Assembly (NCBI GenBank): GCA_021323315.1
Contig: JAJTCQ010000009.1
Coordinates: 1-64,000 of the forward strand
Source of the DNA: Gaiellaceae bacterium
Lineage (GTDB): Bacteria; Actinomycetota; Thermoleophilia; Gaiellales; Gaiellaceae
Length of the DNA: 64,000 nucleotides
Direction of reading: 5' to 3'
A model generated the notes under the pieces. That model was not told the DNA's origin. It worked only from the letters and a program-made list of their open reading frames with translations, and made no database searches. Each line of letters opens with the position of its first letter. Within the stretch, counting starts at the first letter, position 1. Positions 1-64,000 of the stretch are shown here, piece by piece. Both the position numbers and the translations under genes were made by a program.

Positions 1-543
1 CAGGAACGCGAGCATGTCGAAGTTCTGCTTGACGAGCTGCACGTCCTTGTCCGGGTTCATGCCGTTCTTGACGAGCGCCGCGCGCTGCTCGAACTCGTTT
101 CCGAAGATCCAGACGCCGAACTTCTTGCCGCGCATCTTCTTGAAGGTGTTGATCCCGCTCGAACGGAACGTGACCTCGGTCGTACCACTGCGTGCGTAGA
201 CCTGCGCGACGTTGACGAGGTCGTTGCCGGTGTCGCGCTGGGCGAGCGTCGACGGCATCCAGTTGATGCCGAACTCGGCCTGCCGCCCGAGAACCACCTG
301 TTCCGGGAGGATGTCCGGCCCCCCGGGCTTGATCGTGACGTCGAGCCCCGCCTGCTTGTAGTACCCCCTCGCCTGGGCGGCGTAGTAGCCCGCGAACTGG
401 GCCTGCACGACCCATTTCGACTGGAGCGTGACCTTGGTCAGCCCCTGGCCCTGGCTCGAGCCAGCGGTCGCGAGCCCTGCCGCGATCGCGACCGCCGTGG
501 CGAGCAGCACTGCGCCCACAATCGTCCACCTGCGTTTCCTCAT
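1..543 (-). CDS. ABC transporter substrate-binding protein, NMT1/THI5-like (3' end cut by window)
   Basis: Reading leftwards from an ATG at 543-541, the frame stays open to the window edge (181 codons). The N-terminus is a signal peptide: basic MRKRRW followed by a hydrophobic stretch to about residue 28. No lipobox cysteine is visible. The mature part contains the NMT1/THI5 hallmark FAGYYAAQARGYYKQAGLDV, typical of periplasmic receptors for pyrimidine-like, taurine or nitrate-type ligands. A strong ribosome site (AAGGAGG) sits 5 nt before the ATG, unlike most unit heads in this window. It is the last visible gene of a permease-ATPase-permease-receptor operon. A pyrimidine or hydantoin-type ligand is inferred from the neighbouring carbamoylase; the ligand itself cannot be read from the sequence. 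Confidence 0.85.
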   Translation of the reverse strand, partial: MRKRRWTIVGAVLLATAVAIAAGLATAGSSQGQGLTKVTLQSKWVVQAQFAGYYAAQARGYYKQAGLDVTIKPGGPDILPEQVVLGRQAEFGINWMPSTLAQRDTGNDLVNVAQVYARSGTTEVTFRSSGINTFKKMRGKKFGVWIFGNEFEQRAALVKNGMNPDKDVQLVKQNFDMLAFL

Positions 544-557
544 GTGCCCTCCTTGGG

Positions 558-1370
558 TTAATCGACACCTGCACGTATGGATGGATGCCAGCCGACGACG
601 AGCCGCTCCGCGAGCGCGACGGCCGCGTAGAACGCGATCCCGATGAGGCTCGCGACGAGGATCGCCGCCCACGCGGTCTCGTACTGCGCAAGCGAGACCG
701 AAGAAACGATCTGCACGCCCAGCGCCTCCGTTGATCCGCCGAAGTAGTCCCCCACGACAGCGCCGATCATTGCGAGTACGGACGCGATCTTCAAGGCGGA
801 GAAGACGAAGGGGAGGCTGTTCGGGATCCGCGCACGCGCGAACACGACGCGCTGCGGGGCTGCGTACGAGCGCATCAGCTCGAGCGACTCGGGCCGTAGC
901 GACGTCAGCCCGCGCAGCGTGTTCACGAGCACCGGGAAGAAGCAGAGGACGGCCGCGATCACGACTTTCGACCACGGCGAGAGCGTCCCGAACCAGGCGT
1001 TCGTGATCGGCGCGAAGGCGACTATCGGAACGGCGTTCGCGGCGATCATGTACGGCATGAGAGCGCTACCGAGCGGACGCCAGCGCGCGAGCACGAGCGC
1101 GAATCCGAAGGCGAGCGAGCAGCCGAGCACGAAGCCGCCGAGCGCCTCCTTGAACGTGATCCAGCCGCCGCGCACGAGCTCCGAGCGATTGTCCCAGAAC
1201 GCCTGCAGCACGTCGGAGAGAGGAGGGAGCAGGTAGCGCTCGACGCCGAGCGCCGGCAGCACCCACTGCCACAGCGCCATCCCGATGCCGAAGACGATGG
1301 CCGCAGGCCCCCACTTCCGAACGCGCTGCGTATTTCGACGCCCAGAAGCAGGATGCGCGAGCGTGCTCAC
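558..1370 (-). CDS. ABC transporter permease (SsuC/ThiX-like)
   Basis: A 270-residue BPD-type inner-membrane permease with about six hydrophobic segments. The EAA-type cytoplasmic loop lies around the SLRPESLELMRSYAAPQRVVF region, where the ATPase docks. Its start ATG overlaps the ATPase stop by 4 bp (ATGA), so translation is coupled. It probably forms the channel with the second permease upstream. Family members import alkanesulfonates, thiamine precursors, pyrimidines or nitrate; which one applies here is not visible. Confidence 0.85.
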   Translation of the reverse strand: MSTLAHPASGRRNTQRVRKWGPAAIVFGIGMALWQWVLPALGVERYLLPPLSDVLQAFWDNRSELVRGGWITFKEALGGFVLGCSLAFGFALVLARWRPLGSALMPYMIAANAVPIVAFAPITNAWFGTLSPWSKVVIAAVLCFFPVLVNTLRGLTSLRPESLELMRSYAAPQRVVFARARIPNSLPFVFSALKIASVLAMIGAVVGDYFGGSTEALGVQIVSSVSLAQYETAWAAILVASLIGIAFYAAVALAERLVVGWHPSIRAGVD

Positions 1371-2173
1371 TCGACCACCTCGGGCTCCTCGACGACATCG
1401 TCCGCTCCACCGGCGTGCAATGCCTCACGCACCTCGGTGACGAGCTCGAAGAAGCGCGGATCCTCGCGCGTCTCGCGCGTTCTGGGCTGCTCGAGGTCGA
1501 TCGGGAGGACGGACGTGATCCGTCCGGGCCGCGGCGACATGACGACCACTCGGGTCGAGAGGTAGACGGCCTCGGTGATCGAGTGCGTCACGAAGATCAC
1601 CGTCGAGCGGATCTCGGTCCAGATACGCAGGAGCTCGTCGTTCATACGCTCCCGCGTCATCTCGTCGAGGGCACCGAACGGCTCGTCCATGAGCAGGAGC
1701 GCTGGTGTGAACGAGAGCGCGCGAGCGATGGACACGCGCTGCTGCATGCCTCCCGAGAGCTGCCAGGGGTAGTGCTTTTCGAACCCGTCGAGCTCGACCA
1801 GGCTCAGCAGCTCTTGCACTCTGGCTGCACGCTCGGCTCGATTGAACCCCATGAGCTCGAGTGGCAGCGCGATGTTCTTCGCAACCGTTCGCCAGTCGTA
1901 GAGCACCGCGGACTGGAAGACGATTCCGTAGTCACGATCAAGGCGAGCCTGGCGTGCCGATTTCCCGTTCACGCGAATCTCGCCGCTCGTCGGATCGACG
2001 AGGTCCCCGATCACGCGCAGAAGCGTCGACTTGCCACACCCGGACGGGCCGATGAGAGAGATGAACTCGCCCCGGCCGACGTCGAGCTCGATGTCCTGGA
2101 GCGCGGTGACGCCGCCCTTGCCGAACGTCTTCGAGATCCCCCGCGCCGTGACGACGGCCTCCGAGGGTTTCAC
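1367..2173 (-). CDS. ABC transporter ATP-binding protein (SsuB/TauB-like)
   Basis: A 268-residue nucleotide-binding subunit. Walker A is GPSGCGKST (about residues 43-51), the ABC signature is LSGGMQQR, and Walker B is LLLMDEPFGALDE followed by the H-loop VTHS. It energises the importer formed with the two permeases and the receptor. It overlaps both permease genes by ATGA. Length and motifs are normal for the nitrate/sulfonate/taurine ATPase group. Confidence 0.92.
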   Translation of the reverse strand: MKPSEAVVTARGISKTFGKGGVTALQDIELDVGRGEFISLIGPSGCGKSTLLRVIGDLVDPTSGEIRVNGKSARQARLDRDYGIVFQSAVLYDWRTVAKNIALPLELMGFNRAERAARVQELLSLVELDGFEKHYPWQLSGGMQQRVSIARALSFTPALLLMDEPFGALDEMTRERMNDELLRIWTEIRSTVIFVTHSITEAVYLSTRVVVMSPRPGRITSVLPIDLEQPRTRETREDPRFFELVTEVREALHAGGADDVVEEPEVVE

Positions 2174-3030
2174 ACCAGTTGCTCCGGCGGGTGATGGACG
2201 ACGAGCTTCTCGACCAGCACCACGAGCAGGAAGAACGCGATGCCGAGGAGCGCGGCCACGAGGTTGACCGCCCAGAGGTTCTCCGGCTCGAGCGCGTAGT
2301 ACTGGTTGAAGTTGATGATCCAGCCGCCGAGCCCGTCCTGGATCGACGACGGCAGCTCACCTATCACGGCGCCGACGACGCTCGCAGTCGCCGCGACCTT
2401 GAACGCGGAGAAGAGGTAGGGCATCGCCGCCGGCACGCGGAGCTTCCAGAAGATCGACCACTCGCGTGCGGCATACGACTGCATGAGCTCGACGGCGGCG
2501 GGATCGGCGGAGCGCAGCCCGCGGACGGTGTTCACCGTCACCGGGAAGAACGTGAGGTAGGCGGCGATGACGGAGACCCGCATCCAGTCCTTCGGCGTCC
2601 AGCCAGCGATGCTCACGCTTCCCAACCCGACCACGACGATGGGCGCGAGCGCGAGGATCGGGATCGTCTGCGACGCGACCACGTACGGCATGATCCCGCG
2701 CTGCAGAACGCCGAAGCGGGCAATCAGGGCGCCGAGCAGGAACCCGACGGTCGCCCCGATGAGGAACCCGACCGCGGCCTCCTTCGCAGTGAACAGGGCC
2801 GCGTCGAGCATGTACCGCGCGAGCAACGGCTCCCCCTCCCGGATCGGATCGAAGAGCGCGCCGACGATGTCGTGGAGGTGCGGCATCGTCGTCGAGTTGA
2901 CGGGGAACGGCCATGTCCACCCGGTCGACTCCCAGAGCTTCCGGTAGCCCTCCCACAGCGCCCACAGCCCGGCCAGGACGAGGAGCAGGACGGCGACACG
3001 CGCCGCCGCAGTGCCGATTCTCGAGCGCAT
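2170..3030 (-). CDS. ABC transporter permease, first gene of the importer operon
   Basis: A BPD-type permease of 286 residues when started at the ATG 3030-3028 (MRSRIGTAAARVAVLLLV...). The TM1 region follows directly, and the EAA loop is near RSADPAAVELMQSYAAREW. An in-frame GTG at 3051 would add seven residues. The ATG is preferred because GATGCT stands exactly 6 nt before it and no Shine-Dalgarno sequence is present, matching the leaderless pattern in this window. It is divergent from the carbamoylase gene with under 50 bp between starts. It presumably pairs with the second permease to form a heterodimeric channel. Confidence 0.82.
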   Translation of the reverse strand: MRSRIGTAAARVAVLLLVLAGLWALWEGYRKLWESTGWTWPFPVNSTTMPHLHDIVGALFDPIREGEPLLARYMLDAALFTAKEAAVGFLIGATVGFLLGALIARFGVLQRGIMPYVVASQTIPILALAPIVVVGLGSVSIAGWTPKDWMRVSVIAAYLTFFPVTVNTVRGLRSADPAAVELMQSYAAREWSIFWKLRVPAAMPYLFSAFKVAATASVVGAVIGELPSSIQDGLGGWIINFNQYYALEPENLWAVNLVAALLGIAFFLLVVLVEKLVVHHPPEQLV

Positions 3031-3062
3031 CGGCAGAGCATCCCACACCAAAAGGGGCCCGT

Positions 3063-3068
3063 TAGAGT
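3063..3068 (+). promoter_or_regulatory. -10 box (TAGAGT) of leaderless carbamoylase gene
   Basis: TAGAGT ends 6 nt before the GTG at 3075. No Shine-Dalgarno sequence lies between, so transcription is predicted to begin on the start codon. A weaker box (GATGCT, 3037-3042, minus strand) serves the divergent importer operon. Confidence 0.65.
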
Positions 3069-3074
3069 CGCCCC

Positions 3075-4325
3075 GTGGCGCTCGATCCCAAGCGGACCGT
3101 GGCCGAGCTGAAGGAGCTCCGCGAGCTCACGGGCGACGACAGCGGGGCTCAGCGGGTGGCCTGGACGGACACGTGGCAGCGCGCGCGCGAGTGGCTACAG
3201 GGGCTCGTCGCGAGCACCGGGGCCGAGGAGACGTTCGACGCCGCCGGGAACCAGTGGTTCACGCTGCGCGGTGAGTCGGAGCACGCGGTCCTCGTCGGCG
3301 GGCACCTCGACTCGGTGCCGAACGGCGGTTGGCTCGACGGATGCCTCAACGTCATCGCAGGCGCGGAGGTGCTCCGCCGCATCGCCGGCGAAGGCACGCC
3401 GCCCGTCACCGTACGTCTCGTCAACTGGGCCGACGAGGAGGGCGCGAGGTTCGGCCGCAGCCTGTTCGGCTCGAGCGCAGCGGCAGGCTCGATGGTCGAT
3501 CAGGACGAGCTGCGAGGGCTGAAGGACGCCGAGGGCAGGTCGCTCCCCGACGCGATCGGCGCCTATGGCGTCGACCTCGACTCTGCGCTCCACGCGCGGT
3601 CGGAGCTCGACTCCGCCGCCGCGTACCTCGAGCTCCACATCGAGCAAGGCCCTGTCCTCGAATCCCTCGACCTCCCGCTCGGCGTCGTGCTCGGGACGTT
3701 CGGCGTCGAGCGCCACCGCATCACCTGGCGCGGACAGGCCGCGCACGCCGGATCGACACCGATGGACAAGCGTCGAGACGCGCTCGCCGGCGCCGCGAAG
3801 CTCGCACTGGAGATTCGCGACGTCGCCGGGCGCACGGGTGGCGGCGCCGTGTGCACGTCGGGCGGGGTCGTGTGCAAGCCCGGCATCGTCACGTCCGTCG
3901 TGGAGACCGCCGAGCAACTCCTCGACCAACGCCACCTCGACGCCGCGAACCTCGCGGCGATGCTCGCCGACGCGAAAACGGCAAGCGAACGCTTCGCCGA
4001 AGAGGAGTCGATCGACGTCGAGTGGGAGAGGATCTGGTCGATCGACCCGATCCTGTTCGACGACACGCTGCTCGGGTTCTGCGAGGAGGCGATCGAGGAG
4101 GTCGCGGGCACGGCGCACCGGCTTCCGTCCGGGCCGCTGCACGACGCCGCCGAGATCTCCCGGGCTGGAGTCCCGACGGCGATGCTGTTCGTCCAGAGCC
4201 TGCGCGGGCTCTCGCACACGAAGCTCGAGGACACGAAGGAGGAGCACCTCGAGCTCGCCACCGCCGCCCTCGACCGACTTGCCTCGAAGACGATCGCCTG
4301 GGTCGCGGCGGGCGGCGGGCGCTGA
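3075..4325 (+). CDS. Zn-dependent N-carbamoyl-amino-acid hydrolase / beta-ureidopropionase-type (M20 family)
   Basis: 416 residues. It hydrolyses an N-carbamoyl or similar amide group using a two-metal centre. Metal-site motifs are GGHLDSVPNGGWLDG (His77, Asp79, Asp88), ADEEGARFGRSLFGS (Glu121-Glu122) and ELHIEQG. The dimerisation-lid motif HAGSTPM and the C-terminal LSHTKLEDT are also present. These define the hydantoinase/carbamoylase subgroup of M20, which includes beta-ureidopropionase and allantoate amidohydrolase. Exact substrate is not decidable. It lies next to an NMT1-type importer and an F420-type oxidoreductase, suggesting pyrimidine or hydantoin breakdown. A dihydropyrimidinase is not in the window but could lie beyond the left edge. 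The GTG start is supported by the leaderless box. Confidence 0.88.
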   Translation: MALDPKRTVAELKELRELTGDDSGAQRVAWTDTWQRAREWLQGLVASTGAEETFDAAGNQWFTLRGESEHAVLVGGHLDSVPNGGWLDGCLNVIAGAEVLRRIAGEGTPPVTVRLVNWADEEGARFGRSLFGSSAAAGSMVDQDELRGLKDAEGRSLPDAIGAYGVDLDSALHARSELDSAAAYLELHIEQGPVLESLDLPLGVVLGTFGVERHRITWRGQAAHAGSTPMDKRRDALAGAAKLALEIRDVAGRTGGGAVCTSGGVVCKPGIVTSVVETAEQLLDQRHLDAANLAAMLADAKTASERFAEEESIDVEWERIWSIDPILFDDTLLGFCEEAIEEVAGTAHRLPSGPLHDAAEISRAGVPTAMLFVQSLRGLSHTKLEDTKEEHLELATAALDRLASKTIAWVAAGGGR

Positions 4326-4412
4326 CCGCGCGCCGGCGTTGGAAGCAGCGCTGCGTGCGGCTCGCACCGCCGAGCGAGGTCTCGGCTCCACCTTCAGTGC
4401 GCGCATGCGTCC

Positions 4413-5525
4413 GTGACGGCACGAACGCGTGGCGTCGTCGCCGGGCTCGCGATCGGCGGCGGCCTGACCTGGAACGTCTCGAACGTCGGCGCCGTCGCCG
4501 ATCCGCTCGCGGAGCACTACGGCAGCTCCCTCGCGGCGATCGGGCTCCTCACGACGGCGCTCTTCGTCACCCACCTCGCGGTGCAGCTTCCCGCCGGACG
4601 GGGAGCGGATCGCTTCGGCTCGCAGGGGATCGCACTGATAGCGATCGGAGCTGCCGTGGCAGGCAACTGCGTGCTGCTTGTCGGCGGCGGCATCGAGCTC
4701 GCGCTCGTCGGGCGCGCGATCGTCGGCATCGGTTCGGGAGCTGCGTTCGTCGCGGGGCTCGATCTCGTCCGCGCGGCCGGCGGCGGGGCGGCGCTTCAGG
4801 GCCTCTACGGGGGCGCGACGATGGCCGGCGGTGGTCTCGCGGTGATGGTCGTGCCCGCACTGACCGAGGCGACGAGCTGGCGCGCCCCGTACTGGAGCGC
4901 AGCGCTCCTCGCTGTGCTCGCGACCGTTCCGACCGCCCTGGCCGGCGGTCTGCCCCGGATCGGGCACGCCGGCGCATGGATCCTGAGAGATCGAGAGCTG
5001 CTCCCGATCGGCGTTCTGCAAGCGGCCACCTTCGGGCTCGCCGTGATCGCCGGCAACTGGGTCGTCCCGCTCCTCGAGCGCACCGGGATGAGCCCGGGCG
5101 CCGCAGGGCTCTCCGGCGGGCTGATCCTCTTCGTCGGCATCGCCACGCGACCGCTCGGCGGCGTCCTCGCCGGACGGATTCCGGGCCGCCTTCTCGTCGC
5201 GACGGGGCTCGTCGGCACGTCTCTGGGCGCCGTGCTCCTCGCGCTCGGCGGCCCGCTCGGTCTCTCCGCGCTCGGGTCGCTCGTCCTCGGCCTTACCGCG
5301 GGCCTGCCGTTCGCCGTGATCTTCGCCGCAGCCCAGCGCTCGCGCCCCGACGCACCAGGCGCGGCTATCGCCCTCGTCAACGCCTGTGCGGTCCTGACGA
5401 TCCTCGTCGGCACCCCGCTCGCGGGGCTCGCCTTCGAGCACGGACGTGACGGCGGCCTCGCATTCGCCGCGATCGCGACCCTCTCGGGAGCCGCGCTGCT
5501 CGCGCTCCGCAGGGCGCGCGTCTAG
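4413..5525 (+). CDS. MFS transporter
   Basis: 370 residues, almost entirely hydrophobic, with about 11-12 transmembrane spans. Between TM2 and TM3 lies the MFS motif-A-like stretch PAGRGADRFG. It is shorter than most 12-TM MFS carriers (about 400). The GTG start lies 87 bp after the carbamoylase. No clear ribosome site or -10 box precedes it, so it may be transcribed with the carbamoylase. Substrate unknown; from context it could move the nucleobase, hydantoin or product handled by its neighbours. Confidence 0.8.
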   Translation: MTARTRGVVAGLAIGGGLTWNVSNVGAVADPLAEHYGSSLAAIGLLTTALFVTHLAVQLPAGRGADRFGSQGIALIAIGAAVAGNCVLLVGGGIELALVGRAIVGIGSGAAFVAGLDLVRAAGGGAALQGLYGGATMAGGGLAVMVVPALTEATSWRAPYWSAALLAVLATVPTALAGGLPRIGHAGAWILRDRELLPIGVLQAATFGLAVIAGNWVVPLLERTGMSPGAAGLSGGLILFVGIATRPLGGVLAGRIPGRLLVATGLVGTSLGAVLLALGGPLGLSALGSLVLGLTAGLPFAVIFAAAQRSRPDAPGAAIALVNACAVLTILVGTPLAGLAFEHGRDGGLAFAAIATLSGAALLALRRARV

Positions 5526-5528
5526 CGC

Positions 5529-5534
5529 GATAAT
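5529..5534 (+). promoter_or_regulatory. Candidate -10 box (GATAAT) for F420-type oxidoreductase
   Basis: GATAAT lies 30 nt before the ATG at 5565. A ribosome site AAGGAG (5551-5556) stands 8 nt before that start. This unit therefore has a conventional leader, unlike many neighbours. Confidence 0.45.
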
Positions 5535-5564
5535 CGCCGTTCCGCGAGCCAAGGAGAACCCGAG

Positions 5565-6572
5565 ATGGCATTGAGCTTCGGCGTCACCGTCCTCCCCGAC
5601 CCGCCATCCAGTCGCTTCCTCGAGCTGATCCGCCACGCCGAGGCGAACGGCTTCCAGTACGGCTGGACGTACGACTCGCACGTGCTCTGGCAGGAGTCGT
5701 TCCCACTCTTGACGATGGCGGTGCAGGCGACGACGTCGATGAAGTTCGGCCACTGCGTGACGAATCCCGGAACCCGCGAGCCAACGGTGCTCGCGAGCGC
5801 CTACGCGACGCTGCACGACATCTCCGACGGTCGCATGGTCATGGGGATCGGGCGTGGCGACTCGGCCGTCCGCTACATCGGCGACAAGCCGGTGCGCGTC
5901 GCCGAATTCGAGCGACGCTGCGCGATGGTGAAGGAGTTCATGAACGGCCGCGAGGTCGAGTGGAACGAGAAGCCGCTCAAGCTCGCATGGGTGCGGCCCG
6001 AGCTTCCCGAGATCCCGATGTGGATCGCCGGCTACGGCCCGAAGGCGCTCGCGGTGGCAGGCCGGGTCGGAGACGGCGTGATCATCCAGCTCGCCGACCC
6101 CGTGATCGTCGAGTGGATCATGGACACGGCGCGCAAGGCTGCCGAAGAGGCCGGTCGCGATCCCTCGGAGCTGAAGTGCATCGTCTGTGCGCCGAGCCAC
6201 ATCACCGACGACCTCGCCGACGCGAGAGACCAGGTGCGCTGGTTCCCGGCGATGGTCTCGAACCACGTCATGGACCTCATCGAGCGCTACGGCTACGAGT
6301 CGGAGATCCCGCACGAGCTCACGGAGTACGTCCGCGTGCGCAAGTTCTACGACTACGACGAGCACTCCCGCGTGGGCGCGAAGCACGGCGAGTTCGTCAC
6401 CGACGAGATCTGCGACCGCTTCTGCGTCCTCGGCAACGCCGAGCAGGCGACCGCGAAGCTGAAGGAGCTGGAGGCGGTCGGCGTCGACCAGTTCAACATC
6501 TACCTCATGACCCACGGACAGGAGGAGGATCTCGCCGCCTACGGCAAGGACATCATTCCGGCCTTTCGCTAG
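5565..6572 (+). CDS. F420-dependent LLM-class oxidoreductase (TIGR03842/CPS_4043-like)
   Basis: 335 residues with the bacterial-luciferase-like TIM-barrel fold. Recognisable segments are GVTVLPDPPSSRFLELIRHAE, the strand-2 motif YGWTYDSHVLW, NPGTREPTVLASAYATL, SDGRMVMGIGRGDS and MWIAGYGPKALAVAGRVGDG. These match LLM flavin/F420 enzymes of the methylene-H4MPT-reductase type. From memory, the closest named family is TIGR03842, often found near hydantoinase and pyrimidine genes, which fits this cluster. Cofactor choice (F420 or FMN) cannot be proven from sequence. Its TAG stop overlaps the convergent arginase stop within the palindrome CTAG. Confidence 0.8.
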   Translation: MALSFGVTVLPDPPSSRFLELIRHAEANGFQYGWTYDSHVLWQESFPLLTMAVQATTSMKFGHCVTNPGTREPTVLASAYATLHDISDGRMVMGIGRGDSAVRYIGDKPVRVAEFERRCAMVKEFMNGREVEWNEKPLKLAWVRPELPEIPMWIAGYGPKALAVAGRVGDGVIIQLADPVIVEWIMDTARKAAEEAGRDPSELKCIVCAPSHITDDLADARDQVRWFPAMVSNHVMDLIERYGYESEIPHELTEYVRVRKFYDYDEHSRVGAKHGEFVTDEICDRFCVLGNAEQATAKLKELEAVGVDQFNIYLMTHGQEEDLAAYGKDIIPAFR

Positions 6573-7471
6573 ATGATCGTGGCGCCGAGGGCGCTTGCGA
6601 CGAGCTCGACGGCGGTCGTCGCCGTCGTGTTCTCGCGGTCGAGGATCGGGTTCACCTCGACGACCTCGAGCGAGCCTGCCGCACCCGATTCGGCAACGAG
6701 CTCGAGCGCGAGGTGGGCCTCGCGGTAGGTCAGCCCGCCCCGCACCGGCGTCCCCACCCCCGGCGCGATCTCCGGATCGAGAACGTCCATGTCGAGCGAG
6801 ACGTGGACGAATCCCGCCCCCGAGATCCTGTCGAGTGACTCGCGCACGGCGCGCTCGATGCCGATGCGGTCGATCTCGCTCATCGTGAACACGCGCACGC
6901 CCGCATCGCGCAGAAGCCGCCGCTCGCCGTCGTCGAGCAGGCGCGTCCCGACGAGCGCGACCCGCGTCGAATCCACTGCCGGTAGCGACCACACGTCGCT
7001 CTCGAAACCCGGGCCCGCGAGTCCGAGCGCCGCGGCGAGGGCCATCCCGTGGACGTTTCCGGTCGGGCTCGTCTCCGGCGTGTTGATGTCGGAGTGGGCG
7101 TCCATCCAGAGCACGCCGCCCGGGCCGTGCACCGACGCGAGCCCGCCGAGCGTGCCCAGCGCGACCGAGTGGTCTCCGCCGAGAACGAGCGGCGTGGCCC
7201 CACGACTGGTCGCGTCGGCGACCCGCGCCGCGATCAGCTCGCAGGTGTCGTGGATCTCCGGGAGGAACCGCGCGCGCTCGTCACGGAGCGCCGTCGCCTC
7301 GGCGACCGCCGTCTCCACGTTTCCCTCGTCGCCGACCTCGTAGCCGAGTCCGACCAGCCGCTCCTCGAGCCCGGCGTAGCGGATCGCCGACGGCCCCATG
7401 TCGACCCCGCGTCGACCCTGCCCGAGGTCGAGCGTGGCGCCGATGATCGCGACCTCTCGCTGCACGTTCAC
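6569..7471 (-). CDS. rocF: Arginase
   Basis: 300 residues, normal arginase length. It hydrolyses L-arginine to ornithine and urea. Mn-ligand motifs are all present: GGDHSVALG, WMDAHSDINTPETSPTGN and SLDMDVLDPEIAPGVGTPV. The C-terminal EVNPILD...NTTATTAVEL is arginase-specific rather than agmatinase-like. The GTG start at 7471 is fixed by TAGGTT exactly 6 nt upstream. It is convergent with the oxidoreductase and divergent from tRNA-Phe. Confidence 0.9.
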   Translation of the reverse strand: MNVQREVAIIGATLDLGQGRRGVDMGPSAIRYAGLEERLVGLGYEVGDEGNVETAVAEATALRDERARFLPEIHDTCELIAARVADATSRGATPLVLGGDHSVALGTLGGLASVHGPGGVLWMDAHSDINTPETSPTGNVHGMALAAALGLAGPGFESDVWSLPAVDSTRVALVGTRLLDDGERRLLRDAGVRVFTMSEIDRIGIERAVRESLDRISGAGFVHVSLDMDVLDPEIAPGVGTPVRGGLTYREAHLALELVAESGAAGSLEVVEVNPILDRENTTATTAVELVASALGATII

Positions 7472-7477
7472 GCAGAG

Positions 7478-7483
7478 AACCTA
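7478..7483 (-). promoter_or_regulatory. -10 box (TAGGTT) of leaderless arginase gene
   Basis: On the minus strand TAGGTT is followed by a 6-nt spacer (7472-7477) and then the GTG start. There is no ribosome site. Confidence 0.65.
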
Positions 7484-7497
7484 ACGGGACGCGCGGC

Positions 7498-7503
7498 TAC
7501 ACT
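7498..7503 (+). promoter_or_regulatory. Candidate -10 box (TACACT) of tRNA-Phe
   Basis: TACACT lies 10 nt before the mature tRNA 5' end. tRNA-Ile shows a similar box (TACAGT) at the same distance. No convincing -35 is seen. Confidence 0.5.
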
Positions 7504-7513
7504 GAGCCGCCTT

Positions 7514-7586
7514 GGCGAGGTAGCTCAGTTGGTAGAGCACACGGCTGAAAACCGTGGTGTCGCCGGTTCGATTCCGGCCCTCGCCA
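7514..7586 (+). tRNA. tRNA-Phe (GAA)
   Basis: A 73-nt cloverleaf. The acceptor stem GGCGAGG pairs fully with CCTCGCC, with discriminator A. The D arm contains AGCTCAGTTGGTAGAGC. The anticodon stem-loop is CACGG-CTGAAAA-CCGTG (anticodon GAA), and the T arm is GCCGG-TTCGATT-CCGGC. The 3' CCA is not encoded. Confidence 0.97.
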
Positions 7587-7594
7587 TTGTCGAG

Positions 7595-7600
7595 TAGGTT
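7595..7600 (+). promoter_or_regulatory. -10 box (TAGGTT) of amidase gene
   Basis: It starts 9 nt after the tRNA-Phe end and ends 7 nt before the GTG at 7608. It marks the amidase start; any in-frame start further upstream would lie inside the tRNA. Confidence 0.55.
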
Positions 7601-7607
7601 CGCCGAC

Positions 7608-8993
7608 GTGGAGCTCGCGTTCGCCCCGGCCGTCGAGCAGGCGCGGCTCGTCCGCAGCGGCGAGATCTCGTCGACGGAGCTCGTCCGGCTCTCGCTCGAA
7701 CGCATCGAACGGCTCGACCCGGCGCTGAACTCGTTCGTCACGGTCTGTGCCGACGAGGCGCTCGCCGCGGCGGCGAGCATCGACTCGGTCCCGGGCGACG
7801 CGCCCTTCCGCGGAGTGCCTGTCGGAGTCAAGGACCTCGCGGCGACCGCCGGTATCCGCACGACCTATTCGTCGCGCGCCTACTCCGAGTACGTGCCGAA
7901 CTTCGACACTGCGGTGGTCCGGCGCATCCGCGAAGCGGGCTTCGTCATCGTCGGGAAGACGAACACGCCCGAGTTCGGCACGGTCGCGTTCACCGAGTCC
8001 GACCTCAACGGCGCGACGCGCAACCCCTGGAACACGGATCTCACACCGGGAGGCTCGAGCGGTGGTGCGGCTGCAGCCGTGTCGGCCGGGCTCGTTCCGC
8101 TGGCACACGCCACGGACGGCGGTGGATCGATCCGCATCCCGGCGTCGTGCTGCGGGCTCTTCGGGCTGAAGCCGTCCCGTGGCCGTGTCTCGAGCGCCCC
8201 CTTCGGCGCGCTCGAGGGCCTGTCGACGGCCGGGCCGATGGCGCGAGCGGTCGAGGACGCCGCCGCGTTCCTCGACGTCCTTTCGGGTTACGAGCCTGGC
8301 GACCCCTGGTGGGCGCCGCCGCCCGAGCGGCCCTTCGCCGCCACCACGAGCGAGTCCCCCGGACCGCTCCGAGTGGCCGTCACCACCACGCCTCCGATCG
8401 ACACGCCTGTCGATCCCGAGTGCCTCCGGGCGGCGATGGCCGCCGCCGAGATCCTCGCCGGACTGGGCCACGACGTGCGGGAGGAGACTCCGCCGTGGCG
8501 TGAGCCCAGCCTCTTCGACCTGTTCATCACGGTCTGGCAGGTCGGCCCGGCACTCCATCCCGTCGACGAGACCGCGATGACGCCGCTCAACCGCGGTCTC
8601 GTCGAGTCGGCTCGGGCGACCTCCGCCATCGAGTACGCACGGGCGGTTGCCCAACTCCAGGCGCTTGCCCGGCGCATCGTCTCCTTCTGGGCTGCCGTGG
8701 ACGTCGTCCTCACGCCCACGCTCGCCCTCCCGCCGGTCCCGATCGGCTGGCAGGAAGCGGTGGCTGGACCGATCGACCAGCTCTTCCGCAACACCCAGTT
8801 CACTCCGTTCACCGCGGTCGCGAACCTCACGGGACAGCCGGCGATGTCCCTTCCGCTCCACTGGAGCGACGACGGGCTCCCGATCGGCGCGCAGGCGATC
8901 GGCCCTCCCGCCGGAGACGCGCTTCTGCTCCAGCTCGCAGCGCAGATCGAGGCGGTTCGGCCCTGGGCTGACCGTCGGCCACCTCGCGTCTAG
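7608..8993 (+). CDS. Amidase signature (AS) family hydrolase
   Basis: 461 residues from GTG 7608. It has the AS-family Ser-cisSer-Lys catalytic triad: Lys75 in GVPVGVKDLAA, the cis-serine in TPGGSSGGA (about residue 150) and the nucleophile Ser174 in TDGGGSIRIPA. The family hydrolyses amides or aryl-amide bonds; substrate range is broad and cannot be assigned here. GatA identity is unlikely because no gatC or gatB neighbours are present. It follows tRNA-Phe by 21 nt with its own -10 box. It is convergent with the SAM-hydrolase-type gene. Confidence 0.88.
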   Translation: MELAFAPAVEQARLVRSGEISSTELVRLSLERIERLDPALNSFVTVCADEALAAAASIDSVPGDAPFRGVPVGVKDLAATAGIRTTYSSRAYSEYVPNFDTAVVRRIREAGFVIVGKTNTPEFGTVAFTESDLNGATRNPWNTDLTPGGSSGGAAAAVSAGLVPLAHATDGGGSIRIPASCCGLFGLKPSRGRVSSAPFGALEGLSTAGPMARAVEDAAAFLDVLSGYEPGDPWWAPPPERPFAATTSESPGPLRVAVTTTPPIDTPVDPECLRAAMAAAEILAGLGHDVREETPPWREPSLFDLFITVWQVGPALHPVDETAMTPLNRGLVESARATSAIEYARAVAQLQALARRIVSFWAAVDVVLTPTLALPPVPIGWQEAVAGPIDQLFRNTQFTPFTAVANLTGQPAMSLPLHWSDDGLPIGAQAIGPPAGDALLLQLAAQIEAVRPWADRRPPRV

Positions 8994-9000
8994 CAGCGCT

Positions 9001-9804
9001 TCAGTCCGCGATCGCGATGCGGATCTCCTGGCCGGGCGAGGCGTGCAGCATGCGCGCCGCGCTCCCACGCGTGATCGCCAGCGACATGTTCTTGTAGCTG
9101 TCCTCGTAGAGGATCACGTCGCCCGGCCGCGCGTCCGCGAACGTCCGCGCCATGACCGCGTAGTAGCGCTCGCCGGAAGGGAGATCGAGCTCGACGCGCG
9201 TCCCCGAGACGATCCCCAGCGCCTCGACGTCGTCGCGATCGAGGTTGAGCGCGATGTTCCCGAAGCTGTCGACGTACAGGAGCGTCGCGCGGATTCCCCG
9301 GCCGTCGATCGCCGGCGTGGGGATGTCGAGCCGGACCAGACCCTCCGGGTCGACCGGAGGGCCGAGCTCCGCAAGCGGCACTCCCGTCGCAAGGTGGGCG
9401 GCGGCCGGCGCGAAGAGATCGCGCCCGTGGAACGTGCGGGAGATCGACTCGAGCGCGTACGCAGGGTTCGCAAGCTCGTGCACGTCCTCGATTCCGGCCC
9501 GGCTGGCCGCCGGGAGGAGCAAGCCGTTGTCCGGGCCCACGTAGACGCGGCCTTCCACGTCGGATAGCGCCAACGCGCGGCGCGGTCCGCCGACGCCCGG
9601 ATCGACGATCGCGAGGTGGACCCCGACCGGCATGAAGCCGATCGTGTTCGCGAGCACGAGCGCCCCCTGCAGGATCGCGGTGGCCGGGATCCCGTGCGTG
9701 ATGTCGATGATCTGCGCCTCGGGCGCGATGCGCCTGATGACCCCATGGCACGTGCCGACGAAGTCGTCCTTGAGCCCGAAATCGCTCAGAAACGTGATGA
9801 ACAC
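9001..9804 (-). CDS. SAM hydroxide adenosyltransferase (DUF62 family)
   Basis: 267 residues. Family members split S-adenosylmethionine with water to adenosine and methionine. Signature segments are ITFLSDFGLKDDFVG, IDITHGIPA, VDPGVGG, VGPDNGLL and YVDSFGNIALNL, spread along the protein in the usual order. The GTG start at 9804 is preceded by TACGCT with a 7-nt spacer and no ribosome site, suggesting a leaderless transcript. It stands alone between the amidase and the ccm operon. The physiological role of the family is still poorly defined. Confidence 0.9.
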   Translation of the reverse strand: MFITFLSDFGLKDDFVGTCHGVIRRIAPEAQIIDITHGIPATAILQGALVLANTIGFMPVGVHLAIVDPGVGGPRRALALSDVEGRVYVGPDNGLLLPAASRAGIEDVHELANPAYALESISRTFHGRDLFAPAAAHLATGVPLAELGPPVDPEGLVRLDIPTPAIDGRGIRATLLYVDSFGNIALNLDRDDVEALGIVSGTRVELDLPSGERYYAVMARTFADARPGDVILYEDSYKNMSLAITRGSAARMLHASPGQEIRIAIAD

Positions 9805-9811
9805 GCCGCGC

Positions 9812-9817
9812 AGCGTA
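9812..9817 (-). promoter_or_regulatory. -10 box (TACGCT) of SAM hydroxide adenosyltransferase
   Basis: A 7-nt spacer (9805-9811) separates the box from the GTG start; no ribosome site. Confidence 0.5.
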
Positions 9818-10006
9818 ACGCTGCTGGCAGTGGCGAGCTAGCTGCGTCACGCGGTCGTCCGGATGGGGCGCACCGCCGCGAACGGCGCGGGCGCGCCTCT
9901 CCACAGAGCCGCGTACCCCTCGGGCGGATCCGAACGAATGCCGTCGGCAGCTGGACCGGCAGGGGCCGCGCGAGCACGGCCGCAGCATATGCGCGAGACC
10001 GGAGGT
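9818..10006. other. Intergenic stretch without recognisable gene
   Basis: About 190 bases lie between ccmD and the SAM-hydrolase promoter. A 74-codon minus-strand frame starting at a GTGA overlap with ccmD runs through it (10010-9786). Its third-position GC is clearly lower than in neighbouring genes and it resembles no known Ccm protein. No terminator with a T-run was seen. Confidence 0.4.
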
Positions 10007-10168
10007 TCACGAGCGCTCCCGTCCCTTCGTGCGCGCCAGCTCGACGAGCTCAGCCGTTTCTCGCTGCAGTCGTGCGAGCTTCGCGGCGATGATCGCGACG
10101 TAGACGAGGACGAAGACGAAGACGACCGCGTACGCAGCCGCCACGAGCTCCTCCTGACTCCAGCTCAC
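10007..10168 (-). CDS. ccmD: CcmD-like small membrane protein
   Basis: A 53-residue frame starting at a GTG that overlaps the ccmC stop (GTGA). One hydrophobic span (AAAYAVVFVFVLVYVAIIAA) is followed by a charged helix ending in RTKGRERS, the usual CcmD architecture. CcmD helps release holo-CcmE from the CcmABC complex. Position directly after ccmC supports the call more than sequence does, since CcmD proteins are poorly conserved. ccmE, ccmF and ccmH are not in the window. Confidence 0.75.
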   Translation of the reverse strand: MSWSQEELVAAAYAVVFVFVLVYVAIIAAKLARLQRETAELVELARTKGRERS

Positions 10169-10851
10169 TGGAGCGCCTCACGCAGCTCGCGCAAGTCGGC
10201 GTCGAGGCGCTTCCCGGCGAGCTCGACCCGGTACAGCACGTACGCGAGCAGCGTCACGGCGCCCCACGAGACGACGAAGGTCGCGAACATGGAACCGCTC
10301 ATCTGCGGGCCCTCGCGCGTGAACACGGTCGGGTGGATGAAGTCCTCGGCGAGCCTGATCGCGAGGAAGCTGACGGGGATGAGAGCAACACCGAACAGCG
10401 CGTACACCGCCGACGAGCGGGCGCGGCGTGGACCCTCTTCGAGCGAGAACCGCAGCATGAAGTAGGCGCAGTAGAACAGGAAGAGGACGAGGAACAGCAC
10501 GAGCTGGTTCGAGCTCCACGTCCACCACACGCCCCACGACGCCTTCGCCCAGATCGCTCCGGTGATGAGCGTGAGCGCGCCGAAGATCGTCCCTTGGTGA
10601 ATCGCGACGTAGCTCTCGAGGTCGTACCGCTCGTCACCCCGCCAGAGCAGGAGGAGCGCCTTCACGGCGCCCAACCCGAAGCAGAAGTACGCAGTCAACG
10701 CGATCGGCACGTGGATGTAGAAGATCCTCTGCGAGACGCCCTGGTCGGCGTCCTCCGGTGCGACGATGAGGGCGAGTACGAGTGCGAGACCCATCGCCGC
10801 CGCGGCGATCCAAGCCAGCCCCTGCAGGCCGCGAAGTGAGGTGGGGGTCAG
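10165..10851 (-). CDS. ccmC: Haem exporter permease CcmC
   Basis: The first ordinary start in frame (ATG 10794) would give 209 residues and cut the first transmembrane span in half. Reading upstream gives LTPTSLRGLQGLAWIAAAAM before that Met, completing a full TM helix. The only plausible start there is CTG at 10851, with a GGAG ribosome site 8 nt upstream and 4 bases after the ccmB stop. The call therefore uses CTG (228 aa). Family hallmarks are RIFYIHVPIA (haem-binding His), the tryptophan-rich WGVWWTWSS and a conserved later His in EDFIHPTVF. It delivers haem to CcmE with CcmA, CcmB and CcmD. Confidence 0.8.
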   Translation of the reverse strand: MTPTSLRGLQGLAWIAAAAMGLALVLALIVAPEDADQGVSQRIFYIHVPIALTAYFCFGLGAVKALLLLWRGDERYDLESYVAIHQGTIFGALTLITGAIWAKASWGVWWTWSSNQLVLFLVLFLFYCAYFMLRFSLEEGPRRARSSAVYALFGVALIPVSFLAIRLAEDFIHPTVFTREGPQMSGSMFATFVVSWGAVTLLAYVLYRVELAGKRLDADLRELREALQ

Positions 10852-10855
10852 ATCG

Positions 10856-11494
10856 CTACTCCGTGACGACGTACTCGAAGGACGCCCACGAGAGTACCGC
10901 GAAGACCGCGTCGTACAGGACGAGGAACAGCAGGAAGCGCTCGCCGTCCGGCGACACGGCCGCCCCCACGCCGCCGACGATCAGCGGTATCGAGAGTGGA
11001 AGCACGAGGAGCGGGAGCAGCAGTTCGCGCGCGCGACTCGCAGCCGCCATCGCGGAGAGGAGCGATCCCACGGCGCAGATTCCGATGTCCGCGAGCAGCA
11101 CGCCCGCGATCGCCGTCGCGTCGAGGGGCTCGAAGAAGAGGACGAATGCGGGAAGGGCCACCGCCTGGGCGGCGAGAAGGAAAACGAGGGTAGCCAGCGT
11201 CTTGCCGAGCCAGATCGCACTGCGGTCACACGGCGCCAGAACGAGGCCGTCGAGGACGCCGTGCTCCTGCTCCGGTACCCACGCGCGCGCGAGCCCGAGG
11301 AGCGCGGTGAACACGATCGCCACCCAGAGCAGTCCGTACGCAGCGTTGTCGCCCGCATCGTCGGGAATCGCGAAGTGGAACACGACGAGCGTCGAGAGCA
11401 CGAAGAGGAGCATCGCCGGCAGCGTGTCCCGCCCGCGAAGCTCGACTCGCAGATCCTTTCGGGTCAGCGCGAGCACGTCTGCGACGTACGTCAC
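10856..11494 (-). CDS. ccmB: Haem exporter permease CcmB
   Basis: 212 residues from the GTG at 11494, which overlaps the ccmA stop (GTGA). The N-terminus VADVLALTRKDLRVELRGRDTL and the segment GLARAWVPEQEHGVLDGLVLAPCDRSAIWLGK are typical of CcmB (RxFxxExxxGxLdgLllsP type). Six hydrophobic spans follow. It forms the ABC complex CcmAB that powers cytochrome c haem handling. A longer frame upstream lies inside ccmA and is not used. Confidence 0.88.
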   Translation of the reverse strand: MTYVADVLALTRKDLRVELRGRDTLPAMLLFVLSTLVVFHFAIPDDAGDNAAYGLLWVAIVFTALLGLARAWVPEQEHGVLDGLVLAPCDRSAIWLGKTLATLVFLLAAQAVALPAFVLFFEPLDATAIAGVLLADIGICAVGSLLSAMAAASRARELLLPLLVLPLSIPLIVGGVGAAVSPDGERFLLFLVLYDAVFAVLSWASFEYVVTE

Positions 11495-12075
11495 GCGAGC
11501 GCGAGCCTCGAGCTCTCGAGAGCCGCCATCCGCTCCGGGTCGTGCGTCGCGACGACGAGGGTCTGCTGTCCTGCGAGCGATTCGAGTTCGTGGTCGAGAA
11601 GCGCCGCGCCGTCTTCGTCGAGCGCGGAGTAGGGCTCGTCGAGGACGAGGAGGTCGGGCTCGTGGAGGAGCGCGCGACAGAGCGCGAGACGCTGCGTCAT
11701 GCCCCGTGAGTACGTCGCGACGCGTTCCGCTCGCGCGTCCCACAACGAGAAGCGCTCGAGCAGCATCCCGATACGCTCTCGTCGCTCGGGGATCCTGTAC
11801 AGCCGGCCGTACAGGTCGAGGTTCTCCACAGCAGTGAGCTCGCGGTAGACGAGCGGCTCGTGCGCGAGGTAGCCGATGTGCGAGCGGTCGGTGTCGACGA
11901 GCAGATCTCCGCGCGTCGGGAGCGCAAGCCCGGCGAGCAGACGCAGGAGCGTCGTCTTCCCGCTGCCGTTCGGGCCCGTGACGACGGCGAAGCCGCCACG
12001 CGGCACCGATATGTCGACGCCGCGCAGAACCCGCTTGCGCCCGTAGCGCTTCTCGACGCCGCGCCCGCGGATCAT
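11491..12075 (-). CDS. ccmA: Cytochrome c biogenesis ATPase CcmA
   Basis: 194 residues from ATG 12075. Walker A is GPNGSGKTT (about residues 34-42). The signature is YSRGMTQRL, the CcmA-style variant of LSGGQ. Walker B is LLVLDEPYSALDEDG, followed by VVATHD. Short length with no extra domain fits CcmA. The start overlaps the ubiA stop (ATGA). It provides ATP hydrolysis for release of haem-loaded CcmE. Confidence 0.88.
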   Translation of the reverse strand: MIRGRGVEKRYGRKRVLRGVDISVPRGGFAVVTGPNGSGKTTLLRLLAGLALPTRGDLLVDTDRSHIGYLAHEPLVYRELTAVENLDLYGRLYRIPERRERIGMLLERFSLWDARAERVATYSRGMTQRLALCRALLHEPDLLVLDEPYSALDEDGAALLDHELESLAGQQTLVVATHDPERMAALESSRLALA

Positions 12076-12938
12076 CCGACGAGCACGTCCGCGCCGACGA
12101 ACGCGAAGAAGACGATGCTGATCACGCCGTTCAGCGTGAAGAACGCCGCGTCGAGCCGCCGCAGGTCCTCCGGGCGGACGATCGAGTGCTCGTAGACGAG
12201 GAGGCCCGCGGTCACGACGACGCCGGCCCAGTAGAGAACGGAGACGTCGAGCCCGATACCGGCAGCGACGAGCGACGCGACGGTGCCAGTATGGAAAACG
12301 CGGGCGCCGCTGAAGGCGCCGGCCGGGCCGAAGCGGACCGCCCAGGAGTGGAGTCCCTGCGCACGATCGTGGTCGAGGTCGAAGAGCGAGTAGAAGAGGT
12401 CGAAGCCGGCCACCCACAGCGCGACGGCAGCGCCGATCGCCCAGGCCTCCCACGGAGCCGTGCCGGACACGGCGAGCCAGGCGCCCACCGGAGCGAGCCC
12501 GAGGCACATGCCGAGCCACAGGTGGCAGAGCCACGTGACCCGCTTCAGGTACGGGTACACGACGAACATCACCACCGGGATCGGCCAGAGCCAGCGCACG
12601 ATCGGATCGAGCTGCGACACGGCGAGCAGGAACACGGCGAGCGCGGCGAGGCTGAGGCCGAGGACCTGGCCGCGCGAGAGGGCTCCCGACGGCAGCTCAC
12701 GAGACGCAGTCCGCGGGTTGCGGGCATCGAGCTCGGCGTCGACGAGGCGGTTGACGGACATCGCAAGCGTCCGCGCCCCCACCATCGCGACGGTCAGCCA
12801 GGCCAGGTCTGCAAGCCCGGGCCACGCGTCGAGGGCGAGAAATGCGCCGACGTACGCGAACGGCAGCGCGAAGACGGTGTGCTCGATACGGACGAGCGAC
12901 GCCAGCCGGCGAGGGAGCGTGGCCGTCGCGGCGGTCAC
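12072..12938 (-). CDS. UbiA-family prenyltransferase (MqnP-like, menaquinone synthesis)
   Basis: 288 residues with eight to nine TM helices. The first Asp-rich prenyl-diphosphate motif is NRLVDAELDARNPRT and the second is FDLFYSLFDLDHDRAQG. The GLHSWAVRFG segment follows. These agree with the 4-hydroxybenzoate/futalosine-pathway prenyltransferase branch (UbiA/MqnP), which attaches a polyprenyl chain during quinone assembly. Menaquinone is inferred because actinobacteria normally lack ubiquinone. The GTG start overlaps the mog stop (GTGA). Adjacency to cytochrome c maturation genes fits respiratory-chain biogenesis. Confidence 0.82.
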   Translation of the reverse strand: MTAATATLPRRLASLVRIEHTVFALPFAYVGAFLALDAWPGLADLAWLTVAMVGARTLAMSVNRLVDAELDARNPRTASRELPSGALSRGQVLGLSLAALAVFLLAVSQLDPIVRWLWPIPVVMFVVYPYLKRVTWLCHLWLGMCLGLAPVGAWLAVSGTAPWEAWAIGAAVALWVAGFDLFYSLFDLDHDRAQGLHSWAVRFGPAGAFSGARVFHTGTVASLVAAGIGLDVSVLYWAGVVVTAGLLVYEHSIVRPEDLRRLDAAFFTLNGVISIVFFAFVGADVLVG

Positions 12939-13423
12939 GTCTGCCGGTGGGAGGTCGTCGTGTCCCCGCCGGCAAGCTCGAGGCCGTGGTGGAGCGCCGG
13001 GCGGATGACGGCGAACCCGTCGCGGCAGCCCCCGGGGGATCCGGGGAGGTTCACGACGAGAGTCCGCCCTCGCAGCCCCGCGACGCCGCGCGAGAGCAGC
13101 GCGTGCGGCGTTCGCGCGACCGCGTCGGTGCGGATCGCCTCGGCGATGCCCGGTGCCTCGCGCTCGATCACGGAGCGGGTGGCTTCCGGCGTCACGTCCC
13201 GTGGCGCAAACCCCGTTCCACCCGTCGTCAGTACGAGCACCGACCCCGCGTCCGCCAACTCCTCGATCGCACTCGCGATGAGCGGCTCGTCGTCGGAGAC
13301 CACCCGCCGGACGACGTCGAACCCCTCGTCTCGCAAGAGCTCTTCGAGCGTGTCTCCGCTCGTGTCCTCACGCACGCCGGCACGAACCCCGTCCGAGACG
13401 GTGAGCACCGCTGCGGGGGTCAC
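12935..13423 (-). CDS. mog: Molybdopterin adenylyltransferase (MogA/MoaB family)
   Basis: 162 residues. It adenylates molybdopterin before molybdenum insertion. Family motifs are [38 protein letters not shown] and [15 protein letters not shown]. The stand-alone MogA/MoaB fold corresponds to the middle domain of MoeA, which is also in this window at 17.9-19.1 kb. The GTG start overlaps moaC (GTGA), so the two pathway genes are coupled. Confidence 0.9.
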
Positions 13424-13878
13424 GCCGGATCCTTCGTCTTCTCCACGAGCCGGACGTCCTCCACGACCATGCCCTTATCGACGGCCTTCGCCATGTCGTA
13501 CAGGGTCAGCGCCGCGATCGCTGCGGCGACCAGCGCCTCCATCTCGACGCCCGTCTGCGCCGTCGTGGAAGCCGCCGACTCGATGGTGACCGAATCGTCA
13601 GCAAGCTCGAGGCGTACGTCGACGTGCGTGAGCGGAAGCGGATGACAGAGCGGAATGAGCTCCGCCGTTCGCTTGGCGGCCATGATCCCGGCGAGCCGTG
13701 CGGTAACGAGTGCGTCGCCCTTCGGCAGCGCATGGAGCGTGCGAATCGTCTCGGGAGCCATCCGGATCCGAGCATGGGCACGCGCGGTGCGTCGCGATAC
13801 CGGCTTGGTGCCGACGTCGACCATCCGAACGTCACCTGTCGCGTCGACGTGGCTGAGATCCCGGGCGGACTCCGACAC
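13420..13878 (-). CDS. moaC: Cyclic pyranopterin monophosphate synthase MoaC
   Basis: 152 residues. It converts the MoaA product to cyclic pyranopterin monophosphate in molybdenum-cofactor synthesis. Signature segments are [48 protein letters not shown] and [12 protein letters not shown], covering the active-site His and Lys positions. The GTG start at 13878 follows TACGAT by exactly 6 nt. It heads the operon moaC-mog-ubiA-ccmA-ccmB-ccmC-ccmD, all joined by overlaps of a few bases. Confidence 0.95.
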
Positions 13879-13884
13879 GCCGAG

Positions 13885-13890
13885 ATCGTA
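13885..13890 (-). promoter_or_regulatory. -10 box (TACGAT) of leaderless moaC operon
   Basis: A 6-nt spacer CTCGGC separates the box from the GTG start of moaC. The box lies 15 bases beyond the histidine kinase stop, so the operon is probably separate from the two-component genes. Confidence 0.65.
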
Positions 13891-13904
13891 GTCTGCTCGC
13901 GCTC

Positions 13905-15356
13905 TCAGCTCCCGCCGACGCGCTCGGTGCGTCGGGTGCCGTTTTCACGTGAAAACGCCTTGGCCCCCTCCGGAACGGGCTCTGCCGGAAGGTCGACCAC
14001 GAACACGGTCGGCTGGCCGACCGACTCCAGCGTCACGTTTCCGCGCATGAGCCGTGCGAGCTCCCGCGCGATGGCCAATCCGAGGCCGCTCCCCGAGGCC
14101 ATGCCCCCCTCCACCCGGTAGAAGCGGCTGAACACGGCGTCGCGCTGACTCGGCGGAATCCCGGGCCCGTCGTCCTCGACGACGAGCTGCGCGCGATCTC
14201 CGCGCCGTCGCGCCCGCAGCGTCACCGTCGTCCCCGGCGGCGTGTGCGTGATGGCGTTGGTCGCGAGCGCCCGGCCGAGCTGCAGGATCCTTGCGTCGTC
14301 GCCGAGGCACCACACGTCGTCCTCGACCTCCACTCTCAGCGCGTGCCCACTCGACGTCGCGAGGTGGTCGATCTCGCCGGCGAGCACGTGCACCACCGAC
14401 CCGAGATCGACCGGCTCGTGCACGACGCTGAGCTGACCTGCGTCGACGCGCGACAGGTCGAGCAGATCCGTCGAGAGCTTGGCGAGGCGCTGCACCTGCC
14501 CCTGCATCGTCTCGATGAACCCGCGGCGCGTAGCCTCGTCGAGCTCCTCGTCGGCGAGCAGCTCGAGAAAGCCGCCGATGGAGAAGAGAGGCGTCCGCAG
14601 CTCGTGCGACGCGTTCGCGACGAACTCCTTGCGCGCGTTGTCGAGCTGCGCGAGCTGGACGCGCATCGCGTCGAACGTCCGCGCCAGCTCGCCGATCTCG
14701 TCGTTGCCGTGATCGACGATCGGCGCACTGAAGTCTCCGCCCGCGATTCGCTCGGCGGCCGTCTCGAGCCGAAGCAGGCGGTGCGAGAGCATCCCGGCGG
14801 CCGTCAACCCGAGCACCAGCGCGAGCACGAGCGCGAACGCGGTCGCGAGCAGGAGCCGCTCGCGAACGAGCCGCACGGTGGCGAGCGAGTCGGTGAGGGG
14901 CGCGAGGAACAGCACGACCGCGTCGTTTCCCAGGGGCACGGGCACGGCCACGTTGGCGTAGTGCACCGTCCCGTAGAGCGCACGTCCGCGCTCGACCCGG
15001 CCGCTCGCGAGCGCCGCGAGGGCGACACGGTCGCGGGCGACGTCCCACGAGTCCCGGAGTTGCGAATCCGCTTGCGAGACGAGCGCCGGTCGGTTCTGCG
15101 AGAGAACGTCGAACGCGACGACTCGGGTGTTCGTCGACACGGCGAACCCCTCGACCCGTTCCTGCCAGAGCAGCCGGTCGTCGGACAGCGTGCGCGCGAG
15201 CGGACCGGCGAGCTTCTCGAGCTCGTCGAGTCGTGCGTCGACGAGACGCCGTTCCAGCGAGGGCACGACGATCATGTACGCGGTCCCGAGCGCGCCGGCG
15301 ACGATCCCGACGAGGACGAGCACGATGCGGATCCGGATTCCGCCGGGCAGCGACAC
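13905..15356 (-). CDS. Sensor histidine kinase with HAMP domain
   Basis: 483 residues. TM1 (about residues 8-30) and TM2 (about 165-190) flank an extracytoplasmic sensor region. A HAMP domain ([16 protein letters not shown]...) follows. The phospho-acceptor H-box is [14 protein letters not shown], then the N-box [13 protein letters not shown] and the G-boxes [11 protein letters not shown] and [15 protein letters not shown]. It lies 4 bases after its cognate response regulator. The signal sensed is unknown. The GTG start follows the regulator stop closely. Confidence 0.93.
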
Positions 15357-15360
15357 GGTG

Positions 15361-16059
15361 CTACTCCGGCCTGAAGCGGTATCCGGCGCCGCGCATGGTC
15401 AAGATCAGCTCCGGATTGCTCGGATCGCGCTCGATCTTCTCGCGCAGGTGGCGCACGTGGACGTCGATCGTGCGCGGCTCGCGGTAGTCGGCGCCACCGC
15501 GAAGACGTTCGAGCAGCTCACGACGCGAGAACACGACACCGGGACTCTGTGCGAGCACGACGAGCATCTCGAACTCGATGAACGTGAGCTGTACCGGCTC
15601 TCCGCGAACGTCGACGGTTCGCCGCGGAACGTCGATGCGGAGCTCGCCGCGCTCGATGGCCTCCTCGCGCTCGCCCGCGAGATGCGGCGAGGCGGCGCGG
15701 CGAAGGAGCGCCCGAACGCGGCTGCGAAACTCGCGGATCGAGAACGGCTTCGTGATGTAGTCGTCGGCGCCGAGCTCCAGCCCGAGCACCTTGTCGAGCT
15801 CCTCTCCGCGCGCGGTGAGCATGATGATCGGGACGTTGCTCTGGCCACGGAGCCGCTTGCAGACCTCGAGTCCGTCAAGGCGCGGAAGCATGACGTCGAG
15901 GACGACGAGGTCGAACGAATCCTCGCCGAAGCGCCGGAGCGCCTCTTCACCGTCGCGCGCCTGGACGACCGTGTACCCGTCCCGCTCGAGCGGGTAGGTG
16001 AGCAGGGTCTGGATGGATTCCTCGTCGTCGACGAGGAGGATGGTCGAAGAGTTGGGCAT
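15361..16059 (-). CDS. OmpR/PhoB-family response regulator
   Basis: 232 residues. The receiver domain has the acidic pair Asp11-Asp12, phospho-acceptor Asp55 in LVVLDVMLPR, Thr in IMLTA and Lys104 in YITKPF. The C-terminal winged helix contains LTFIEFEMLVVLAQ, REPRTIDVHVRHLREKIE and MRGAGYRFRPE. It is co-transcribed with the histidine kinase. Its promoter (TATAGT) leaves a leader of about 30 nt. Target genes are unknown. Confidence 0.95.
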   Translation of the reverse strand: MPNSSTILLVDDEESIQTLLTYPLERDGYTVVQARDGEEALRRFGEDSFDLVVLDVMLPRLDGLEVCKRLRGQSNVPIIMLTARGEELDKVLGLELGADDYITKPFSIREFRSRVRALLRRAASPHLAGEREEAIERGELRIDVPRRTVDVRGEPVQLTFIEFEMLVVLAQSPGVVFSRRELLERLRGGADYREPRTIDVHVRHLREKIERDPSNPELILTMRGAGYRFRPE

Positions 16060-16096
16060 CGGAGCGTTCGTGCGGGCTCGCGGTCGCCGGCGCGCC

Positions 16097-16105
16097 TACT
16101 ATAGC
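16097..16105. promoter_or_regulatory. Shared divergent promoter core (TACTATAGC)
   Basis: On the minus strand TATAGT (16103-16098) is the best -10 for the response regulator. On the plus strand TACTAT (9 nt before the ATG) or TATAGC (6 nt before the ATG) serves the M28-like gene. One short AT-rich block thus appears to drive both directions. Confidence 0.5.
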
Positions 16106-16111
16106 CCGGCG

Positions 16112-17908
16112 ATGGATGCGGCCCGCCCCCGGACGCGAGGTCGCCGGCTGCGTCACGGCACCGTTGAACGGCCTGTTAACGGACGGCTCGTGCGGGTCGG
16201 ATTCCTTGTCGTGATCCCGGCGTTCGTCGCGTTTCTGTTCTCCATCTCGGCAACGGGAGCGCTGCCGAGGCCGCAGCTCGACCCGCTCTTCGACGGCGCG
16301 TCGGCCGGGACGTTCGCAGACACGCTGACGGCCCAGTACCCGTCCCGCGTGCCGGGCTCGGAGGGAGCCGCGGAGTCGGCCGTCTGGTACCGCGAGACGG
16401 TCGCGTCGCTCGGGCTCCAGACGGAGGAGGACGTGTGGACCGCCGACGTCGCCGACCTCGGCGACGTGGCACTCCGCAACATCGTCTCGGTCGTGCCCGG
16501 CCGCTCCGACCAGACGATCGTCGTCGTTGCTCACCGAGACAACGCCGGGCCGGAGGAATCGCTCGGCGACAACGCCACCGGCACGGCGCTGCTCATCGAG
16601 CTGGCCCGAGGCTTCGCCGCCCAGGAGATCGGCCCCGACCCCCTGCCGGAGCACACGCTCGCCCTCGTCTCGACCGACGCCGGCGCGTTCGGCGGAGCCG
16701 GCGCCGCACGCTTCGTCACCGAGTCGCCCCTCGCTGCCGACGCGCTCGCGGTCGTCGTCCTCGACCTGGGCCGTGGCCGTCCGAGGCTCGCCATTGCAGG
16801 AGATGAGCCCGTCTCGCCCGCGCGGACGCTCGTCCGGACGGCCTCGGCACGCTTCACCGAGGAGGTCGGCGTCGCGCCCGCGCTGCCGGCGATTCCCGCA
16901 CAGCTCCTGAACCTCGGTGTGCCGTTCGCGTTGGACGAGCAGGGCCGCTTCCTCGCGGCCGGCTTGTCGGCTGTCACCGTGACCACGGACCGTGAGGGCG
17001 ACGGAGAGACACGGCCGGACGACGAGCGGCTCGGACAGCTCGGCCGCGCCACCGAGGCACTCGTGAGCTCGCTCGACGCGAGCGTCGGCGGAGTGTTTCG
17101 GACCCCGGACAGCCTCTTCTTCTCCGATCGGGCCGCGAGTGGCTGGACGGCGCGGCTGGCCCTGATCCTCGGGGTGGTCCCGTTCGCGCTCGGCGTTGTC
17201 GACCTGATCGTCCGCGGCCGGCGGCGCGGCCTCCCGTTCGCCCCGGCGATTCGCGCGCAGGGCGCGCGCCTCGGCATCTGGGCGTTCGGTGCCGTCCTCG
17301 TGTGGATCGGCGCGCTCGCGCGGATCCTCCCGACAGGAGAGCCGCTCCCGCTGGCGCCGTACACGGACTTCCTCGAGACCCTTCCCGTCCTCGGCCTCTT
17401 CGTACTGGGCACCGCCTTCGTGCTGGGATGGCTCGTCATCAGGAGGCCGATCGTTCCCGTCACGACTGCAGCGACGCCCGACGAGCGGCTGGCAGGGTTC
17501 GTCGTCGCGCTCGCCCTGCTCGGGTTGGTTGCGATCGGCCTCGCCGTCCTGCAGCCCTACGCCCTGGTGTTCGTGGTTCCGTCGCTCTATGCCTGGCTCT
17601 GGCTTCCGCTGGAAGCGCGGCTCGCGGTGCGTGTCGGACTCCTCGCCACCGGGCTCGCCGGTCCCGTGGTCGGACTCTCCCTGCTCGGCCATGAGCTCGG
17701 GCTGTCCTTGCCCGACGCGGCGCTGTACGTGGTCGGGCTCTTCACCGTGGGCTACCTGCCCCTCGGCGCTGCCGCGCTCGGGGTCGCCTGGGTTGCGGCT
17801 GCGACGCAGATCGTCGCGCTCGCGTTCGGCCGCTACGCGCCCTACGCCGGCGGAGTCGAACGACCGCCTGCAGGACGCGTGCGTCGATCCTTCGTGCGTC
17901 TGCGCTAA
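16112..17908 (+). CDS. M28-like peptidase-fold membrane protein, probably lacking the catalytic Glu pair
   Basis: 598 residues from ATG 16112. One TM span (about residues 28-48) leads into an extracytoplasmic M28-type domain. His141 and Asp143 (VVVAHRDN) and Asp153 (GDNATG) correspond to zinc ligands. Where M28 enzymes have the Glu-Glu base/ligand pair, this protein reads LALVSTDAGAFGG (Thr188-Asp189). The C-terminal half holds about seven further TM helices. The domain may be inactive or use a different chemistry, possibly substrate binding. It ends in an overlap with convergent moeA. Confidence 0.7.
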   Translation: MDAARPRTRGRRLRHGTVERPVNGRLVRVGFLVVIPAFVAFLFSISATGALPRPQLDPLFDGASAGTFADTLTAQYPSRVPGSEGAAESAVWYRETVASLGLQTEEDVWTADVADLGDVALRNIVSVVPGRSDQTIVVVAHRDNAGPEESLGDNATGTALLIELARGFAAQEIGPDPLPEHTLALVSTDAGAFGGAGAARFVTESPLAADALAVVVLDLGRGRPRLAIAGDEPVSPARTLVRTASARFTEEVGVAPALPAIPAQLLNLGVPFALDEQGRFLAAGLSAVTVTTDREGDGETRPDDERLGQLGRATEALVSSLDASVGGVFRTPDSLFFSDRAASGWTARLALILGVVPFALGVVDLIVRGRRRGLPFAPAIRAQGARLGIWAFGAVLVWIGALARILPTGEPLPLAPYTDFLETLPVLGLFVLGTAFVLGWLVIRRPIVPVTTAATPDERLAGFVVALALLGLVAIGLAVLQPYALVFVVPSLYAWLWLPLEARLAVRVGLLATGLAGPVVGLSLLGHELGLSLPDAALYVVGLFTVGYLPLGAAALGVAWVAAATQIVALAFGRYAPYAGGVERPPAGRVRRSFVRLR

Positions 17909-19098
17909 TCCAGCGCCAGGAAGCGAACGGGGCTGCCCGCCGGGATCTCGCCGTCGCCGCGAGGCACGTGGACGAGCGAATCCGCGACTGCGGCCCGGAC
18001 GATCATGTGCGACTCCTGTCCCGAGATGGGGCGAAGAAGCACGCCGTCACCGTCGTCGACCCGTACCGCACGCACGAACTCGTCTCGGTGCACGTTGCGG
18101 CTGAGCGCCGCAGCTGTGAGGCCCTGCGCGTACCGGGGACGCGCATCGGCGGCTCCTTGCAGCGCACGGAGGCCGGTCGCGACGAAGACGAGAGCTCCGA
18201 CGAGCGACGACACGGGATTTCCGGGCAGGCCGAAGACGAGCGTTCCGCCCCGCGCTCCGAAGGACAGCGGCTTCCCGGGTTTCACGGCGACGCCCCAGAA
18301 GATCTCCCGCACTCCGAGTTCCGCGGCAACACGGCGGACGAGGTCGTGCTCGCCCATCGAGACACCTCCCGACGAGACGAGCACGTCCGCCTCGAGACCG
18401 CCGGCGATCGCGGCTCGATGGGCCGCCTCATCGTCCTCGACGACGGGGAGGACGTCGACGTCCGCACCGATGCGCGCGAGAGTGGCCGCGAGCATCGCGC
18501 GATTCGACTCGTAGATCTGCCCCGCCCCGAGCGGCTCGCCGGGCGCCCGAAGCTCGCTGCCCGTCGCCAGCAGGGCCACGCGGGGCAGCGCAGAGCACGT
18601 CACCTCGGCGATCCCGGACGCCGCGAGCGCACCGATCTGCGCCGGACCGAGGGTCGTACCGGCTTCGACCACGACGTCGCCCTCGCGGACATCCCCTCCG
18701 CGTGGTCGAACGTGCTGGCCGCCCGTCGCCTGGCCGGCGATCGCGATACGCGTCCCGTGGTCCTGGACGAGCTCGACCGGAACGACCGCGTCGGCTCCGT
18801 CCGGAACCGTTCCGCCCGTCGAGATGGCCGCCGCAGCCCCTGGGGGTAGCGGGCCAGGCGGCGGAGAACCCGCCGCGATCTCGAACGCCACCGGCAGCTC
18901 GCCGGGTACGTCCGCAGCCCGGACGGCATAACCGTCCATCGCGGAGCTCGGAAACGGGGGTAGGTCGACCAGCGCCCGCGCGGGCTCGCGCAGTATGCGT
19001 CCGGCGGCCGCGGCGACGGTCACCCTCTCGGTCGCGAGCGGCTTGGCCGTCTCGACGATGCGGGCGAGCGCGTCGTCGACCGGGAGGAGCTCCGCCAC
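17905..19098 (-). CDS. moeA: Molybdopterin molybdenumtransferase MoeA
   Basis: 397 residues from GTG 19098. It inserts molybdate into adenylated molybdopterin. Family landmarks are DLPPFPSSAMDGYAVRA, STGGTVPDGADAVVPVE, ATGSEL, SSGGVSMGEHDLV, KPGKPLSFG and FGLPGNPVSS. A CTG at 19104 overlapping the upstream PBP stop (CTGA) would add LS to the N-terminus and is an alternative start. It lies downstream of a penicillin-binding protein gene and is likely co-transcribed by read-through. It complements moaC and mog found 5 kb away. Confidence 0.93.
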   Translation of the reverse strand: MAELLPVDDALARIVETAKPLATERVTVAAAAGRILREPARALVDLPPFPSSAMDGYAVRAADVPGELPVAFEIAAGSPPPGPLPPGAAAAISTGGTVPDGADAVVPVELVQDHGTRIAIAGQATGGQHVRPRGGDVREGDVVVEAGTTLGPAQIGALAASGIAEVTCSALPRVALLATGSELRAPGEPLGAGQIYESNRAMLAATLARIGADVDVLPVVEDDEAAHRAAIAGGLEADVLVSSGGVSMGEHDLVRRVAAELGVREIFWGVAVKPGKPLSFGARGGTLVFGLPGNPVSSLVGALVFVATGLRALQGAADARPRYAQGLTAAALSRNVHRDEFVRAVRVDDGDGVLLRPISGQESHMIVRAAVADSLVHVPRGDGEIPAGSPVRFLALD

Positions 19099-19100
19099 GC

Positions 19101-21215
19101 TCAGCGCTCGGCGCCCGGAACGCGCTCCGCCGGTCGGGTCGGGGTCGTCTCCGTCTCCGTCTCCGTCTCTGCCTCCGTCTCGGTGGTCTCGGGCACCGCG
19201 TTGGGGTCGTACGAGAGTGCGTACTCGCCCCGCGTGAAGGGCTTCCACTCGGGCCACATCCTGGGCTCGGGGAACGACACCGGCTCCCTGCCTTCGAGCG
19301 CAGGCTCCATGAACAGCCGCCACATCTCGGCGGGGAAGCTGCCTCCCGTTACGGCGATCCCGTGCACGCTGTCGAGCGGGATCTCGGCCCTCGTGTATCC
19401 CATCCAGACTGCGGTCGCTAGCTCCGGCGTATAGCCGGCGAACCAGGCGTCCACGTTGAGCTCGGCAGTTCCCGTCTTGCCCGCTGCGGGACGGCCGAAG
19501 GCGGCGCGCGTGCCCGTTCCCGACTGGATGTTCTGCTCGAGGATGCGCGTGACGATCGCCGCAGCCCCCTCCGAGATCGCCCGTCGTCGCTTGGGCTTAC
19601 CCCAGCCGGCCCGCGTGTCCACGGTCCCGTCGTCGAGTACCACACGCCGGATTGCCATCGGCTCCGAGTAGACGCCCTCCGCTGCGAGCGTCGCGTACGA
19701 GGACGCGATGTCGAGCGGCGACACCGCGATCGAGCCGAGCCCGATCGACGGTACGAACGCGCCCTTGACGTCCAGCTGCGAACGCACGCCCATGCGCCGC
19801 GCAACGTCCGCGACTCTCTCCGGGGTGACGTCGAGGGTCAGCTGTGCGTAGACGGAGTTGTCCGAGCGGAGCGTCGCGCTGCGAATGGAGCTCCAGCCGT
19901 AGTAGTCGTTCGCGTACGTCTTCACGCACCACCACGAGCCGTCGTCGCAGTTGCCGGCCGGGTGGATCCGGTAGGTGAACGGCGCAGAGACGTAATACGT
20001 CGAGTCCGGGTTGATCCCCTGCTCCACCGCCGACGCCAGTACGAAGGTCTTGAACGTCGACCCCGGCTGTCGTCGCGCCTGCGAGAGCAGGTTGAACTGG
20101 TTCTTGGGACGGTTCGGCACGATCGCGGCCATCGCCCGGATTGCTCCTGTTCTGGGGCTGATCGAGATCAGGGCAGCAGCCGGGTCGTCGCGCTCGTCGA
20201 GCGTCTCCCGGATCGCCGCCTCGGCGAGGCGCTGGTATCGAGGGATGATCGTGGTGTAGACCTTGAGACCGCCCGACCTGACCCGCTGCGGGCCGTACTC
20301 CTCGATCAGCCGATCGCGGACGTAGCCGAAGAAGTACGGCTCGCGGATCGCGTCGTAGACCTTGCCGCGGCGGAGGTCGAGCTTCGTCGCAACGGCCAGC
20401 CTGTGGACGCGCGGCGTGATGACGCCGGTGTTCAGCATCGCGCGCAGGACCTCGTTCCGCCGCGCAAGCGCCTTCGCGGGAACGGTGAACGGGTCGTACA
20501 CCGAAGGCGCCTGCGTCAATCCGGCGAGGAGCGCCGCTTCGGACAGGAGCAGCTTCGCAGCCGGCTTCGAGAAGTACGTGCGCGACGCCGCTTCGATCCC
20601 GTACGCGCGGTTGCCGTAGAAGACCTGGTTCAGGTACGTCGTCAGAATCCACTCCTTCGACCGCGCCCGGTCGAGCTTGGTCGCGAGGCACGCCTCCTTC
20701 ACCTTCCGCTGCACGGTCCGCTCACGCGAGATGTAGAGGTTGCGGACGAGCTGCTGCGTGATCGTCGAGCCTCCCTCCACGATCCCGCCGGCCTTGAGGT
20801 TCGCGACCGCGGCACGCGCTGTCCCCTCGATGTCGACGCCGTTGTGCCCGAAGAACCGCCGATCCTCGATCGCGATGGTCGCCTTGCGGATCCACAAGGA
20901 CATGTCCTTCGCCGTAACAGGCTCGCGGTTCCGCTCGGCAGGGATCGAGCCGAGGAGGCTGCCGTCGGCGGCATAGACGAACGTGTTCGCGCCGATGTCG
21001 ACCGAGCGGAGCGAGTCGAGGTCGCACGAGGATCCGTACGCGATGACCGCGGCGCTGCCGCCGATCCCGGCTGCGACTGCAAGCAGGACGACCACCACGA
21101 TCGCCATGGCGGCGCCGTGTTTGCGACGTCGGCGCCGGAGGGCACGTTGATGGCGGCCGCGCGGGCGCAGCGTGTCGGGATCGAGCGGAGTTCGCCTGCT
21201 CCGAGGCGGGCTCAT
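19101..21215 (-). CDS. Class A penicillin-binding protein (PBP1A-type)
   Basis: 704 residues. A basic cytoplasmic tail and signal anchor (about 37-60) lead into a GT51 glycosyltransferase with Glu117 in IEDRRFFGHNGVD, EGGSTITQQLVRN and LNQVFYGNRAYGIEAA. The transpeptidase has Ser386 in PGSTFKTF, Ser451-Asp-Asn453 and Lys580 in AGKTGTAE, so both activities look intact. It polymerises and cross-links peptidoglycan at the outer face of the membrane. A Thr/Glu-rich tail (TETEAETETETET) comes from a hexanucleotide repeat. The ATG start is fixed by a TAGCAT box 6 nt upstream. Confidence 0.95.
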   Translation of the reverse strand: MSPPRSRRTPLDPDTLRPRGRHQRALRRRRRKHGAAMAIVVVVLLAVAAGIGGSAAVIAYGSSCDLDSLRSVDIGANTFVYAADGSLLGSIPAERNREPVTAKDMSLWIRKATIAIEDRRFFGHNGVDIEGTARAAVANLKAGGIVEGGSTITQQLVRNLYISRERTVQRKVKEACLATKLDRARSKEWILTTYLNQVFYGNRAYGIEAASRTYFSKPAAKLLLSEAALLAGLTQAPSVYDPFTVPAKALARRNEVLRAMLNTGVITPRVHRLAVATKLDLRRGKVYDAIREPYFFGYVRDRLIEEYGPQRVRSGGLKVYTTIIPRYQRLAEAAIRETLDERDDPAAALISISPRTGAIRAMAAIVPNRPKNQFNLLSQARRQPGSTFKTFVLASAVEQGINPDSTYYVSAPFTYRIHPAGNCDDGSWWCVKTYANDYYGWSSIRSATLRSDNSVYAQLTLDVTPERVADVARRMGVRSQLDVKGAFVPSIGLGSIAVSPLDIASSYATLAAEGVYSEPMAIRRVVLDDGTVDTRAGWGKPKRRRAISEGAAAIVTRILEQNIQSGTGTRAAFGRPAAGKTGTAELNVDAWFAGYTPELATAVWMGYTRAEIPLDSVHGIAVTGGSFPAEMWRLFMEPALEGREPVSFPEPRMWPEWKPFTRGEYALSYDPNAVPETTETEAETETETETTPTRPAERVPGAER
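19145..19182. repeat. Short GTCTCC-type tandem repeat in PBP tail
   Basis: Imperfect tandem hexamers (ccgtct units) encode alternating Thr-Glu near the PBP C-terminus. Copy-number change in steps of 6 bp would keep the frame. Confidence 0.7.
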
Positions 21216-21221
21216 GGCGAA

Positions 21222-21227
21222 ATGCTA
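21222..21227 (-). promoter_or_regulatory. -10 box (TAGCAT) of leaderless PBP gene
   Basis: A 6-nt spacer TTCGCC separates it from the ATG at 21215. No ribosome site is present. Confidence 0.6.
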
Positions 21228-21286
21228 GCCACCCTTCCGAAAAGCTTCGCCGGCGGCTCCGTCGCTCCTCGTGCTGGAATCCCGAC

Positions 21287-21988
21287 GTGTCCGAGCCCGC
21301 CGCCGCGTCGCGCCGCCCCGGTCGCCTGGTCGCCTGGCTTGGTTTCGTCCTCGCCCTGACGGCGCTCAACTACGCAGGGAGGTTCGCCGCCGACGACACC
21401 ACCGACGACGACATCGCCTACCAGTGGATCTCCTCGATCGGGATCGTCGTGCAGTTCGGTCTCATGCTCGGCGTCTTGCTCCTGATCGCCAAACGGCTCC
21501 CCAAGCGAGAGCTCTTCGCTCTCCGCAGACCGCGGTCGTGGAAGCGTGCACTCGGCCTGGCCGTCGCGTCACTCGTGGCGATCTATCTCGCCTCTCTCGC
21601 GTACACCGGCCTGCTGTCGCTGCTCGGGGACTTCGACCCGACCGAGGAGCAGGGCCTCGTGCCGGACGAGTGGGACTCGAGCAAGGCGGCGCCCTTCGTC
21701 GCCTTCTTCCTCGCGGTGACGCTGCTCGCCCCGGTTGTCGAGGAACTGACCTACCGAGGGCTCGGGTTCTCGCTGTTCGTGCCGTACGGAGTCATCCTCG
21801 CGATCGTGAGCACGGGCGTGCTGTTCGGAGTGACGCACGGCCTCCTCATCGGGCTCCCTGTCCTCGCCTTCTTCGGGATCGTGGTGGGGTGGCTGCGTGC
21901 GAAGACGGACAGCGTGTACCCGGGGATGCTCCTCCACGCGACGTTCAACGCAGTCGCGCTGCTCGTCGCCGTGAGCGGCGCGGGCTAG
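21287..21988 (+). CDS. CPBP-family intramembrane metalloprotease (CAAX protease-like)
   Basis: 233 residues with about six TM helices. The three active-site motifs are complete: Glu152-Glu153 and Arg157 in VVEELTYRG, His184 in FGVTHG, and His217/Asn221 in LLHATFN. These belong to the Rce1/CPBP group of membrane glutamic-type proteases. Substrate is unknown. The GTG start has TGGAAT 6 nt upstream, a weaker version of the leaderless box. The stop overlaps convergent bfn by 4 bp. Confidence 0.88.
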   Translation: MSEPAAASRRPGRLVAWLGFVLALTALNYAGRFAADDTTDDDIAYQWISSIGIVVQFGLMLGVLLLIAKRLPKRELFALRRPRSWKRALGLAVASLVAIYLASLAYTGLLSLLGDFDPTEEQGLVPDEWDSSKAAPFVAFFLAVTLLAPVVEELTYRGLGFSLFVPYGVILAIVSTGVLFGVTHGLLIGLPVLAFFGIVVGWLRAKTDSVYPGMLLHATFNAVALLVAVSGAG

Positions 21989-22569
21989 CTCTCGCGGTCG
22001 TCGTCTTCGAGGTCCTCGCTCTCGTCGTCGTCCGCCTCCTCGAGCTCCTCCTGAAGGCTCGTGGCGAACTCCTCGGGAGTGACGGTTTCGATGAAGCGGC
22101 GGAACTCGTCGGGATCGAGGTCCGCGAGGTTCGACGCAGTGACCAGGCTGACCTCGTCGTCCTCGCCCGCCTGGAACTCGATGCTCGACTCCTCGACCAC
22201 CTGGTCGGCGGCGAAGATCTGGGCGTCACAGCGAACCGCCAATGCGATGGCGTCCGACGTGCGCGAGTCGATCTCTACCTCGCGGCCGTCCTGGACGATC
22301 GTGAGCTGCGCGAAGTAGGTGTTCTCGCGAAGCTCGGTGACCGTCACCTTGACGATCTCGCCCTTGAGCTCGGAGACGACCTCCATGAACAGGTCGTGGG
22401 TCATCGGACGCGGTGGGTCCGTGCCCTGGAGCTTCATGAGGATGGCGGCCGCTTCCGCGTGGCCGATCCAGATCGGAAGGAAGCGATCCTCGTCCACGGT
22501 CTTGAGGAGCACGATCGGCTGCTTGCCGATCGGCTCGAAGCTCACGCCGTAGAGAGTCATCTCTCGCAT
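21985..22569 (-). CDS. Bifunctional nuclease family protein (DUF151)
   Basis: 194 residues. The N-terminal 135 residues match the DUF151/BFN fold: MTLYGVSFEPIGKQPIVLLK, LPIWIGHAEAAAI, RPMTHDLF, ENTYFAQL and IDSRTSDAIALAVRC. The remainder is very acidic (EELEEADDDESEDLEDDD). Plant homologues have nuclease activity; the bacterial role is uncertain. Two starts are possible: ATG 22569 (used here) and ATG 22560. TAAGAT at 22590-22585 gives a leader of about 10 nt. Confidence 0.85.
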   Translation of the reverse strand: MREMTLYGVSFEPIGKQPIVLLKTVDEDRFLPIWIGHAEAAAILMKLQGTDPPRPMTHDLFMEVVSELKGEIVKVTVTELRENTYFAQLTIVQDGREVEIDSRTSDAIALAVRCDAQIFAADQVVEESSIEFQAGEDDEVSLVTASNLADLDPDEFRRFIETVTPEEFATSLQEELEEADDDESEDLEDDDRES

Positions 22570-22584
22570 CCCTGGCCCGCGCCC

Positions 22585-22590
22585 ATCTTA
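22585..22590 (-). promoter_or_regulatory. Candidate -10 box (TAAGAT) of the DUF151 gene
   Basis: It lies 15 nt before the ATG at 22569, with CCAGGG as a weak ribosome site between. Confidence 0.4.
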
Positions 22591-22647
22591 GTCAGGGGCT
22601 ACAAGCACCCAGCGACGACCGCTGCGTGGACGAGCGGCCCTTCACAA

Positions 22648-22668
22648 GCACGCGACCGCGAAGCGTGC
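22648..22668. other. Small inverted repeat
   Basis: GCACGC and GCGTGC (6-bp arms, 9-nt loop) lie in the spacer between the DUF151 gene and tRNA-Ile. No T-run follows on either strand. The rest of 22591-22686 shows nothing else recognisable. Confidence 0.35.
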
Positions 22669-22686
22669 GCCTTCAGGGATTTCCGT

Positions 22687-22718
22687 GCTCGAGGATCCGC
22701 AAAGGCGGATTCTCGAGC
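22687..22718 (-). terminator. Hairpin downstream of tRNA-Ile
   Basis: A 14-bp stem (GCTCGAGGATCCGC against GCGGATTCTCGAGC, one G-T position) with a 4-nt loop AAAG stands 12 nt beyond the tRNA-Ile 3' end. It is the strongest local hairpin and a likely terminator or processing signal. No U-tract follows, so intrinsic termination is only inferred. Confidence 0.5.
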
Positions 22719-22730
22719 TGCGGGGCAAGG

Positions 22731-22804
22731 TGGGCGATCCTGGACTCGAACCAGGGGCCTCCGCCTTATCAGAGCGGCGCTCTAACCGACTGAGCTAATC
22801 GCCC
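22731..22804 (-). tRNA. tRNA-Ile (GAT)
   Basis: A 74-nt cloverleaf. The acceptor stem is GGGCGAT paired with ATCGCCC, with discriminator A. The D arm is AGCTCAGTCGGTTAGAGC. The anticodon stem-loop CCGCT-CTGATAA-GGCGG gives anticodon GAT. The T arm is CCTGG-TTCGAGT-CCAGG. The 3' CCA is not encoded. A TACAGT box (22820-22815) lies 10 nt upstream. Confidence 0.97.
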
Positions 22805-22814
22805 GAGCCGGGAA

Positions 22815-22820
22815 ACTGTA
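22815..22820 (-). promoter_or_regulatory. Candidate -10 box (TACAGT) of tRNA-Ile
   Basis: It lies 10 nt before the tRNA 5' end, the same spacing as the TACACT box of tRNA-Phe. Confidence 0.45.
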
Positions 22821-22859
22821 CCGCTCGTCCGTGGGCTGCGCGCCCTGGATCACCCGGTG

Positions 22860-23729
22860 CTACGCGGCGCGCTCGGCGACCATGCGCCCCGTCACCGCCT
22901 CGAGCGACTCGACGAGCTCCTCGAGCCCTTTCTCGTCGTCGAAGCGGATCTGCAGCGCACCGGCCCCGATACGGGCCGGCATGCCGGTGATCGCCTCCGC
23001 CGCCCGTCGCGCCCGGTCGACGAGCGCCCGATCGACCGCCGCGACCCTCCGCGGACGTCGCTTCGCCCCGCCCTCTCGGGCCGCGCGCTCCGCGGCACGA
23101 ACCGTGAGCCCCTCGTTGACGACACGCCGCGCCAGGCGACGTCGTGCCTCGTCGTCGGGCAGGGAGAGAACCGCGCGGGCGTGACCTTCGCTCATGTCGC
23201 CGCGAGCGAGCATCCACAGCACTTCCTCGGGCAGCTCGAGTAGCCGCAATCGGTTCGACACTGCGGACTTCGAGCGACCGACGCGGTCGGCGACGTCTCC
23301 GAGCGAAAGCTCGAACTCGTCCACCAGCGACGCGTAGGCCCTCGCTTCTTCGACGGGGGAGAGCTGCTCGCGCGCGACGTTCTCGACGAGGCCGAGCAGG
23401 AGCGAGTCGCGGTCCTCGACGTCCCGGACGACGGCGGGAAGAGTGGCGATCCCGGCGGAGCGAGCGGCGCGCCAGCGGCGTTCGCCGGCGATCAGTTCGA
23501 AGCCGCCCTCGGGCCGTCGCCGCACGACGATCGGCTGCAAGACACCTTGGAGTCGAATGGAGCTCGCGAGGCCGGCGGCCGACTCCGGCTCGAAGCGGCG
23601 CCGTGGCTGCCTCGGGTTGGGATGAATCGTCTCGACGGGGAGGTGCAGCAGTTCCGGCTGGCCCGCCTCCCCGAGCAGCACTTCGAGGCCCCGGCCGAGG
23701 CCACGCCGCTCCTTAGGAACGCTCGACAA
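22860..23729 (-). CDS. parB: Chromosome-partitioning protein ParB
   Basis: 289 residues from a TTG at 23729, the only ordinary start codon upstream of the conserved N-terminus RRGLGRGLEVLLG (ParA-interacting region). The start overlaps parA by 17 bp. The CTPase/ParB domain carries LIAGERRWRAARSAG (GERRxRA nucleotide motif) and LVENVAREQLSPVEEARAY. A helix-turn-helix (LGDVADRVGRSKSAVSNRLRLL) follows for parS binding, then a dimerisation tail. It loads on parS near the origin and slides as a clamp. A longer upstream frame in the parA gene is not used. Confidence 0.93.
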   Translation of the reverse strand: MSSVPKERRGLGRGLEVLLGEAGQPELLHLPVETIHPNPRQPRRRFEPESAAGLASSIRLQGVLQPIVVRRRPEGGFELIAGERRWRAARSAGIATLPAVVRDVEDRDSLLLGLVENVAREQLSPVEEARAYASLVDEFELSLGDVADRVGRSKSAVSNRLRLLELPEEVLWMLARGDMSEGHARAVLSLPDDEARRRLARRVVNEGLTVRAAERAAREGGAKRRPRRVAAVDRALVDRARRAAEAITGMPARIGAGALQIRFDDEKGLEELVESLEAVTGRMVAERAA

Positions 23730-24468
23730 GCTCCATCGCCACCTTCCAGTAGGCCTCCGCCCCGGCGGAGCGCCGGTCGTAGGCGATTGCGGGTACGCCG
23801 TGGCTCGGCGCCTCGGCGAGACGCACCGAGCGGGGAATCGTCGTGGTGAACACGAGAGCACCGAAGTGCCGGCGCAGCTCGGCCTCCACCTCGGCCGCGA
23901 GCCTCGTCCGGCCGTCCGCCATCGTGAGGAGGATTCCGGCGACGGCGAGCCGCGGGTTCAGCTGCGCCTTGACGAGATTGATCGTGCCGAGGAGCTGCGA
24001 GAGCCCCTCGAGCGCGTAGTACTCCGCCTGCACGGGAACGATCGCGCGACTCGCAGCCGCAAGTGCGTTGACGGTGAGTGGACCGAACGACGGCGGGCAG
24101 TCGAGGAGCACGTACGAGTACGGATCGAGAGCGCCCGCGAGAGCATCGGCGAGGTATCGCTCCCCGCCGTCGCGGCTCGACAGCTCGACGGAGGCCGCGG
24201 CGAGGTCGCTCTTCGCCATCACGACATCGAGGTTCGCAACCGCCGACGGCTTCGCGAGCTTCGTCAACGGAACGCCGTCGAGAAGGTCGTGCGTCGACGC
24301 GCCGTTCGCGCGCATGCCGAGCCCGGAGGTCGCGTTCGCCTGTGGGTCGAGGTCGATGAGCAGTACGCGCTCACCCGCCTCGGCGAGGCAGGCGCTCAGA
24401 TTCACGGCGGTCGTCGTCTTCCCGACGCCGCCCTTCTGGTTCGCCACTGCGTAGACCCGGGCGGGCAT
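23713..24468 (-). CDS. parA: Chromosome-partitioning ATPase ParA
   Basis: 251 residues. A deviant Walker A, QKGGVGKTTT (residues 11-20), opens the protein. LIDLDPQANATSGLG and LLDCPPSFGPLTVNAL supply the remaining nucleotide-site residues. ParA-ParB moves the duplicated origins apart. The ATG start is fixed by TAGGCT 6 nt upstream with no ribosome site. It is divergent from the DUF6886-like gene, whose own TAGAGT box is 14 bp away. Confidence 0.96.
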   Translation of the reverse strand: MPARVYAVANQKGGVGKTTTAVNLSACLAEAGERVLLIDLDPQANATSGLGMRANGASTHDLLDGVPLTKLAKPSAVANLDVVMAKSDLAAASVELSSRDGGERYLADALAGALDPYSYVLLDCPPSFGPLTVNALAAASRAIVPVQAEYYALEGLSQLLGTINLVKAQLNPRLAVAGILLTMADGRTRLAAEVEAELRRHFGALVFTTTIPRSVRLAEAPSHGVPAIAYDRRSAGAEAYWKVAMELVERS

Positions 24469-24474
24469 CAGGCC

Positions 24475-24480
24475 AGCCTA
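24475..24480 (-). promoter_or_regulatory. -10 box (TAGGCT) of leaderless parA
   Basis: A 6-nt spacer GGCCTG separates it from the ATG at 24468. Confidence 0.65.
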
Positions 24481-24494
24481 GAGAGGGCGGCGGC

Positions 24495-24500
24495 TAGAGT
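24495..24500 (+). promoter_or_regulatory. -10 box (TAGAGT) of leaderless DUF6886-like gene
   Basis: A 6-nt spacer CGGCGC separates it from the ATG at 24507. It has the same hexamer as the carbamoylase promoter at 3063. Confidence 0.65.
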
Positions 24501-24506
24501 CGGCGC

Positions 24507-25052
24507 ATGCGCGAACCGGCGCCGCCCTACGTCGGCGAAGGGCCGCACGCGCTCTGGCACGCCAGCGAGGACCCGTCCATCGAGCGCTTCGAGCCGCACC
24601 TCAGTGCGACCGCGTCGAGCTCCGAGCCTCGGGTCTGGGCCGTCGATACGCGACACCTTCCTCTCTACTGGTTCCCGCGCGAGTGCCCACGTGGAACCGT
24701 CTGGGCCACACCCGGGACGAGCGCGGCGGATTCGGCGTTTCTCCGAGAATCGAGCCGTGTCCATCTCGTCGAGGACGGATGGCTGGACGCCATGCGGACG
24801 ACTCGCGTCGTCGCCTACCGGCTCGCAGAGGAGACGTTCGCGCCCGATCCGGAGGTCGGCGGCTACTGGCTGAGTCGCGAGCCGGTCGAGCCGCTCGAGC
24901 TCGTCGACCTCGGAGATCTCGTCGAGCGCCACGCCAGGGCAGGCATCGAGCTCCGTGCCGTGGAGAACCTCTGGCCGGACTGGGATCGCGTCGTCTCCTC
25001 GACGCTCGAGTTCAGCGGGATCCGGCTCCACAATGCGCTGCCGCCGCCCTAG
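24507..25052 (+). CDS. DUF6886-like protein of unknown function
   Basis: 181 residues, soluble, no TM or signal peptide. The N-terminus LWHASEDPSIERFEPH and VWAVDTRHLPLYWFPRECPR resemble DUF6886 from memory; confirmation needs a profile search. The first segment recalls ADP-ribosyltransferase-like folds (H-x-S-x-x-P-x-I-x-x-F), an inference only. It is transcribed alone, divergent from parA and convergent with rsmG with a 4-bp overlap. Confidence 0.65.
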   Translation: MREPAPPYVGEGPHALWHASEDPSIERFEPHLSATASSSEPRVWAVDTRHLPLYWFPRECPRGTVWATPGTSAADSAFLRESSRVHLVEDGWLDAMRTTRVVAYRLAEETFAPDPEVGGYWLSREPVEPLELVDLGDLVERHARAGIELRAVENLWPDWDRVVSSTLEFSGIRLHNALPPP

Positions 25053-25603
25053 GCGAGCGGCCGCTTCTTCGCGACCCCTGGGCGACGCGGGAAGCCGGGC
25101 GGCGTCGGACGAACCTTGCGCAGCACGAGCAGCCCGTCGGCGTCCTCCTCGAGCAGGCCTCCGAGCTTGTCCGCGACGGTCGCGACGGCGGCGCGTTCGG
25201 CCGAGTCAGCGAGCCACAGGACGGCTGCGCCGCCGGGCGCGACGAGCGGGAGGCAGAGCTCCGCGGCCACCGGCGGCTTCGCCAGTGCCTTCGCGAGCGC
25301 GACGCCGAAGGAGTCGGTTGGCTGCTCCTCGGCGCGTCCCCAGAGCACGGTCACGTTGCCGAGCGGTCTCGTCACCTCTTCCAGGAACGCGCACTTCCGG
25401 CGTTCCGCCTCGAGGAGCGTGAAGGAGCGATCCGGGAGGCTCGCTGCGAGTGGGATTCCGGGCGTACCGCCACCCGAGCCCACGTCGACCACCTCACCGG
25501 GAAGGTGCTCGAGCAGAGGGATCGCGCGGAGCGCATCGTCGAGAAGCACGCGCCGGGCTTCGACGGCGTCCGCGAGCCCCGTCGCGCCGGGAGCTGCCAG
25601 CAC
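25049..25603 (-). CDS. rsmG: 16S rRNA m7G527 methyltransferase RsmG
   Basis: At least 184 residues from GTG 25603. SAM-binding motif I is VVDVGSGGGTPGIPLA. The RsmG-specific segments AKALAKPPVAAELCLPLV and C-terminal PRRPGVAKKRPLA follow. The reading frame stays open upstream to the jag stop and codes for the plausible residues SADTYLEHWLAEV. The only overlap-type start there would be ATT at 25642 (ATTAG with the jag stop), so the true N-terminus is uncertain. It methylates G527 of 16S rRNA. The position beside parA is classical. Confidence 0.88.
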   Translation of the reverse strand: MLAAPGATGLADAVEARRVLLDDALRAIPLLEHLPGEVVDVGSGGGTPGIPLAASLPDRSFTLLEAERRKCAFLEEVTRPLGNVTVLWGRAEEQPTDSFGVALAKALAKPPVAAELCLPLVAPGGAAVLWLADSAERAAVATVADKLGGLLEEDADGLLVLRKVRPTPPGFPRRPGVAKKRPLA

Positions 25604-25637
25604 CTCGGCAAGCCAGTGCTCGAGGTAGGTGTCCGCG

Positions 25638-26330
25638 CTAATCCGCGGCGAGCCTGGGCAGCACGACCACGAACCGGTTCGGCTCGGAGCCCTCGCTCGC
25701 CGTCTCGACGCCAGGGTCGTCCTTGAGCGCCTCGTGGACGATCTTCCGCTCCACCGGCGTCATCGGCTCGAGCTCGACGCGCTGGCCGGTCGCCGTGACC
25801 CGCTGGGCCGTTCGATGCGCGATTCCCTCCAGCGTCGCCGTACGCCGCGCCCGATATCCCGAAGCATCCACGACGACCTCGTACTCGCCTCCCTGGGCGC
25901 GGGTGATCGCATTCGCGAGGTACTGGATGGCGTCGATCGTCTGGCCGTGCTTCCCGATGAAGAGCGCAACGTCGGGCCCGGCGCCGCTCACGGTCACGAT
26001 TCCGTCGCGCTCGCGCGCAGAGATCGAGACGTCGGCGCCTATCGCGGCCGCAATTCGCTCGACGATCTCCTTCGGCGCCCTCTGGGCCCCATCTGCTTCG
26101 GGCTCGTCTGTCTCGATGCTCGGCGGCGCCGCCGCGACACTTGCGACCACCCGCGCCGGGGTGAACCCGACGCCGAGCAGCCCTCGCTCTCCCTCGGAAA
26201 CGACCTGGAACTCCACTTGCTCGCGGTCGAGTCCGGGGACGCGCGCCTCGAGCTCGCGCAGCGCGGCCCACTTGGCCTCGCCGACGGTCTCGCCGGTCGT
26301 CTCGACGGTGACGACGCTCGCGTCGCTCAT
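25638..26330 (-). CDS. jag: RNA-binding protein Jag/KhpB (Jag_N-KH-R3H)
   Basis: 230 residues. The Jag_N domain (about 1-55) includes GERGLLGVGFTPARV. A linker follows, then a KH domain with VALFIGKHGQTIDAIQYL, then R3H with MTPVERKIVHEALKDDPGV and PNRFVVVLP. It binds RNA and affects cell division and envelope homeostasis in Gram-positives. The ATG overlaps yidC's stop (ATGA), and the gene precedes rsmG. Confidence 0.93.
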   Translation of the reverse strand: MSDASVVTVETTGETVGEAKWAALRELEARVPGLDREQVEFQVVSEGERGLLGVGFTPARVVASVAAAPPSIETDEPEADGAQRAPKEIVERIAAAIGADVSISARERDGIVTVSGAGPDVALFIGKHGQTIDAIQYLANAITRAQGGEYEVVVDASGYRARRTATLEGIAHRTAQRVTATGQRVELEPMTPVERKIVHEALKDDPGVETASEGSEPNRFVVVLPRLAAD

Positions 26331-27160
26331 CGGCGGGGCCGTCCTCCGCCGCGCTTCTTCTTGACGCGGCGAGGAGGTCCGCCCGACGTTGCACGCGCCT
26401 TGGTCTCGGACGGATCAGCCGGCTCGCCGTTCGAGGAGACGGCGGCCGTCGCATCCTTGGGAGGTGTCCGGCTCGAGCGCTTCGGTGGCGCCACTGGCCG
26501 CGGCATGAGACGTCGCGTCACGATCCCCTGACCCGTCGTCCAGAGGTTCGTGGTCAGCCAGTAGATCATGAGCCCCGTCGGGAACCCCAGGATGAACGGG
26601 AGGAAGACGATCGGGAGGAACATGATCATGTAGCGCTGCGCCTTGCTCTGCATCGCCGTCGACATGAGGTACGTCGACGTCAGCTGACTCACGACATACA
26701 CCGTGATCAGAACCGGCCCCCAGCCGTCCTTCGTCGGCTCCGTGATGTCGACGAGTCCGAGCCACTCCAGCGACGACGCGGGGAACTGCGGGAAGATCTC
26801 GTCCTCGAAGTCGCGGAGCACGAAGAAGAGCGCGATGAAGATCGGTATCTGGAAGACGATCGGGAGGCAGGACGCGTACGGGTTGATCTTGTTTTCCTTG
26901 TAGAACTTCATGAGCTCTTCGGACTGGCGCTGGCGGTCGTTCTTGTAGCGCTGCTGGATCGCCTTCATCTCGGGCGCGTGGATCTGCAGGCTCTGCATGG
27001 AGTGGATCTGTCGGATCGCCACGGGCACGAGGAGGACGCGCACGATGACCGTCAGCGCGACGATCGACCAGGCCCAGGTCAGCCCTCCGCTGTCGTGAAG
27101 CCACGTGAGGACCTCGGTGAGCACATTCTCGAGTGGGGAGAGCAGGCCGCCGACGATCAC
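26327..27160 (-). CDS. yidC: Membrane protein insertase YidC
   Basis: 277 residues from GTG 27160, overlapping the yidD stop (GTGA). It is the short Gram-positive type without a large periplasmic domain. Core features are TWAWSIVALTVIVRVLLVPV (conserved hydrophilic-groove Arg), a coiled cytoplasmic loop EMKAIQQRYKNDRQRQSEEL, NPYASCLPIVFQIPIFIALF and YWLTTNLWTTGQ. The basic tail RRVKKKRGGGRPRR probably contacts the ribosome. It inserts membrane proteins alone or with Sec. Confidence 0.94.
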   Translation of the reverse strand: MIVGGLLSPLENVLTEVLTWLHDSGGLTWAWSIVALTVIVRVLLVPVAIRQIHSMQSLQIHAPEMKAIQQRYKNDRQRQSEELMKFYKENKINPYASCLPIVFQIPIFIALFFVLRDFEDEIFPQFPASSLEWLGLVDITEPTKDGWGPVLITVYVVSQLTSTYLMSTAMQSKAQRYMIMFLPIVFLPFILGFPTGLMIYWLTTNLWTTGQGIVTRRLMPRPVAPPKRSSRTPPKDATAAVSSNGEPADPSETKARATSGGPPRRVKKKRGGGRPRR

Positions 27161-27414
27161 GTGTCCGCTCTCCGCGAGCCGACGAGCGGAAACAGCGTCT
27201 GATCCTTCGCGTAATCGACGCCGCCATGACTCCAGGGGTTGCAGCGAAGAACGCGCCAGCACGAAAGCACGCTCCCTCGCACGACCCCGAACTCGCGAAG
27301 CGCGTCGAGCGCGTACTGCGAGCAGCTCGGGTGGTACTTGCATGTCCCAGCGGGCGTCAGCAGACCGAAGGTCCAGCGCCACGCGTGCACGAGCCCCATC
27401 GCGACGTACTTCAC
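27157..27414 (-). CDS. yidD: Membrane protein insertion efficiency factor YidD
   Basis: 85 residues. Family core: PAGTCKYHPSCSQYALDAL and WRVLRCNPWSHGGVD with the three conserved cysteines. It is a small amphipathic membrane-associated protein placed, as usual, between rnpA and yidC. The GTG start overlaps the rnpA stop (GTGA). Confidence 0.95.
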   Translation of the reverse strand: MKYVAMGLVHAWRWTFGLLTPAGTCKYHPSCSQYALDALREFGVVRGSVLSCWRVLRCNPWSHGGVDYAKDQTLFPLVGSRRADT

Positions 27415-27761
27415 GCGCGCACCTTCTGGAGCACTTCGCCGATCTCGGCGACGAGCCAGTCCTTCCCGCGCGTCTCTGCCGGCTCGGCGAGGCCTGGACG
27501 CGCGGCGAGGACGTAGTCGTTCCCTGACGGCACCGTCGGCAGAAGCTCGCGCCAGGCCTCGCGCAGCAGCCGCTTCACCCGGTTGCGCGCGACGGCCGTG
27601 CCGACCGAGCGGGGAACCGCGAGCCCGAGCCTCGACTCGCCGTCGTCGTCGTCGTCACGCGTGAACCAGTGGAGCACGAGATAGCGACTCGACGTCGAGC
27701 GGCCGCGGCGATAAACGGTGTCGAAGTCCTTCGACCGGGAGAGCCGGTTACGGCGTTGCAC
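27411..27761 (-). CDS. rnpA: Ribonuclease P protein component
   Basis: 116 residues. N-terminal RNRLSRSKDFDTVYRRGRS and the RNA-binding RNR motif GTAVARNRVKRLLREAWRE are typical. The run DDDDD after FTR comes from a small GTC repeat on the plus strand. It supports the catalytic RNase P RNA in tRNA 5' processing. The GTG start lies 9 nt after the rpmH stop. Confidence 0.95.
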   Translation of the reverse strand: MQRRNRLSRSKDFDTVYRRGRSTSSRYLVLHWFTRDDDDDGESRLGLAVPRSVGTAVARNRVKRLLREAWRELLPTVPSGNDYVLAARPGLAEPAETRGKDWLVAEIGEVLQKVRA

Positions 27762-27770
27762 CGGTGCAGC

Positions 27771-27905
27771 TCACGCCGAGAGCCGCTTGCGGCCTCTCGC
27801 GCGGCGGCGCTTGAGGATCGCGCGTCCTCCACGCGTGGACATTCGGGCTCGGAACCCATGGCGCCGTTTGCGGCGGCGAACATTGGGTTGATAGGTGCGT
27901 TTCAC
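27771..27905 (-). CDS. rpmH: 50S ribosomal protein L34
   Basis: 44 residues: [18 protein letters not shown] then [20 protein letters not shown] and RKRLSA. The sequence is essentially canonical L34. The GTG start is used. It heads the rpmH-rnpA-yidD-yidC-jag-rsmG operon transcribed away from oriC. Confidence 0.97.
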
Positions 27906-27940
27906 GTGGTCTCGCGGTCGATTGAGTGCGGGGAGCCGCG

Positions 27941-27946
27941 AGTATA
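27941..27946 (-). promoter_or_regulatory. -10 box (TATACT) of the rpmH operon
   Basis: TATACT lies 35 nt before the rpmH GTG, leaving a leader of about 28 nt. No good TTGACA-like -35 was seen. Confidence 0.55.
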
Positions 27947-28144
27947 GACGACCCGCCCGGCGCCAAAGTTTTCCACAGAGTCGGAGCCGCCCGGGTCGAT
28001 CGAAGTCGCTGCTCCTTCGCGTTCCTCGTTGTCCGCCTCAGCAACGAGTCGGCCGTCTTCCACACCTGTGGAAGGAAGTGTGGAACAGAGAAAGTACCTG
28101 CAAAATGCGCTAATTTTCATCCACAATACGGTCGCAGGAGCGCA

Positions 28145-28173
28145 TTGAGGTGTTGCCGCCATGGTGCTATGCT
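28145..28173 (+). promoter_or_regulatory. dnaA: dnaA promoter (TTGAGG-17-TATGCT)
   Basis: -35 TTGAGG (28145-28150) and -10 TATGCT (28168-28173) are separated by 17 bp. Predicted transcription starts about 33 nt before the dnaA GTG. It lies beside the DnaA boxes, so autoregulation is likely. Confidence 0.6.
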
Positions 28174-28212
28174 CGCCCCCTTCCGTACGCCCCCCACGAC
28201 GCGCGAGGACGG

Positions 28213-29625
28213 GTGGAGCACCCCGCCGAGACACGAGCCGAAGACGTTTGGACTCCCGTAGCCGGCTGGCTGCGTGACACACTCACCGAGTCGACGTACG
28301 ACACCTGGTTCGGTCAGGCGCATCCGCGCTCGTTCAGCGGCGGCGAGCTCGTCGTCGAGGTTCCGAACGACTTCACGCGGGACTGGATCGAGGGTCACTT
28401 CCTCGATCTCGTCAGCCGGGCGGCAGTCGAGAGCGTCCCCTCGGGAGTCGTCGTCAGCTTCGCCGTGGGCGAGCGCGTGCAAGTGCGGTCGAGTGCCGTG
28501 CAGCCCGAAATCCCGGTGCCGGTCGAGAGCGCTCCCGCCGTCAGTGCCACCCCCGGGCCGGCCCCCGTATCGCGCGAGTCGTCCGACAGGGAACTCAATG
28601 CGAAGTACACGTTCGACCTCTTCGTCATCGGGTCGTCGAACCGGTTCGCGCACGCCGCGGCGTTGGCTGTCGCCGAGGCGCCCGCGCAGGCGTACAACCC
28701 GCTGTTCATCTACGGCGGCACGGGCCTCGGCAAGACGCACCTCCTCCAGGCGATCGGGCACTACGTGCGCCAGCACTCCCGGCGCCTGACTGCGCGGTAC
28801 GTCACGAGCGAGGACTTCATGAACGAGTTCATCGACGCCGTTCGCGATCGCGGAGCGCGCATCGAGGGCTTCAAGCGTCGCTATCGCAACTACGACGTGC
28901 TCCTCGTCGACGACATCCAGTTCATCGAGGGCAAGGAACGGATCCAGGAGGAGTTCTTCCATACGTTCAACTCCCTGTACGAGGGCGGCGCGCAGATCGT
29001 CCTGTCCTCGGATCGGCCGCCGCGCGAGATCGCAACGCTCGAGGAGCGCCTGCGCTCGCGATTCGAGTGGGGGCTCCTCACCGACATCCAGGCGCCCGAC
29101 CTCGAAACACGCATCGCCATCCTGCGCAAGCGCGTCGAGACCGAGGCGATCGCGATCGAAGACCCCGAGGTGCTCACCTTCATCGCCGGCCGGGTGTCGG
29201 CGAACATCCGCGAGCTCGAGGGTGCGCTCACGCGAGTCGTCGCATTCTCGTCGCTCACCGACCGGCCGCTCACCATCGAGCTAGCCGAGGACGTCCTACG
29301 AGACGTCTATCCGCAGGGCGAGGCCGCGCCCGAGGTGACCATCCCGCGGATCCAGGAAGCGGTCTCGCAGCGCTTCGGCGTGACGCTCGACGAGCTCGTC
29401 AGCCCACGACGCTCCCAGGCAGTCGCGTACCCGCGACAGGTTGCGATGTACCTCTCCCGCGAGCTCACCGACGCATCGCTCCCGAGGATCGGCAAGGAGT
29501 TCGGCGGGCGTGATCACACGACCGTCATCCATGCGAAGGACAAGATCACGCGCCTCATTCGCGAGGACCGCTCTGTGTACAACCTTGTGCAGGAGTTGAC
29601 TGCACGCATCAAGCAGGCACGCTGA
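28213..29625 (+). CDS. dnaA: Chromosomal replication initiator DnaA
   Basis: 470 residues from GTG 28213 (MEHPAETRAEDVW...). Domain I (WLRDTLTESTYDTWF) is followed by a short linker rich in Pro and Ala, then AAA+ domain III with GGTGLGKTHLLQAIG, LLVDDIQFIEGKE and sensor regions, then domain IV with GGRDHTTVIHAKDKI that reads DnaA boxes. It melts oriC and loads the helicase. An AGGA ribosome site precedes the start. In-frame codons upstream of GTG 28213 overlap the promoter and are excluded. Confidence 0.97.
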   Translation: MEHPAETRAEDVWTPVAGWLRDTLTESTYDTWFGQAHPRSFSGGELVVEVPNDFTRDWIEGHFLDLVSRAAVESVPSGVVVSFAVGERVQVRSSAVQPEIPVPVESAPAVSATPGPAPVSRESSDRELNAKYTFDLFVIGSSNRFAHAAALAVAEAPAQAYNPLFIYGGTGLGKTHLLQAIGHYVRQHSRRLTARYVTSEDFMNEFIDAVRDRGARIEGFKRRYRNYDVLLVDDIQFIEGKERIQEEFFHTFNSLYEGGAQIVLSSDRPPREIATLEERLRSRFEWGLLTDIQAPDLETRIAILRKRVETEAIAIEDPEVLTFIAGRVSANIRELEGALTRVVAFSSLTDRPLTIELAEDVLRDVYPQGEAAPEVTIPRIQEAVSQRFGVTLDELVSPRRSQAVAYPRQVAMYLSRELTDASLPRIGKEFGGRDHTTVIHAKDKITRLIREDRSVYNLVQELTARIKQAR

Positions 29626-29628
29626 TGC

Positions 29629-29707
29629 TGGGGGTCCACGGGAGCGGCCGGCGCGGCGCTGTTGAGTGCGTTGGCGCGGACCCCCACCCTCGTCCACACG
29701 CTTTTTT
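29629..29707 (+). terminator. Long inverted repeat and T-run between dnaA and dnaN
   Basis: TGGGGGTCC (29629-29637) pairs exactly with GGACCCCCA (29678-29686), enclosing a GC-rich 40-nt loop. Six T residues (29702-29707) follow 15 nt later. It starts 3 nt after the dnaA stop. It could terminate or attenuate dnaA transcription before dnaN. The distance between stem and T-run is longer than usual. Confidence 0.5.
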
Positions 29708-29764
29708 CCCGCTCGTGCCGCACAAACGCCTTGTCCTCCCCATGACTCACACTCCTACTACTTC

Positions 29765-29770
29765 TACGAT
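29765..29770 (+). promoter_or_regulatory. Candidate -10 box (TACGAT) of dnaN
   Basis: TACGAT lies 15 nt before the ATG at 29786, predicting a very short leader. It suggests dnaN-recF-gyr transcription can start independently of dnaA. Confidence 0.4.
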
Positions 29771-29785
29771 CTTGTTTTTCACGTA

Positions 29786-30910
29786 ATGACTACAGACATG
29801 GCGACCGACACCGCGCTCCGCGTCACCTGCTCGAAGGCAGAGCTTTCCGCCGCACTGGGGGTGGTCTCCCGCGCAGTCTCGACGCGCGGGGCCGTCCAGG
29901 TTCTCGGCGGCATCCTTATGCAGGCCGAGAACGACCGTCTCACACTCGCGGCCACCGACATGGAGATCTCGCTTCGCGCATCTGTGGGCGGCCAGATCAC
30001 GGGGGACGCGAGCGTCGTCGTGCCGGGGCGGCTCCTGACCGACCTGGTTCGCCTGCTCCCCGACGACAACGTGACGCTGGTGCACGAGGAGGGCGAAGGC
30101 GCGCTCTCGGTGACCTCCGGAAGCCACTCGTCCCGGCTCAACGTGTACAGCGCAGAAGACTTCCCGCGGCTGCCGCCACTCGACGTCTCACTGCATCGCA
30201 TCGAGACGCAGGCGCTGCTCGAGACGATCGACAAGGTCGGCCGGGCGGCATCGCGGGACGAGTCGCGCCCGGTTCTCACCGGAGTCCTGGTGCGCTTCGA
30301 GGGAGAGCGGCTCGTCATGGCCGCGACCGACTCGTACCGGCTTGCCGTGAAGGAGACGCCGCTTTCGGCCGGCGGGCCCGAGCTCGAAGCGATCATCCCG
30401 GCACGTGCCCTGCAGGAACTCGTTCGCATCGCGAGCGGCACCGAGGACATCGAGCTCGGAGTCCACGAGAACCATGTGATCTTCTCCGCCGGCGACGTGT
30501 GGCTCACGAGCCGCCGCATCGACGGCCAGTTCCCCAACTACAAGCAGCTGCTCCCCGAGACGTTCGAGGTCGAGATCGACACGCCGCGCGCGGCCCTTCT
30601 CGACGTGGTCCGGCGTGCCGGCCTCATGGCCCAGCGCAACGCGCCACTCCGACTCCGCTTCGCCGAGGGCGAGCTCACCGTGTCGGCCCAGACCCAGGAC
30701 GTCGGGGAAGCGACTGAGTCGATTCCGATCGACTTCTCCGGCGAGGAACTCGAGATCGGATTCAACCCGGAGTTCCTGCGGGACGGGCTCGAGGCGGTCG
30801 CGGGCGACACCGTCCGGCTCAAGCTCATCAACCGCCTGCGGCCGGGACTGCTCGCGGCCCCGGAAGAGAGCTTCTGGTACCTGATCATGCCCATCCGGCT
30901 CGCGGGCTGA
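29786..30910 (+). CDS. dnaN: DNA polymerase III beta sliding clamp
   Basis: 374 residues from ATG 29786; ATG 29798 (MATDTALRV) is an equally possible start giving 370. Three clamp domains are recognisable: VTCSKAELSAALGVVSRAVSTRG, the middle YSAEDFPRLPPLDV and MAATDSYRLAVKE, and the C-terminal end FWYLIMPIRLAG (YLIMP-type). It tethers polymerase III to DNA. The dnaN stop overlaps the recF start (CTGA). Confidence 0.96.
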   Translation: MTTDMATDTALRVTCSKAELSAALGVVSRAVSTRGAVQVLGGILMQAENDRLTLAATDMEISLRASVGGQITGDASVVVPGRLLTDLVRLLPDDNVTLVHEEGEGALSVTSGSHSSRLNVYSAEDFPRLPPLDVSLHRIETQALLETIDKVGRAASRDESRPVLTGVLVRFEGERLVMAATDSYRLAVKETPLSAGGPELEAIIPARALQELVRIASGTEDIELGVHENHVIFSAGDVWLTSRRIDGQFPNYKQLLPETFEVEIDTPRAALLDVVRRAGLMAQRNAPLRLRFAEGELTVSAQTQDVGEATESIPIDFSGEELEIGFNPEFLRDGLEAVAGDTVRLKLINRLRPGLLAAPEESFWYLIMPIRLAG

Positions 30911-31961
30911 TCGTCCGCGACGTCACGCTCCGCGACTTCCGTTCCTACGCCTCGCTCGAGCTGAGCCTCGAGCCGGGAGTGGTGTTGCTCCACGGACCGA
31001 ACGGCGCCGGCAAGACGAACCTGCTCGAGGCGCTCCACCTCGGGACCCAGGGGTTTTCGCCTCGCGCGAGACGCGACGCCCAGATGATCCGCTTCGATGC
31101 CGAGGCCGCCCGCGTTCGCCTGCGCGGCGGACAGGGCGACAACGCGTTCACGACCGATCTCGTGCTCACACGCCACGATTCCCGCCGTGTCGAGCTGAAC
31201 GGCGAGCGTCTGAGCTCGAGCGACCTCCTCAGGCGGGAGCTGACCACCCTCGTCTTCACTCCGGACCGGCTCGCGGTCGTGAAGGGGGGACCTGCGACGC
31301 GCCGTGCGTATGTCGACCGAGCCGTTGCGAGGCTTCTGCCGGCGCGCGCCAGCGCGGCCGGCGAATACGCGGCCGCACTCGGCCAGCGAAACGCCGGGCT
31401 CCGCGGGGTTCGGTCGGGCCACTCGTCGTTGGATGCCGTGGCGCCGTGGACGGAGGCGGTCGTCACGCTCGGCGAGGCCCTCGTGCGCGCGCGGGTGGAC
31501 GCCCTCGAGCTCGTGGCTTCTGCTTTTGCGCAGACGGCGGGAGAGCTCGGCCTCGCAGACGCGACGCTCGACTACGACGGCGAGCCGGCGTCCGCCGAGG
31601 AGCTCTCCGCCCGCCTGAGCCTCGACGTGGAGCGCGGGGTGACGGGCGCAGGCCCCCACCTGCACGACGTCCGCATCGAAGCGGGAGGCCGCGACCTGCG
31701 CGTGTTCGGCTCGCAGGGCGAGCAGCGAGTGGCCGTCCTTGCGCTCGTGCTGGCTGAGGCTGCCGCCCTTCGCGCGCGCCACGGCGTGTCGCCGCTCGTG
31801 CTGCTCGACGACGTCCTGTCCGAGCTCGATGGCGACCGACGTCGATCCCTGGCGCGGATGATCGAGCGCGGCTCGCAGACCGTGCTCACGGCGACCGCGA
31901 CGGCAGCGCTCCCCGCCGAGCCTGCACAGACGCTCTCGGTCGCACCGGGCGAGGTGCGGTG

Positions 31962-31962
<1 letters not shown>
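30907..31962 (+). CDS. recF: DNA replication and repair protein RecF (probable CTG start)
   Basis: 351 residues if read from CTG 30907, giving LIVRDVTLRDFRSYASLELS, which aligns residue for residue with the usual RecF opening (M-x-V-R-x-L-x-L-R-D-F-R). No ATG, GTG or TTG exists in frame before GTG 30979, which would remove strand 1 and start just before Walker A. Walker A is GPNGAGKT (30-37). The Walker B/D-loop is LLDDVLSELD near the C-terminus. CTG overlaps the dnaN stop as CTGA, mimicking the ATGA/GTGA overlaps elsewhere. RecF helps load RecA at gaps. Confidence 0.88.
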
Positions 31963-37399
<5,437 letters not shown>

Positions 37400-37420
37400 G
37401 GCGCGACACCTCGACGTGCG

Positions 37421-38200
37421 TTAGGCGTTCGTCCCGGAGTCAGCCGCGTTCGAGAGAGCGGTGAGCAGGTCGATCGGAATCGGGAAGACGATCGTCGAGC
37501 TGTTCGACGCACCGATCTCGAGGAGCGTCTGGAGGTAGCGAAGCTGGACGGTGATCGGCTGCTGCGCCATCACCGCCGCTGCGTCCTTCAGGCGCTCCGA
37601 CGCCTGGAATTCTCCCTCTGCCGAGATCACCTTCGCGCGCCGCTCGCGCTCGGCTTCCGCCTGCCGCGCCATCGCGCGCTGCATGCTGGCGGGGATCTCG
37701 ACGTCCTTCACCTCGACGACGGAGACCTTGATCCCCCACGGCGAGGTCGCCTCGTCGATGATCGACTGCAGGATCGCATTGATCTTGTCGCGCTCGGAGA
37801 GCAGCTCGTCGAGGACGTGCTGGCCGAGGACCGAGCGGAGGGTGGTCTGCGCGATCTGCGAGGTCGCGACCATGTAGTTCTCGACCTGCGTGATCGCGTT
37901 GTTCGGTTCGACGATCCGGAAGTACGCGACCGCGTTCACGCGCACGGGCACGTTGTCCTTGGTGATGACCTCCTGAGGCGGGACGTTCAAGGTCACCGTG
38001 CGCAGGTCGACCTTGACCATCCGGTCGACGATGGGGATCAGCAGGAACAGACCGGGGCCCTTCGGGTGCGGAAGGAGCCGGCCGAGCCGGAAGATGACAC
38101 CGCGCTCGTACTCGCGCGCGATCTTGACTGCGGCGAAGAGAAAGAGGACGGCGAGAACGAGGACGACGACGAGCACGATCAGGCCGGCGGACACATCCAT
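37421..38200 (-). CDS. Slipin (SPFH/band 7 membrane protein)
   Basis: 259 residues. An N-terminal hydrophobic anchor (about 5-26) is followed by the SPFH domain: [52 protein letters not shown] and [16 protein letters not shown]. The helical C-terminus holds [16 protein letters not shown]. Slipins act with NfeD partners in membrane quality control. The start overlaps the NfeD stop by one base. Confidence 0.92.
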
Positions 38201-39519
38201 CAGGCGGGCTCCTCCCCGGTCGGTGTGGACACTGATCCTACGACGAGCCGCAGGTCTTCTTCGACTTCCTCGACGCGGACGTGCTCACCGGGGACGAGTT
38301 GCTCGCCGCCGGCGCTCCGCGCACGCCAGAGTTCGCCGTTCACCTGCACGAGGCCGTCCTGCCGCACGATGGCCTCGTTGCCCACCATGCCGTGCACGCC
38401 GACCGCCACGGGTTGCCGGGCTGCACGCAGCGCTCGCGACATCGCGAAGCCGAGGAGGAGTGCAAGGCCGGCGGCGATACCGATCGCCACCGGCATCGAG
38501 ACCTGGTACGCGTCACCGGCAGGGTCGAACAGGATGAGCGCACCGAGGACGAACATGATCGCACCGGCGACGGAGAGCGCCCCGTGCGTAGGGACGAAGG
38601 CCTCGGCGATGAAGAAGGCGGCCGCCAGCGTCATCAACAGGAGCCCGGCTAGGGACACCGGGAGGACCTGTAGGCCGTAGAGCCCGAGGATCAGGGAAAT
38701 CGCGCCGACCGTGCCCGGGAACACGAGCCCGGGGTTCCACAGCTCGACGACGATCCCGATGAGCCCGATCGAGAGCATGAGCGTGATCAGGTTCGGATCG
38801 ACGAGGAAGTCGCGGGCGCGCTGCCAGAAGCTCATCTCGACGTCCTCGATCTGGGCCCCGGCGGTCTCGAGGACGAATCCCTTCGGCACGGTCTTCATTC
38901 CGTCGATTCGCTCGAGCAGGACGGGGATCGTCGGCGCGATGACCTCGACCAGGCCGATCGCCCTTGCCTCCCGCGCGCCGTAGTTCGAGGCCTTCGTGAC
39001 CATGTCCCGTGCCGCCTCGACGTTGCGGTCGTGCTCGCGCGCGAGCTCGCCCGTGTAAGCGGCCGCGTCGTTCACGATCTTGCGGCGGAGGTCCTCGGAG
39101 ATGTCCTCGCCGCTCAGCGAGATCGGTGTCGACGACCCGATGTTCGTCTGTGGCGCCATCGCCGCGACGTCCGCGGCCATCGTGATGACCGCGCCCGCAG
39201 AGTCGGCACTCGAGCCGGGGGGCGCGACGTACACGACCACCGGTACCTCGGCGGCGAGGAAGCGCTTGACGATGCCGCGCATCGACGAAGCGAGACCTCC
39301 CGGCGTGTCGAGGACGAGCACCATCGCTGCGTAGCCGCCCTCCTCGGCACGGTCGACGGCGTCGTCCACGAACTCCTGCGTGACCGGGTTGATGTCGTTT
39401 GCGAGGTGGACGGCAAGCACGCGACCGGCGTCGTCCTGCGCGAGAACGCCCGGCGCCGCCGCAAGCGCTCCGATGAGAAGCGAGACGGCGAGAAATCCCC
39501 GCAAACAACGGCCTGGCAC
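38200..39519 (-). CDS. NfeD-family ClpP-class membrane serine protease (NfeD1b-type)
   Basis: 439 residues from GTG 39519, with a signal peptide ([23 protein letters not shown]). The ClpP-class protease domain contains [16 protein letters not shown], the nucleophile region [21 protein letters not shown] and the general-base Lys in [11 protein letters not shown]. Four or five TM helices and a C-terminal OB-fold NfeD domain ([20 protein letters not shown]) follow. It is paired with slipin, as in many genomes. A TAGAAT box lies 10 nt before the start. Confidence 0.9.
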
Positions 39520-39529
39520 CGGTGTAAGG

Positions 39530-39535
39530 ATTCTA
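39530..39535 (-). promoter_or_regulatory. Candidate -10 box (TAGAAT) of nfeD-slipin operon
   Basis: The 10-nt gap to the GTG at 39519 predicts a leader of only 3-4 nt. Confidence 0.45.
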
Positions 39536-39594
39536 TCAGCGGAGGTTCTGCGCCCTTGTTCGCGAACTGGGGAGTGGTCACCCTGGAAGCCCTC

Positions 39595-41703
39595 GTGCGT
39601 CGTCTCCTCCTGACCTTCATCGCCGTGGCGACGCTCGCGGCGGCGCCGAATGCGCTCGCGGCGTCGCGCGATCGTGTGACCACGGTCGAGCTCGCGCCCA
39701 GTGGGGCGGGCACGTTCCAGTCTCGGGCGGCGTCGCGGTTCACGCTGGCCGGCGTGCACTGGCGCGGCTCCGGCACCGTCCGGTTCCGTACGCGGTCGCT
39801 CGACGGGCGGTGGAGCTCCTGGCGCGCTGCGGCGCCGGAGGCCGAGGACGGACCCGACGAACGCTCTTCCGAGCGCGGCCGGAAAGGGTGGCGGCTCGGG
39901 AATCCATGGTGGGTGGGCGACTCCGATCGCATCCAGGCGCGGGTGACGGGGAGTGTGACGAGGCTCCGGGCTCACCTCGTGTGGAGCCCCGAGACGCGTA
40001 TTCCCCTGCGGGTGCCGGCTGCCACCGTGGCGCCCCCGATCGTCCCGCGAACGACGTGGGGAGCCGACGAGAGGATCCGCCGCGCTCCGCCCACTTATGC
40101 GTCCGACGTCCGGTTCGCGATCGTCCATCACACGGCTGGCCAGAACGGCTACTCGCGCAGCGAGGCGCCCGCGATCGTCAAGGGCATCCAGCTGTTCCAC
40201 GTCCAGGGGAACGGCTGGAACGACATCGGCTACAACTTTCTCGTCGATCGCTTCGGGACGATCTACGAGGGCCGCTTCGGGGGCGTCGACCGCAACGTCG
40301 TGGGGGCGCACGCCATGGGCTTCAACACCGGCGCGGTCGGCATCGCACTCCTCGGGACGTACGAGGACGCTGCTCCGTCGGCTGCGGCGCAGGATGCGAT
40401 CGCGCGACTCATCGCGTGGCGGCTCGATCTCGCCCATGTCGACCCGACCGCGTTCCTCACGTTCATCTCCGGCGGCAGCGACCGCTATGCCAGCGGGATC
40501 CCGGTGCTTCTGAACGGGATCTCGGGGCATCGCGACACGGGGTTCACCGCGTGTCCGGGTGACGTCCTGTACGGACGCCTCGGCACGATTGCGTCGGTGA
40601 CGCGCGGACTCGGCGGCCTCAAGATCTTCGAGCCCAGGGCGACCGTCGCGGGGTCCGCAGTGCGTGTCCGCGCGCGACTGTCCGAGCCGCAGGGCTGGGC
40701 GGTAGCGGTTGAGGGGGCGAGCGGAGCCGGGGTGGCACGGGGCTCCGGCAGCGGGACGGCGGTCGACTGGACGTGGGACTCGGCAGGATTTCCGCCGGGT
40801 TCGTACCGCTGGACGGTCTCGGCGGGCTCGGCCCGTCCTGCCGTCGGCACCTTCCGCGCGGGCGGCGGCGCCGCGCCTCTAGCGATCGAGACGCTCGTCG
40901 CCGAGCCCGAGGCGATCAGCCCGAACGGCGACGGCCAGGCGGACGCGACGACTCTGACGTATCGGATCTCGGCGTCGGCGAACGTCACGATCGAGGTGAC
41001 CGACGCGATCGGCGGGGTCGTCTCGACCATCGTCGACCGCATGTGGACGGGTGCGGGGCAGCACACGGTCGAGCTCGACGGCGCTGCGCTCGCCGACGGC
41101 TCCTTCAACGTGGTGATGACGGCTCGTACGGCGGCGGGGGCGTCGGTGCAGAAGGTCATCCCGTTGAGCGTCAACCGCACGCTCGGCCTCGTGACCGGCG
41201 CGCCGGTCGCGTTCTCGCCGAACGGCGACGGCCGCCGCGACCGCCTCACGGTGACCTTCGCACTTGCGGCGCCGGCCGGGGTGCGCATCCGCGTCGAGCG
41301 GGAGGGTCGTTGGGTCGCGACTCCGCTGCTGGCGAGCTATCCGACCGGGACGCAGCGCTTCGTCTGGGACGGGATGCGCGGTGTGGGGCTCGTGCGGGAC
41401 GGCGAGTACACGGCTGTCGTCGAGGCGACGGCCGGGCCTGGCGCTATCAGCTTCGGCGTCCCGTTCGCCGTCGACTCGACGGCGCCGCGCGTCCGCATTC
41501 TCGCTGGGGCGGGGCTCAGGGTGAACGTGAACGAGCCGTCGGTGCTGACGTTGGTGATCGACGGCCAGGCGCTCAGGCGTGAGGTCAAGCGCGCCGGCGT
41601 GATCCGCATCCCGTGGGCCGGACCCGCAGTACGTGTGCGTGTCGTCGCCTGGGACGCGGCCGGCAACTCGAGCGGCCCCGCGGTGCGGGTCCGGCGAGGC
41701 TAG
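39595..41703 (+). CDS. Secreted PGRP/amidase_2-domain protein with FlgD-like Ig repeats
   Basis: 702 residues from GTG 39595 (ribosome site GGAAG 5 nt before), which gives a clean signal peptide RRLLLTFIAVATLAAAPNALAA. GTG 39574 is an alternative. The zinc amidase domain has FAIVHHTAGQNGYSRSE, IGYNFLVDRFGTIYEGRFGG and ISGHRDTGFTACPGD, which contain the His, His and Cys ligands. It would cleave the MurNAc-L-Ala bond in peptidoglycan. Downstream are two FlgD-like modules opening with ISPNGDGQADATTLTY and FSPNGDGRRDRLTVTF. Release of autolytic amidase outside the cell is implied. Confidence 0.88.
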   Translation: MRRLLLTFIAVATLAAAPNALAASRDRVTTVELAPSGAGTFQSRAASRFTLAGVHWRGSGTVRFRTRSLDGRWSSWRAAAPEAEDGPDERSSERGRKGWRLGNPWWVGDSDRIQARVTGSVTRLRAHLVWSPETRIPLRVPAATVAPPIVPRTTWGADERIRRAPPTYASDVRFAIVHHTAGQNGYSRSEAPAIVKGIQLFHVQGNGWNDIGYNFLVDRFGTIYEGRFGGVDRNVVGAHAMGFNTGAVGIALLGTYEDAAPSAAAQDAIARLIAWRLDLAHVDPTAFLTFISGGSDRYASGIPVLLNGISGHRDTGFTACPGDVLYGRLGTIASVTRGLGGLKIFEPRATVAGSAVRVRARLSEPQGWAVAVEGASGAGVARGSGSGTAVDWTWDSAGFPPGSYRWTVSAGSARPAVGTFRAGGGAAPLAIETLVAEPEAISPNGDGQADATTLTYRISASANVTIEVTDAIGGVVSTIVDRMWTGAGQHTVELDGAALADGSFNVVMTARTAAGASVQKVIPLSVNRTLGLVTGAPVAFSPNGDGRRDRLTVTFALAAPAGVRIRVEREGRWVATPLLASYPTGTQRFVWDGMRGVGLVRDGEYTAVVEATAGPGAISFGVPFAVDSTAPRVRILAGAGLRVNVNEPSVLTLVIDGQALRREVKRAGVIRIPWAGPAVRVRVVAWDAAGNSSGPAVRVRRG

Positions 41704-41721
41704 GAGCGAGGATCCGGCGAG

Positions 41722-41727
41722 TAGACT
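41722..41727 (+). promoter_or_regulatory. -10 box (TAGACT) of leaderless fabZ operon
   Basis: A 6-nt spacer CGCCGC separates it from the GTG at 41734. The hexamer is identical to that of accD. Confidence 0.65.
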
Positions 41728-41733
41728 CGCCGC

Positions 41734-42177
41734 GTGCCGACACCTGCGCTCCCGTTCGGGAAGGACGTCATCGAGTCGATCCTTCCCCACCGCGATCCGT
41801 TCCTCCTCATAGACGAGGTGGCTGAGCTCGAGCCCGGCCGCCGCGTCGTCGCGCGTCGAGCCGTGAACGCAGACGACTGGTGGTTCGCGGGCCACTTTCC
41901 CGCGCGGCCCGTGATGCCCGGCGTACTCATCGTCGAGGCCATGGCCCAGACGGGCGCGCTGGCGGTGCTCGTCGAGGAGGAGAACCGCGGAAAGATCGCC
42001 TTCTTCGCGGGGATCGACGACTGCCGCTTCAAGCGGGTCGTCGAGCCGGGCGACGTCCTCACTTTGACCTGCGAGATCGACACGGTGCGCGGGCCGATCG
42101 GACGCGGGAAGGCGACGGCGCACGTCGGCGAGTCGCTTGCCGCTCGCGGAACGCTGACCTTCGCCGTGGAGCGGTAA
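41734..42177 (+). CDS. fabZ: 3-hydroxyacyl-ACP dehydratase FabZ
   Basis: 147 residues, hot-dog fold. ILPHRDPFLLIDEV, the catalytic His in FAGHFPARPVMPGVL and the catalytic Glu in IVEAMAQTGAL are all present. It dehydrates 3-hydroxyacyl-ACP in fatty acid elongation. It leads a fab operon: fabZ-fabH-fabD-fabG-fabF. The GTG start is supported by the leaderless box. Confidence 0.95.
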   Translation: MPTPALPFGKDVIESILPHRDPFLLIDEVAELEPGRRVVARRAVNADDWWFAGHFPARPVMPGVLIVEAMAQTGALAVLVEEENRGKIAFFAGIDDCRFKRVVEPGDVLTLTCEIDTVRGPIGRGKATAHVGESLAARGTLTFAVER

Positions 42178-42178
42178 C

Positions 42179-43174
42179 GTGCTCGGCACGGCTCAGGGAG
42201 TGCGCATCGGGATCACGGGCCTCGGCGTCCACGTCCCGGACAAGGTGCTGACGAACGCGGAGCTGGCCGAAATCGTCGAGACGTCCGACGAGTGGATTCG
42301 CGAGCGAACCGGGATCAGGGAGAGGCGCATCGCCGCGGACGACGAGGCGCTCACCGACATCGCGCTTCCCGCCGCGCGGGCCGCCCTCGAGGACGCCGGC
42401 GTGGACGCCGCGGACATCGACTTCCTCGTCTGCGCCACTGTGACCCCGGACATGATGTTCCCGACGTCCTCCGCCCTCCTGGCGGACACACTGGGGATGC
42501 CGAACGCGGCCGCGTACGACCTCCTCGCAGGGTGTACCGGCTTCGTCTACGCGATCGCTCAGGCCTACGGGATGCTGGCGTCCGGCCTCTCGCGACGCGC
42601 GCTGGTGATCGGCGGCGACGTCCTCTCCAAGATCCTCGACTGGGAGGACCGCTCGACTCTCGTGCTCTTCGGCGACGGCGCTGGCGCCGTCGTGATGGAG
42701 CCGGTCGACCGGGGCGGGTTCCTCGGCTTCGAGCTCGGCGCCGACGGCGGGGGTGGCGAGTATCTCTGGTACCCCGGATCGGGTTCGCGACACTTCGAGA
42801 ACCCGGAATCGTTCGTGAAGATGAACGGCCGCGAGGTCTTCAAGTTCGCGACGCGCGTGATGGTCTCTTCGGCGAGTGAAATCCTCGCCGAATGTGGGAA
42901 GACTGTCGACGATGTCGACGTCTACGTTCCCCACCAGGCGAACAAGCGGATCATCGACTACGCGGTGGCTAAGCTCGGGATCCCCCCGGAGAAGACCATC
43001 GTGAACGTCGACCGCTTTGGAAACACCTCGTCAGGCTCGATTCCACTCGCGCTCGCCGACGCGCGGGCCGACGGCCGCCTGCACGACGGGGCGCTCGTGC
43101 TACTGACAGGGATGGGCGCAGGGCTCACATGGGGCTCGGCGCTCGTCGAATGGACGAACGGGAGGCCATCATGA
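42179..43174 (+). CDS. fabH: 3-oxoacyl-ACP synthase III (FabH)
   Basis: 331 residues. The catalytic triad is Cys in LLAGCTGFVYA, His in YVPHQANKRIID and Asn in GNTSSGSIPLA. It starts fatty-acid synthesis by condensing acyl-CoA with malonyl-ACP. The N-terminus ITGLGVHVPDKVLTN and DEWIRERTGIRERR are typical. The start lies 1 base after fabZ. Confidence 0.95.
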   Translation: MLGTAQGVRIGITGLGVHVPDKVLTNAELAEIVETSDEWIRERTGIRERRIAADDEALTDIALPAARAALEDAGVDAADIDFLVCATVTPDMMFPTSSALLADTLGMPNAAAYDLLAGCTGFVYAIAQAYGMLASGLSRRALVIGGDVLSKILDWEDRSTLVLFGDGAGAVVMEPVDRGGFLGFELGADGGGGEYLWYPGSGSRHFENPESFVKMNGREVFKFATRVMVSSASEILAECGKTVDDVDVYVPHQANKRIIDYAVAKLGIPPEKTIVNVDRFGNTSSGSIPLALADARADGRLHDGALVLLTGMGAGLTWGSALVEWTNGRPS

Positions 43175-44091
43175 AAGTGGCGTTCTGCTTCCCAGGCCAG
43201 GGGTCGCTCGAGGAGGGCATGGGCCGGGACGTCGCGGAGGCGTTCCCGGCTGCACGGGACGTGTACCGGATCGGGTCGGAGGCGACCGGGCTCGATCTGG
43301 AGGAGCTCTGCTTCTCGACGCCCCTCGACCAGCTCGTGGACACGGAGGTGCAGCAACCTGCGCTCGTCGCGACGAGCCTGGCGATCCTCGCGGCGATGCG
43401 CGAGCGCGGCCTCGAGCCGGATGTCGTGGTCGGGCACTCGGTCGGCGAGTTCGCAGCCCTGGCCGCCGCCGGGTCGCTGGAGACCGGGACCGCCATCGGG
43501 CTCGTCCGCGAGCGCGGTCTCGCGATGGCCGAGGCGGCTCGCCAGCGTCCCGGCGCGATGGCGGCGATCCTCGGCCTCGCCGACGAAGAGGTCGAGAAGC
43601 TGTGCCGGAGGATCGTCGGCGTGTGGCCGGCGAACTACAACTGTCCCGGCCAGGTCGTGGTGTCCGGGGAGCACGAGGCGGTCGAGGAGTGCTGCGCCGA
43701 GGCCGCTGGCCTCGGCGCTCGACGAGCAGTGATGCTGAAGGTGTCGGGTGCGTTCCACAGCCCGCTCGTCGCCAGGGCGGCGGATCGGCTGCGACCTGCC
43801 GTCGATCGCGTGAAGATCTCGGAGCCGCTGGCGCCGTTCATGTCGACGGTGACGGCGAAGATCGAGCCCGCGCAACGCGTCGCAGCGCTGCTCATCGACC
43901 AGCTCACCGGGCCTGTGCGCTTCACCCAGGCTGCGACCGAGCTGATCCGCTCCGGCGCGACGACGTTCGTCGAGGTCGGGCCGGGGAACGTGCTGTCCGG
44001 ACTCGTGAAGCGGATCGATCGGGGCGTGAAGACGATGTCGGTGAACTCGCTCGAGGGCCTGGAGCGCGCGCAGGAAGCCCTCGCGCGGTGA
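43171..44091 (+). CDS. fabD: Malonyl-CoA:ACP transacylase FabD
   Basis: 306 residues from ATG 43171, overlapping the fabH stop (ATGA). Opening KVAFCFPGQGSLEEGMGRDV, nucleophile GHSVGEFAALAAAG, QRPGAMAAILGL and the catalytic His in SGAFHSPLVARAA are canonical. It loads malonyl groups on acyl carrier protein. Confidence 0.95.
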   Translation: MKVAFCFPGQGSLEEGMGRDVAEAFPAARDVYRIGSEATGLDLEELCFSTPLDQLVDTEVQQPALVATSLAILAAMRERGLEPDVVVGHSVGEFAALAAAGSLETGTAIGLVRERGLAMAEAARQRPGAMAAILGLADEEVEKLCRRIVGVWPANYNCPGQVVVSGEHEAVEECCAEAAGLGARRAVMLKVSGAFHSPLVARAADRLRPAVDRVKISEPLAPFMSTVTAKIEPAQRVAALLIDQLTGPVRFTQAATELIRSGATTFVEVGPGNVLSGLVKRIDRGVKTMSVNSLEGLERAQEALAR

Positions 44092-44813
44092 GCTTCTGCT
44101 CGCTCGAGGGGCGGACGGCGCTCGTCACCGGCGCGTCGCGCGGCATCGGGCGCTCGATTGCGACGGAGCTCTCCGCAGCGGGCGCGTCGGTCGTTCTCTC
44201 GTACCGGACCGGCGCGGAGGAGGCAGATGCCCTCGCCTCGGAGATCGGAGGCCGCGCGGTGCAGGCCGACGTGTCGGACCCGGCATCCGCGGCCGCGCTC
44301 GTCGTGGAGGCAGGCGACGTCGACATCCTTGTCAACAACGCAGGAGTGACGCGTGATGGATTGCTCGTGCGCATGTCCGACGACGACTGGAACACCGTCA
44401 TCAACACCAACCTCGCGTCGTGCTTCTACACCAGCCGGGCGGTGGCGCGCGGGATGATGCGCAAGCGCGCCGGGACGGTCGTGAACATCTCCTCGATCGT
44501 CGGCATCCACGGAAACTGGGGCCAGACGAACTACGCGGCCTCGAAGGCCGGGATCATCGGCTTCACGAAGTCCCTCGCCCGTGAGCTCGGGAGCCGGAAC
44601 GTTCGGGCAAACGTCGTCGTTCCCGGGTACGTGAAGACGCAGCTCACCGACGTGCTTCCCGAGGACGCAACGAACGCGATGCTGCTGAACACCCCGCTGG
44701 GCCGTCTCGGTGATCCCGAGGACGTCGCCGGCGCGGTGAGGTTCCTCTGCTCGGACGAGGCGTCCTTCATCACGGGCGCCGTATTGCTGGTCGACGGAGG
44801 GCTGGGGATGTAG
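44088..44813 (+). CDS. fabG: 3-oxoacyl-ACP reductase FabG
   Basis: 241 residues from GTG 44088 (GTGA overlap with fabD). Short-chain dehydrogenase: NADPH site ALVTGASRGIGRSIA, NNAGVTRDGLLVRM, catalytic Ser in VNISSIVG and the Tyr/Lys pair in TNYAASKAGIIGFTKSLA. The C-terminal VLLVDGGLGM is typical of FabG. It reduces 3-oxoacyl-ACP in each elongation cycle. Confidence 0.95.
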   Translation: MSFCSLEGRTALVTGASRGIGRSIATELSAAGASVVLSYRTGAEEADALASEIGGRAVQADVSDPASAAALVVEAGDVDILVNNAGVTRDGLLVRMSDDDWNTVINTNLASCFYTSRAVARGMMRKRAGTVVNISSIVGIHGNWGQTNYAASKAGIIGFTKSLARELGSRNVRANVVVPGYVKTQLTDVLPEDATNAMLLNTPLGRLGDPEDVAGAVRFLCSDEASFITGAVLLVDGGLGM

Positions 44814-46078
44814 TGGCCGGCGGGTCCGACAACGGCCGTCGCGTGGTCATCACCGGCGTCGGGATGGTGAGCCCGCTGGGGAACGATCCAGCGTCCTCGT
44901 GGGAGACCCTCGTCGCGGGCGAGTCGGGCGCGGGGCCGATCACGCACTTCGACACGTCCGACTACGACGTCCACTTCGCTTGCGAGCTGAAGGACTTCGA
45001 CCCCACGCACTGGATGGACCGCAAGAAGGCGCGACGTATGGATCGCTTCTCGCAGCTGGCGCTGTCGGCAGCGCGGATGGCCGAGGCCGACAGCGGCCTC
45101 GACATCGCCGCCGCGCCGGAGCGCGTGGGCGCGGCCGTGGCGACGGGGATCGGTGGCCTCTACGCCTTCGAGGACTGCTTCCAGAACCTGCTCGAGCGCG
45201 GGCCGGACCGGACGAGCCCCTTCGCGATCGTCCAGATCATCCCGAATATGGCCGCCGCCTGGGTCTCGATGGAGCTGGGAGCGCAGGGCCCGCTCGCCGC
45301 CGAGTGCACGGCGTGCGCCGCATCGAACATGGCGATCGGCGACGGCCTCGACGCAATCCGCCTCGGGCGCGCCGATGCGATGTTCTGCGGCGGTACCGAG
45401 GCGCCGATCACGCGCGTCGGCATCGCCGGGTTCACGGCGATGCGCGCGCTCTCCCGCCGGAACGACGAGCCGACGGCCGCATCCCGCCCGTTCGACTCCG
45501 GCAGGGACGGCTTCGTCATGGGCGAGGCGTCGGGGATGCTCGTGCTCGAGGAGCTCGAGCATGCGCGCTCGCGGGGCGCGAAGATCTATGCGGAAGTGCT
45601 CGGGTACGGCGTCTCGGCCGACGCCAGCCACGTTTCCGATCCCGATCCGACCGGGGCGAATCCCGCCCGGGCGATGCAGATGGCCTTCACCGACGCCGGC
45701 ATCGATCCCGAGGTCGTCGGGTACGTGAACGCGCACGGCACTTCTACGCCGTCCGGCGACGCGGCGGAAACGCGGGTGCTGAAGCTGGCGCTCGGCGAGG
45801 AGAAGGCCCACCGCACGCCGGTCTCGTCGACGAAGGGCGCGACCGGGCACTGCCTCGGCGCGGCCGGGGCGGTCGAGGCGATCTTCTGCACCTTCGCGCT
45901 CCAGCACGGCGTGCTGCCGCCGACGATCAACTACGAGGACCCCGATCCGGAGTGCGACCTCGACTACATCCCGAACGAGGCGCGCCGGCAGGACATCGAG
46001 GTTGCGGTCAACAACTCGTTCGGCTTCGGCGGTCACAACGCCTGCGTGGTCTTCCGGCGCTGGGACGAAGCCGCCTGA
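44813..46078 (+). CDS. fabF: 3-oxoacyl-ACP synthase II (FabF)
   Basis: 421 residues. It overlaps the fabG stop by 1 base (TAGTG). Catalytic residues: Cys in ECTACAASNMAI, His in VNAHGTSTPSGD, and His in KGATGHCLGAAGAVE. It condenses acyl-ACP with malonyl-ACP. Between fabG and fabF most operons of this type carry acpP; here there is no room for it. Confidence 0.95.
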   Translation: MAGGSDNGRRVVITGVGMVSPLGNDPASSWETLVAGESGAGPITHFDTSDYDVHFACELKDFDPTHWMDRKKARRMDRFSQLALSAARMAEADSGLDIAAAPERVGAAVATGIGGLYAFEDCFQNLLERGPDRTSPFAIVQIIPNMAAAWVSMELGAQGPLAAECTACAASNMAIGDGLDAIRLGRADAMFCGGTEAPITRVGIAGFTAMRALSRRNDEPTAASRPFDSGRDGFVMGEASGMLVLEELEHARSRGAKIYAEVLGYGVSADASHVSDPDPTGANPARAMQMAFTDAGIDPEVVGYVNAHGTSTPSGDAAETRVLKLALGEEKAHRTPVSSTKGATGHCLGAAGAVEAIFCTFALQHGVLPPTINYEDPDPECDLDYIPNEARRQDIEVAVNNSFGFGGHNACVVFRRWDEAA

Positions 46079-46082
46079 GCGG

Positions 46083-46559
46083 TCAGACCCGCCGCTCGAG
46101 CAGGAGCGTGTCCCGCCAGGAGCCGTGCAGCTGCGCGATGCGGTCGCGGCGCCCGACCAGGCGGAAGCCGACGCGCTCGTGCAGCGCGACGGTCGCCGCG
46201 TTCTCGGGGAAGACGTTCGTCTGGATCGTCCAGATCCCACCTTCGTCGGCGCTCGCGAGGAGCGCGTCCATCAGCTTGCGCCCGACGCCGCGTCCGCGCA
46301 TCGACCCCGCCACGTACACGGAGTGCTCCGCAACGCCTGCGTAGCACTCCCGCGAGGAGGTCGGCGAGAGTGCGGCCCAGCCGACGATCCGCCCGTCCTG
46401 GACCGCGACGAGGCGGTGATCTCGCAGGCGCGAGGCATCGAACTCCTCGTAGCGTGGCGCCGACGTCTCGAAGGTCGCGTTGCCGGTGGCAATCCCCTCC
46501 GCGTAGATCTCCTCTACGGCGGGCCAGTCGTCCCGCGTCATCGGCCGGATCTGGAACAC
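46083..46559 (-). CDS. GNAT acetyltransferase (phosphinothricin-type)
   Basis: 158 residues from GTG 46559. The PAT-like N-terminus IRPMTRDDWPAVEEIYAEGI and YEEFDASRLRDHRLVA lead to the acetyl-CoA loop YVAGSMRGRGVGRKLMDAL and the C-terminal VALHERVGFRLVGRRDRI. Relatives acetylate phosphinothricin or methionine sulfone/sulfoximine; the substrate here is unknown. It is divergent from the HAD gene, and the two -10 boxes overlap. Confidence 0.85.
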   Translation of the reverse strand: MFQIRPMTRDDWPAVEEIYAEGIATGNATFETSAPRYEEFDASRLRDHRLVAVQDGRIVGWAALSPTSSRECYAGVAEHSVYVAGSMRGRGVGRKLMDALLASADEGGIWTIQTNVFPENAATVALHERVGFRLVGRRDRIAQLHGSWRDTLLLERRV

Positions 46560-46566
46560 GCCGGGC

Positions 46567-46576
46567 AGATTAGGCT
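46567..46576. promoter_or_regulatory. Overlapping divergent -10 boxes for GNAT and HAD genes
   Basis: Minus-strand TAATCT (46572-46567, 7 nt before the GTG) and plus-strand TAGGCT (46571-46576, 6 nt before the ATG) share two bases. RNA polymerase could occupy only one direction at a time. Confidence 0.6.
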
Positions 46577-46582
46577 GCCGGG

Positions 46583-47242
46583 ATGGAGCGATGGGCGACG
46601 TTCGACTGCTACGGGACGCTTGTCGACTGGAACGCCGGGATCCACCGCGAGCTCGAGAAGCTGTTCGGCGTCGAGTTGGCGGACAGCCTGCTCGTCCGTT
46701 ATCACGAGCTCGAGCCACAGATCCAGGCCGACAACCCGGGCGTGTCGTATCGCGAAGTCCTCACGATCGCGCTCGAGACGCTCGCGGCCGAGGCCGGGCT
46801 CACGCTGCCGGAGGGCGAGACGAGCGCGCTGGCCAGATCGCTCCCCGAGTGGCCGGTGTTCGACGACGTGCACGACGGCTTGGCGGAGGCACGCGCAGGG
46901 GGCTGGCGGATCGGGATCCTGTCGAACACGGACCGGGATCTGATCGACGCGTCGATGGACGCGATCGGCGTGCATTTCGATCTTTCCATCGTCGCAAGCG
47001 AGATCGGCTCCTACAAGCCGTCCCAGCGCCATTGGGAGGTCTTCCGGCAACGGGTGGGTGGCGATGTGGGCCACGTTCACGTCGCACAGAGCCTCTTCCA
47101 CGACATCGCGCCGGCAAGCGAGCTCGGGATCCCGTCGATCTGGATCAACCGCCTTGAGGAGCCGGACGACGGGCGCGCATCGCGGACTCTCGTCTCCCTG
47201 GCCAGGCTGGCGAGCACTCTGGACGAGCTCGTCCCCAAATGA
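46583..47242 (+). CDS. HAD-family hydrolase (2-haloacid dehalogenase type II-like)
   Basis: 219 residues. Nucleophile motif TFDCYGTLVDWNAG, motif II ILSNTD, Lys in SYKPSQRHWE and the acidic motif LFHDIAPASELG. This combination matches the haloacid dehalogenase/epoxide hydrolase-like subgroup. Substrate unknown; many members are phosphatases. It starts a three-gene operon with a tandem GNAT and a ureohydrolase (ATGA overlap). Confidence 0.85.
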   Translation: MERWATFDCYGTLVDWNAGIHRELEKLFGVELADSLLVRYHELEPQIQADNPGVSYREVLTIALETLAAEAGLTLPEGETSALARSLPEWPVFDDVHDGLAEARAGGWRIGILSNTDRDLIDASMDAIGVHFDLSIVASEIGSYKPSQRHWEVFRQRVGGDVGHVHVAQSLFHDIAPASELGIPSIWINRLEEPDDGRASRTLVSLARLASTLDELVPK

Positions 47243-48096
47243 CGCCCTCACTCCGAGTCCCGACCGACGCGGATGTCGAGGACGTCGCGAGGATCATGAG
47301 CGAGGGCTGGCCGGAGGCCGTGGATGCCGGCCAGGTGCGGCAAGCGTGGGCGTCTCCTGGCTTCGACCGCGAGCGTGATGCGCGCATCGCCCCAGGCGCG
47401 TACGTGCACGTGGAAGCCCTCGACCGAGACCGAGTCTGGATCAACCTGCGCGGCCGCCCGTCGACCGCGCTCGTCGACTGGGCGGAGGGCCGGGCACGCG
47501 AGCGGGGCGGCCGGATCCTGTGCGGCTCCTGGGCTGCGAACGAGAGCGTGCTGGAGGAACTGCGCCGCCGCGGGTTCAGGCAGATCCGCCATTCGTTCCG
47601 CATGTCGATCTCTCTGGAGGACGAGGTGCCGGTGCCCGTGGTGCCGGCCGGAGTGCGGCTCCGGACGTTCGAGGATGGGGATGAGCGCTCCTTCTACGAC
47701 GCGCAGCTCGAGGCCTTCGCCGATACGTGGGAGCCGATCGACCACCCGTACGACGAATGGGCGCACTGGTTATTGGACACGCCGTCCTTCGACCCCGAGC
47801 TGTGGTTTCTGGCCGAGGTGGGTGGTGCGGTGGCAGGGTTCGCCATCTGCAGGGTGCATCCCGGGAATTCGGACCTCGGGTGGATCCAGATCCTCGGGGT
47901 TCGCCGGCCGTGGCGAGGAAAGGGGATCGGGCGCGCGCTTCTCCTCAACGCCTTCCGCGCGCTTCGCGCACGAGGCCTCCGTCGCGCCGGGCTGGGCGTC
48001 GACGCCGAGAATCCGACCGGAGCGACGAGCCTCTACGAGTCGGTCGGTATGCGTGTCGTGGACCGCTTCGAACTCTACGAGACGGAGCACACGTGA
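47239..48096 (+). CDS. Tandem GNAT acetyltransferase (MshD-like architecture)
   Basis: 285 residues with two GNAT folds. The N-terminal copy is degenerate. The C-terminal copy keeps the acetyl-CoA loop GVRRPWRGKGIGRALLLNAF and ENPTGATSLYESVGMRVV. Two-domain layout and length recall mycothiol synthase MshD, but the equivalence is not established. It overlaps both operon neighbours (ATGA, GTGA). Confidence 0.8.
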   Translation: MTPSLRVPTDADVEDVARIMSEGWPEAVDAGQVRQAWASPGFDRERDARIAPGAYVHVEALDRDRVWINLRGRPSTALVDWAEGRARERGGRILCGSWAANESVLEELRRRGFRQIRHSFRMSISLEDEVPVPVVPAGVRLRTFEDGDERSFYDAQLEAFADTWEPIDHPYDEWAHWLLDTPSFDPELWFLAEVGGAVAGFAICRVHPGNSDLGWIQILGVRRPWRGKGIGRALLLNAFRALRARGLRRAGLGVDAENPTGATSLYESVGMRVVDRFELYETEHT

Positions 48097-48860
48097 GCGT
48101 GCTGCGGGCGCGCTGCCCGAACTGCAGGACGTTCACCGCGGTGGCGATCGGTGACGGCTACGAGTGCCATAGCTGCGGAGGCACCTTCCCGGCGGGGCTC
48201 GTGCGCGTTCCGGCCGCGTGGGGCGCCGGCGGCGAGGCGATGGCAGACGGCGCGCGCGTTCCGCTTCCGTATCCCGAGGTCGCTGTGATCGATGGCGGCA
48301 CGCTCGAAGAGCAGACCACGGCGATCGTGGAGGCACTACCGCAGCGGCCGATAGTCCTCGGCGGGTGCTGTTGCGCCCACGTCGGAGGTGCGACGGGTGT
48401 CGCGCCGCGCGTCGATCGGCTCGGCATCGTCTGGATCGACGCCCACGGTGATCTCAACACGCCGGAGACGTCCCCGTCGGGGAATCTCTGGGGCATGCCG
48501 TTCCGGATGCTGCTCGACTCGGGTGTCGCGGCGGCAGAGGACGCCGCGCTCGTCGGCGCTCGGAACCTCGACCCGCCGGAGGCGGAGTTCGTCGCGCGTC
48601 ACGGGATCGACGATTCGCTCGATCGCGCGCTGGCCGGCGTCGACGCGGTCTACGTCGCACTCGACCTCGACGTTCTCGACCCGGCCGATGTCGACGTCCT
48701 CATCTCGGAGCCCGACGGGCCGTCACCGGACGAGATCGCGGCGCTGCTGCGGGACGTGAGGCAGCGGACGCGGATTGCAGGAATGGGCGTCACAGGCTTC
48801 CTCGCCACGGACAGGAACACGGCCCTCGCGGTGCGGATGCTCGCCGCGGCCGGCTTCTGA
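48093..48860 (+). CDS. Zinc-ribbon/ureohydrolase (arginase-agmatinase family) fusion
   Basis: 255 residues from GTG 48093 (GTGA overlap). The N-terminus has a zinc ribbon: Cys8-x2-Cys11 and Cys25-x2-Cys28. The ureohydrolase core has WIDAHGDLNTPETSPSGN and VALDLDVLDPADVD, nearly identical in layout to the arginase at 6.6-7.5 kb. The first metal-ligand loop, normally GGDHS, is GGCCCAHVGG, so a Cys-rich loop replaces Asp-His. It may have different metal use or no classical hydrolase activity. Substrate unknown. Confidence 0.78.
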   Translation: MSVLRARCPNCRTFTAVAIGDGYECHSCGGTFPAGLVRVPAAWGAGGEAMADGARVPLPYPEVAVIDGGTLEEQTTAIVEALPQRPIVLGGCCCAHVGGATGVAPRVDRLGIVWIDAHGDLNTPETSPSGNLWGMPFRMLLDSGVAAAEDAALVGARNLDPPEAEFVARHGIDDSLDRALAGVDAVYVALDLDVLDPADVDVLISEPDGPSPDEIAALLRDVRQRTRIAGMGVTGFLATDRNTALAVRMLAAAGF

Positions 48861-48868
48861 GGCGCCAC

Positions 48869-48874
48869 TAGACT
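48869..48874 (+). promoter_or_regulatory. -10 box (TAGACT) of leaderless accD-accA operon
   Basis: A 6-nt spacer CCTGCC separates it from the ATG at 48881. Confidence 0.65.
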
Positions 48875-48880
48875 CCTGCC

Positions 48881-49732
48881 ATGTCTTCCGGGCAGCGTCG
48901 CGTCGACGTCGAGGTCGAGAGCAAGCGCCCGGACGAAACGCCCGACGGCAAAGGCCACCCGAACACCTGCCCCGGCTGCGGGTCGCACTACCGCGACGAC
49001 GAGTTGAAGCAGGCGCTGAGAGTCTGTCCGCAGTGCGGTCATCACTTCCGCGTGGGTGCGCGCGAGCGGATCGAGCAGCTCGTGGACACGGGATCGTTCG
49101 TCGAGAACGACGCCGACCTCCGGTCGGCGGATCCGCTGCAGTTCTTCGACCTGCGCCCGTACGCGGAGCGGCTGGTCGAGGCCGAGATGGAGACGGGTCT
49201 CGGCGACGCGATCGTGTGCGGCGCCGGGGACATCGAAGGGAGGACGTGCGACCTCGCGATCATGGACTTCGGGTTCATGGGCGGCTCGATGGGAAGCGTC
49301 GTCGGGGAGAAGTTCGTGCGCTCGTGCGAGCGGGCCGCGGAGTCGGGCGGGACACTCGTCTCGGTGTCGGCTTCCGGTGGAGCGCGGATGCAGGAGGGCA
49401 TCCTCGCGCTCATGCAGCTGCCGAAGACGATCTGCGCGATCGAAGACCTGCACGAGTCTCGTGGCTCGATGATCTCCGTGCTGACCCACCCGACGACCGG
49501 CGGGGTGCTCGCGAGCTTCGCGAGCCTCGGCGACGTCGTCCTTGCCGAGCCGGGAGCGTTGATGTCCTTCGCAGGCCCGCGCGTGGTGTCGCAGACGACG
49601 CGCGAGAAGCTGCCGGACGACTTCGGGCGCGCCGAGTCGAACTACCGCTACGGGCACCTCGACGCCATCGTCCCCCGCTCCGAGCTGCGCGCCACCGTCG
49701 CTCAGCTCCTCGGGTTGTTCGAGCACCCCTGA
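48881..49732 (+). CDS. accD: Acetyl-CoA carboxylase carboxyltransferase beta subunit
   Basis: 283 residues. The zinc ribbon is CPGCGSHYRDDELKQ... with the second pair CPQCGHH. The crotonase-like core carries MDFGFMGGSMGSVVGEKF and SASGGARMQEGILALMQ, then HPTTGGVLASFA and FAGPRVV. With AccA it transfers carboxyl from biotin to acetyl-CoA, making malonyl-CoA for the fab operon 3 kb upstream. Confidence 0.95.
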   Translation: MSSGQRRVDVEVESKRPDETPDGKGHPNTCPGCGSHYRDDELKQALRVCPQCGHHFRVGARERIEQLVDTGSFVENDADLRSADPLQFFDLRPYAERLVEAEMETGLGDAIVCGAGDIEGRTCDLAIMDFGFMGGSMGSVVGEKFVRSCERAAESGGTLVSVSASGGARMQEGILALMQLPKTICAIEDLHESRGSMISVLTHPTTGGVLASFASLGDVVLAEPGALMSFAGPRVVSQTTREKLPDDFGRAESNYRYGHLDAIVPRSELRATVAQLLGLFEHP

Positions 49733-50673
49733 TGCCCAACGAGGCGGAGATGCGGCTGCGCGAGCGGCTCAGTAAGCTCGGCGGCATGAAGCTCCTGCGC
49801 GGCACGAAGCTCTCGGGCGAGCTCGCACGCCTCCAGGACCAGCTCGACCAGTTGCGCGCGGATCCGACCGCGGAGGAGATTTGGCAATCGGTCGAGCTCG
49901 CGCGCCACGTCGACCGGCCCTACACCCTGGACTACGTCGAGCGGATCTTCGACGACTTCTTCGAGCTCCACGGCGATCGTGGACGTGCCGACGACTCCGC
50001 CCTCGTGACTGGTCTGGGGAAGCTCGACGGCAGGACCTTCGTGCTCATCGGGCACCAGAAGGGGCGCGATATCAAGGAGCGGGCGACGCGCAACTTCGGA
50101 ATGGCATATCCCGAGGGCTACCGCAAGGCGATGCGCGCGATGTCCCTCGCAGGCCGGCATGGCTTTCCGGTCGTGACCATGGTGGACACGCCAGGCGCCT
50201 ACCCCGGGGTCGCCGCGGAGCAGCACGGCCAGGGTGGCGCGATCGCGCGCTCGCAGGCCGCGATGGTGCGACTCCCGGTGCCCACGGTCGCGTGCGTGAT
50301 CGGCGAAGGCGGGTCGGGAGGGGCGGTCGCGATTGCCGTCGCAGACCGCGTCCTCATGCAGGAGAATGCGATCTACTCGGTGATCTCGCCCGAGGGGTGC
50401 GCGGCGATCCTGTGGCGGGATGCGGGCCAGGCGCGGAAGGCCGCCGCCGCGTTCAAGCCCGACGCCGCGCATTGCCTCGAACTCGGCGTCGTGGACGGGA
50501 TCGTCGCCGAGCCCGAGGGCGGAGCCCATACGGACGTCGATGCTGCCGCTCAGCTCCTCGAGCAAGGAATTCTCGCTGCATTCGAGGAGATCGACGACCT
50601 CGACGACGACGACCGGCGGCGTCTGCGCCGCGAGAAGTACCGCATGATGGGCGTTCTTGCGTCGACGGCGTAG
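49732..50673 (+). CDS. accA: Acetyl-CoA carboxylase carboxyltransferase alpha subunit
   Basis: 313 residues from ATG 49732 (TGATG overlap with accD). Conserved stretches: DYVERIFDDFFELHGDR, GHQKGRDIKERATRNFGMA, PEGYRKAMRAM, MVDTPGAYPGVAAEQHGQ and GEGGSGGAVAIAVADRVLM. It forms the carboxyltransferase with AccD. Separate accD and accA are unusual for classical actinobacteria, which mostly use fused AccD-type chains, and fit a deep-branching lineage. Confidence 0.95.
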   Translation: MPNEAEMRLRERLSKLGGMKLLRGTKLSGELARLQDQLDQLRADPTAEEIWQSVELARHVDRPYTLDYVERIFDDFFELHGDRGRADDSALVTGLGKLDGRTFVLIGHQKGRDIKERATRNFGMAYPEGYRKAMRAMSLAGRHGFPVVTMVDTPGAYPGVAAEQHGQGGAIARSQAAMVRLPVPTVACVIGEGGSGGAVAIAVADRVLMQENAIYSVISPEGCAAILWRDAGQARKAAAAFKPDAAHCLELGVVDGIVAEPEGGAHTDVDAAAQLLEQGILAAFEEIDDLDDDDRRRLRREKYRMMGVLASTA

Positions 50674-50682
50674 CAGACCGCG

Positions 50683-50799
50683 TTCTCCACAGATTCCACA
50701 GGCTTATCCCCGACACGAGAAACCGGCCTGAGCAGGGAAAAAGCGCATCGGTGCAGCCGGTTGGTGAAGAACAGGTTGCGGTTCGGGCGACAATCCACA
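50683..50799 (+). promoter_or_regulatory. DnaA-box-like cluster upstream of ligD
   Basis: The 127-base gap after accA contains TTCTCCACA (50683-50691), directly abutting GATTCCACA (50692-50700), then TTATCCCCG (50704-50712) and CAATCCACA (50791-50799). Apart from oriC, it is the only place where such boxes were noticed clustering. The last box overlaps the predicted ligD -10 (GACAAT, 50789-50794, 6 nt before the GTG), so DnaA could modulate ligD. Confidence 0.4.
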
Positions 50800-50800
50800 A

Positions 50801-53101
50801 GTGAGCCTCGACGAGTACCGACAAAAGCGTCGCCGCGGCAAGACGCCGGAGCCTTTCGGCGAGCGCGCCGCCTCGGCGGAGCGGCCGCGCTTCGTCATCC
50901 AGCGCCACGCCGCGCGGCGGCTCCACTACGACTTTCGGCTCGAGCGTAACGGCGCGCTCGCGAGCTGGGCTGTGCCGAAGGGCGTCCCGCTCCGCAGCGG
51001 GGAGAGGCACCTCGCCGTGCACGTCGAGGACCATCCGCTCGAGTACGGCGATTTCGAGGGGACGATCCCTGCGGGCGAGTACGGTGCAGGCACTGTCGAG
51101 ATCTGGGATCGCGGCACGTACGACCTGCTGGAGGAGAAGAAGAACGGCGGCCTGACCGTCCGGCTCGACGGCGAGCGGCTCGACGGCGTCTGGACGCTCG
51201 TACCGGCCAGGCTCGACGGCGATCCGAAGAACTGGCTCCTCCTGCGGAAGGACGCGGGCGAGGGAAGCGCGGCGCGGTACCGGCCCATGCTCGCGGTCAG
51301 TGCCGACACGCTGCCGAGGGGCGAGGGCTGGGTGTTCGAGCCGAAGTGGGACGGGTTTCGCGCGATCGTGACCGTCTCGGGCGGCGACGTGTCGTTCACG
51401 AGCCGGAACGACAACGACCTGACCCGGCGGTTCGGGGACGTCGCTCGCGCAGCCGCGCTCGCGATCCGCTCCTCCGACGCGGTGCTCGACGGAGAGATCT
51501 GTTCGCTCGACGAGGCGGGCCGTTCGCGCTTCTCGCTCCTGCAGGAGGGCGGCGGCACGAGCGTTCTGGTCCTCTTCGACGCGCTCGAGGTCGAGTCCTC
51601 ACCGCTCGTCGACCTCCCGCTCGCGGAGCGGCGTCAACGACTCGAGGAGCTGGTCGACCAGCAGGCGGGCGTGCTCGTGTCCCCGCAGTTCGACGACGGC
51701 CAGGCGCTGCTCGTCGCCGCGCGCGAGCAGGAGCTCGAGGGTGTCGTGGCCAAGCTGAGGGACTCGCCGTACAGACCGGGCCGCCGCTCGCCCGACTGGC
51801 AGAAGCTGAAGCTCCGCCTCACGCAGGAGGTCGTCATCGCCGGCTACACGCGCGGACAGGGACGCCGCGGCGGCGGGTTCGGCGCGCTCGTCGCCGGGGT
51901 CCACGATGCGGGTGTCCTGCGCTGGGCAGGGAACATCGGCACGGGCTTCTCCGATCGCGAGATCGAGCGCCTGCTCGGTCTCATGCGCCCCCTCGTACGT
52001 CCCGACTCGCCCTTCGCCGAGGTGCCGAAGATGCCACGCGTCCGGAAGACCGACGTCACGTGGGTCGAGCCCTCGCTCGTGGCCGAGGTCGAGTTCGCCG
52101 AGTGGACGCACGAAGGACGGCTGCGGGCGCCGTCGTATCTCCGGCTTCGTGAGGACAAGGCGGCGCCGGAGGTGAGGCGCGAGCGCGTGCCGGTCGAGCC
52201 GGTCGTGAAGCGCGGCCGCAAGGAGCTGCGCTTCTCCAACCTCGACAAGCCCTTCTGGCCGGAGCTCGGGATCACGAAGGGCGACCTCATCGCCTACTAC
52301 CGCGACGTGGCAGAGGTGCTCGTCCCGCACCTGCGCGGGCGGCCGTTCACGATGAAGCGCTACCCCGACGGCTGGCAGGGCAAGAACTTCTTCCAGAAGA
52401 ACGCACCGTCGCACATGCCCGGGTGGATCGAGCGGACGTCGCAGCCGGCGTCGACTCGGGAGGGCGAGAGGAAGCTCATCGACTACGCGATCGTCGACGA
52501 CGACCTAGCGCTCATGTGGATGGCCAACATGGGGTGCATCGACCTGCACACGTGGGCGTCGCGCGTCGACAAGGCCGACCGCCCCGACTGGGTCATGTTC
52601 GACCTCGACCCGTCGGAGGGATCGGGGTTCGAAGAGGTGGTCGAGGTCGCGCTCCTGGTGAAGCAGACGCTCGACCTGCTCGAGCTCGAGAGCCATCCGA
52701 AGACCTCGGGCTCACGGGGAATTCACGTGCTCGTCCCGATTGCGCGGCGCCACTCGTTCGAAGAGGTACGCGACTTCGCCGCGATCATCGCCGGCGCGCT
52801 CGCGCGCGCACATCCGAAGCTCGTGACCACGGAGTGGGCGAGGAAGAAGCGCCACGGAGTCCTCGTGGACGCCAACCAGAACCGGCAGGGCGCGACGAAC
52901 GCGAGCGTCTACTCGGTGAGGCCGCGCGCGGGGGCGCCGGTGTCGACGCCGCTCCGCTGGGACGAGGTGCAGTCGGGGCTCGATCCCGCTGGCTTCACGA
53001 TGGAGACAGTCCTCGACCGCGTGGCCGAGCACGGGGATCTGTACGCCGCCGTGCTCGGAGGTAAGCAGTCGCTGAAGGCCGCGCTGAAGTCGCTTCGCTA
53101 G
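50801..53101 (+). CDS. ligD: NHEJ DNA ligase D (phosphoesterase-ligase-polymerase order)
   Basis: 766 residues with three modules. The 3'-phosphoesterase (about 1-160) has RFVIQRHAARRLHYDFRLE, HVEDHPLEYGDFEG and GEYGAGTVEIWDRG. The ATP-dependent ligase (about 165-470) has catalytic Lys182 in FEPKWDGFRA and later EGVVAKLRDSPYRPGRRS. The primase-like polymerase (about 480-766) has WVMFDLDPSEG and KTSGSRGIHVLVPI. PE-LIG-POL order resembles Pseudomonas rather than mycobacterial LigD (POL-PE-LIG). No Ku gene is in the window. GTG start, no ribosome site. Confidence 0.93.
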   Translation: MSLDEYRQKRRRGKTPEPFGERAASAERPRFVIQRHAARRLHYDFRLERNGALASWAVPKGVPLRSGERHLAVHVEDHPLEYGDFEGTIPAGEYGAGTVEIWDRGTYDLLEEKKNGGLTVRLDGERLDGVWTLVPARLDGDPKNWLLLRKDAGEGSAARYRPMLAVSADTLPRGEGWVFEPKWDGFRAIVTVSGGDVSFTSRNDNDLTRRFGDVARAAALAIRSSDAVLDGEICSLDEAGRSRFSLLQEGGGTSVLVLFDALEVESSPLVDLPLAERRQRLEELVDQQAGVLVSPQFDDGQALLVAAREQELEGVVAKLRDSPYRPGRRSPDWQKLKLRLTQEVVIAGYTRGQGRRGGGFGALVAGVHDAGVLRWAGNIGTGFSDREIERLLGLMRPLVRPDSPFAEVPKMPRVRKTDVTWVEPSLVAEVEFAEWTHEGRLRAPSYLRLREDKAAPEVRRERVPVEPVVKRGRKELRFSNLDKPFWPELGITKGDLIAYYRDVAEVLVPHLRGRPFTMKRYPDGWQGKNFFQKNAPSHMPGWIERTSQPASTREGERKLIDYAIVDDDLALMWMANMGCIDLHTWASRVDKADRPDWVMFDLDPSEGSGFEEVVEVALLVKQTLDLLELESHPKTSGSRGIHVLVPIARRHSFEEVRDFAAIIAGALARAHPKLVTTEWARKKRHGVLVDANQNRQGATNASVYSVRPRAGAPVSTPLRWDEVQSGLDPAGFTMETVLDRVAEHGDLYAAVLGGKQSLKAALKSLR

Positions 53102-53104
53102 CGG

Positions 53105-53570
53105 TCAACCCGTGGCGTAGGCGTCGAGCCGTTCGGCGAGCTCACGCGGGCGGCTGATGCCGACGTAGTGGCCGCCGTCCATCTCGTCCGCCTCGATCCC
53201 GAGACGCTTGCGTGCGTGACCGCGAGCCCATGCGGCCGGGAACATGCGGTCGTCGCGACAGAGGAGGTACTTGGTCGGCGTCTCCGGCCACGCGTTGAGC
53301 GGCCAGGGCTCGCGCAGCGCCTTCGATGTCTCGTCCCGCTCTCGGTGCCGCGCTTCTTCCGCCAGCGCGGGCGCGACGTCGTGGTAGAAGACGTCGTCAT
53401 ACCCGCTTGCCTCGTAACTGGTGTTCGCCCACCAGTCTGCCAACAGCTCGCCGGGGGCCGGGATCATGCCGGCCACGAGGACGAGAAGATCGGTGAGAGC
53501 GCGGGCGCAGACCAGCGGCGCAGTCCCAGGCGCTCCCGCCGCCGCCGTGGATCAGTGCGAACGTCGTCAC
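53105..53570 (-). pseudogene. Alpha/beta hydrolase remnant with internal deletion
   Basis: The N-terminal piece MTTFALIHGGGGSAWD (GTG at 53570) is in one frame. About 45 bases later the C-terminal half continues in another: PLVCARALTDLLVLVAGMIP, APGELLADWWANTSYEASGY, KYLLCRDDRMFPAAWARGHA and MDGGHYVGISRPRELAERL. The missing middle should hold the nucleophile elbow. An internal deletion of roughly 60 codons with a frame change near 53515-53527 explains it. The downstream frame from 53476 alone could not make an active enzyme. Confidence 0.8.
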
Positions 53571-53583
53571 CTTTCTGCGACCC

Positions 53584-54834
53584 CTAGTCGCCGAGTCGAC
53601 GCGGATGACCGAGCATGGACAGCTCCACGATGTCGCGGCGGAAGAACAGCGCGACGGTCCAGTCGACCACGACCCGGAGCTTCCGGCTCAGAAGCGGCAG
53701 CTGGTAGAGGTGATACGTCCGCGTGACGAACCACCCGGGGAAGCCCCACAGGTGCAGGCCGGGGAGCTCTGCGATTCCCTTGAACCGCCCGAGGGTCGCG
53801 ACCTGGCCGAGCATGCGGTAGCCGTACGGCTCCGGGTCGCCGGCGAGGTTCTTCGCGAGCCGCCGGGCCTGGCGGAGCGCGTGCTGGCTCGTCGGAGGGT
53901 CGACGAAGCCCGGCGTCTTCGTGTTGGGGATGGCGGCGCAGTCGCCGAGCGCCCAGACGTCGGCCGTCCCCTCGACGCGGAGCGTCGCGTCGACGACGAC
54001 ACGCCCGCGCTGGTCGAGCGGCAGCCCGAGATCGGCAAGCAGAGGGTTGGCGCGCACGCCGGCCGTCCAGACGACCGTTCGCGCGGGCACGACCGTCCCG
54101 TCGGAGAGCGCGGCTCCCGTTCCGTCGTACGACTCGAGCGTCGTGCAGACATGGATCTCGATGCCGCGTTTCGCGAGGCGGCGGGCGGCGTACTCGCCGA
54201 GGCGGCGGGGAATCTCCGGGAGGATCTTCGGAGCGGCGTCGACGAGCACCCAGCGCTGCGCGACGCTCCGGAGCACGGGGTAGTAGCGCCGCGCGGCGTG
54301 CGCCATGTCGTGGAGCTCGGCGAGCGCCTCGACGCCTGCGTAGCCGGCGCCCACGAACACGAAGCCGAGCTCGGAAGCATCGTGGGGATGGATGGACGCG
54401 CGCTCGAGTTGGAGGAGCACGCGATTGCGCAGCGCGATCGCGTCGGCGAGGTCCTTGAACCCGACCGCATGCTCGGCGAGGCCGGGCACGGGGAGCGTCC
54501 GCGTGATCGCGCCGAGGGCGACGACGAGGCGTTCGTAACCGATTTCGAGCTCACCGGCGAGTGATTCGACGGCGACGGTTCGGCGCTCACGGTCGTGGCG
54601 CGTGATGTGGCCGAGCACGAGCTCCGCATGCGGGCACATCTGGCGGAGCGGCACCACCACGTGCCGCGGCTCGATCGTCCCCGACGCGGCCTCGGGCAGG
54701 AGCGGCGTGTAGAGCATGAAGTTCTCGTGCGAGACGATCGTCGCGCCCCGGCGCCTCAGCAGTCGCGCGACGTAGCTTCCGGCGAACCCCCCACCGAGGA
54801 CGAGCGTGCCGCCGCGTGCCTCGCGTCGCTCCAC
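53584..54834 (-). CDS. Type II NADH dehydrogenase-like FAD oxidoreductase
   Basis: 416 residues. The FAD Rossmann motif is TLVLGGGFAGSYVARLL. The NAD Rossmann is FVFVGAGYAGVEALAEL. The ATG-like motif DVWALGDCAAIPN and the C-terminal amphipathic LYQLPLLSRKLRVVVDW fit membrane-bound NDH-2. It would pass electrons from NADH to menaquinone without pumping. The GTG start at 54834 is preceded by TAAGCA with a 6-nt spacer. It is divergent from the LOG-like gene. Confidence 0.85.
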   Translation of the reverse strand: MERREARGGTLVLGGGFAGSYVARLLRRRGATIVSHENFMLYTPLLPEAASGTIEPRHVVVPLRQMCPHAELVLGHITRHDRERRTVAVESLAGELEIGYERLVVALGAITRTLPVPGLAEHAVGFKDLADAIALRNRVLLQLERASIHPHDASELGFVFVGAGYAGVEALAELHDMAHAARRYYPVLRSVAQRWVLVDAAPKILPEIPRRLGEYAARRLAKRGIEIHVCTTLESYDGTGAALSDGTVVPARTVVWTAGVRANPLLADLGLPLDQRGRVVVDATLRVEGTADVWALGDCAAIPNTKTPGFVDPPTSQHALRQARRLAKNLAGDPEPYGYRMLGQVATLGRFKGIAELPGLHLWGFPGWFVTRTYHLYQLPLLSRKLRVVVDWTVALFFRRDIVELSMLGHPRRLGD

Positions 54835-54851
54835 GGGTCATGCTTACCACG

Positions 54852-55295
54852 ATGGGACGGCAGGTTGCGGTGATCGGGAGCGGCGCGGAATGGGAGGAAG
54901 CGGCCGAGGAGGTCGGGCGACTGCTCGCGGAGAGCGGATGCGTCGTGGTCACAGGAGGCCTCGACGAGGTCATGGCGGCGGCGCACCGCGGGGCGAAGTC
55001 GGCAGGCGGCGCCACGATCGGAATCCTGCCTGGCGAGAGTCGCTCGGCCGCGAACCCGTGGGCGGAGCACGTCGTCGTGACTGGGATCGGTCACGCGCGG
55101 AACCTCGCTGTCGCGGCCAGCGGCGATGTGGTGATCGCCGTCGGCGGCAGCTACGGGACGCTCGCGGAGATGGCGTTCGCGCTCCGGCTCGGCCGACCGG
55201 TCGTCGCGCTCCAGGGCGCCCCGCCCGTGGACGGGGCGGAGCGTGCGGCCACTCCCGCCGAGGCGGTAGCCGTGGCTCTACGTCACCTCGGCTAG
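54852..55295 (+). CDS. TIGR00725/LOG-like Rossmann-fold protein
   Basis: 147 residues from ATG 54852 ([11 protein letters not shown]). Features: [34 protein letters not shown] and [18 protein letters not shown], the PGGxGTxxE-type nucleotide loop of lysine-decarboxylase-like (LOG/TIGR00725) proteins. ATG 54840 in frame is an alternative start. CATGCT lies 7 nt before ATG 54852. Biochemical role unknown; relatives include cytokinin nucleoside 5'-monophosphate phosphoribohydrolases. Confidence 0.8.
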
Positions 55296-56471
55296 ACGCT
55301 GCTCGAGGAAGCGGATCTCGGAGGCGTTCGTCGTGAGTTCGAGAGCGCGGCGGTACGCGTTCGCGGCCTCGTCGCTCCGTTCGAGGCGCCGGAAGAGGTC
55401 CGCGCGCGCGGCGTGGAAGAGGTGGTAGCCGTCGAGGCCGTCGAGCTCGTCGAGCATCCCGAGGCCGCCCGTGAGGTCGCCGGCCAGCGCGACCGCGACC
55501 GCGCGGTTGAGCTCGACCACCGGCGACGGTTGCACGACGGCGAGCGCGTCGTACAGCGCGACGATCTCGGACTTCGGGCGATCCTCGGCGTGCGCAGCCG
55601 CGATCGCCGCCTGCAGCTGGTACGGACCCGCCCGTCGCAATGAGACGGCGCGCTCGAGGACGCGGAGTCCCTCCTCGATACGCCGTCGATCCCACAGCGT
55701 CCGGTCCTGGTCGTCCAGCAGCACGATCGCGCCGTCCTCGCCGACGCGCGCTGCGCGGCGCGAGTCCTGGAGGAGCATCAGCGCAAGCAGTCCCAGCACC
55801 TCGGGCTCGTCGGGCATGAGAACGGCGAGCAGCTTGCCGAGCCGGATCGCCTCGTCGCAGAGGTCGGCCCGGACGAGGTCCGATCCGGCGGATGCCGCGT
55901 ACCCCTCGTTGAAGACGAGGTAGAGCACGGCGAGGACCGAGCGGAGCCGCTCGGGCAGGAGATGGTCCGGCGGGACGCGGAACGGGATCCCGGCGTCGCG
56001 GATCTTCCGCTTCGCGCGAACCAGTCGCTGCGCCATCGCGGACTCGGCGACGAGGAACGCATGCGCGATCTCGCCCGTTGTCAGGCCGCCGACCTCCCGC
56101 AGCGTGAGCGCGACGCGACTCTCCGCGGCGAGGGCCGGGTGGCAGCACGTGAAGACGAGGGCGAGCCTCTCGTCGGGGATCGCGCTCACGTCGTCCTCCT
56201 CCGCCGGGAGCTCCTGGAGCCGCCCGATGATCTCCGCCTTCCGCTGGAAGACCTTCTCGCGGCGGATGCGGTCGATGGCGCGATTGCGGGCCGTCGTGAC
56301 GATCCAGGCTCCGGGCGCGCGCGGCGAACCCTCGCGCGGCCAGCGCTCGAGGGCCGTCGCGAATGCGTCCTGGACCGCGTCCTCGGCGAGCTCGAGGTCT
56401 CCGAGGACGCGCGTGAGGATCGCGACGGCATGGCCCCACTCGTCCCGGAAGACCCGCTCGACGTCCTGCAT
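55278..56471 (-). CDS. ECF sigma factor, ECF42-type with TPR-like C-terminal extension
   Basis: 397 residues. Sigma2: [38 protein letters not shown]. Sigma4: [31 protein letters not shown] long helical C-terminal domain (about 190-397: [59 protein letters not shown]) is the hallmark of ECF42 (DUF6596). These lack an anti-sigma factor and are controlled by the extension. It follows two DGPF-domain genes, their usual partners. The last 18 bases overlap the convergent LOG-like gene. Confidence 0.9.
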
Positions 56472-56478
56472 GCAGCGG

Positions 56479-56835
56479 CTATTGCAGCACGGGCCGGATC
56501 TCGATCGCGCCGTGCCTGGCCGAGGGGATGAGCGAAGCCAGCCGGATCGCCTCGTCGAGATCGGGAAGATCCGTCAGGAAGACGCCTCCGAGGATCTCCT
56601 TCGTCTCCGCGAACGGCCCGTCCGTCACGATGCGCTCGCCGTCGCGCACCCGGACGACCTTGGCCGTGTGGCGGCCGTCGAGCTCCTTGCCCGTGACGTT
56701 GGGGTCGGCCTTGCTGAGCTCCTCCATGAGGGAGGTCCACTGCGGCATCTCGTCGGCGCGCAGCGCCATCCTCTCGTCGTGCGGGAGGCCGACCCATTCC
56801 GAGTCGTCGCCGTAGATGAGCAGTGCGTAGTTCAC
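56479..56835 (-). CDS. DGPF/YCII-domain protein (second copy)
   Basis: 118 residues from GTG 56835, overlapping the first DGPF gene (GTGA). Core motif [21 protein letters not shown]-terminal [10 protein letters not shown] and C-terminal GAIEIRPVL match the YCII-like ferredoxin fold. These small proteins accompany ECF42 factors and are probable regulon members; biochemical function unknown. Seven bases separate its stop from the sigma factor start. Confidence 0.9.
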
Positions 56836-57197
56836 GGCTGTGCCTCCCCCGGATCGACGAAGACCGGCCGCACTTCGACGGCGCCGTGCTCGGCGCCGGG
56901 AATGCGCGCCGCCCACCCGAGCGCTTCGTCCAGGGATGCGCACTCGAGGAGATAGAAGCCTCCGAGCGCCTCCTTCACCTCCGCGTACGGCCCGTCGGTC
57001 ACGAGGGTCTCGTCGTCACGGACGCGAACCGTCGTGGCGTTGCGCGTGAGGGCGAGCTCGTTCCCGCCGGCCAGAACGCCGGCGGCCTCGGCCTCTCGGC
57101 CGAACGCGCGGTATTGCTCGTACGCCGCTGCCGCGTCCTCCTCGGACGAGCTCGCCCACACCTCCTCGTCGCCATAGATCAGCGCCATGTATTGCAC
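56832..57197 (-). CDS. DGPF/YCII-domain protein (first copy)
   Basis: 121 residues, GTG start with a strong ribosome site (GGGAGGGAAC just upstream). The motif is TLVTDGPYAEVKEALGGFYL, a DGPY variant. It is about half identical by eye to the second copy, so a tandem duplication is likely. It is the first gene of the DGPF-DGPF-sigma operon and lies behind the ECF42-style promoter at 57231-57257. Confidence 0.9.
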   Translation of the reverse strand: MQYMALIYGDEEVWASSSEEDAAAAYEQYRAFGREAEAAGVLAGGNELALTRNATTVRVRDDETLVTDGPYAEVKEALGGFYLLECASLDEALGWAARIPGAEHGAVEVRPVFVDPGEAQP

Positions 57198-57230
57198 GTT
57201 CCCTCCCTTCTCGTCGCTCGGTACGCGTAA

Positions 57231-57257
57231 GACGAACGCGTCAGCGCGTTCTCGACA
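57231..57257 (-). promoter_or_regulatory. ECF42-type promoter (TGTCGA-17-CGTC)
   Basis: On the minus strand TGTCGA (57257-57252) and CGTC (57234-57231) are exactly 17 bp apart, 33 nt before the DGPF start. This matches the ECF42 target motif as remembered from studies of the group. It implies that the sigma factor transcribes its own operon. Confidence 0.7.
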
Positions 57258-59495
57258 CTACGCCAGCATGCGCTGCAAGAGCAGGCGGGCGCCGGCCTTG
57301 TCGAGCGGCTCGTTGAGGTTCCCGCACTTGGGGCTCTGCACGCACGACGGGCAGCCGGCCGTGCACGGGCAGCGCTCGAGCAGGCGAGCCGTGTCCTCGA
57401 CCCACTCGCGGAAGCGCTCGAAGCCTCGCTCGGTGATCCCGACGCCGCCGGAGTGCCCGTCGTAGACGAAGATCGTCGGGCGGCCGGTCTGGTAGTGCAG
57501 GTTCGTCGAAAGACCGCCGATGTCCCAGCGATCGCACATAGCCCAGAGCGGGAGCAGCGCGATCAGGCTGTGCTCGGCCGCATGCAGCGCTCCGAGGAGC
57601 CTCGGCATCTGCTCGAGCCCCTCCAGCTGCTCCGGCTCCGGACAGAACCAGATCGCCTCCGTCTCGAAGGTCGTCTCGGGCATGAGCATCGGGACCACGT
57701 CGATGGTCGCCCCATCGCGGATCGCCTTGCGCGCGTACGCGATGACCTGCTCGGTCACGGAGACTCGCCCGAAGTGCAGCTCGACGCCGAGCCTGCGGTC
57801 GGAGCGCTCGGAGCGCTCGATCGTCGTCTCGGACTCCTTCTTCACCTGCGTGTACCAGTCGACGCGGGCCGGAGCGACGACGGCGACACGGTCCTCCAGC
57901 GAGAGCGACTCGACGAGGTACTGCTCCCCGAGATGGAGATAGACGGCGCCCTCGTGCACGGTCGAGTACGCGCGGTCGCGCTCCACGAGCCCGAGCAGAG
58001 AGCCGGTCTCGCCGTCGACGACGGTGAACGCCTCCGCGTCCCCGGAGCGGAGTGAGATCCGTGCGGCAGGGTAGTCGCGGCCCTTCCAGACGTACCCCGC
58101 GGGCGTGTGCTCGAGCTCCGGGAGCTCGGCGGCGCGCCTGAGCGCTTCGCGGCCGAGGGTCTCCACGTCTCCGCCGTCGATCGGCGCTTCGAAGGCGGCG
58201 GACAGCACGTGCGGGTCGAGGATCCTCGGGTTCGCGTGGTCGAGGATCGCCGCCTCGACCTTGCGGGAGAGGAGCGCGTCGGGCTCGCGCGCGAAGAACT
58301 GGTCGAGGGCGTCCTCGCTGCAGACGAGGATCGCCAGGCCGCGGTCACGGCGACCTGCGCGACCCCACTGCTGCCGCAGCGACGCGACGGTTCCGGGAAA
58401 GCCGACCGAGATCGCGCAGTCGAGCAGGCCGATGTCGATCCCCAGCTCGAGCGCGTCGGTCGCAGTGACGCCGAGGAGCTCGCCCTCGACGAGTCGCCGC
58501 TCGATCTCGCGACGCTGCTCGGGCGTGTAGCCGGCGCGGTACGGGGTGAGTCGGCTCGCCGTCGCGGTGTCGAGGCGCTCCGATGCGAACCGGTGGATGA
58601 GCTCGGCGGCTCTACGGCTCTTCGCGAAGCAGATCGTCCGCAGACCTCGCGAGGTGAGCTGGGCGAGGAGGCGCGCCGCCTCGCCGAGGGTGCTCGCGCG
58701 GAGGCCGAGCTCGGCGTCGAGGAGCGGCGGGTTCCAGATGACGACCTCGCGCTCGGCTCGCGTCGACGTGTCGCTGTCGACGACCGTCGCGACCTCTCCG
58801 GTCAGTTCGAGTGCGAGCTCCCCGGCATTCGCGATGGTCGCCGACGCCAGCAGGAACTGCGGGTCGGCGTCGTACACCCGCGCGAGACGCCGGAGTCGCC
58901 GCAGGACGTTCGCGACGTGCGAGCCGAACACGCCCCGGTACACGTGCGCCTCGTCGACGACGACGAAGCGCAGATTCGCGAGGACGTCGCCCCAGCGGTC
59001 GTGGTGCGGGAGAACGCCGACGTGGAGCATGTCGGGGTTCGTCAGCACGAGGTTCGACCACTTGCGGATCTGCCAGCGCCGCTCGCTCGCCGTGTCGCCG
59101 TCGTAGATCGCCGGCCGCAGTCCCTTGAGCCGCAGCTCCGCGAGCGAGCGCGCCTGATCCTGCGAGAGCGCCTTCGTCGGGTAGAGGTAGAGGGCGCGTG
59201 TCTTCGGCTCGCGCGCGATCGCGTCGAGCACGGGAAGGTTGAATGCGAGCGACTTCCCGGAGGCCGTGCCCGTCGTGACGACGACGTTCTCCCCGCGACC
59301 CGCGGCCTCCCACGCCTCCGCCTGGTGGCGAAACAGTGCAGTGACGCCGGTCCGGACGAGCGCGGAAGCGACGCGGGGATCGAGGTCGTCGGGCAGGGGC
59401 TCGAGCTTCGGCTCGCGCGAGGGCTCGACGCCGCTGTATGCGATTTCCTCGCCCTCGAGGAGATCCGCCCAGCTCGTTGCCACGTCGATCGCCAC
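57258..59495 (-). CDS. MrfA/YprA-type DEAH helicase with DUF1998 zinc module
   Basis: 745 residues. Helicase motifs: Walker A VTTGTASGKSLAFNLP (T75-S82 region), TKALSQDQ, LTNPDMLH, VVVDEAHVYRG, SATIANAGE, ATDALELGIDIG and QQWGRAGRRDRG. The C-terminal DUF1998 has five cysteines between 709 and 724 (CPCTAGCPSCVQSPKCG), of which four would bind zinc in Hrq1/MrfA enzymes. MrfA unwinds DNA in mitomycin-type damage repair. GTG start 59495 has GACACT 6 nt upstream; GTG 59483 is an alternative. Confidence 0.9.
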   Translation of the reverse strand: MAIDVATSWADLLEGEEIAYSGVEPSREPKLEPLPDDLDPRVASALVRTGVTALFRHQAEAWEAAGRGENVVVTTGTASGKSLAFNLPVLDAIAREPKTRALYLYPTKALSQDQARSLAELRLKGLRPAIYDGDTASERRWQIRKWSNLVLTNPDMLHVGVLPHHDRWGDVLANLRFVVVDEAHVYRGVFGSHVANVLRRLRRLARVYDADPQFLLASATIANAGELALELTGEVATVVDSDTSTRAEREVVIWNPPLLDAELGLRASTLGEAARLLAQLTSRGLRTICFAKSRRAAELIHRFASERLDTATASRLTPYRAGYTPEQRREIERRLVEGELLGVTATDALELGIDIGLLDCAISVGFPGTVASLRQQWGRAGRRDRGLAILVCSEDALDQFFAREPDALLSRKVEAAILDHANPRILDPHVLSAAFEAPIDGGDVETLGREALRRAAELPELEHTPAGYVWKGRDYPAARISLRSGDAEAFTVVDGETGSLLGLVERDRAYSTVHEGAVYLHLGEQYLVESLSLEDRVAVVAPARVDWYTQVKKESETTIERSERSDRRLGVELHFGRVSVTEQVIAYARKAIRDGATIDVVPMLMPETTFETEAIWFCPEPEQLEGLEQMPRLLGALHAAEHSLIALLPLWAMCDRWDIGGLSTNLHYQTGRPTIFVYDGHSGGVGITERGFERFREWVEDTARLLERCPCTAGCPSCVQSPKCGNLNEPLDKAGARLLLQRMLA

Positions 59496-59574
59496 GACGC
59501 CAGTGTCGCAGCCGACCTAGGTCGGTGGCCCTCCAGCGCGAGCTCGCGTTTCCGCGCGAGCTCCTCGGCTTCCG

Positions 59575-59892
59575 CTACCCGGCGACGTGTGCAAGCAACC
59601 GCTCGTAGCGCGATCGGGGATGTGCTCCGTGGACGGTCTCGCGCGCCTCACCATCCGCGAAGAGCATGACCGTGGGCAGCGACAGGACGCCGTAGCGACC
59701 CGGAACGCCGAGGTTCTCGTCGATGTTCATGCGCACGAGGCGCAGGCGGCCCGCGTTCTCTGCTGCGATCGCGCGGAGATGCGGCTCGATCGCCTCGCAT
59801 GGCTTGCACCACGGCGCCCAGAAGTCCACGATCACCGGCTCGCTTGCGCCGAGCACTTCGGCGTCGAACGTCTCGTCGGTGACCTCGACCAC
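59575..59892 (-). CDS. Thioredoxin-family protein (WCKPC)
   Basis: 105 residues, full thioredoxin length. Active site Cys29-Lys-Pro-Cys32 in VDFWAPWCKPCEAIEP, instead of the usual CGPC. The cis-Pro is in VLSLPTVMLFADGE. No signal peptide, so cytoplasmic. The Lys in the active site should alter redox potential. The GTG start is fixed by TACGCT 6 nt upstream. Confidence 0.9.
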   Translation of the reverse strand: MVEVTDETFDAEVLGASEPVIVDFWAPWCKPCEAIEPHLRAIAAENAGRLRLVRMNIDENLGVPGRYGVLSLPTVMLFADGEARETVHGAHPRSRYERLLAHVAG

Positions 59893-59898
59893 CGCCGC

Positions 59899-59904
59899 AG
59901 CGTA
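59899..59904 (-). promoter_or_regulatory. -10 box (TACGCT) of leaderless thioredoxin gene
   Basis: A 6-nt spacer GCGGCG separates it from the GTG at 59892. Confidence 0.65.
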
Positions 59905-59913
59905 GTCGCGCGG

Positions 59914-60779
59914 CTACGACGAGCCGGCGACTTCGAGCACCTGGAGCTCTTCGCCGAACACGATCGTGCCGTCGAACACCGCGGCGGCGTCTCGAAGCCC
60001 CTTCTCGCGTGCGGACGGGCGATCGAGGTTGGGACCGATGTGCGTCAGGACGAGCGTCCGGACGCCCGCCTGCGCTGCGAGCGTCGCGGCCGACGGAGTG
60101 CCGGTCATTCCCCCGCTCAACCCCTCCGCCTCCATCGCCGCGTCCGTGTCCCAGCACATGCAGACCAGCATGTCGGCGCCGCGCGCCAGCTCGACGACGC
60201 TGTCGACGGGCTCGGTGTCCCCTGTGAACACGATCGATCCCCGGTCGCTGTCGATCCGGTAGGCCGCGGCGAGCAACGGCTGCGCATGCACGGTGTGGGC
60301 GGCGCGCACGGAGAAGTCGTCCTCCTCGAGCTGGAACATCGCGTCGATGCCAAGCGCGTCGATCTGCGGCGGACGGCGCGGGAGTGTGCCGCCACGGTTC
60401 GAGAAGACCCGCTGGCTTCCGGGATGCTCGATCCTCGCGTTCCAGTCGCAGACCCATGCGCCGTCGGGCCTGCGAACAGCCTGCGCGTGAGGTCCTCGGT
60501 CGGCGGCGGCCCGTACACGCGCAGTGGTGTCTGATCGACGTCCTGGTCCCAGCGGGTCAGGACGAAGCACGGGTAGTCGGCGTTGTGGTCGAAGTGGTGG
60601 TGCGTGAAGAGGAGCAGCGAGATCTCCGGCGTGCGGCGGCCCGCGCGCGTGAGCTTGTGCGTCGTCGCCGGGCCGCAGTCGATCAGGAGGCTGCGGCTCG
60701 CCACATCGAGCAGATAGGCAGATCCGAACCTGCGAGGCGTCGGAGTCGGAACTCCCGCCCCGAGCAACGTCACCCTCAT
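59914..60779 (-). pseudogene. Metallo-beta-lactamase-fold hydrolase gene with -1 bp frameshift
   Basis: The N-terminal part (ATG 60779, RVTLLGAGVPTPTPRRFGSA; zinc motif FTHHHFDHNADYP; to DLTRRLFA) is in one frame. The C-terminal part (RPDGAWVCDWNARIEHPGSQ, VFTGDTEPVDSVVELA, ADMLVCMCWDTD, LVLTHIGPN) is in another. The switch falls at about 60473, where TTCGCAGG would read L-F-A-R-P-D if one G were restored (GCGAGG). It is RNase Z-like in layout. Either a recent mutation or a sequencing error. It lies 11 bases after the glycosyltransferase, so it is co-transcribed. Confidence 0.82.
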
Positions 60780-60790
60780 GGGCGAGGATC

Positions 60791-61513
60791 TCAGAGCTTG
60801 CCCGCGAGCGCGCGCAGCCGGAGAACCGGCACCCGCCACATCGCCTCGGCGACGATCGAGCCGGTCATCTTCGACGCTCCGGCACGCCGTTCGACGAACG
60901 TGATCGGCACCTCCTCGACGCGGAGGCCTGCCCGTTTCACGCGGTAGGTCGTCTCGATCTGGAACGCGTAGCCGTGGGCAGAGAGCGCGTCCAGGTCGAT
61001 GGTCTCGAGCGCCTCGCGCCGGAAGCATTTGAATCCGCCCGTGAGGTCGCGTACGCCGAGCCCGAGGAGCACCTGCGCGTACAGGCAACCACCGCGCGAG
61101 ACGATCCGGCGCAGGAGACCCCAGTTCGCCGTTCCGCCGCCGGGCGCGTAGCGCGAGCCGAGCACCAGGTCGGCATCCTCGGCCGCGGCGATCAGTCGAG
61201 GAACATCGGCCGGATCGTGCGAGAAGTCGCAGTCCATCTCGAGCACGAGCTCGGCGCCGTCGGCCAGCGCCCACCGGAACCCCGCGACGTAGGCAGGACC
61301 GATTCCCTGCTTCGTCTCGCGATGCAGAACGGACACCCAGGGAAGCTCCGACGCGAGGCCGTCGGCGATCTCCCCGGTTCCGTCGGGAGAGCCGTCGTCG
61401 ATCACCAGCACGCGATCCATCGTCGTGTCGAGAACGCCGCCGAGCGCCTCGATCATCTGCTCCAGGTTCTCCCGCTCGTTGTACGTGGGGAGGCACAGGA
61501 CCGCGCGAGGCAT
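60791..61513 (-). CDS. Polyprenol-phosphate mannosyltransferase-like GT2 (DPM1-type)
   Basis: 240 residues, single catalytic domain without TM extension. LPTYNERENLEQMI, VIDDGSPDGTGEIAD, EMDCDFSHDP (DxD site), GSRYAPGG and DLTGGFKCFRREAL are typical of dolichol/polyprenol-monophosphomannose synthases. It makes a lipid-linked sugar for cell-surface glycans. ATG 61513 has GATGAT 6 nt upstream on the minus strand, overlapping the PolX promoter. Confidence 0.9.
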   Translation of the reverse strand: MPRAVLCLPTYNERENLEQMIEALGGVLDTTMDRVLVIDDGSPDGTGEIADGLASELPWVSVLHRETKQGIGPAYVAGFRWALADGAELVLEMDCDFSHDPADVPRLIAAAEDADLVLGSRYAPGGGTANWGLLRRIVSRGGCLYAQVLLGLGVRDLTGGFKCFRREALETIDLDALSAHGYAFQIETTYRVKRAGLRVEEVPITFVERRAGASKMTGSIVAEAMWRVPVLRLRALAGKL

Positions 61514-61518
61514 CGCCG

Positions 61519-61525
61519 TATCATC
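61519..61525. promoter_or_regulatory. Overlapping divergent -10 boxes for GT2 and PolX
   Basis: Plus-strand TATCAT (61519-61524) and minus-strand GATGAT (61525-61520) each lie 6 nt before their start codons and share five bases. Only 17 bp separate the two start codons. Confidence 0.6.
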
Positions 61526-61530
61526 GCGGG

Positions 61531-63240
61531 ATGGCCAAGATGCTGCCCCGGAACGGTGAGCTGGCGGATCAGCTGGACCTTCTGGCCGATCTCTCCGAGA
61601 TCCTCGAGGAGGAGTCGTTCAAGGTCATCGCGTACCGGCGCGCGGCCGGGCGGATCCGCGAGGCGGCTGTGCCGATCGCCGAGCTGGCGCTCGACGGGAA
61701 GGCCAAGGAGCTCCCCGGTATCGGGAAGACGATCGAGGCGAAGGTGGTCGAGGTCGTGGAGGACGGGGAGATGCATGCGCTCACGAAGCGGCGCGGCCTC
61801 GTCCCGGCGGGCGTCGTCGACTTCCTCCGGCTCCCCGGGGTCGGGCCGAAGACGGCCGCGCGCATCTGGACCCAGCTCGGGATCACGTCGCTCGACGGGC
61901 TCAAGACCGCGGCCGAGTCGGGCCGGCTCCGCGACCTGTCGGGCATGGGAGCGCGCAGCGAGGAGAAGATCCTGAAGGCGCTCGAGGCGGGTGTCGGCGA
62001 GGAGGCCGAACAGCGCAGACTTCTCGCCACAGCGCTGCCCGCGGTCAGACGCGTGGTCGCGGAGCTGGAGGCGCACCCGACCGCGATCGCGGTGTCCGAG
62101 GCGGGCAGTGTTCGCCGCCGTCGTGAAACGGTGCGCGACCTCGACTTCATCGCGACCTCGAGCGACGCCCCGGCCCTCATCGACGCGTTCTGCGCCGGCA
62201 CCTGGGTGTCCGAGGTCCTCGCGCGGGGAGATACGAAGGCGACGGTCGTGTCCCACGACGAGCTGCGCCTCGACCTGCGCGTCGTTCCTGAGGACTGCTA
62301 CGGCAACGTCCTGCAGCATTTCACCGGCTCCAAGGACCACAACATCAAGCTGCGGGAAGAGGCGCAACGGCGCGGGCTGTCCATCTCCGAATACGGCGTC
62401 ACCGAGGTGGAGTCGGGGAAGGTCGTGACGCACGCCGACGAAGACGATCTGTACGCGTTCCTGGGCTATGGAACGCCTCCGCCGGAGCTGCGCGAGGGCA
62501 CGGCCGAGATCGCGGCTGCGCGCAACGGCGACTTGCCTGCTCTTGTCGACGTCGCGGACCTGAAGGGGGAGCTGCATTGCCATTCGACCTGGTCCACCGA
62601 TGCCAGGGGGACGATCGAGGAGATGGCACACACGGCGAAGGGTCGCGGCTACGCGTTCCTCTGCGTCACCGACCATTCGCACTACCTTCGCGGCGGGCGC
62701 CTGGAGGCCCAGTGGAGGGAGATCGAGGACGTCAACGGCCGCCTCACCCGGTTCCGGGTGCTGCGCGGGATCGAGGTCAACATCCGCGCCGATGGCTCGC
62801 TGGACGTGGACGACGATTCACTCGCTCAGCTCGACTGGGTGGTGGCTTCGCTGCACACGTCGTTCGACAAGAGCCCGACCGAGCGGATCGTCGGTGTCAT
62901 GGACAACCCGCACGTCGACTGCATCGGGCACCTCACCGGTCGCCGGCTGTTGAAGCGCGAGGGCGCGCCGGTCGACGTCGAGCGTGTGGTCGAGCGCGCC
63001 GTGGAGACGGGAACGGCGCTCGAGATCAATTCGCAGCCCGACCGCCTCGACATGCGCGACACGCACGCGCGGCTGGCCGGCGAGGCCGGCGTCAAGATCC
63101 CGATCACGACCGACGCGCACTCGGTCGGCGCGCTCTCGTATGCGGAGCTCGGCGTTGCGCAGGCGCGGCGCGCGTGGCTCACGAAGGAGCAGATCCTGAA
63201 CACACGGCCCTGGCGCGAGATCGCCAAGCTCCGGAAGTGA
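61531..63240 (+). CDS. polX: DNA polymerase X with PHP exonuclease domain
   Basis: 569 residues. N-terminal helix-hairpin-helix segments (ELPGIGKTIEAKV, RLPGVGPKTAARI) precede the Pol-beta nucleotidyltransferase site AGSVRRRRETVRDLDFIA, then the PHP domain with LHCHSTWSTD, VTDHSHY, GIEVNI and TTDAHSVGAL. Bacterial PolX enzymes fill short gaps in base-excision repair and have Mn-dependent 3'-5' exonuclease activity. The next gene overlaps by GTGA. Confidence 0.95.
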   Translation: MAKMLPRNGELADQLDLLADLSEILEEESFKVIAYRRAAGRIREAAVPIAELALDGKAKELPGIGKTIEAKVVEVVEDGEMHALTKRRGLVPAGVVDFLRLPGVGPKTAARIWTQLGITSLDGLKTAAESGRLRDLSGMGARSEEKILKALEAGVGEEAEQRRLLATALPAVRRVVAELEAHPTAIAVSEAGSVRRRRETVRDLDFIATSSDAPALIDAFCAGTWVSEVLARGDTKATVVSHDELRLDLRVVPEDCYGNVLQHFTGSKDHNIKLREEAQRRGLSISEYGVTEVESGKVVTHADEDDLYAFLGYGTPPPELREGTAEIAAARNGDLPALVDVADLKGELHCHSTWSTDARGTIEEMAHTAKGRGYAFLCVTDHSHYLRGGRLEAQWREIEDVNGRLTRFRVLRGIEVNIRADGSLDVDDDSLAQLDWVVASLHTSFDKSPTERIVGVMDNPHVDCIGHLTGRRLLKREGAPVDVERVVERAVETGTALEINSQPDRLDMRDTHARLAGEAGVKIPITTDAHSVGALSYAELGVAQARRAWLTKEQILNTRPWREIAKLRK

Positions 63241-64000
63241 GCTCGTTTCGGGACGACGGCGCACTTGCCGTCGACTGGGTGGCGTCGTACCTCGAGCGTG
63301 TCCGCGAGTTCCCCGTGCTCTCGCAGGCGGAGCCCGGAGCGATCCGCGCGTCTCTTCCGCAGACACCGCCGGAAGATCCCGAGCCGTTCTCGAACGTGCT
63401 CGCCGACCTCGACGGCGTGCTCGGGCCGGGCCTGACGCACTGGCAGAGCCCGCGCTTCTTCGCCTACTTCGCGACGACGAGCACCGAGCCCGCGATACTG
63501 GCGGAGCTGCTCGCCGCGGGCCTGAACCAGGTCGGCATCCTCTGGCGAACGTCGCCTGCCCTCCAGGAGCTCGAGGAACTCACTCTCGACTGGCTCGCTC
63601 AGCTGCTCGGGCTTCCGCCCGGGCTGCACGGGCACATCGAGGACACGGCGTCGACGAGCACACTGGTCGCGCTCGCCGTTGCGCGAGCGGTCGCTCCGGG
63701 CAGACGCGTCGTGCTCTGCTCGGAGCATGCGCACTCGTCCGTCGACAAGGCGACCCGTCTGCTCGAGCTCGAGCTGCGGAAGGTGCCGGCCGACGAGGCG
63801 TTTCGGCTCCGCCCCGATGCCATGGAGCTCGCGGACGCCTGTGCAGTCGTTGCGACGATCGGCACGACATCGTCCACGTCAGTCGATCCGGTCGCCGAGA
63901 TCGCCGATCGGTGCGAGAAGGAGTGTGTCTGGCTCCACGTCGACGCCGCGTACGCGGGAGCGGCCGCAGTGTGTCCTGAGCTTCGCGATCGCTTTGTCGG
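63237..64000 (+). CDS. PLP-dependent group II decarboxylase (aromatic-amino-acid type), 3' end cut
   Basis: The frame starts at GTG 63237 (GTGA overlap with polX) and is open to the window edge, about 254 codons. WQSPRFFAYFATTSTEPAILAE, LTLDWLAQLLGLP, EDTASTSTLVALAVARA, CSEHAHSSVDKA, ATIGTTSSTSVDPV and WLHVDAAYAG match aromatic-L-amino-acid decarboxylases; the last supplies the Asp that contacts the PLP ring nitrogen. The Schiff-base Lys would lie beyond the edge. Substrate (Trp, Phe/Tyr or other) unknown. Confidence 0.88.
   Translation, partial: MSSFRDDGALAVDWVASYLERVREFPVLSQAEPGAIRASLPQTPPEDPEPFSNVLADLDGVLGPGLTHWQSPRFFAYFATTSTEPAILAELLAAGLNQVGILWRTSPALQELEELTLDWLAQLLGLPPGLHGHIEDTASTSTLVALAVARAVAPGRRVVLCSEHAHSSVDKATRLLELELRKVPADEAFRLRPDAMELADACAVVATIGTTSSTSVDPVAEIADRCEKECVWLHVDAAYAGAAAVCPELRDRFV

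Follow-up and report, generated by a model that had tools for sequence, protein, structure and literature searches.

A zinc-ribbon-fused, cysteine-type ureohydrolase-like protein encoded beside accD in Gaiellaceae

The window (the whole stretch of DNA that was analyzed, 64,000 nucleotides from a Gaiellaceae bacterium) encodes a protein in which a Cys-rich ribbon precedes an arginase-like core with an altered metal-binding loop. Can such a protein still be a metalloenzyme, and if so, of which kind? An initial annotation had placed it at 48093-48500 and suggested that it could be a new enzyme type, a thiol-regulated ureohydrolase, or a zinc protein. The start of that range is right, but the range covers only the first half of the gene, which ends at 48860. 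The gene, its motifs, and the arginase used for comparison are as follows.

48093..48860, + strand: ribbon-fused Cys-type ureohydrolase-like gene (GTG start, 255 aa; open reading frame and PF00491 match)
48114..48176, + strand: zinc-ribbon motif C8-P-N-C11-x13-C25-H-S-C28, from sequence (CPNC is residues 8-11, CHSC is residues 25-28)
48360..48380, + strand: GGCCCAH loop, residues 90-96 (C93 at the arginase metal-A His position)
48438..48452, + strand: DAHGD metal motif, residues 116-120 (D116, H118, and D120)
48489..48491, + strand: W133 codon, at the arginase catalytic His141 position in alignments
48660..48671, + strand: LDLD metal motif, residues 190-193 (D191 and D193)
6569..7471, - strand: canonical arginase with a normal GGDHS loop (TIGR01229, 292.5 bits vs a cut-off of 227.6)

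Residues 1-32 form the ribbon part and residues 33-255 form the arginase-type core. In the ortholog comparison, 33 loci have their start codon, either ATG or GTG, at this position. PF00491 matches the protein with an E value of 7.8e-25 and 88.3 bits, above its gathering score of 22. The AlphaFold2 model (mean pLDDT of 93) was aligned to arginase 1cev by VIA-align with a Z of 29.6 and an rmsd of 1.8 Å over 225 residues. The protein is a member of the ureohydrolase (arginase) superfamily, with the arginase α/β/α fold in its predicted model. It falls below the cut-offs of the equivalogs for arginase (TIGR01229, 67 bits vs 227.6), agmatinase (TIGR01230, 30.7 bits vs 174.3), and formimidoylglutamase (TIGR01227, 44.5 bits vs 229.15). 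The gene at 6569-7471 had been taken for a true arginase with the normal loop, and its score and GGDHS bear this out.

The stretch from PIVLGG to DAHGD aligns without gaps to the arginase of Bacillus caldovelox, so that C92, C93, and C94 fall on D98, H99, and S100. His99 is the metal-A ligand and corresponds to His101 in the rat enzyme. Thus, Cys93 occupies the sixth ligand position, and the usual set of six ligands with His at metal A does not apply to this protein. The other five ligands (D116, H118, D120, D191, and D193) are intact, and DAHGD and LDLD are retained as initially annotated. In the alignments, His141 is replaced by Trp133 and Glu277 by Gly235; the catalytic and guanidinium-binding pair is gone. 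Since both residues are missing, arginine is an unlikely substrate and another proton shuttle would be needed. It is possible that W133 obstructs an arginase-type active site. The residues N130, T135, S137, D183, and E186 of rat arginase hold the amino-acid end of arginine. Their counterparts, N122, S127, S129, D160, and E163, are invariant or nearly so in the family, which makes an amino-acid-like substrate the likelier kind. In summary of the comparison with arginase RocF (TIGR01229; 1cev), the protein shares the fold, DAHGD, LDxD, and the residues that bind the substrate's amino-acid end. It differs in the three replaced positions and in its N-terminal part, where the core stretch ahead of the loop is much shorter behind the ribbon.

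When 101 related genomes were searched and 84,980 species genomes were scanned, orthologs were found at 53-75% identity. There are 33 distinct ribbon-bearing orthologs, all from Gaiellaceae-like genomes; the Gaiellaceae are a family of soil bacteria. One is from Candidatus Gaiellasilicea maunaloa (L036; NCBI taxonomy Gaiellaceae, Gaiellales, Thermoleophilia). Together with the PF00491 match and the gap-free alignment, these orthologs confirm the fusion of a ribbon to a ureohydrolase with a Cys-rich metal loop, and they rule out that the GGCCCAH loop with its ribbon is unique to this contig. The four ribbon Cys, C93, H96, W133, D116, H118, D120, D191, and D193 are invariant in 33/33. The flanking Cys are more tolerant: C92 is Asp in one member (L026) and C94 is Ser in another (L031). 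In pairwise comparisons, the whole gene has a dN/dS of 0.13-0.30 and the ribbon one of 0.01-0.16; both the ribbon and the core are therefore under purifying selection. Two orthologs from a sister family of the same order (L112:6288-6986 in G061; L039/L113 in G070) possess the CCC loop and the Trp and have no ribbon. Across the phylum, 396 genomes were searched, and matches from outside the ribbon family never extended into the ribbon. A search for GGCCxAH as a DNA pattern in 249 genomes of the class gave matches at about the level of the backwards control and was discarded.

The ribbon has CxxC-x13-CxxC spacing, as in a two-knuckle ribbon, and a few orthologs are one residue longer. Of the named Pfam ribbon families, none reached its cut-off with the window ribbon, and the best was Zn_ribbon_8 (22.6 vs 34.4 bits). 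An origin as a copy of the neighboring AccD ribbon is unsupported (hhalign probability of 24%). When the tree was constrained to keep the ribbon proteins together, it was not rejected and scored slightly above the free tree (AU p of 0.64). This is consistent with a single N-terminal addition of the ribbon within the Gaiellaceae lineage, with loss in the sister family as an alternative. The ribbon lies outside of the catalytic core and is missing from the sister-family orthologs, so it probably serves in structure or docking. In one genome (G014, L138:2761-2958, - strand), a stand-alone frame, ALRARCPGCRTLTGV...CHSC, is found before accD. It possesses all four ribbon Cys and the arginase core is gone. 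This frame could be a remnant, or it could encode a small, free zinc protein.

The Cys at metal A places the family in a much wider group. A tree was built from 84 sequences, the sampling of which leans to VWIDAHGD-like stretches, with few agmatinases and with DcsB not among the rows. One branch (support of 97-99) separates its 51 proteins that have the metal-A Cys from the His-type arginases. They come from Bathyarchaeota, Gemmatimonadota, Proteobacteria, Bacillota, Chloroflexota, and Actinomycetota. Within this clan, the window family is grouped with GGDCG proteins, apart from the AGDCC group and from rows with an SGYLGGM-like motif that resembles the one in DcsB. The nearest grouping includes GGDC-type proteins of other Actinomycetota (L132, L133, L134, and L137). 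These also have Cys at metal A, but they possess neither the ribbon, the CCC loop, nor the Trp, and the L132 protein is fused to a GNAT domain instead. To our knowledge, DcsB is the only member of the Cys-type clan that has been studied. The N-omega-hydroxy-L-arginine amidinohydrolase of 6lug is DcsB of D-cycloserine synthesis, and the original study reportedly noted that a Cys serves as metal-A ligand and that the catalytic His is missing. DcsB (6lug, 7euk, 9ixe) is likewise an arginase relative; in a phmmer alignment of 6lug, its Cys86 is at the metal-A position, as is C93. Both have no His at position 141, where DcsB has Gly and the window family has its invariant Trp. Unlike the window protein, DcsB has no zinc ribbon, and its loop is NNTCSVS rather than GGCCCAH.

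The gene also has a fixed place in the genome. Its neighbors in the window are as follows.

44813..46078, + strand: fabF-like ketoacyl synthase, a conserved upstream neighbor (named from sequence, without a profile search)
46583..47242, + strand: HAD hydrolase resembling haloacid dehalogenase type II, a conserved neighbor (TIGR01428, 116 bits, below the cut-off of 125.4)
47239..48096, + strand: two-part GNAT acetyltransferase, a frequent neighbor that weakly resembles mycothiol synthase
48881..49732, + strand: accD-like carboxyltransferase gene, directly downstream
49729..50673, + strand: accA-like gene after accD (named from sequence; start inferred)

The HAD, GNAT, and ureohydrolase genes overlap by 4 bases at each junction, and the GTG start of the ureohydrolase falls within the GNAT stop. 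These genes form a tight operon; an operon had already been annotated. In 33/33 ribbon loci, accD lies 3' of the ribbon gene on the same strand, 23-253 bases away, and HAD, GNAT, or fabF is upstream in nearly all of them. At the sister-family loci, only the HAD-ureohydrolase pair is left, downstream of dprA and without acc neighbors; in L112, the ureohydrolase start overlaps the end of the adjacent HAD gene. The ureohydrolase gene is dispensable: four genomes (G006, G041, G028, and G060) have HAD and accD but no ureohydrolase gene between them. HAD was considered as an obligate partner and rejected. It is present in 38/39 genomes of the bacterial family with the ureohydrolase and also in 9/22 without it, so the link is loose; these counts ignore kinship and include several incomplete genomes. 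A large ligD-like gene (50801-53101, + strand, in the window) follows accA in most ribbon loci, and the fab/acc/ligD order itself is therefore conserved. A second GNAT gene (46083-46718, - strand), the longest form of which overlaps the HAD start, is kept in several orthologous loci.

Taken together, it is fairly likely that the window protein is an intact metalloenzyme of the Cys-type ureohydrolase branch, a two-metal hydrolase to which a ribbon was added in the Gaiellaceae lineage. The conservation of five of the six ligands and of Cys93, the purifying selection, and the fixed place before accD support this; the dispensability of the gene, the possible obstruction by W133, and a predicted model that holds no metal are points against it. 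The family is best read as a ribbon-fused subfamily, specific to this lineage, within a broad Cys-type branch, and as probably an active binuclear metallohydrolase. C93, as a thiolate, would hold the two-metal center together with D116, H118, D120, D191, and D193. This center would activate water and cleave a C-N bond in a group resembling an amidine or an amide, with a proton shuttle that must differ from that of arginase, as in DcsB. Many branches of the ureohydrolase superfamily have no known function, and an enzyme can stay active with another residue in place of His141 (comammox guanidinase, PMC11410670; PMC11271267). The metformin hydrolase subunit MetCa is active with Asn at this position. 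MetCa resembles the window protein in that it has no usual catalytic His at 141. It differs in that it has six normal ligands and works with nickel in a heterohexamer with MetCb (PMC11271267). The most likely function is that of a metal-dependent hydrolase with a substrate other than arginine.

The main rival to a hydrolase is a catalytically silent sensor or scaffold with an arginase fold, the ribbon of which would dock on a partner such as the acetyl-CoA carboxylase encoded alongside. The loss of His141 and Glu277 would fit, as would the accD gene directly 3' in every ribbon locus, and ribbons commonly serve as protein-contact modules. There is also a precedent for a degenerate partner in MetCb of metformin hydrolase; however, MetCb-type subunits have lost three to five metal ligands (PMC11271267), whereas the window protein retains five, with an invariant Cys as the sixth. 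The sister-family orthologs, with neither a ribbon nor acc neighbors, also argue against a scaffold, which is considered unlikely.

A DcsB-like hydrolase of N-omega-hydroxy-L-arginine, a hydroxyguanidine, is a more doubtful candidate. It could explain the metal-A Cys and the loss of His141 that are shared with DcsB, as well as the conserved amino-acid-end residues. However, D-cycloserine-type neighbors are absent, position 141 is Trp rather than Gly, and the family groups with the GGDCG proteins and not with the SGYLGGM-like rows (in a tree from which DcsB itself was left out).

The thiol-regulated ureohydrolase of the initial annotation would use C92, C93, and C94 as a redox switch that toggles the metal center. 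Three neighboring Cys are found in most members, and the PDB title of 9ixe, an N-omega-hydroxy-L-arginine hydrolase, mentions an oxidized Cys86 and bound copper. The Asp and Ser replacements at C92 and C94 weaken the idea, since a disulfide among these Cys would be dispensable, and C93 and H96 never change; a switch is thus regarded as improbable. Just as improbable is a new fatty-acid-linked class, in which a Cys-ligated two-metal hydrolase docked by its ribbon on acetyl-CoA carboxylase or the ketoacyl synthase would clear or make a nitrogenous metabolite with HAD and GNAT. It is hardly credible that the protein is an ordinary arginase or agmatinase whose loop change is harmless: the fold and motifs are present, but the protein scores far below both equivalog cut-offs, the His101, His141, and Glu277 positions are all replaced, and a true arginase is also present in the host.

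The family is distinct from true arginase, as the proposal of a new enzyme type had implied, but its metal-A Cys is not new. As judged from the alignments and the tree, the Cys-for-His swap is already known from DcsB, is common to the clan, and places the family in a known, little-studied branch. As far as was found, the new elements are the zinc-ribbon fusion, the family signature GGCCxxH/NxWGMP, and the constant position within a fatty-acid operon. Descriptions of the arginase superfamily usually give it an unvarying metal center of six ligands, and one large clan from many phyla with Cys in place of a His ligand contrasts with them. The ribbon family is compact and conserved and has a fixed genomic address. 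It is thus a good entry to the effects of Cys ligation on metal choice and substrate range, and to the question of why such an enzyme sits in a fatty-acid operon.

A protein of another genome (G433, L132:5518-7194, - strand) has a GGDCG Cys-type domain with His at 141 and Glu at 277, fused to GNAT (Rv0428c_C / Acetyltransf_1). A second, separate Cys-type group with a GNC-type loop and Asp at 141 is present in the same bacterial family as the window protein (L117, L118, and L119, in G049, G029, and G055). Nocardioides luteus possesses a triple-Cys loop, SGCCCVS (L091:5812-6603, + strand), in a distant part of the clan. Because this loop sits elsewhere in the clan, the triple Cys probably arose more than once.
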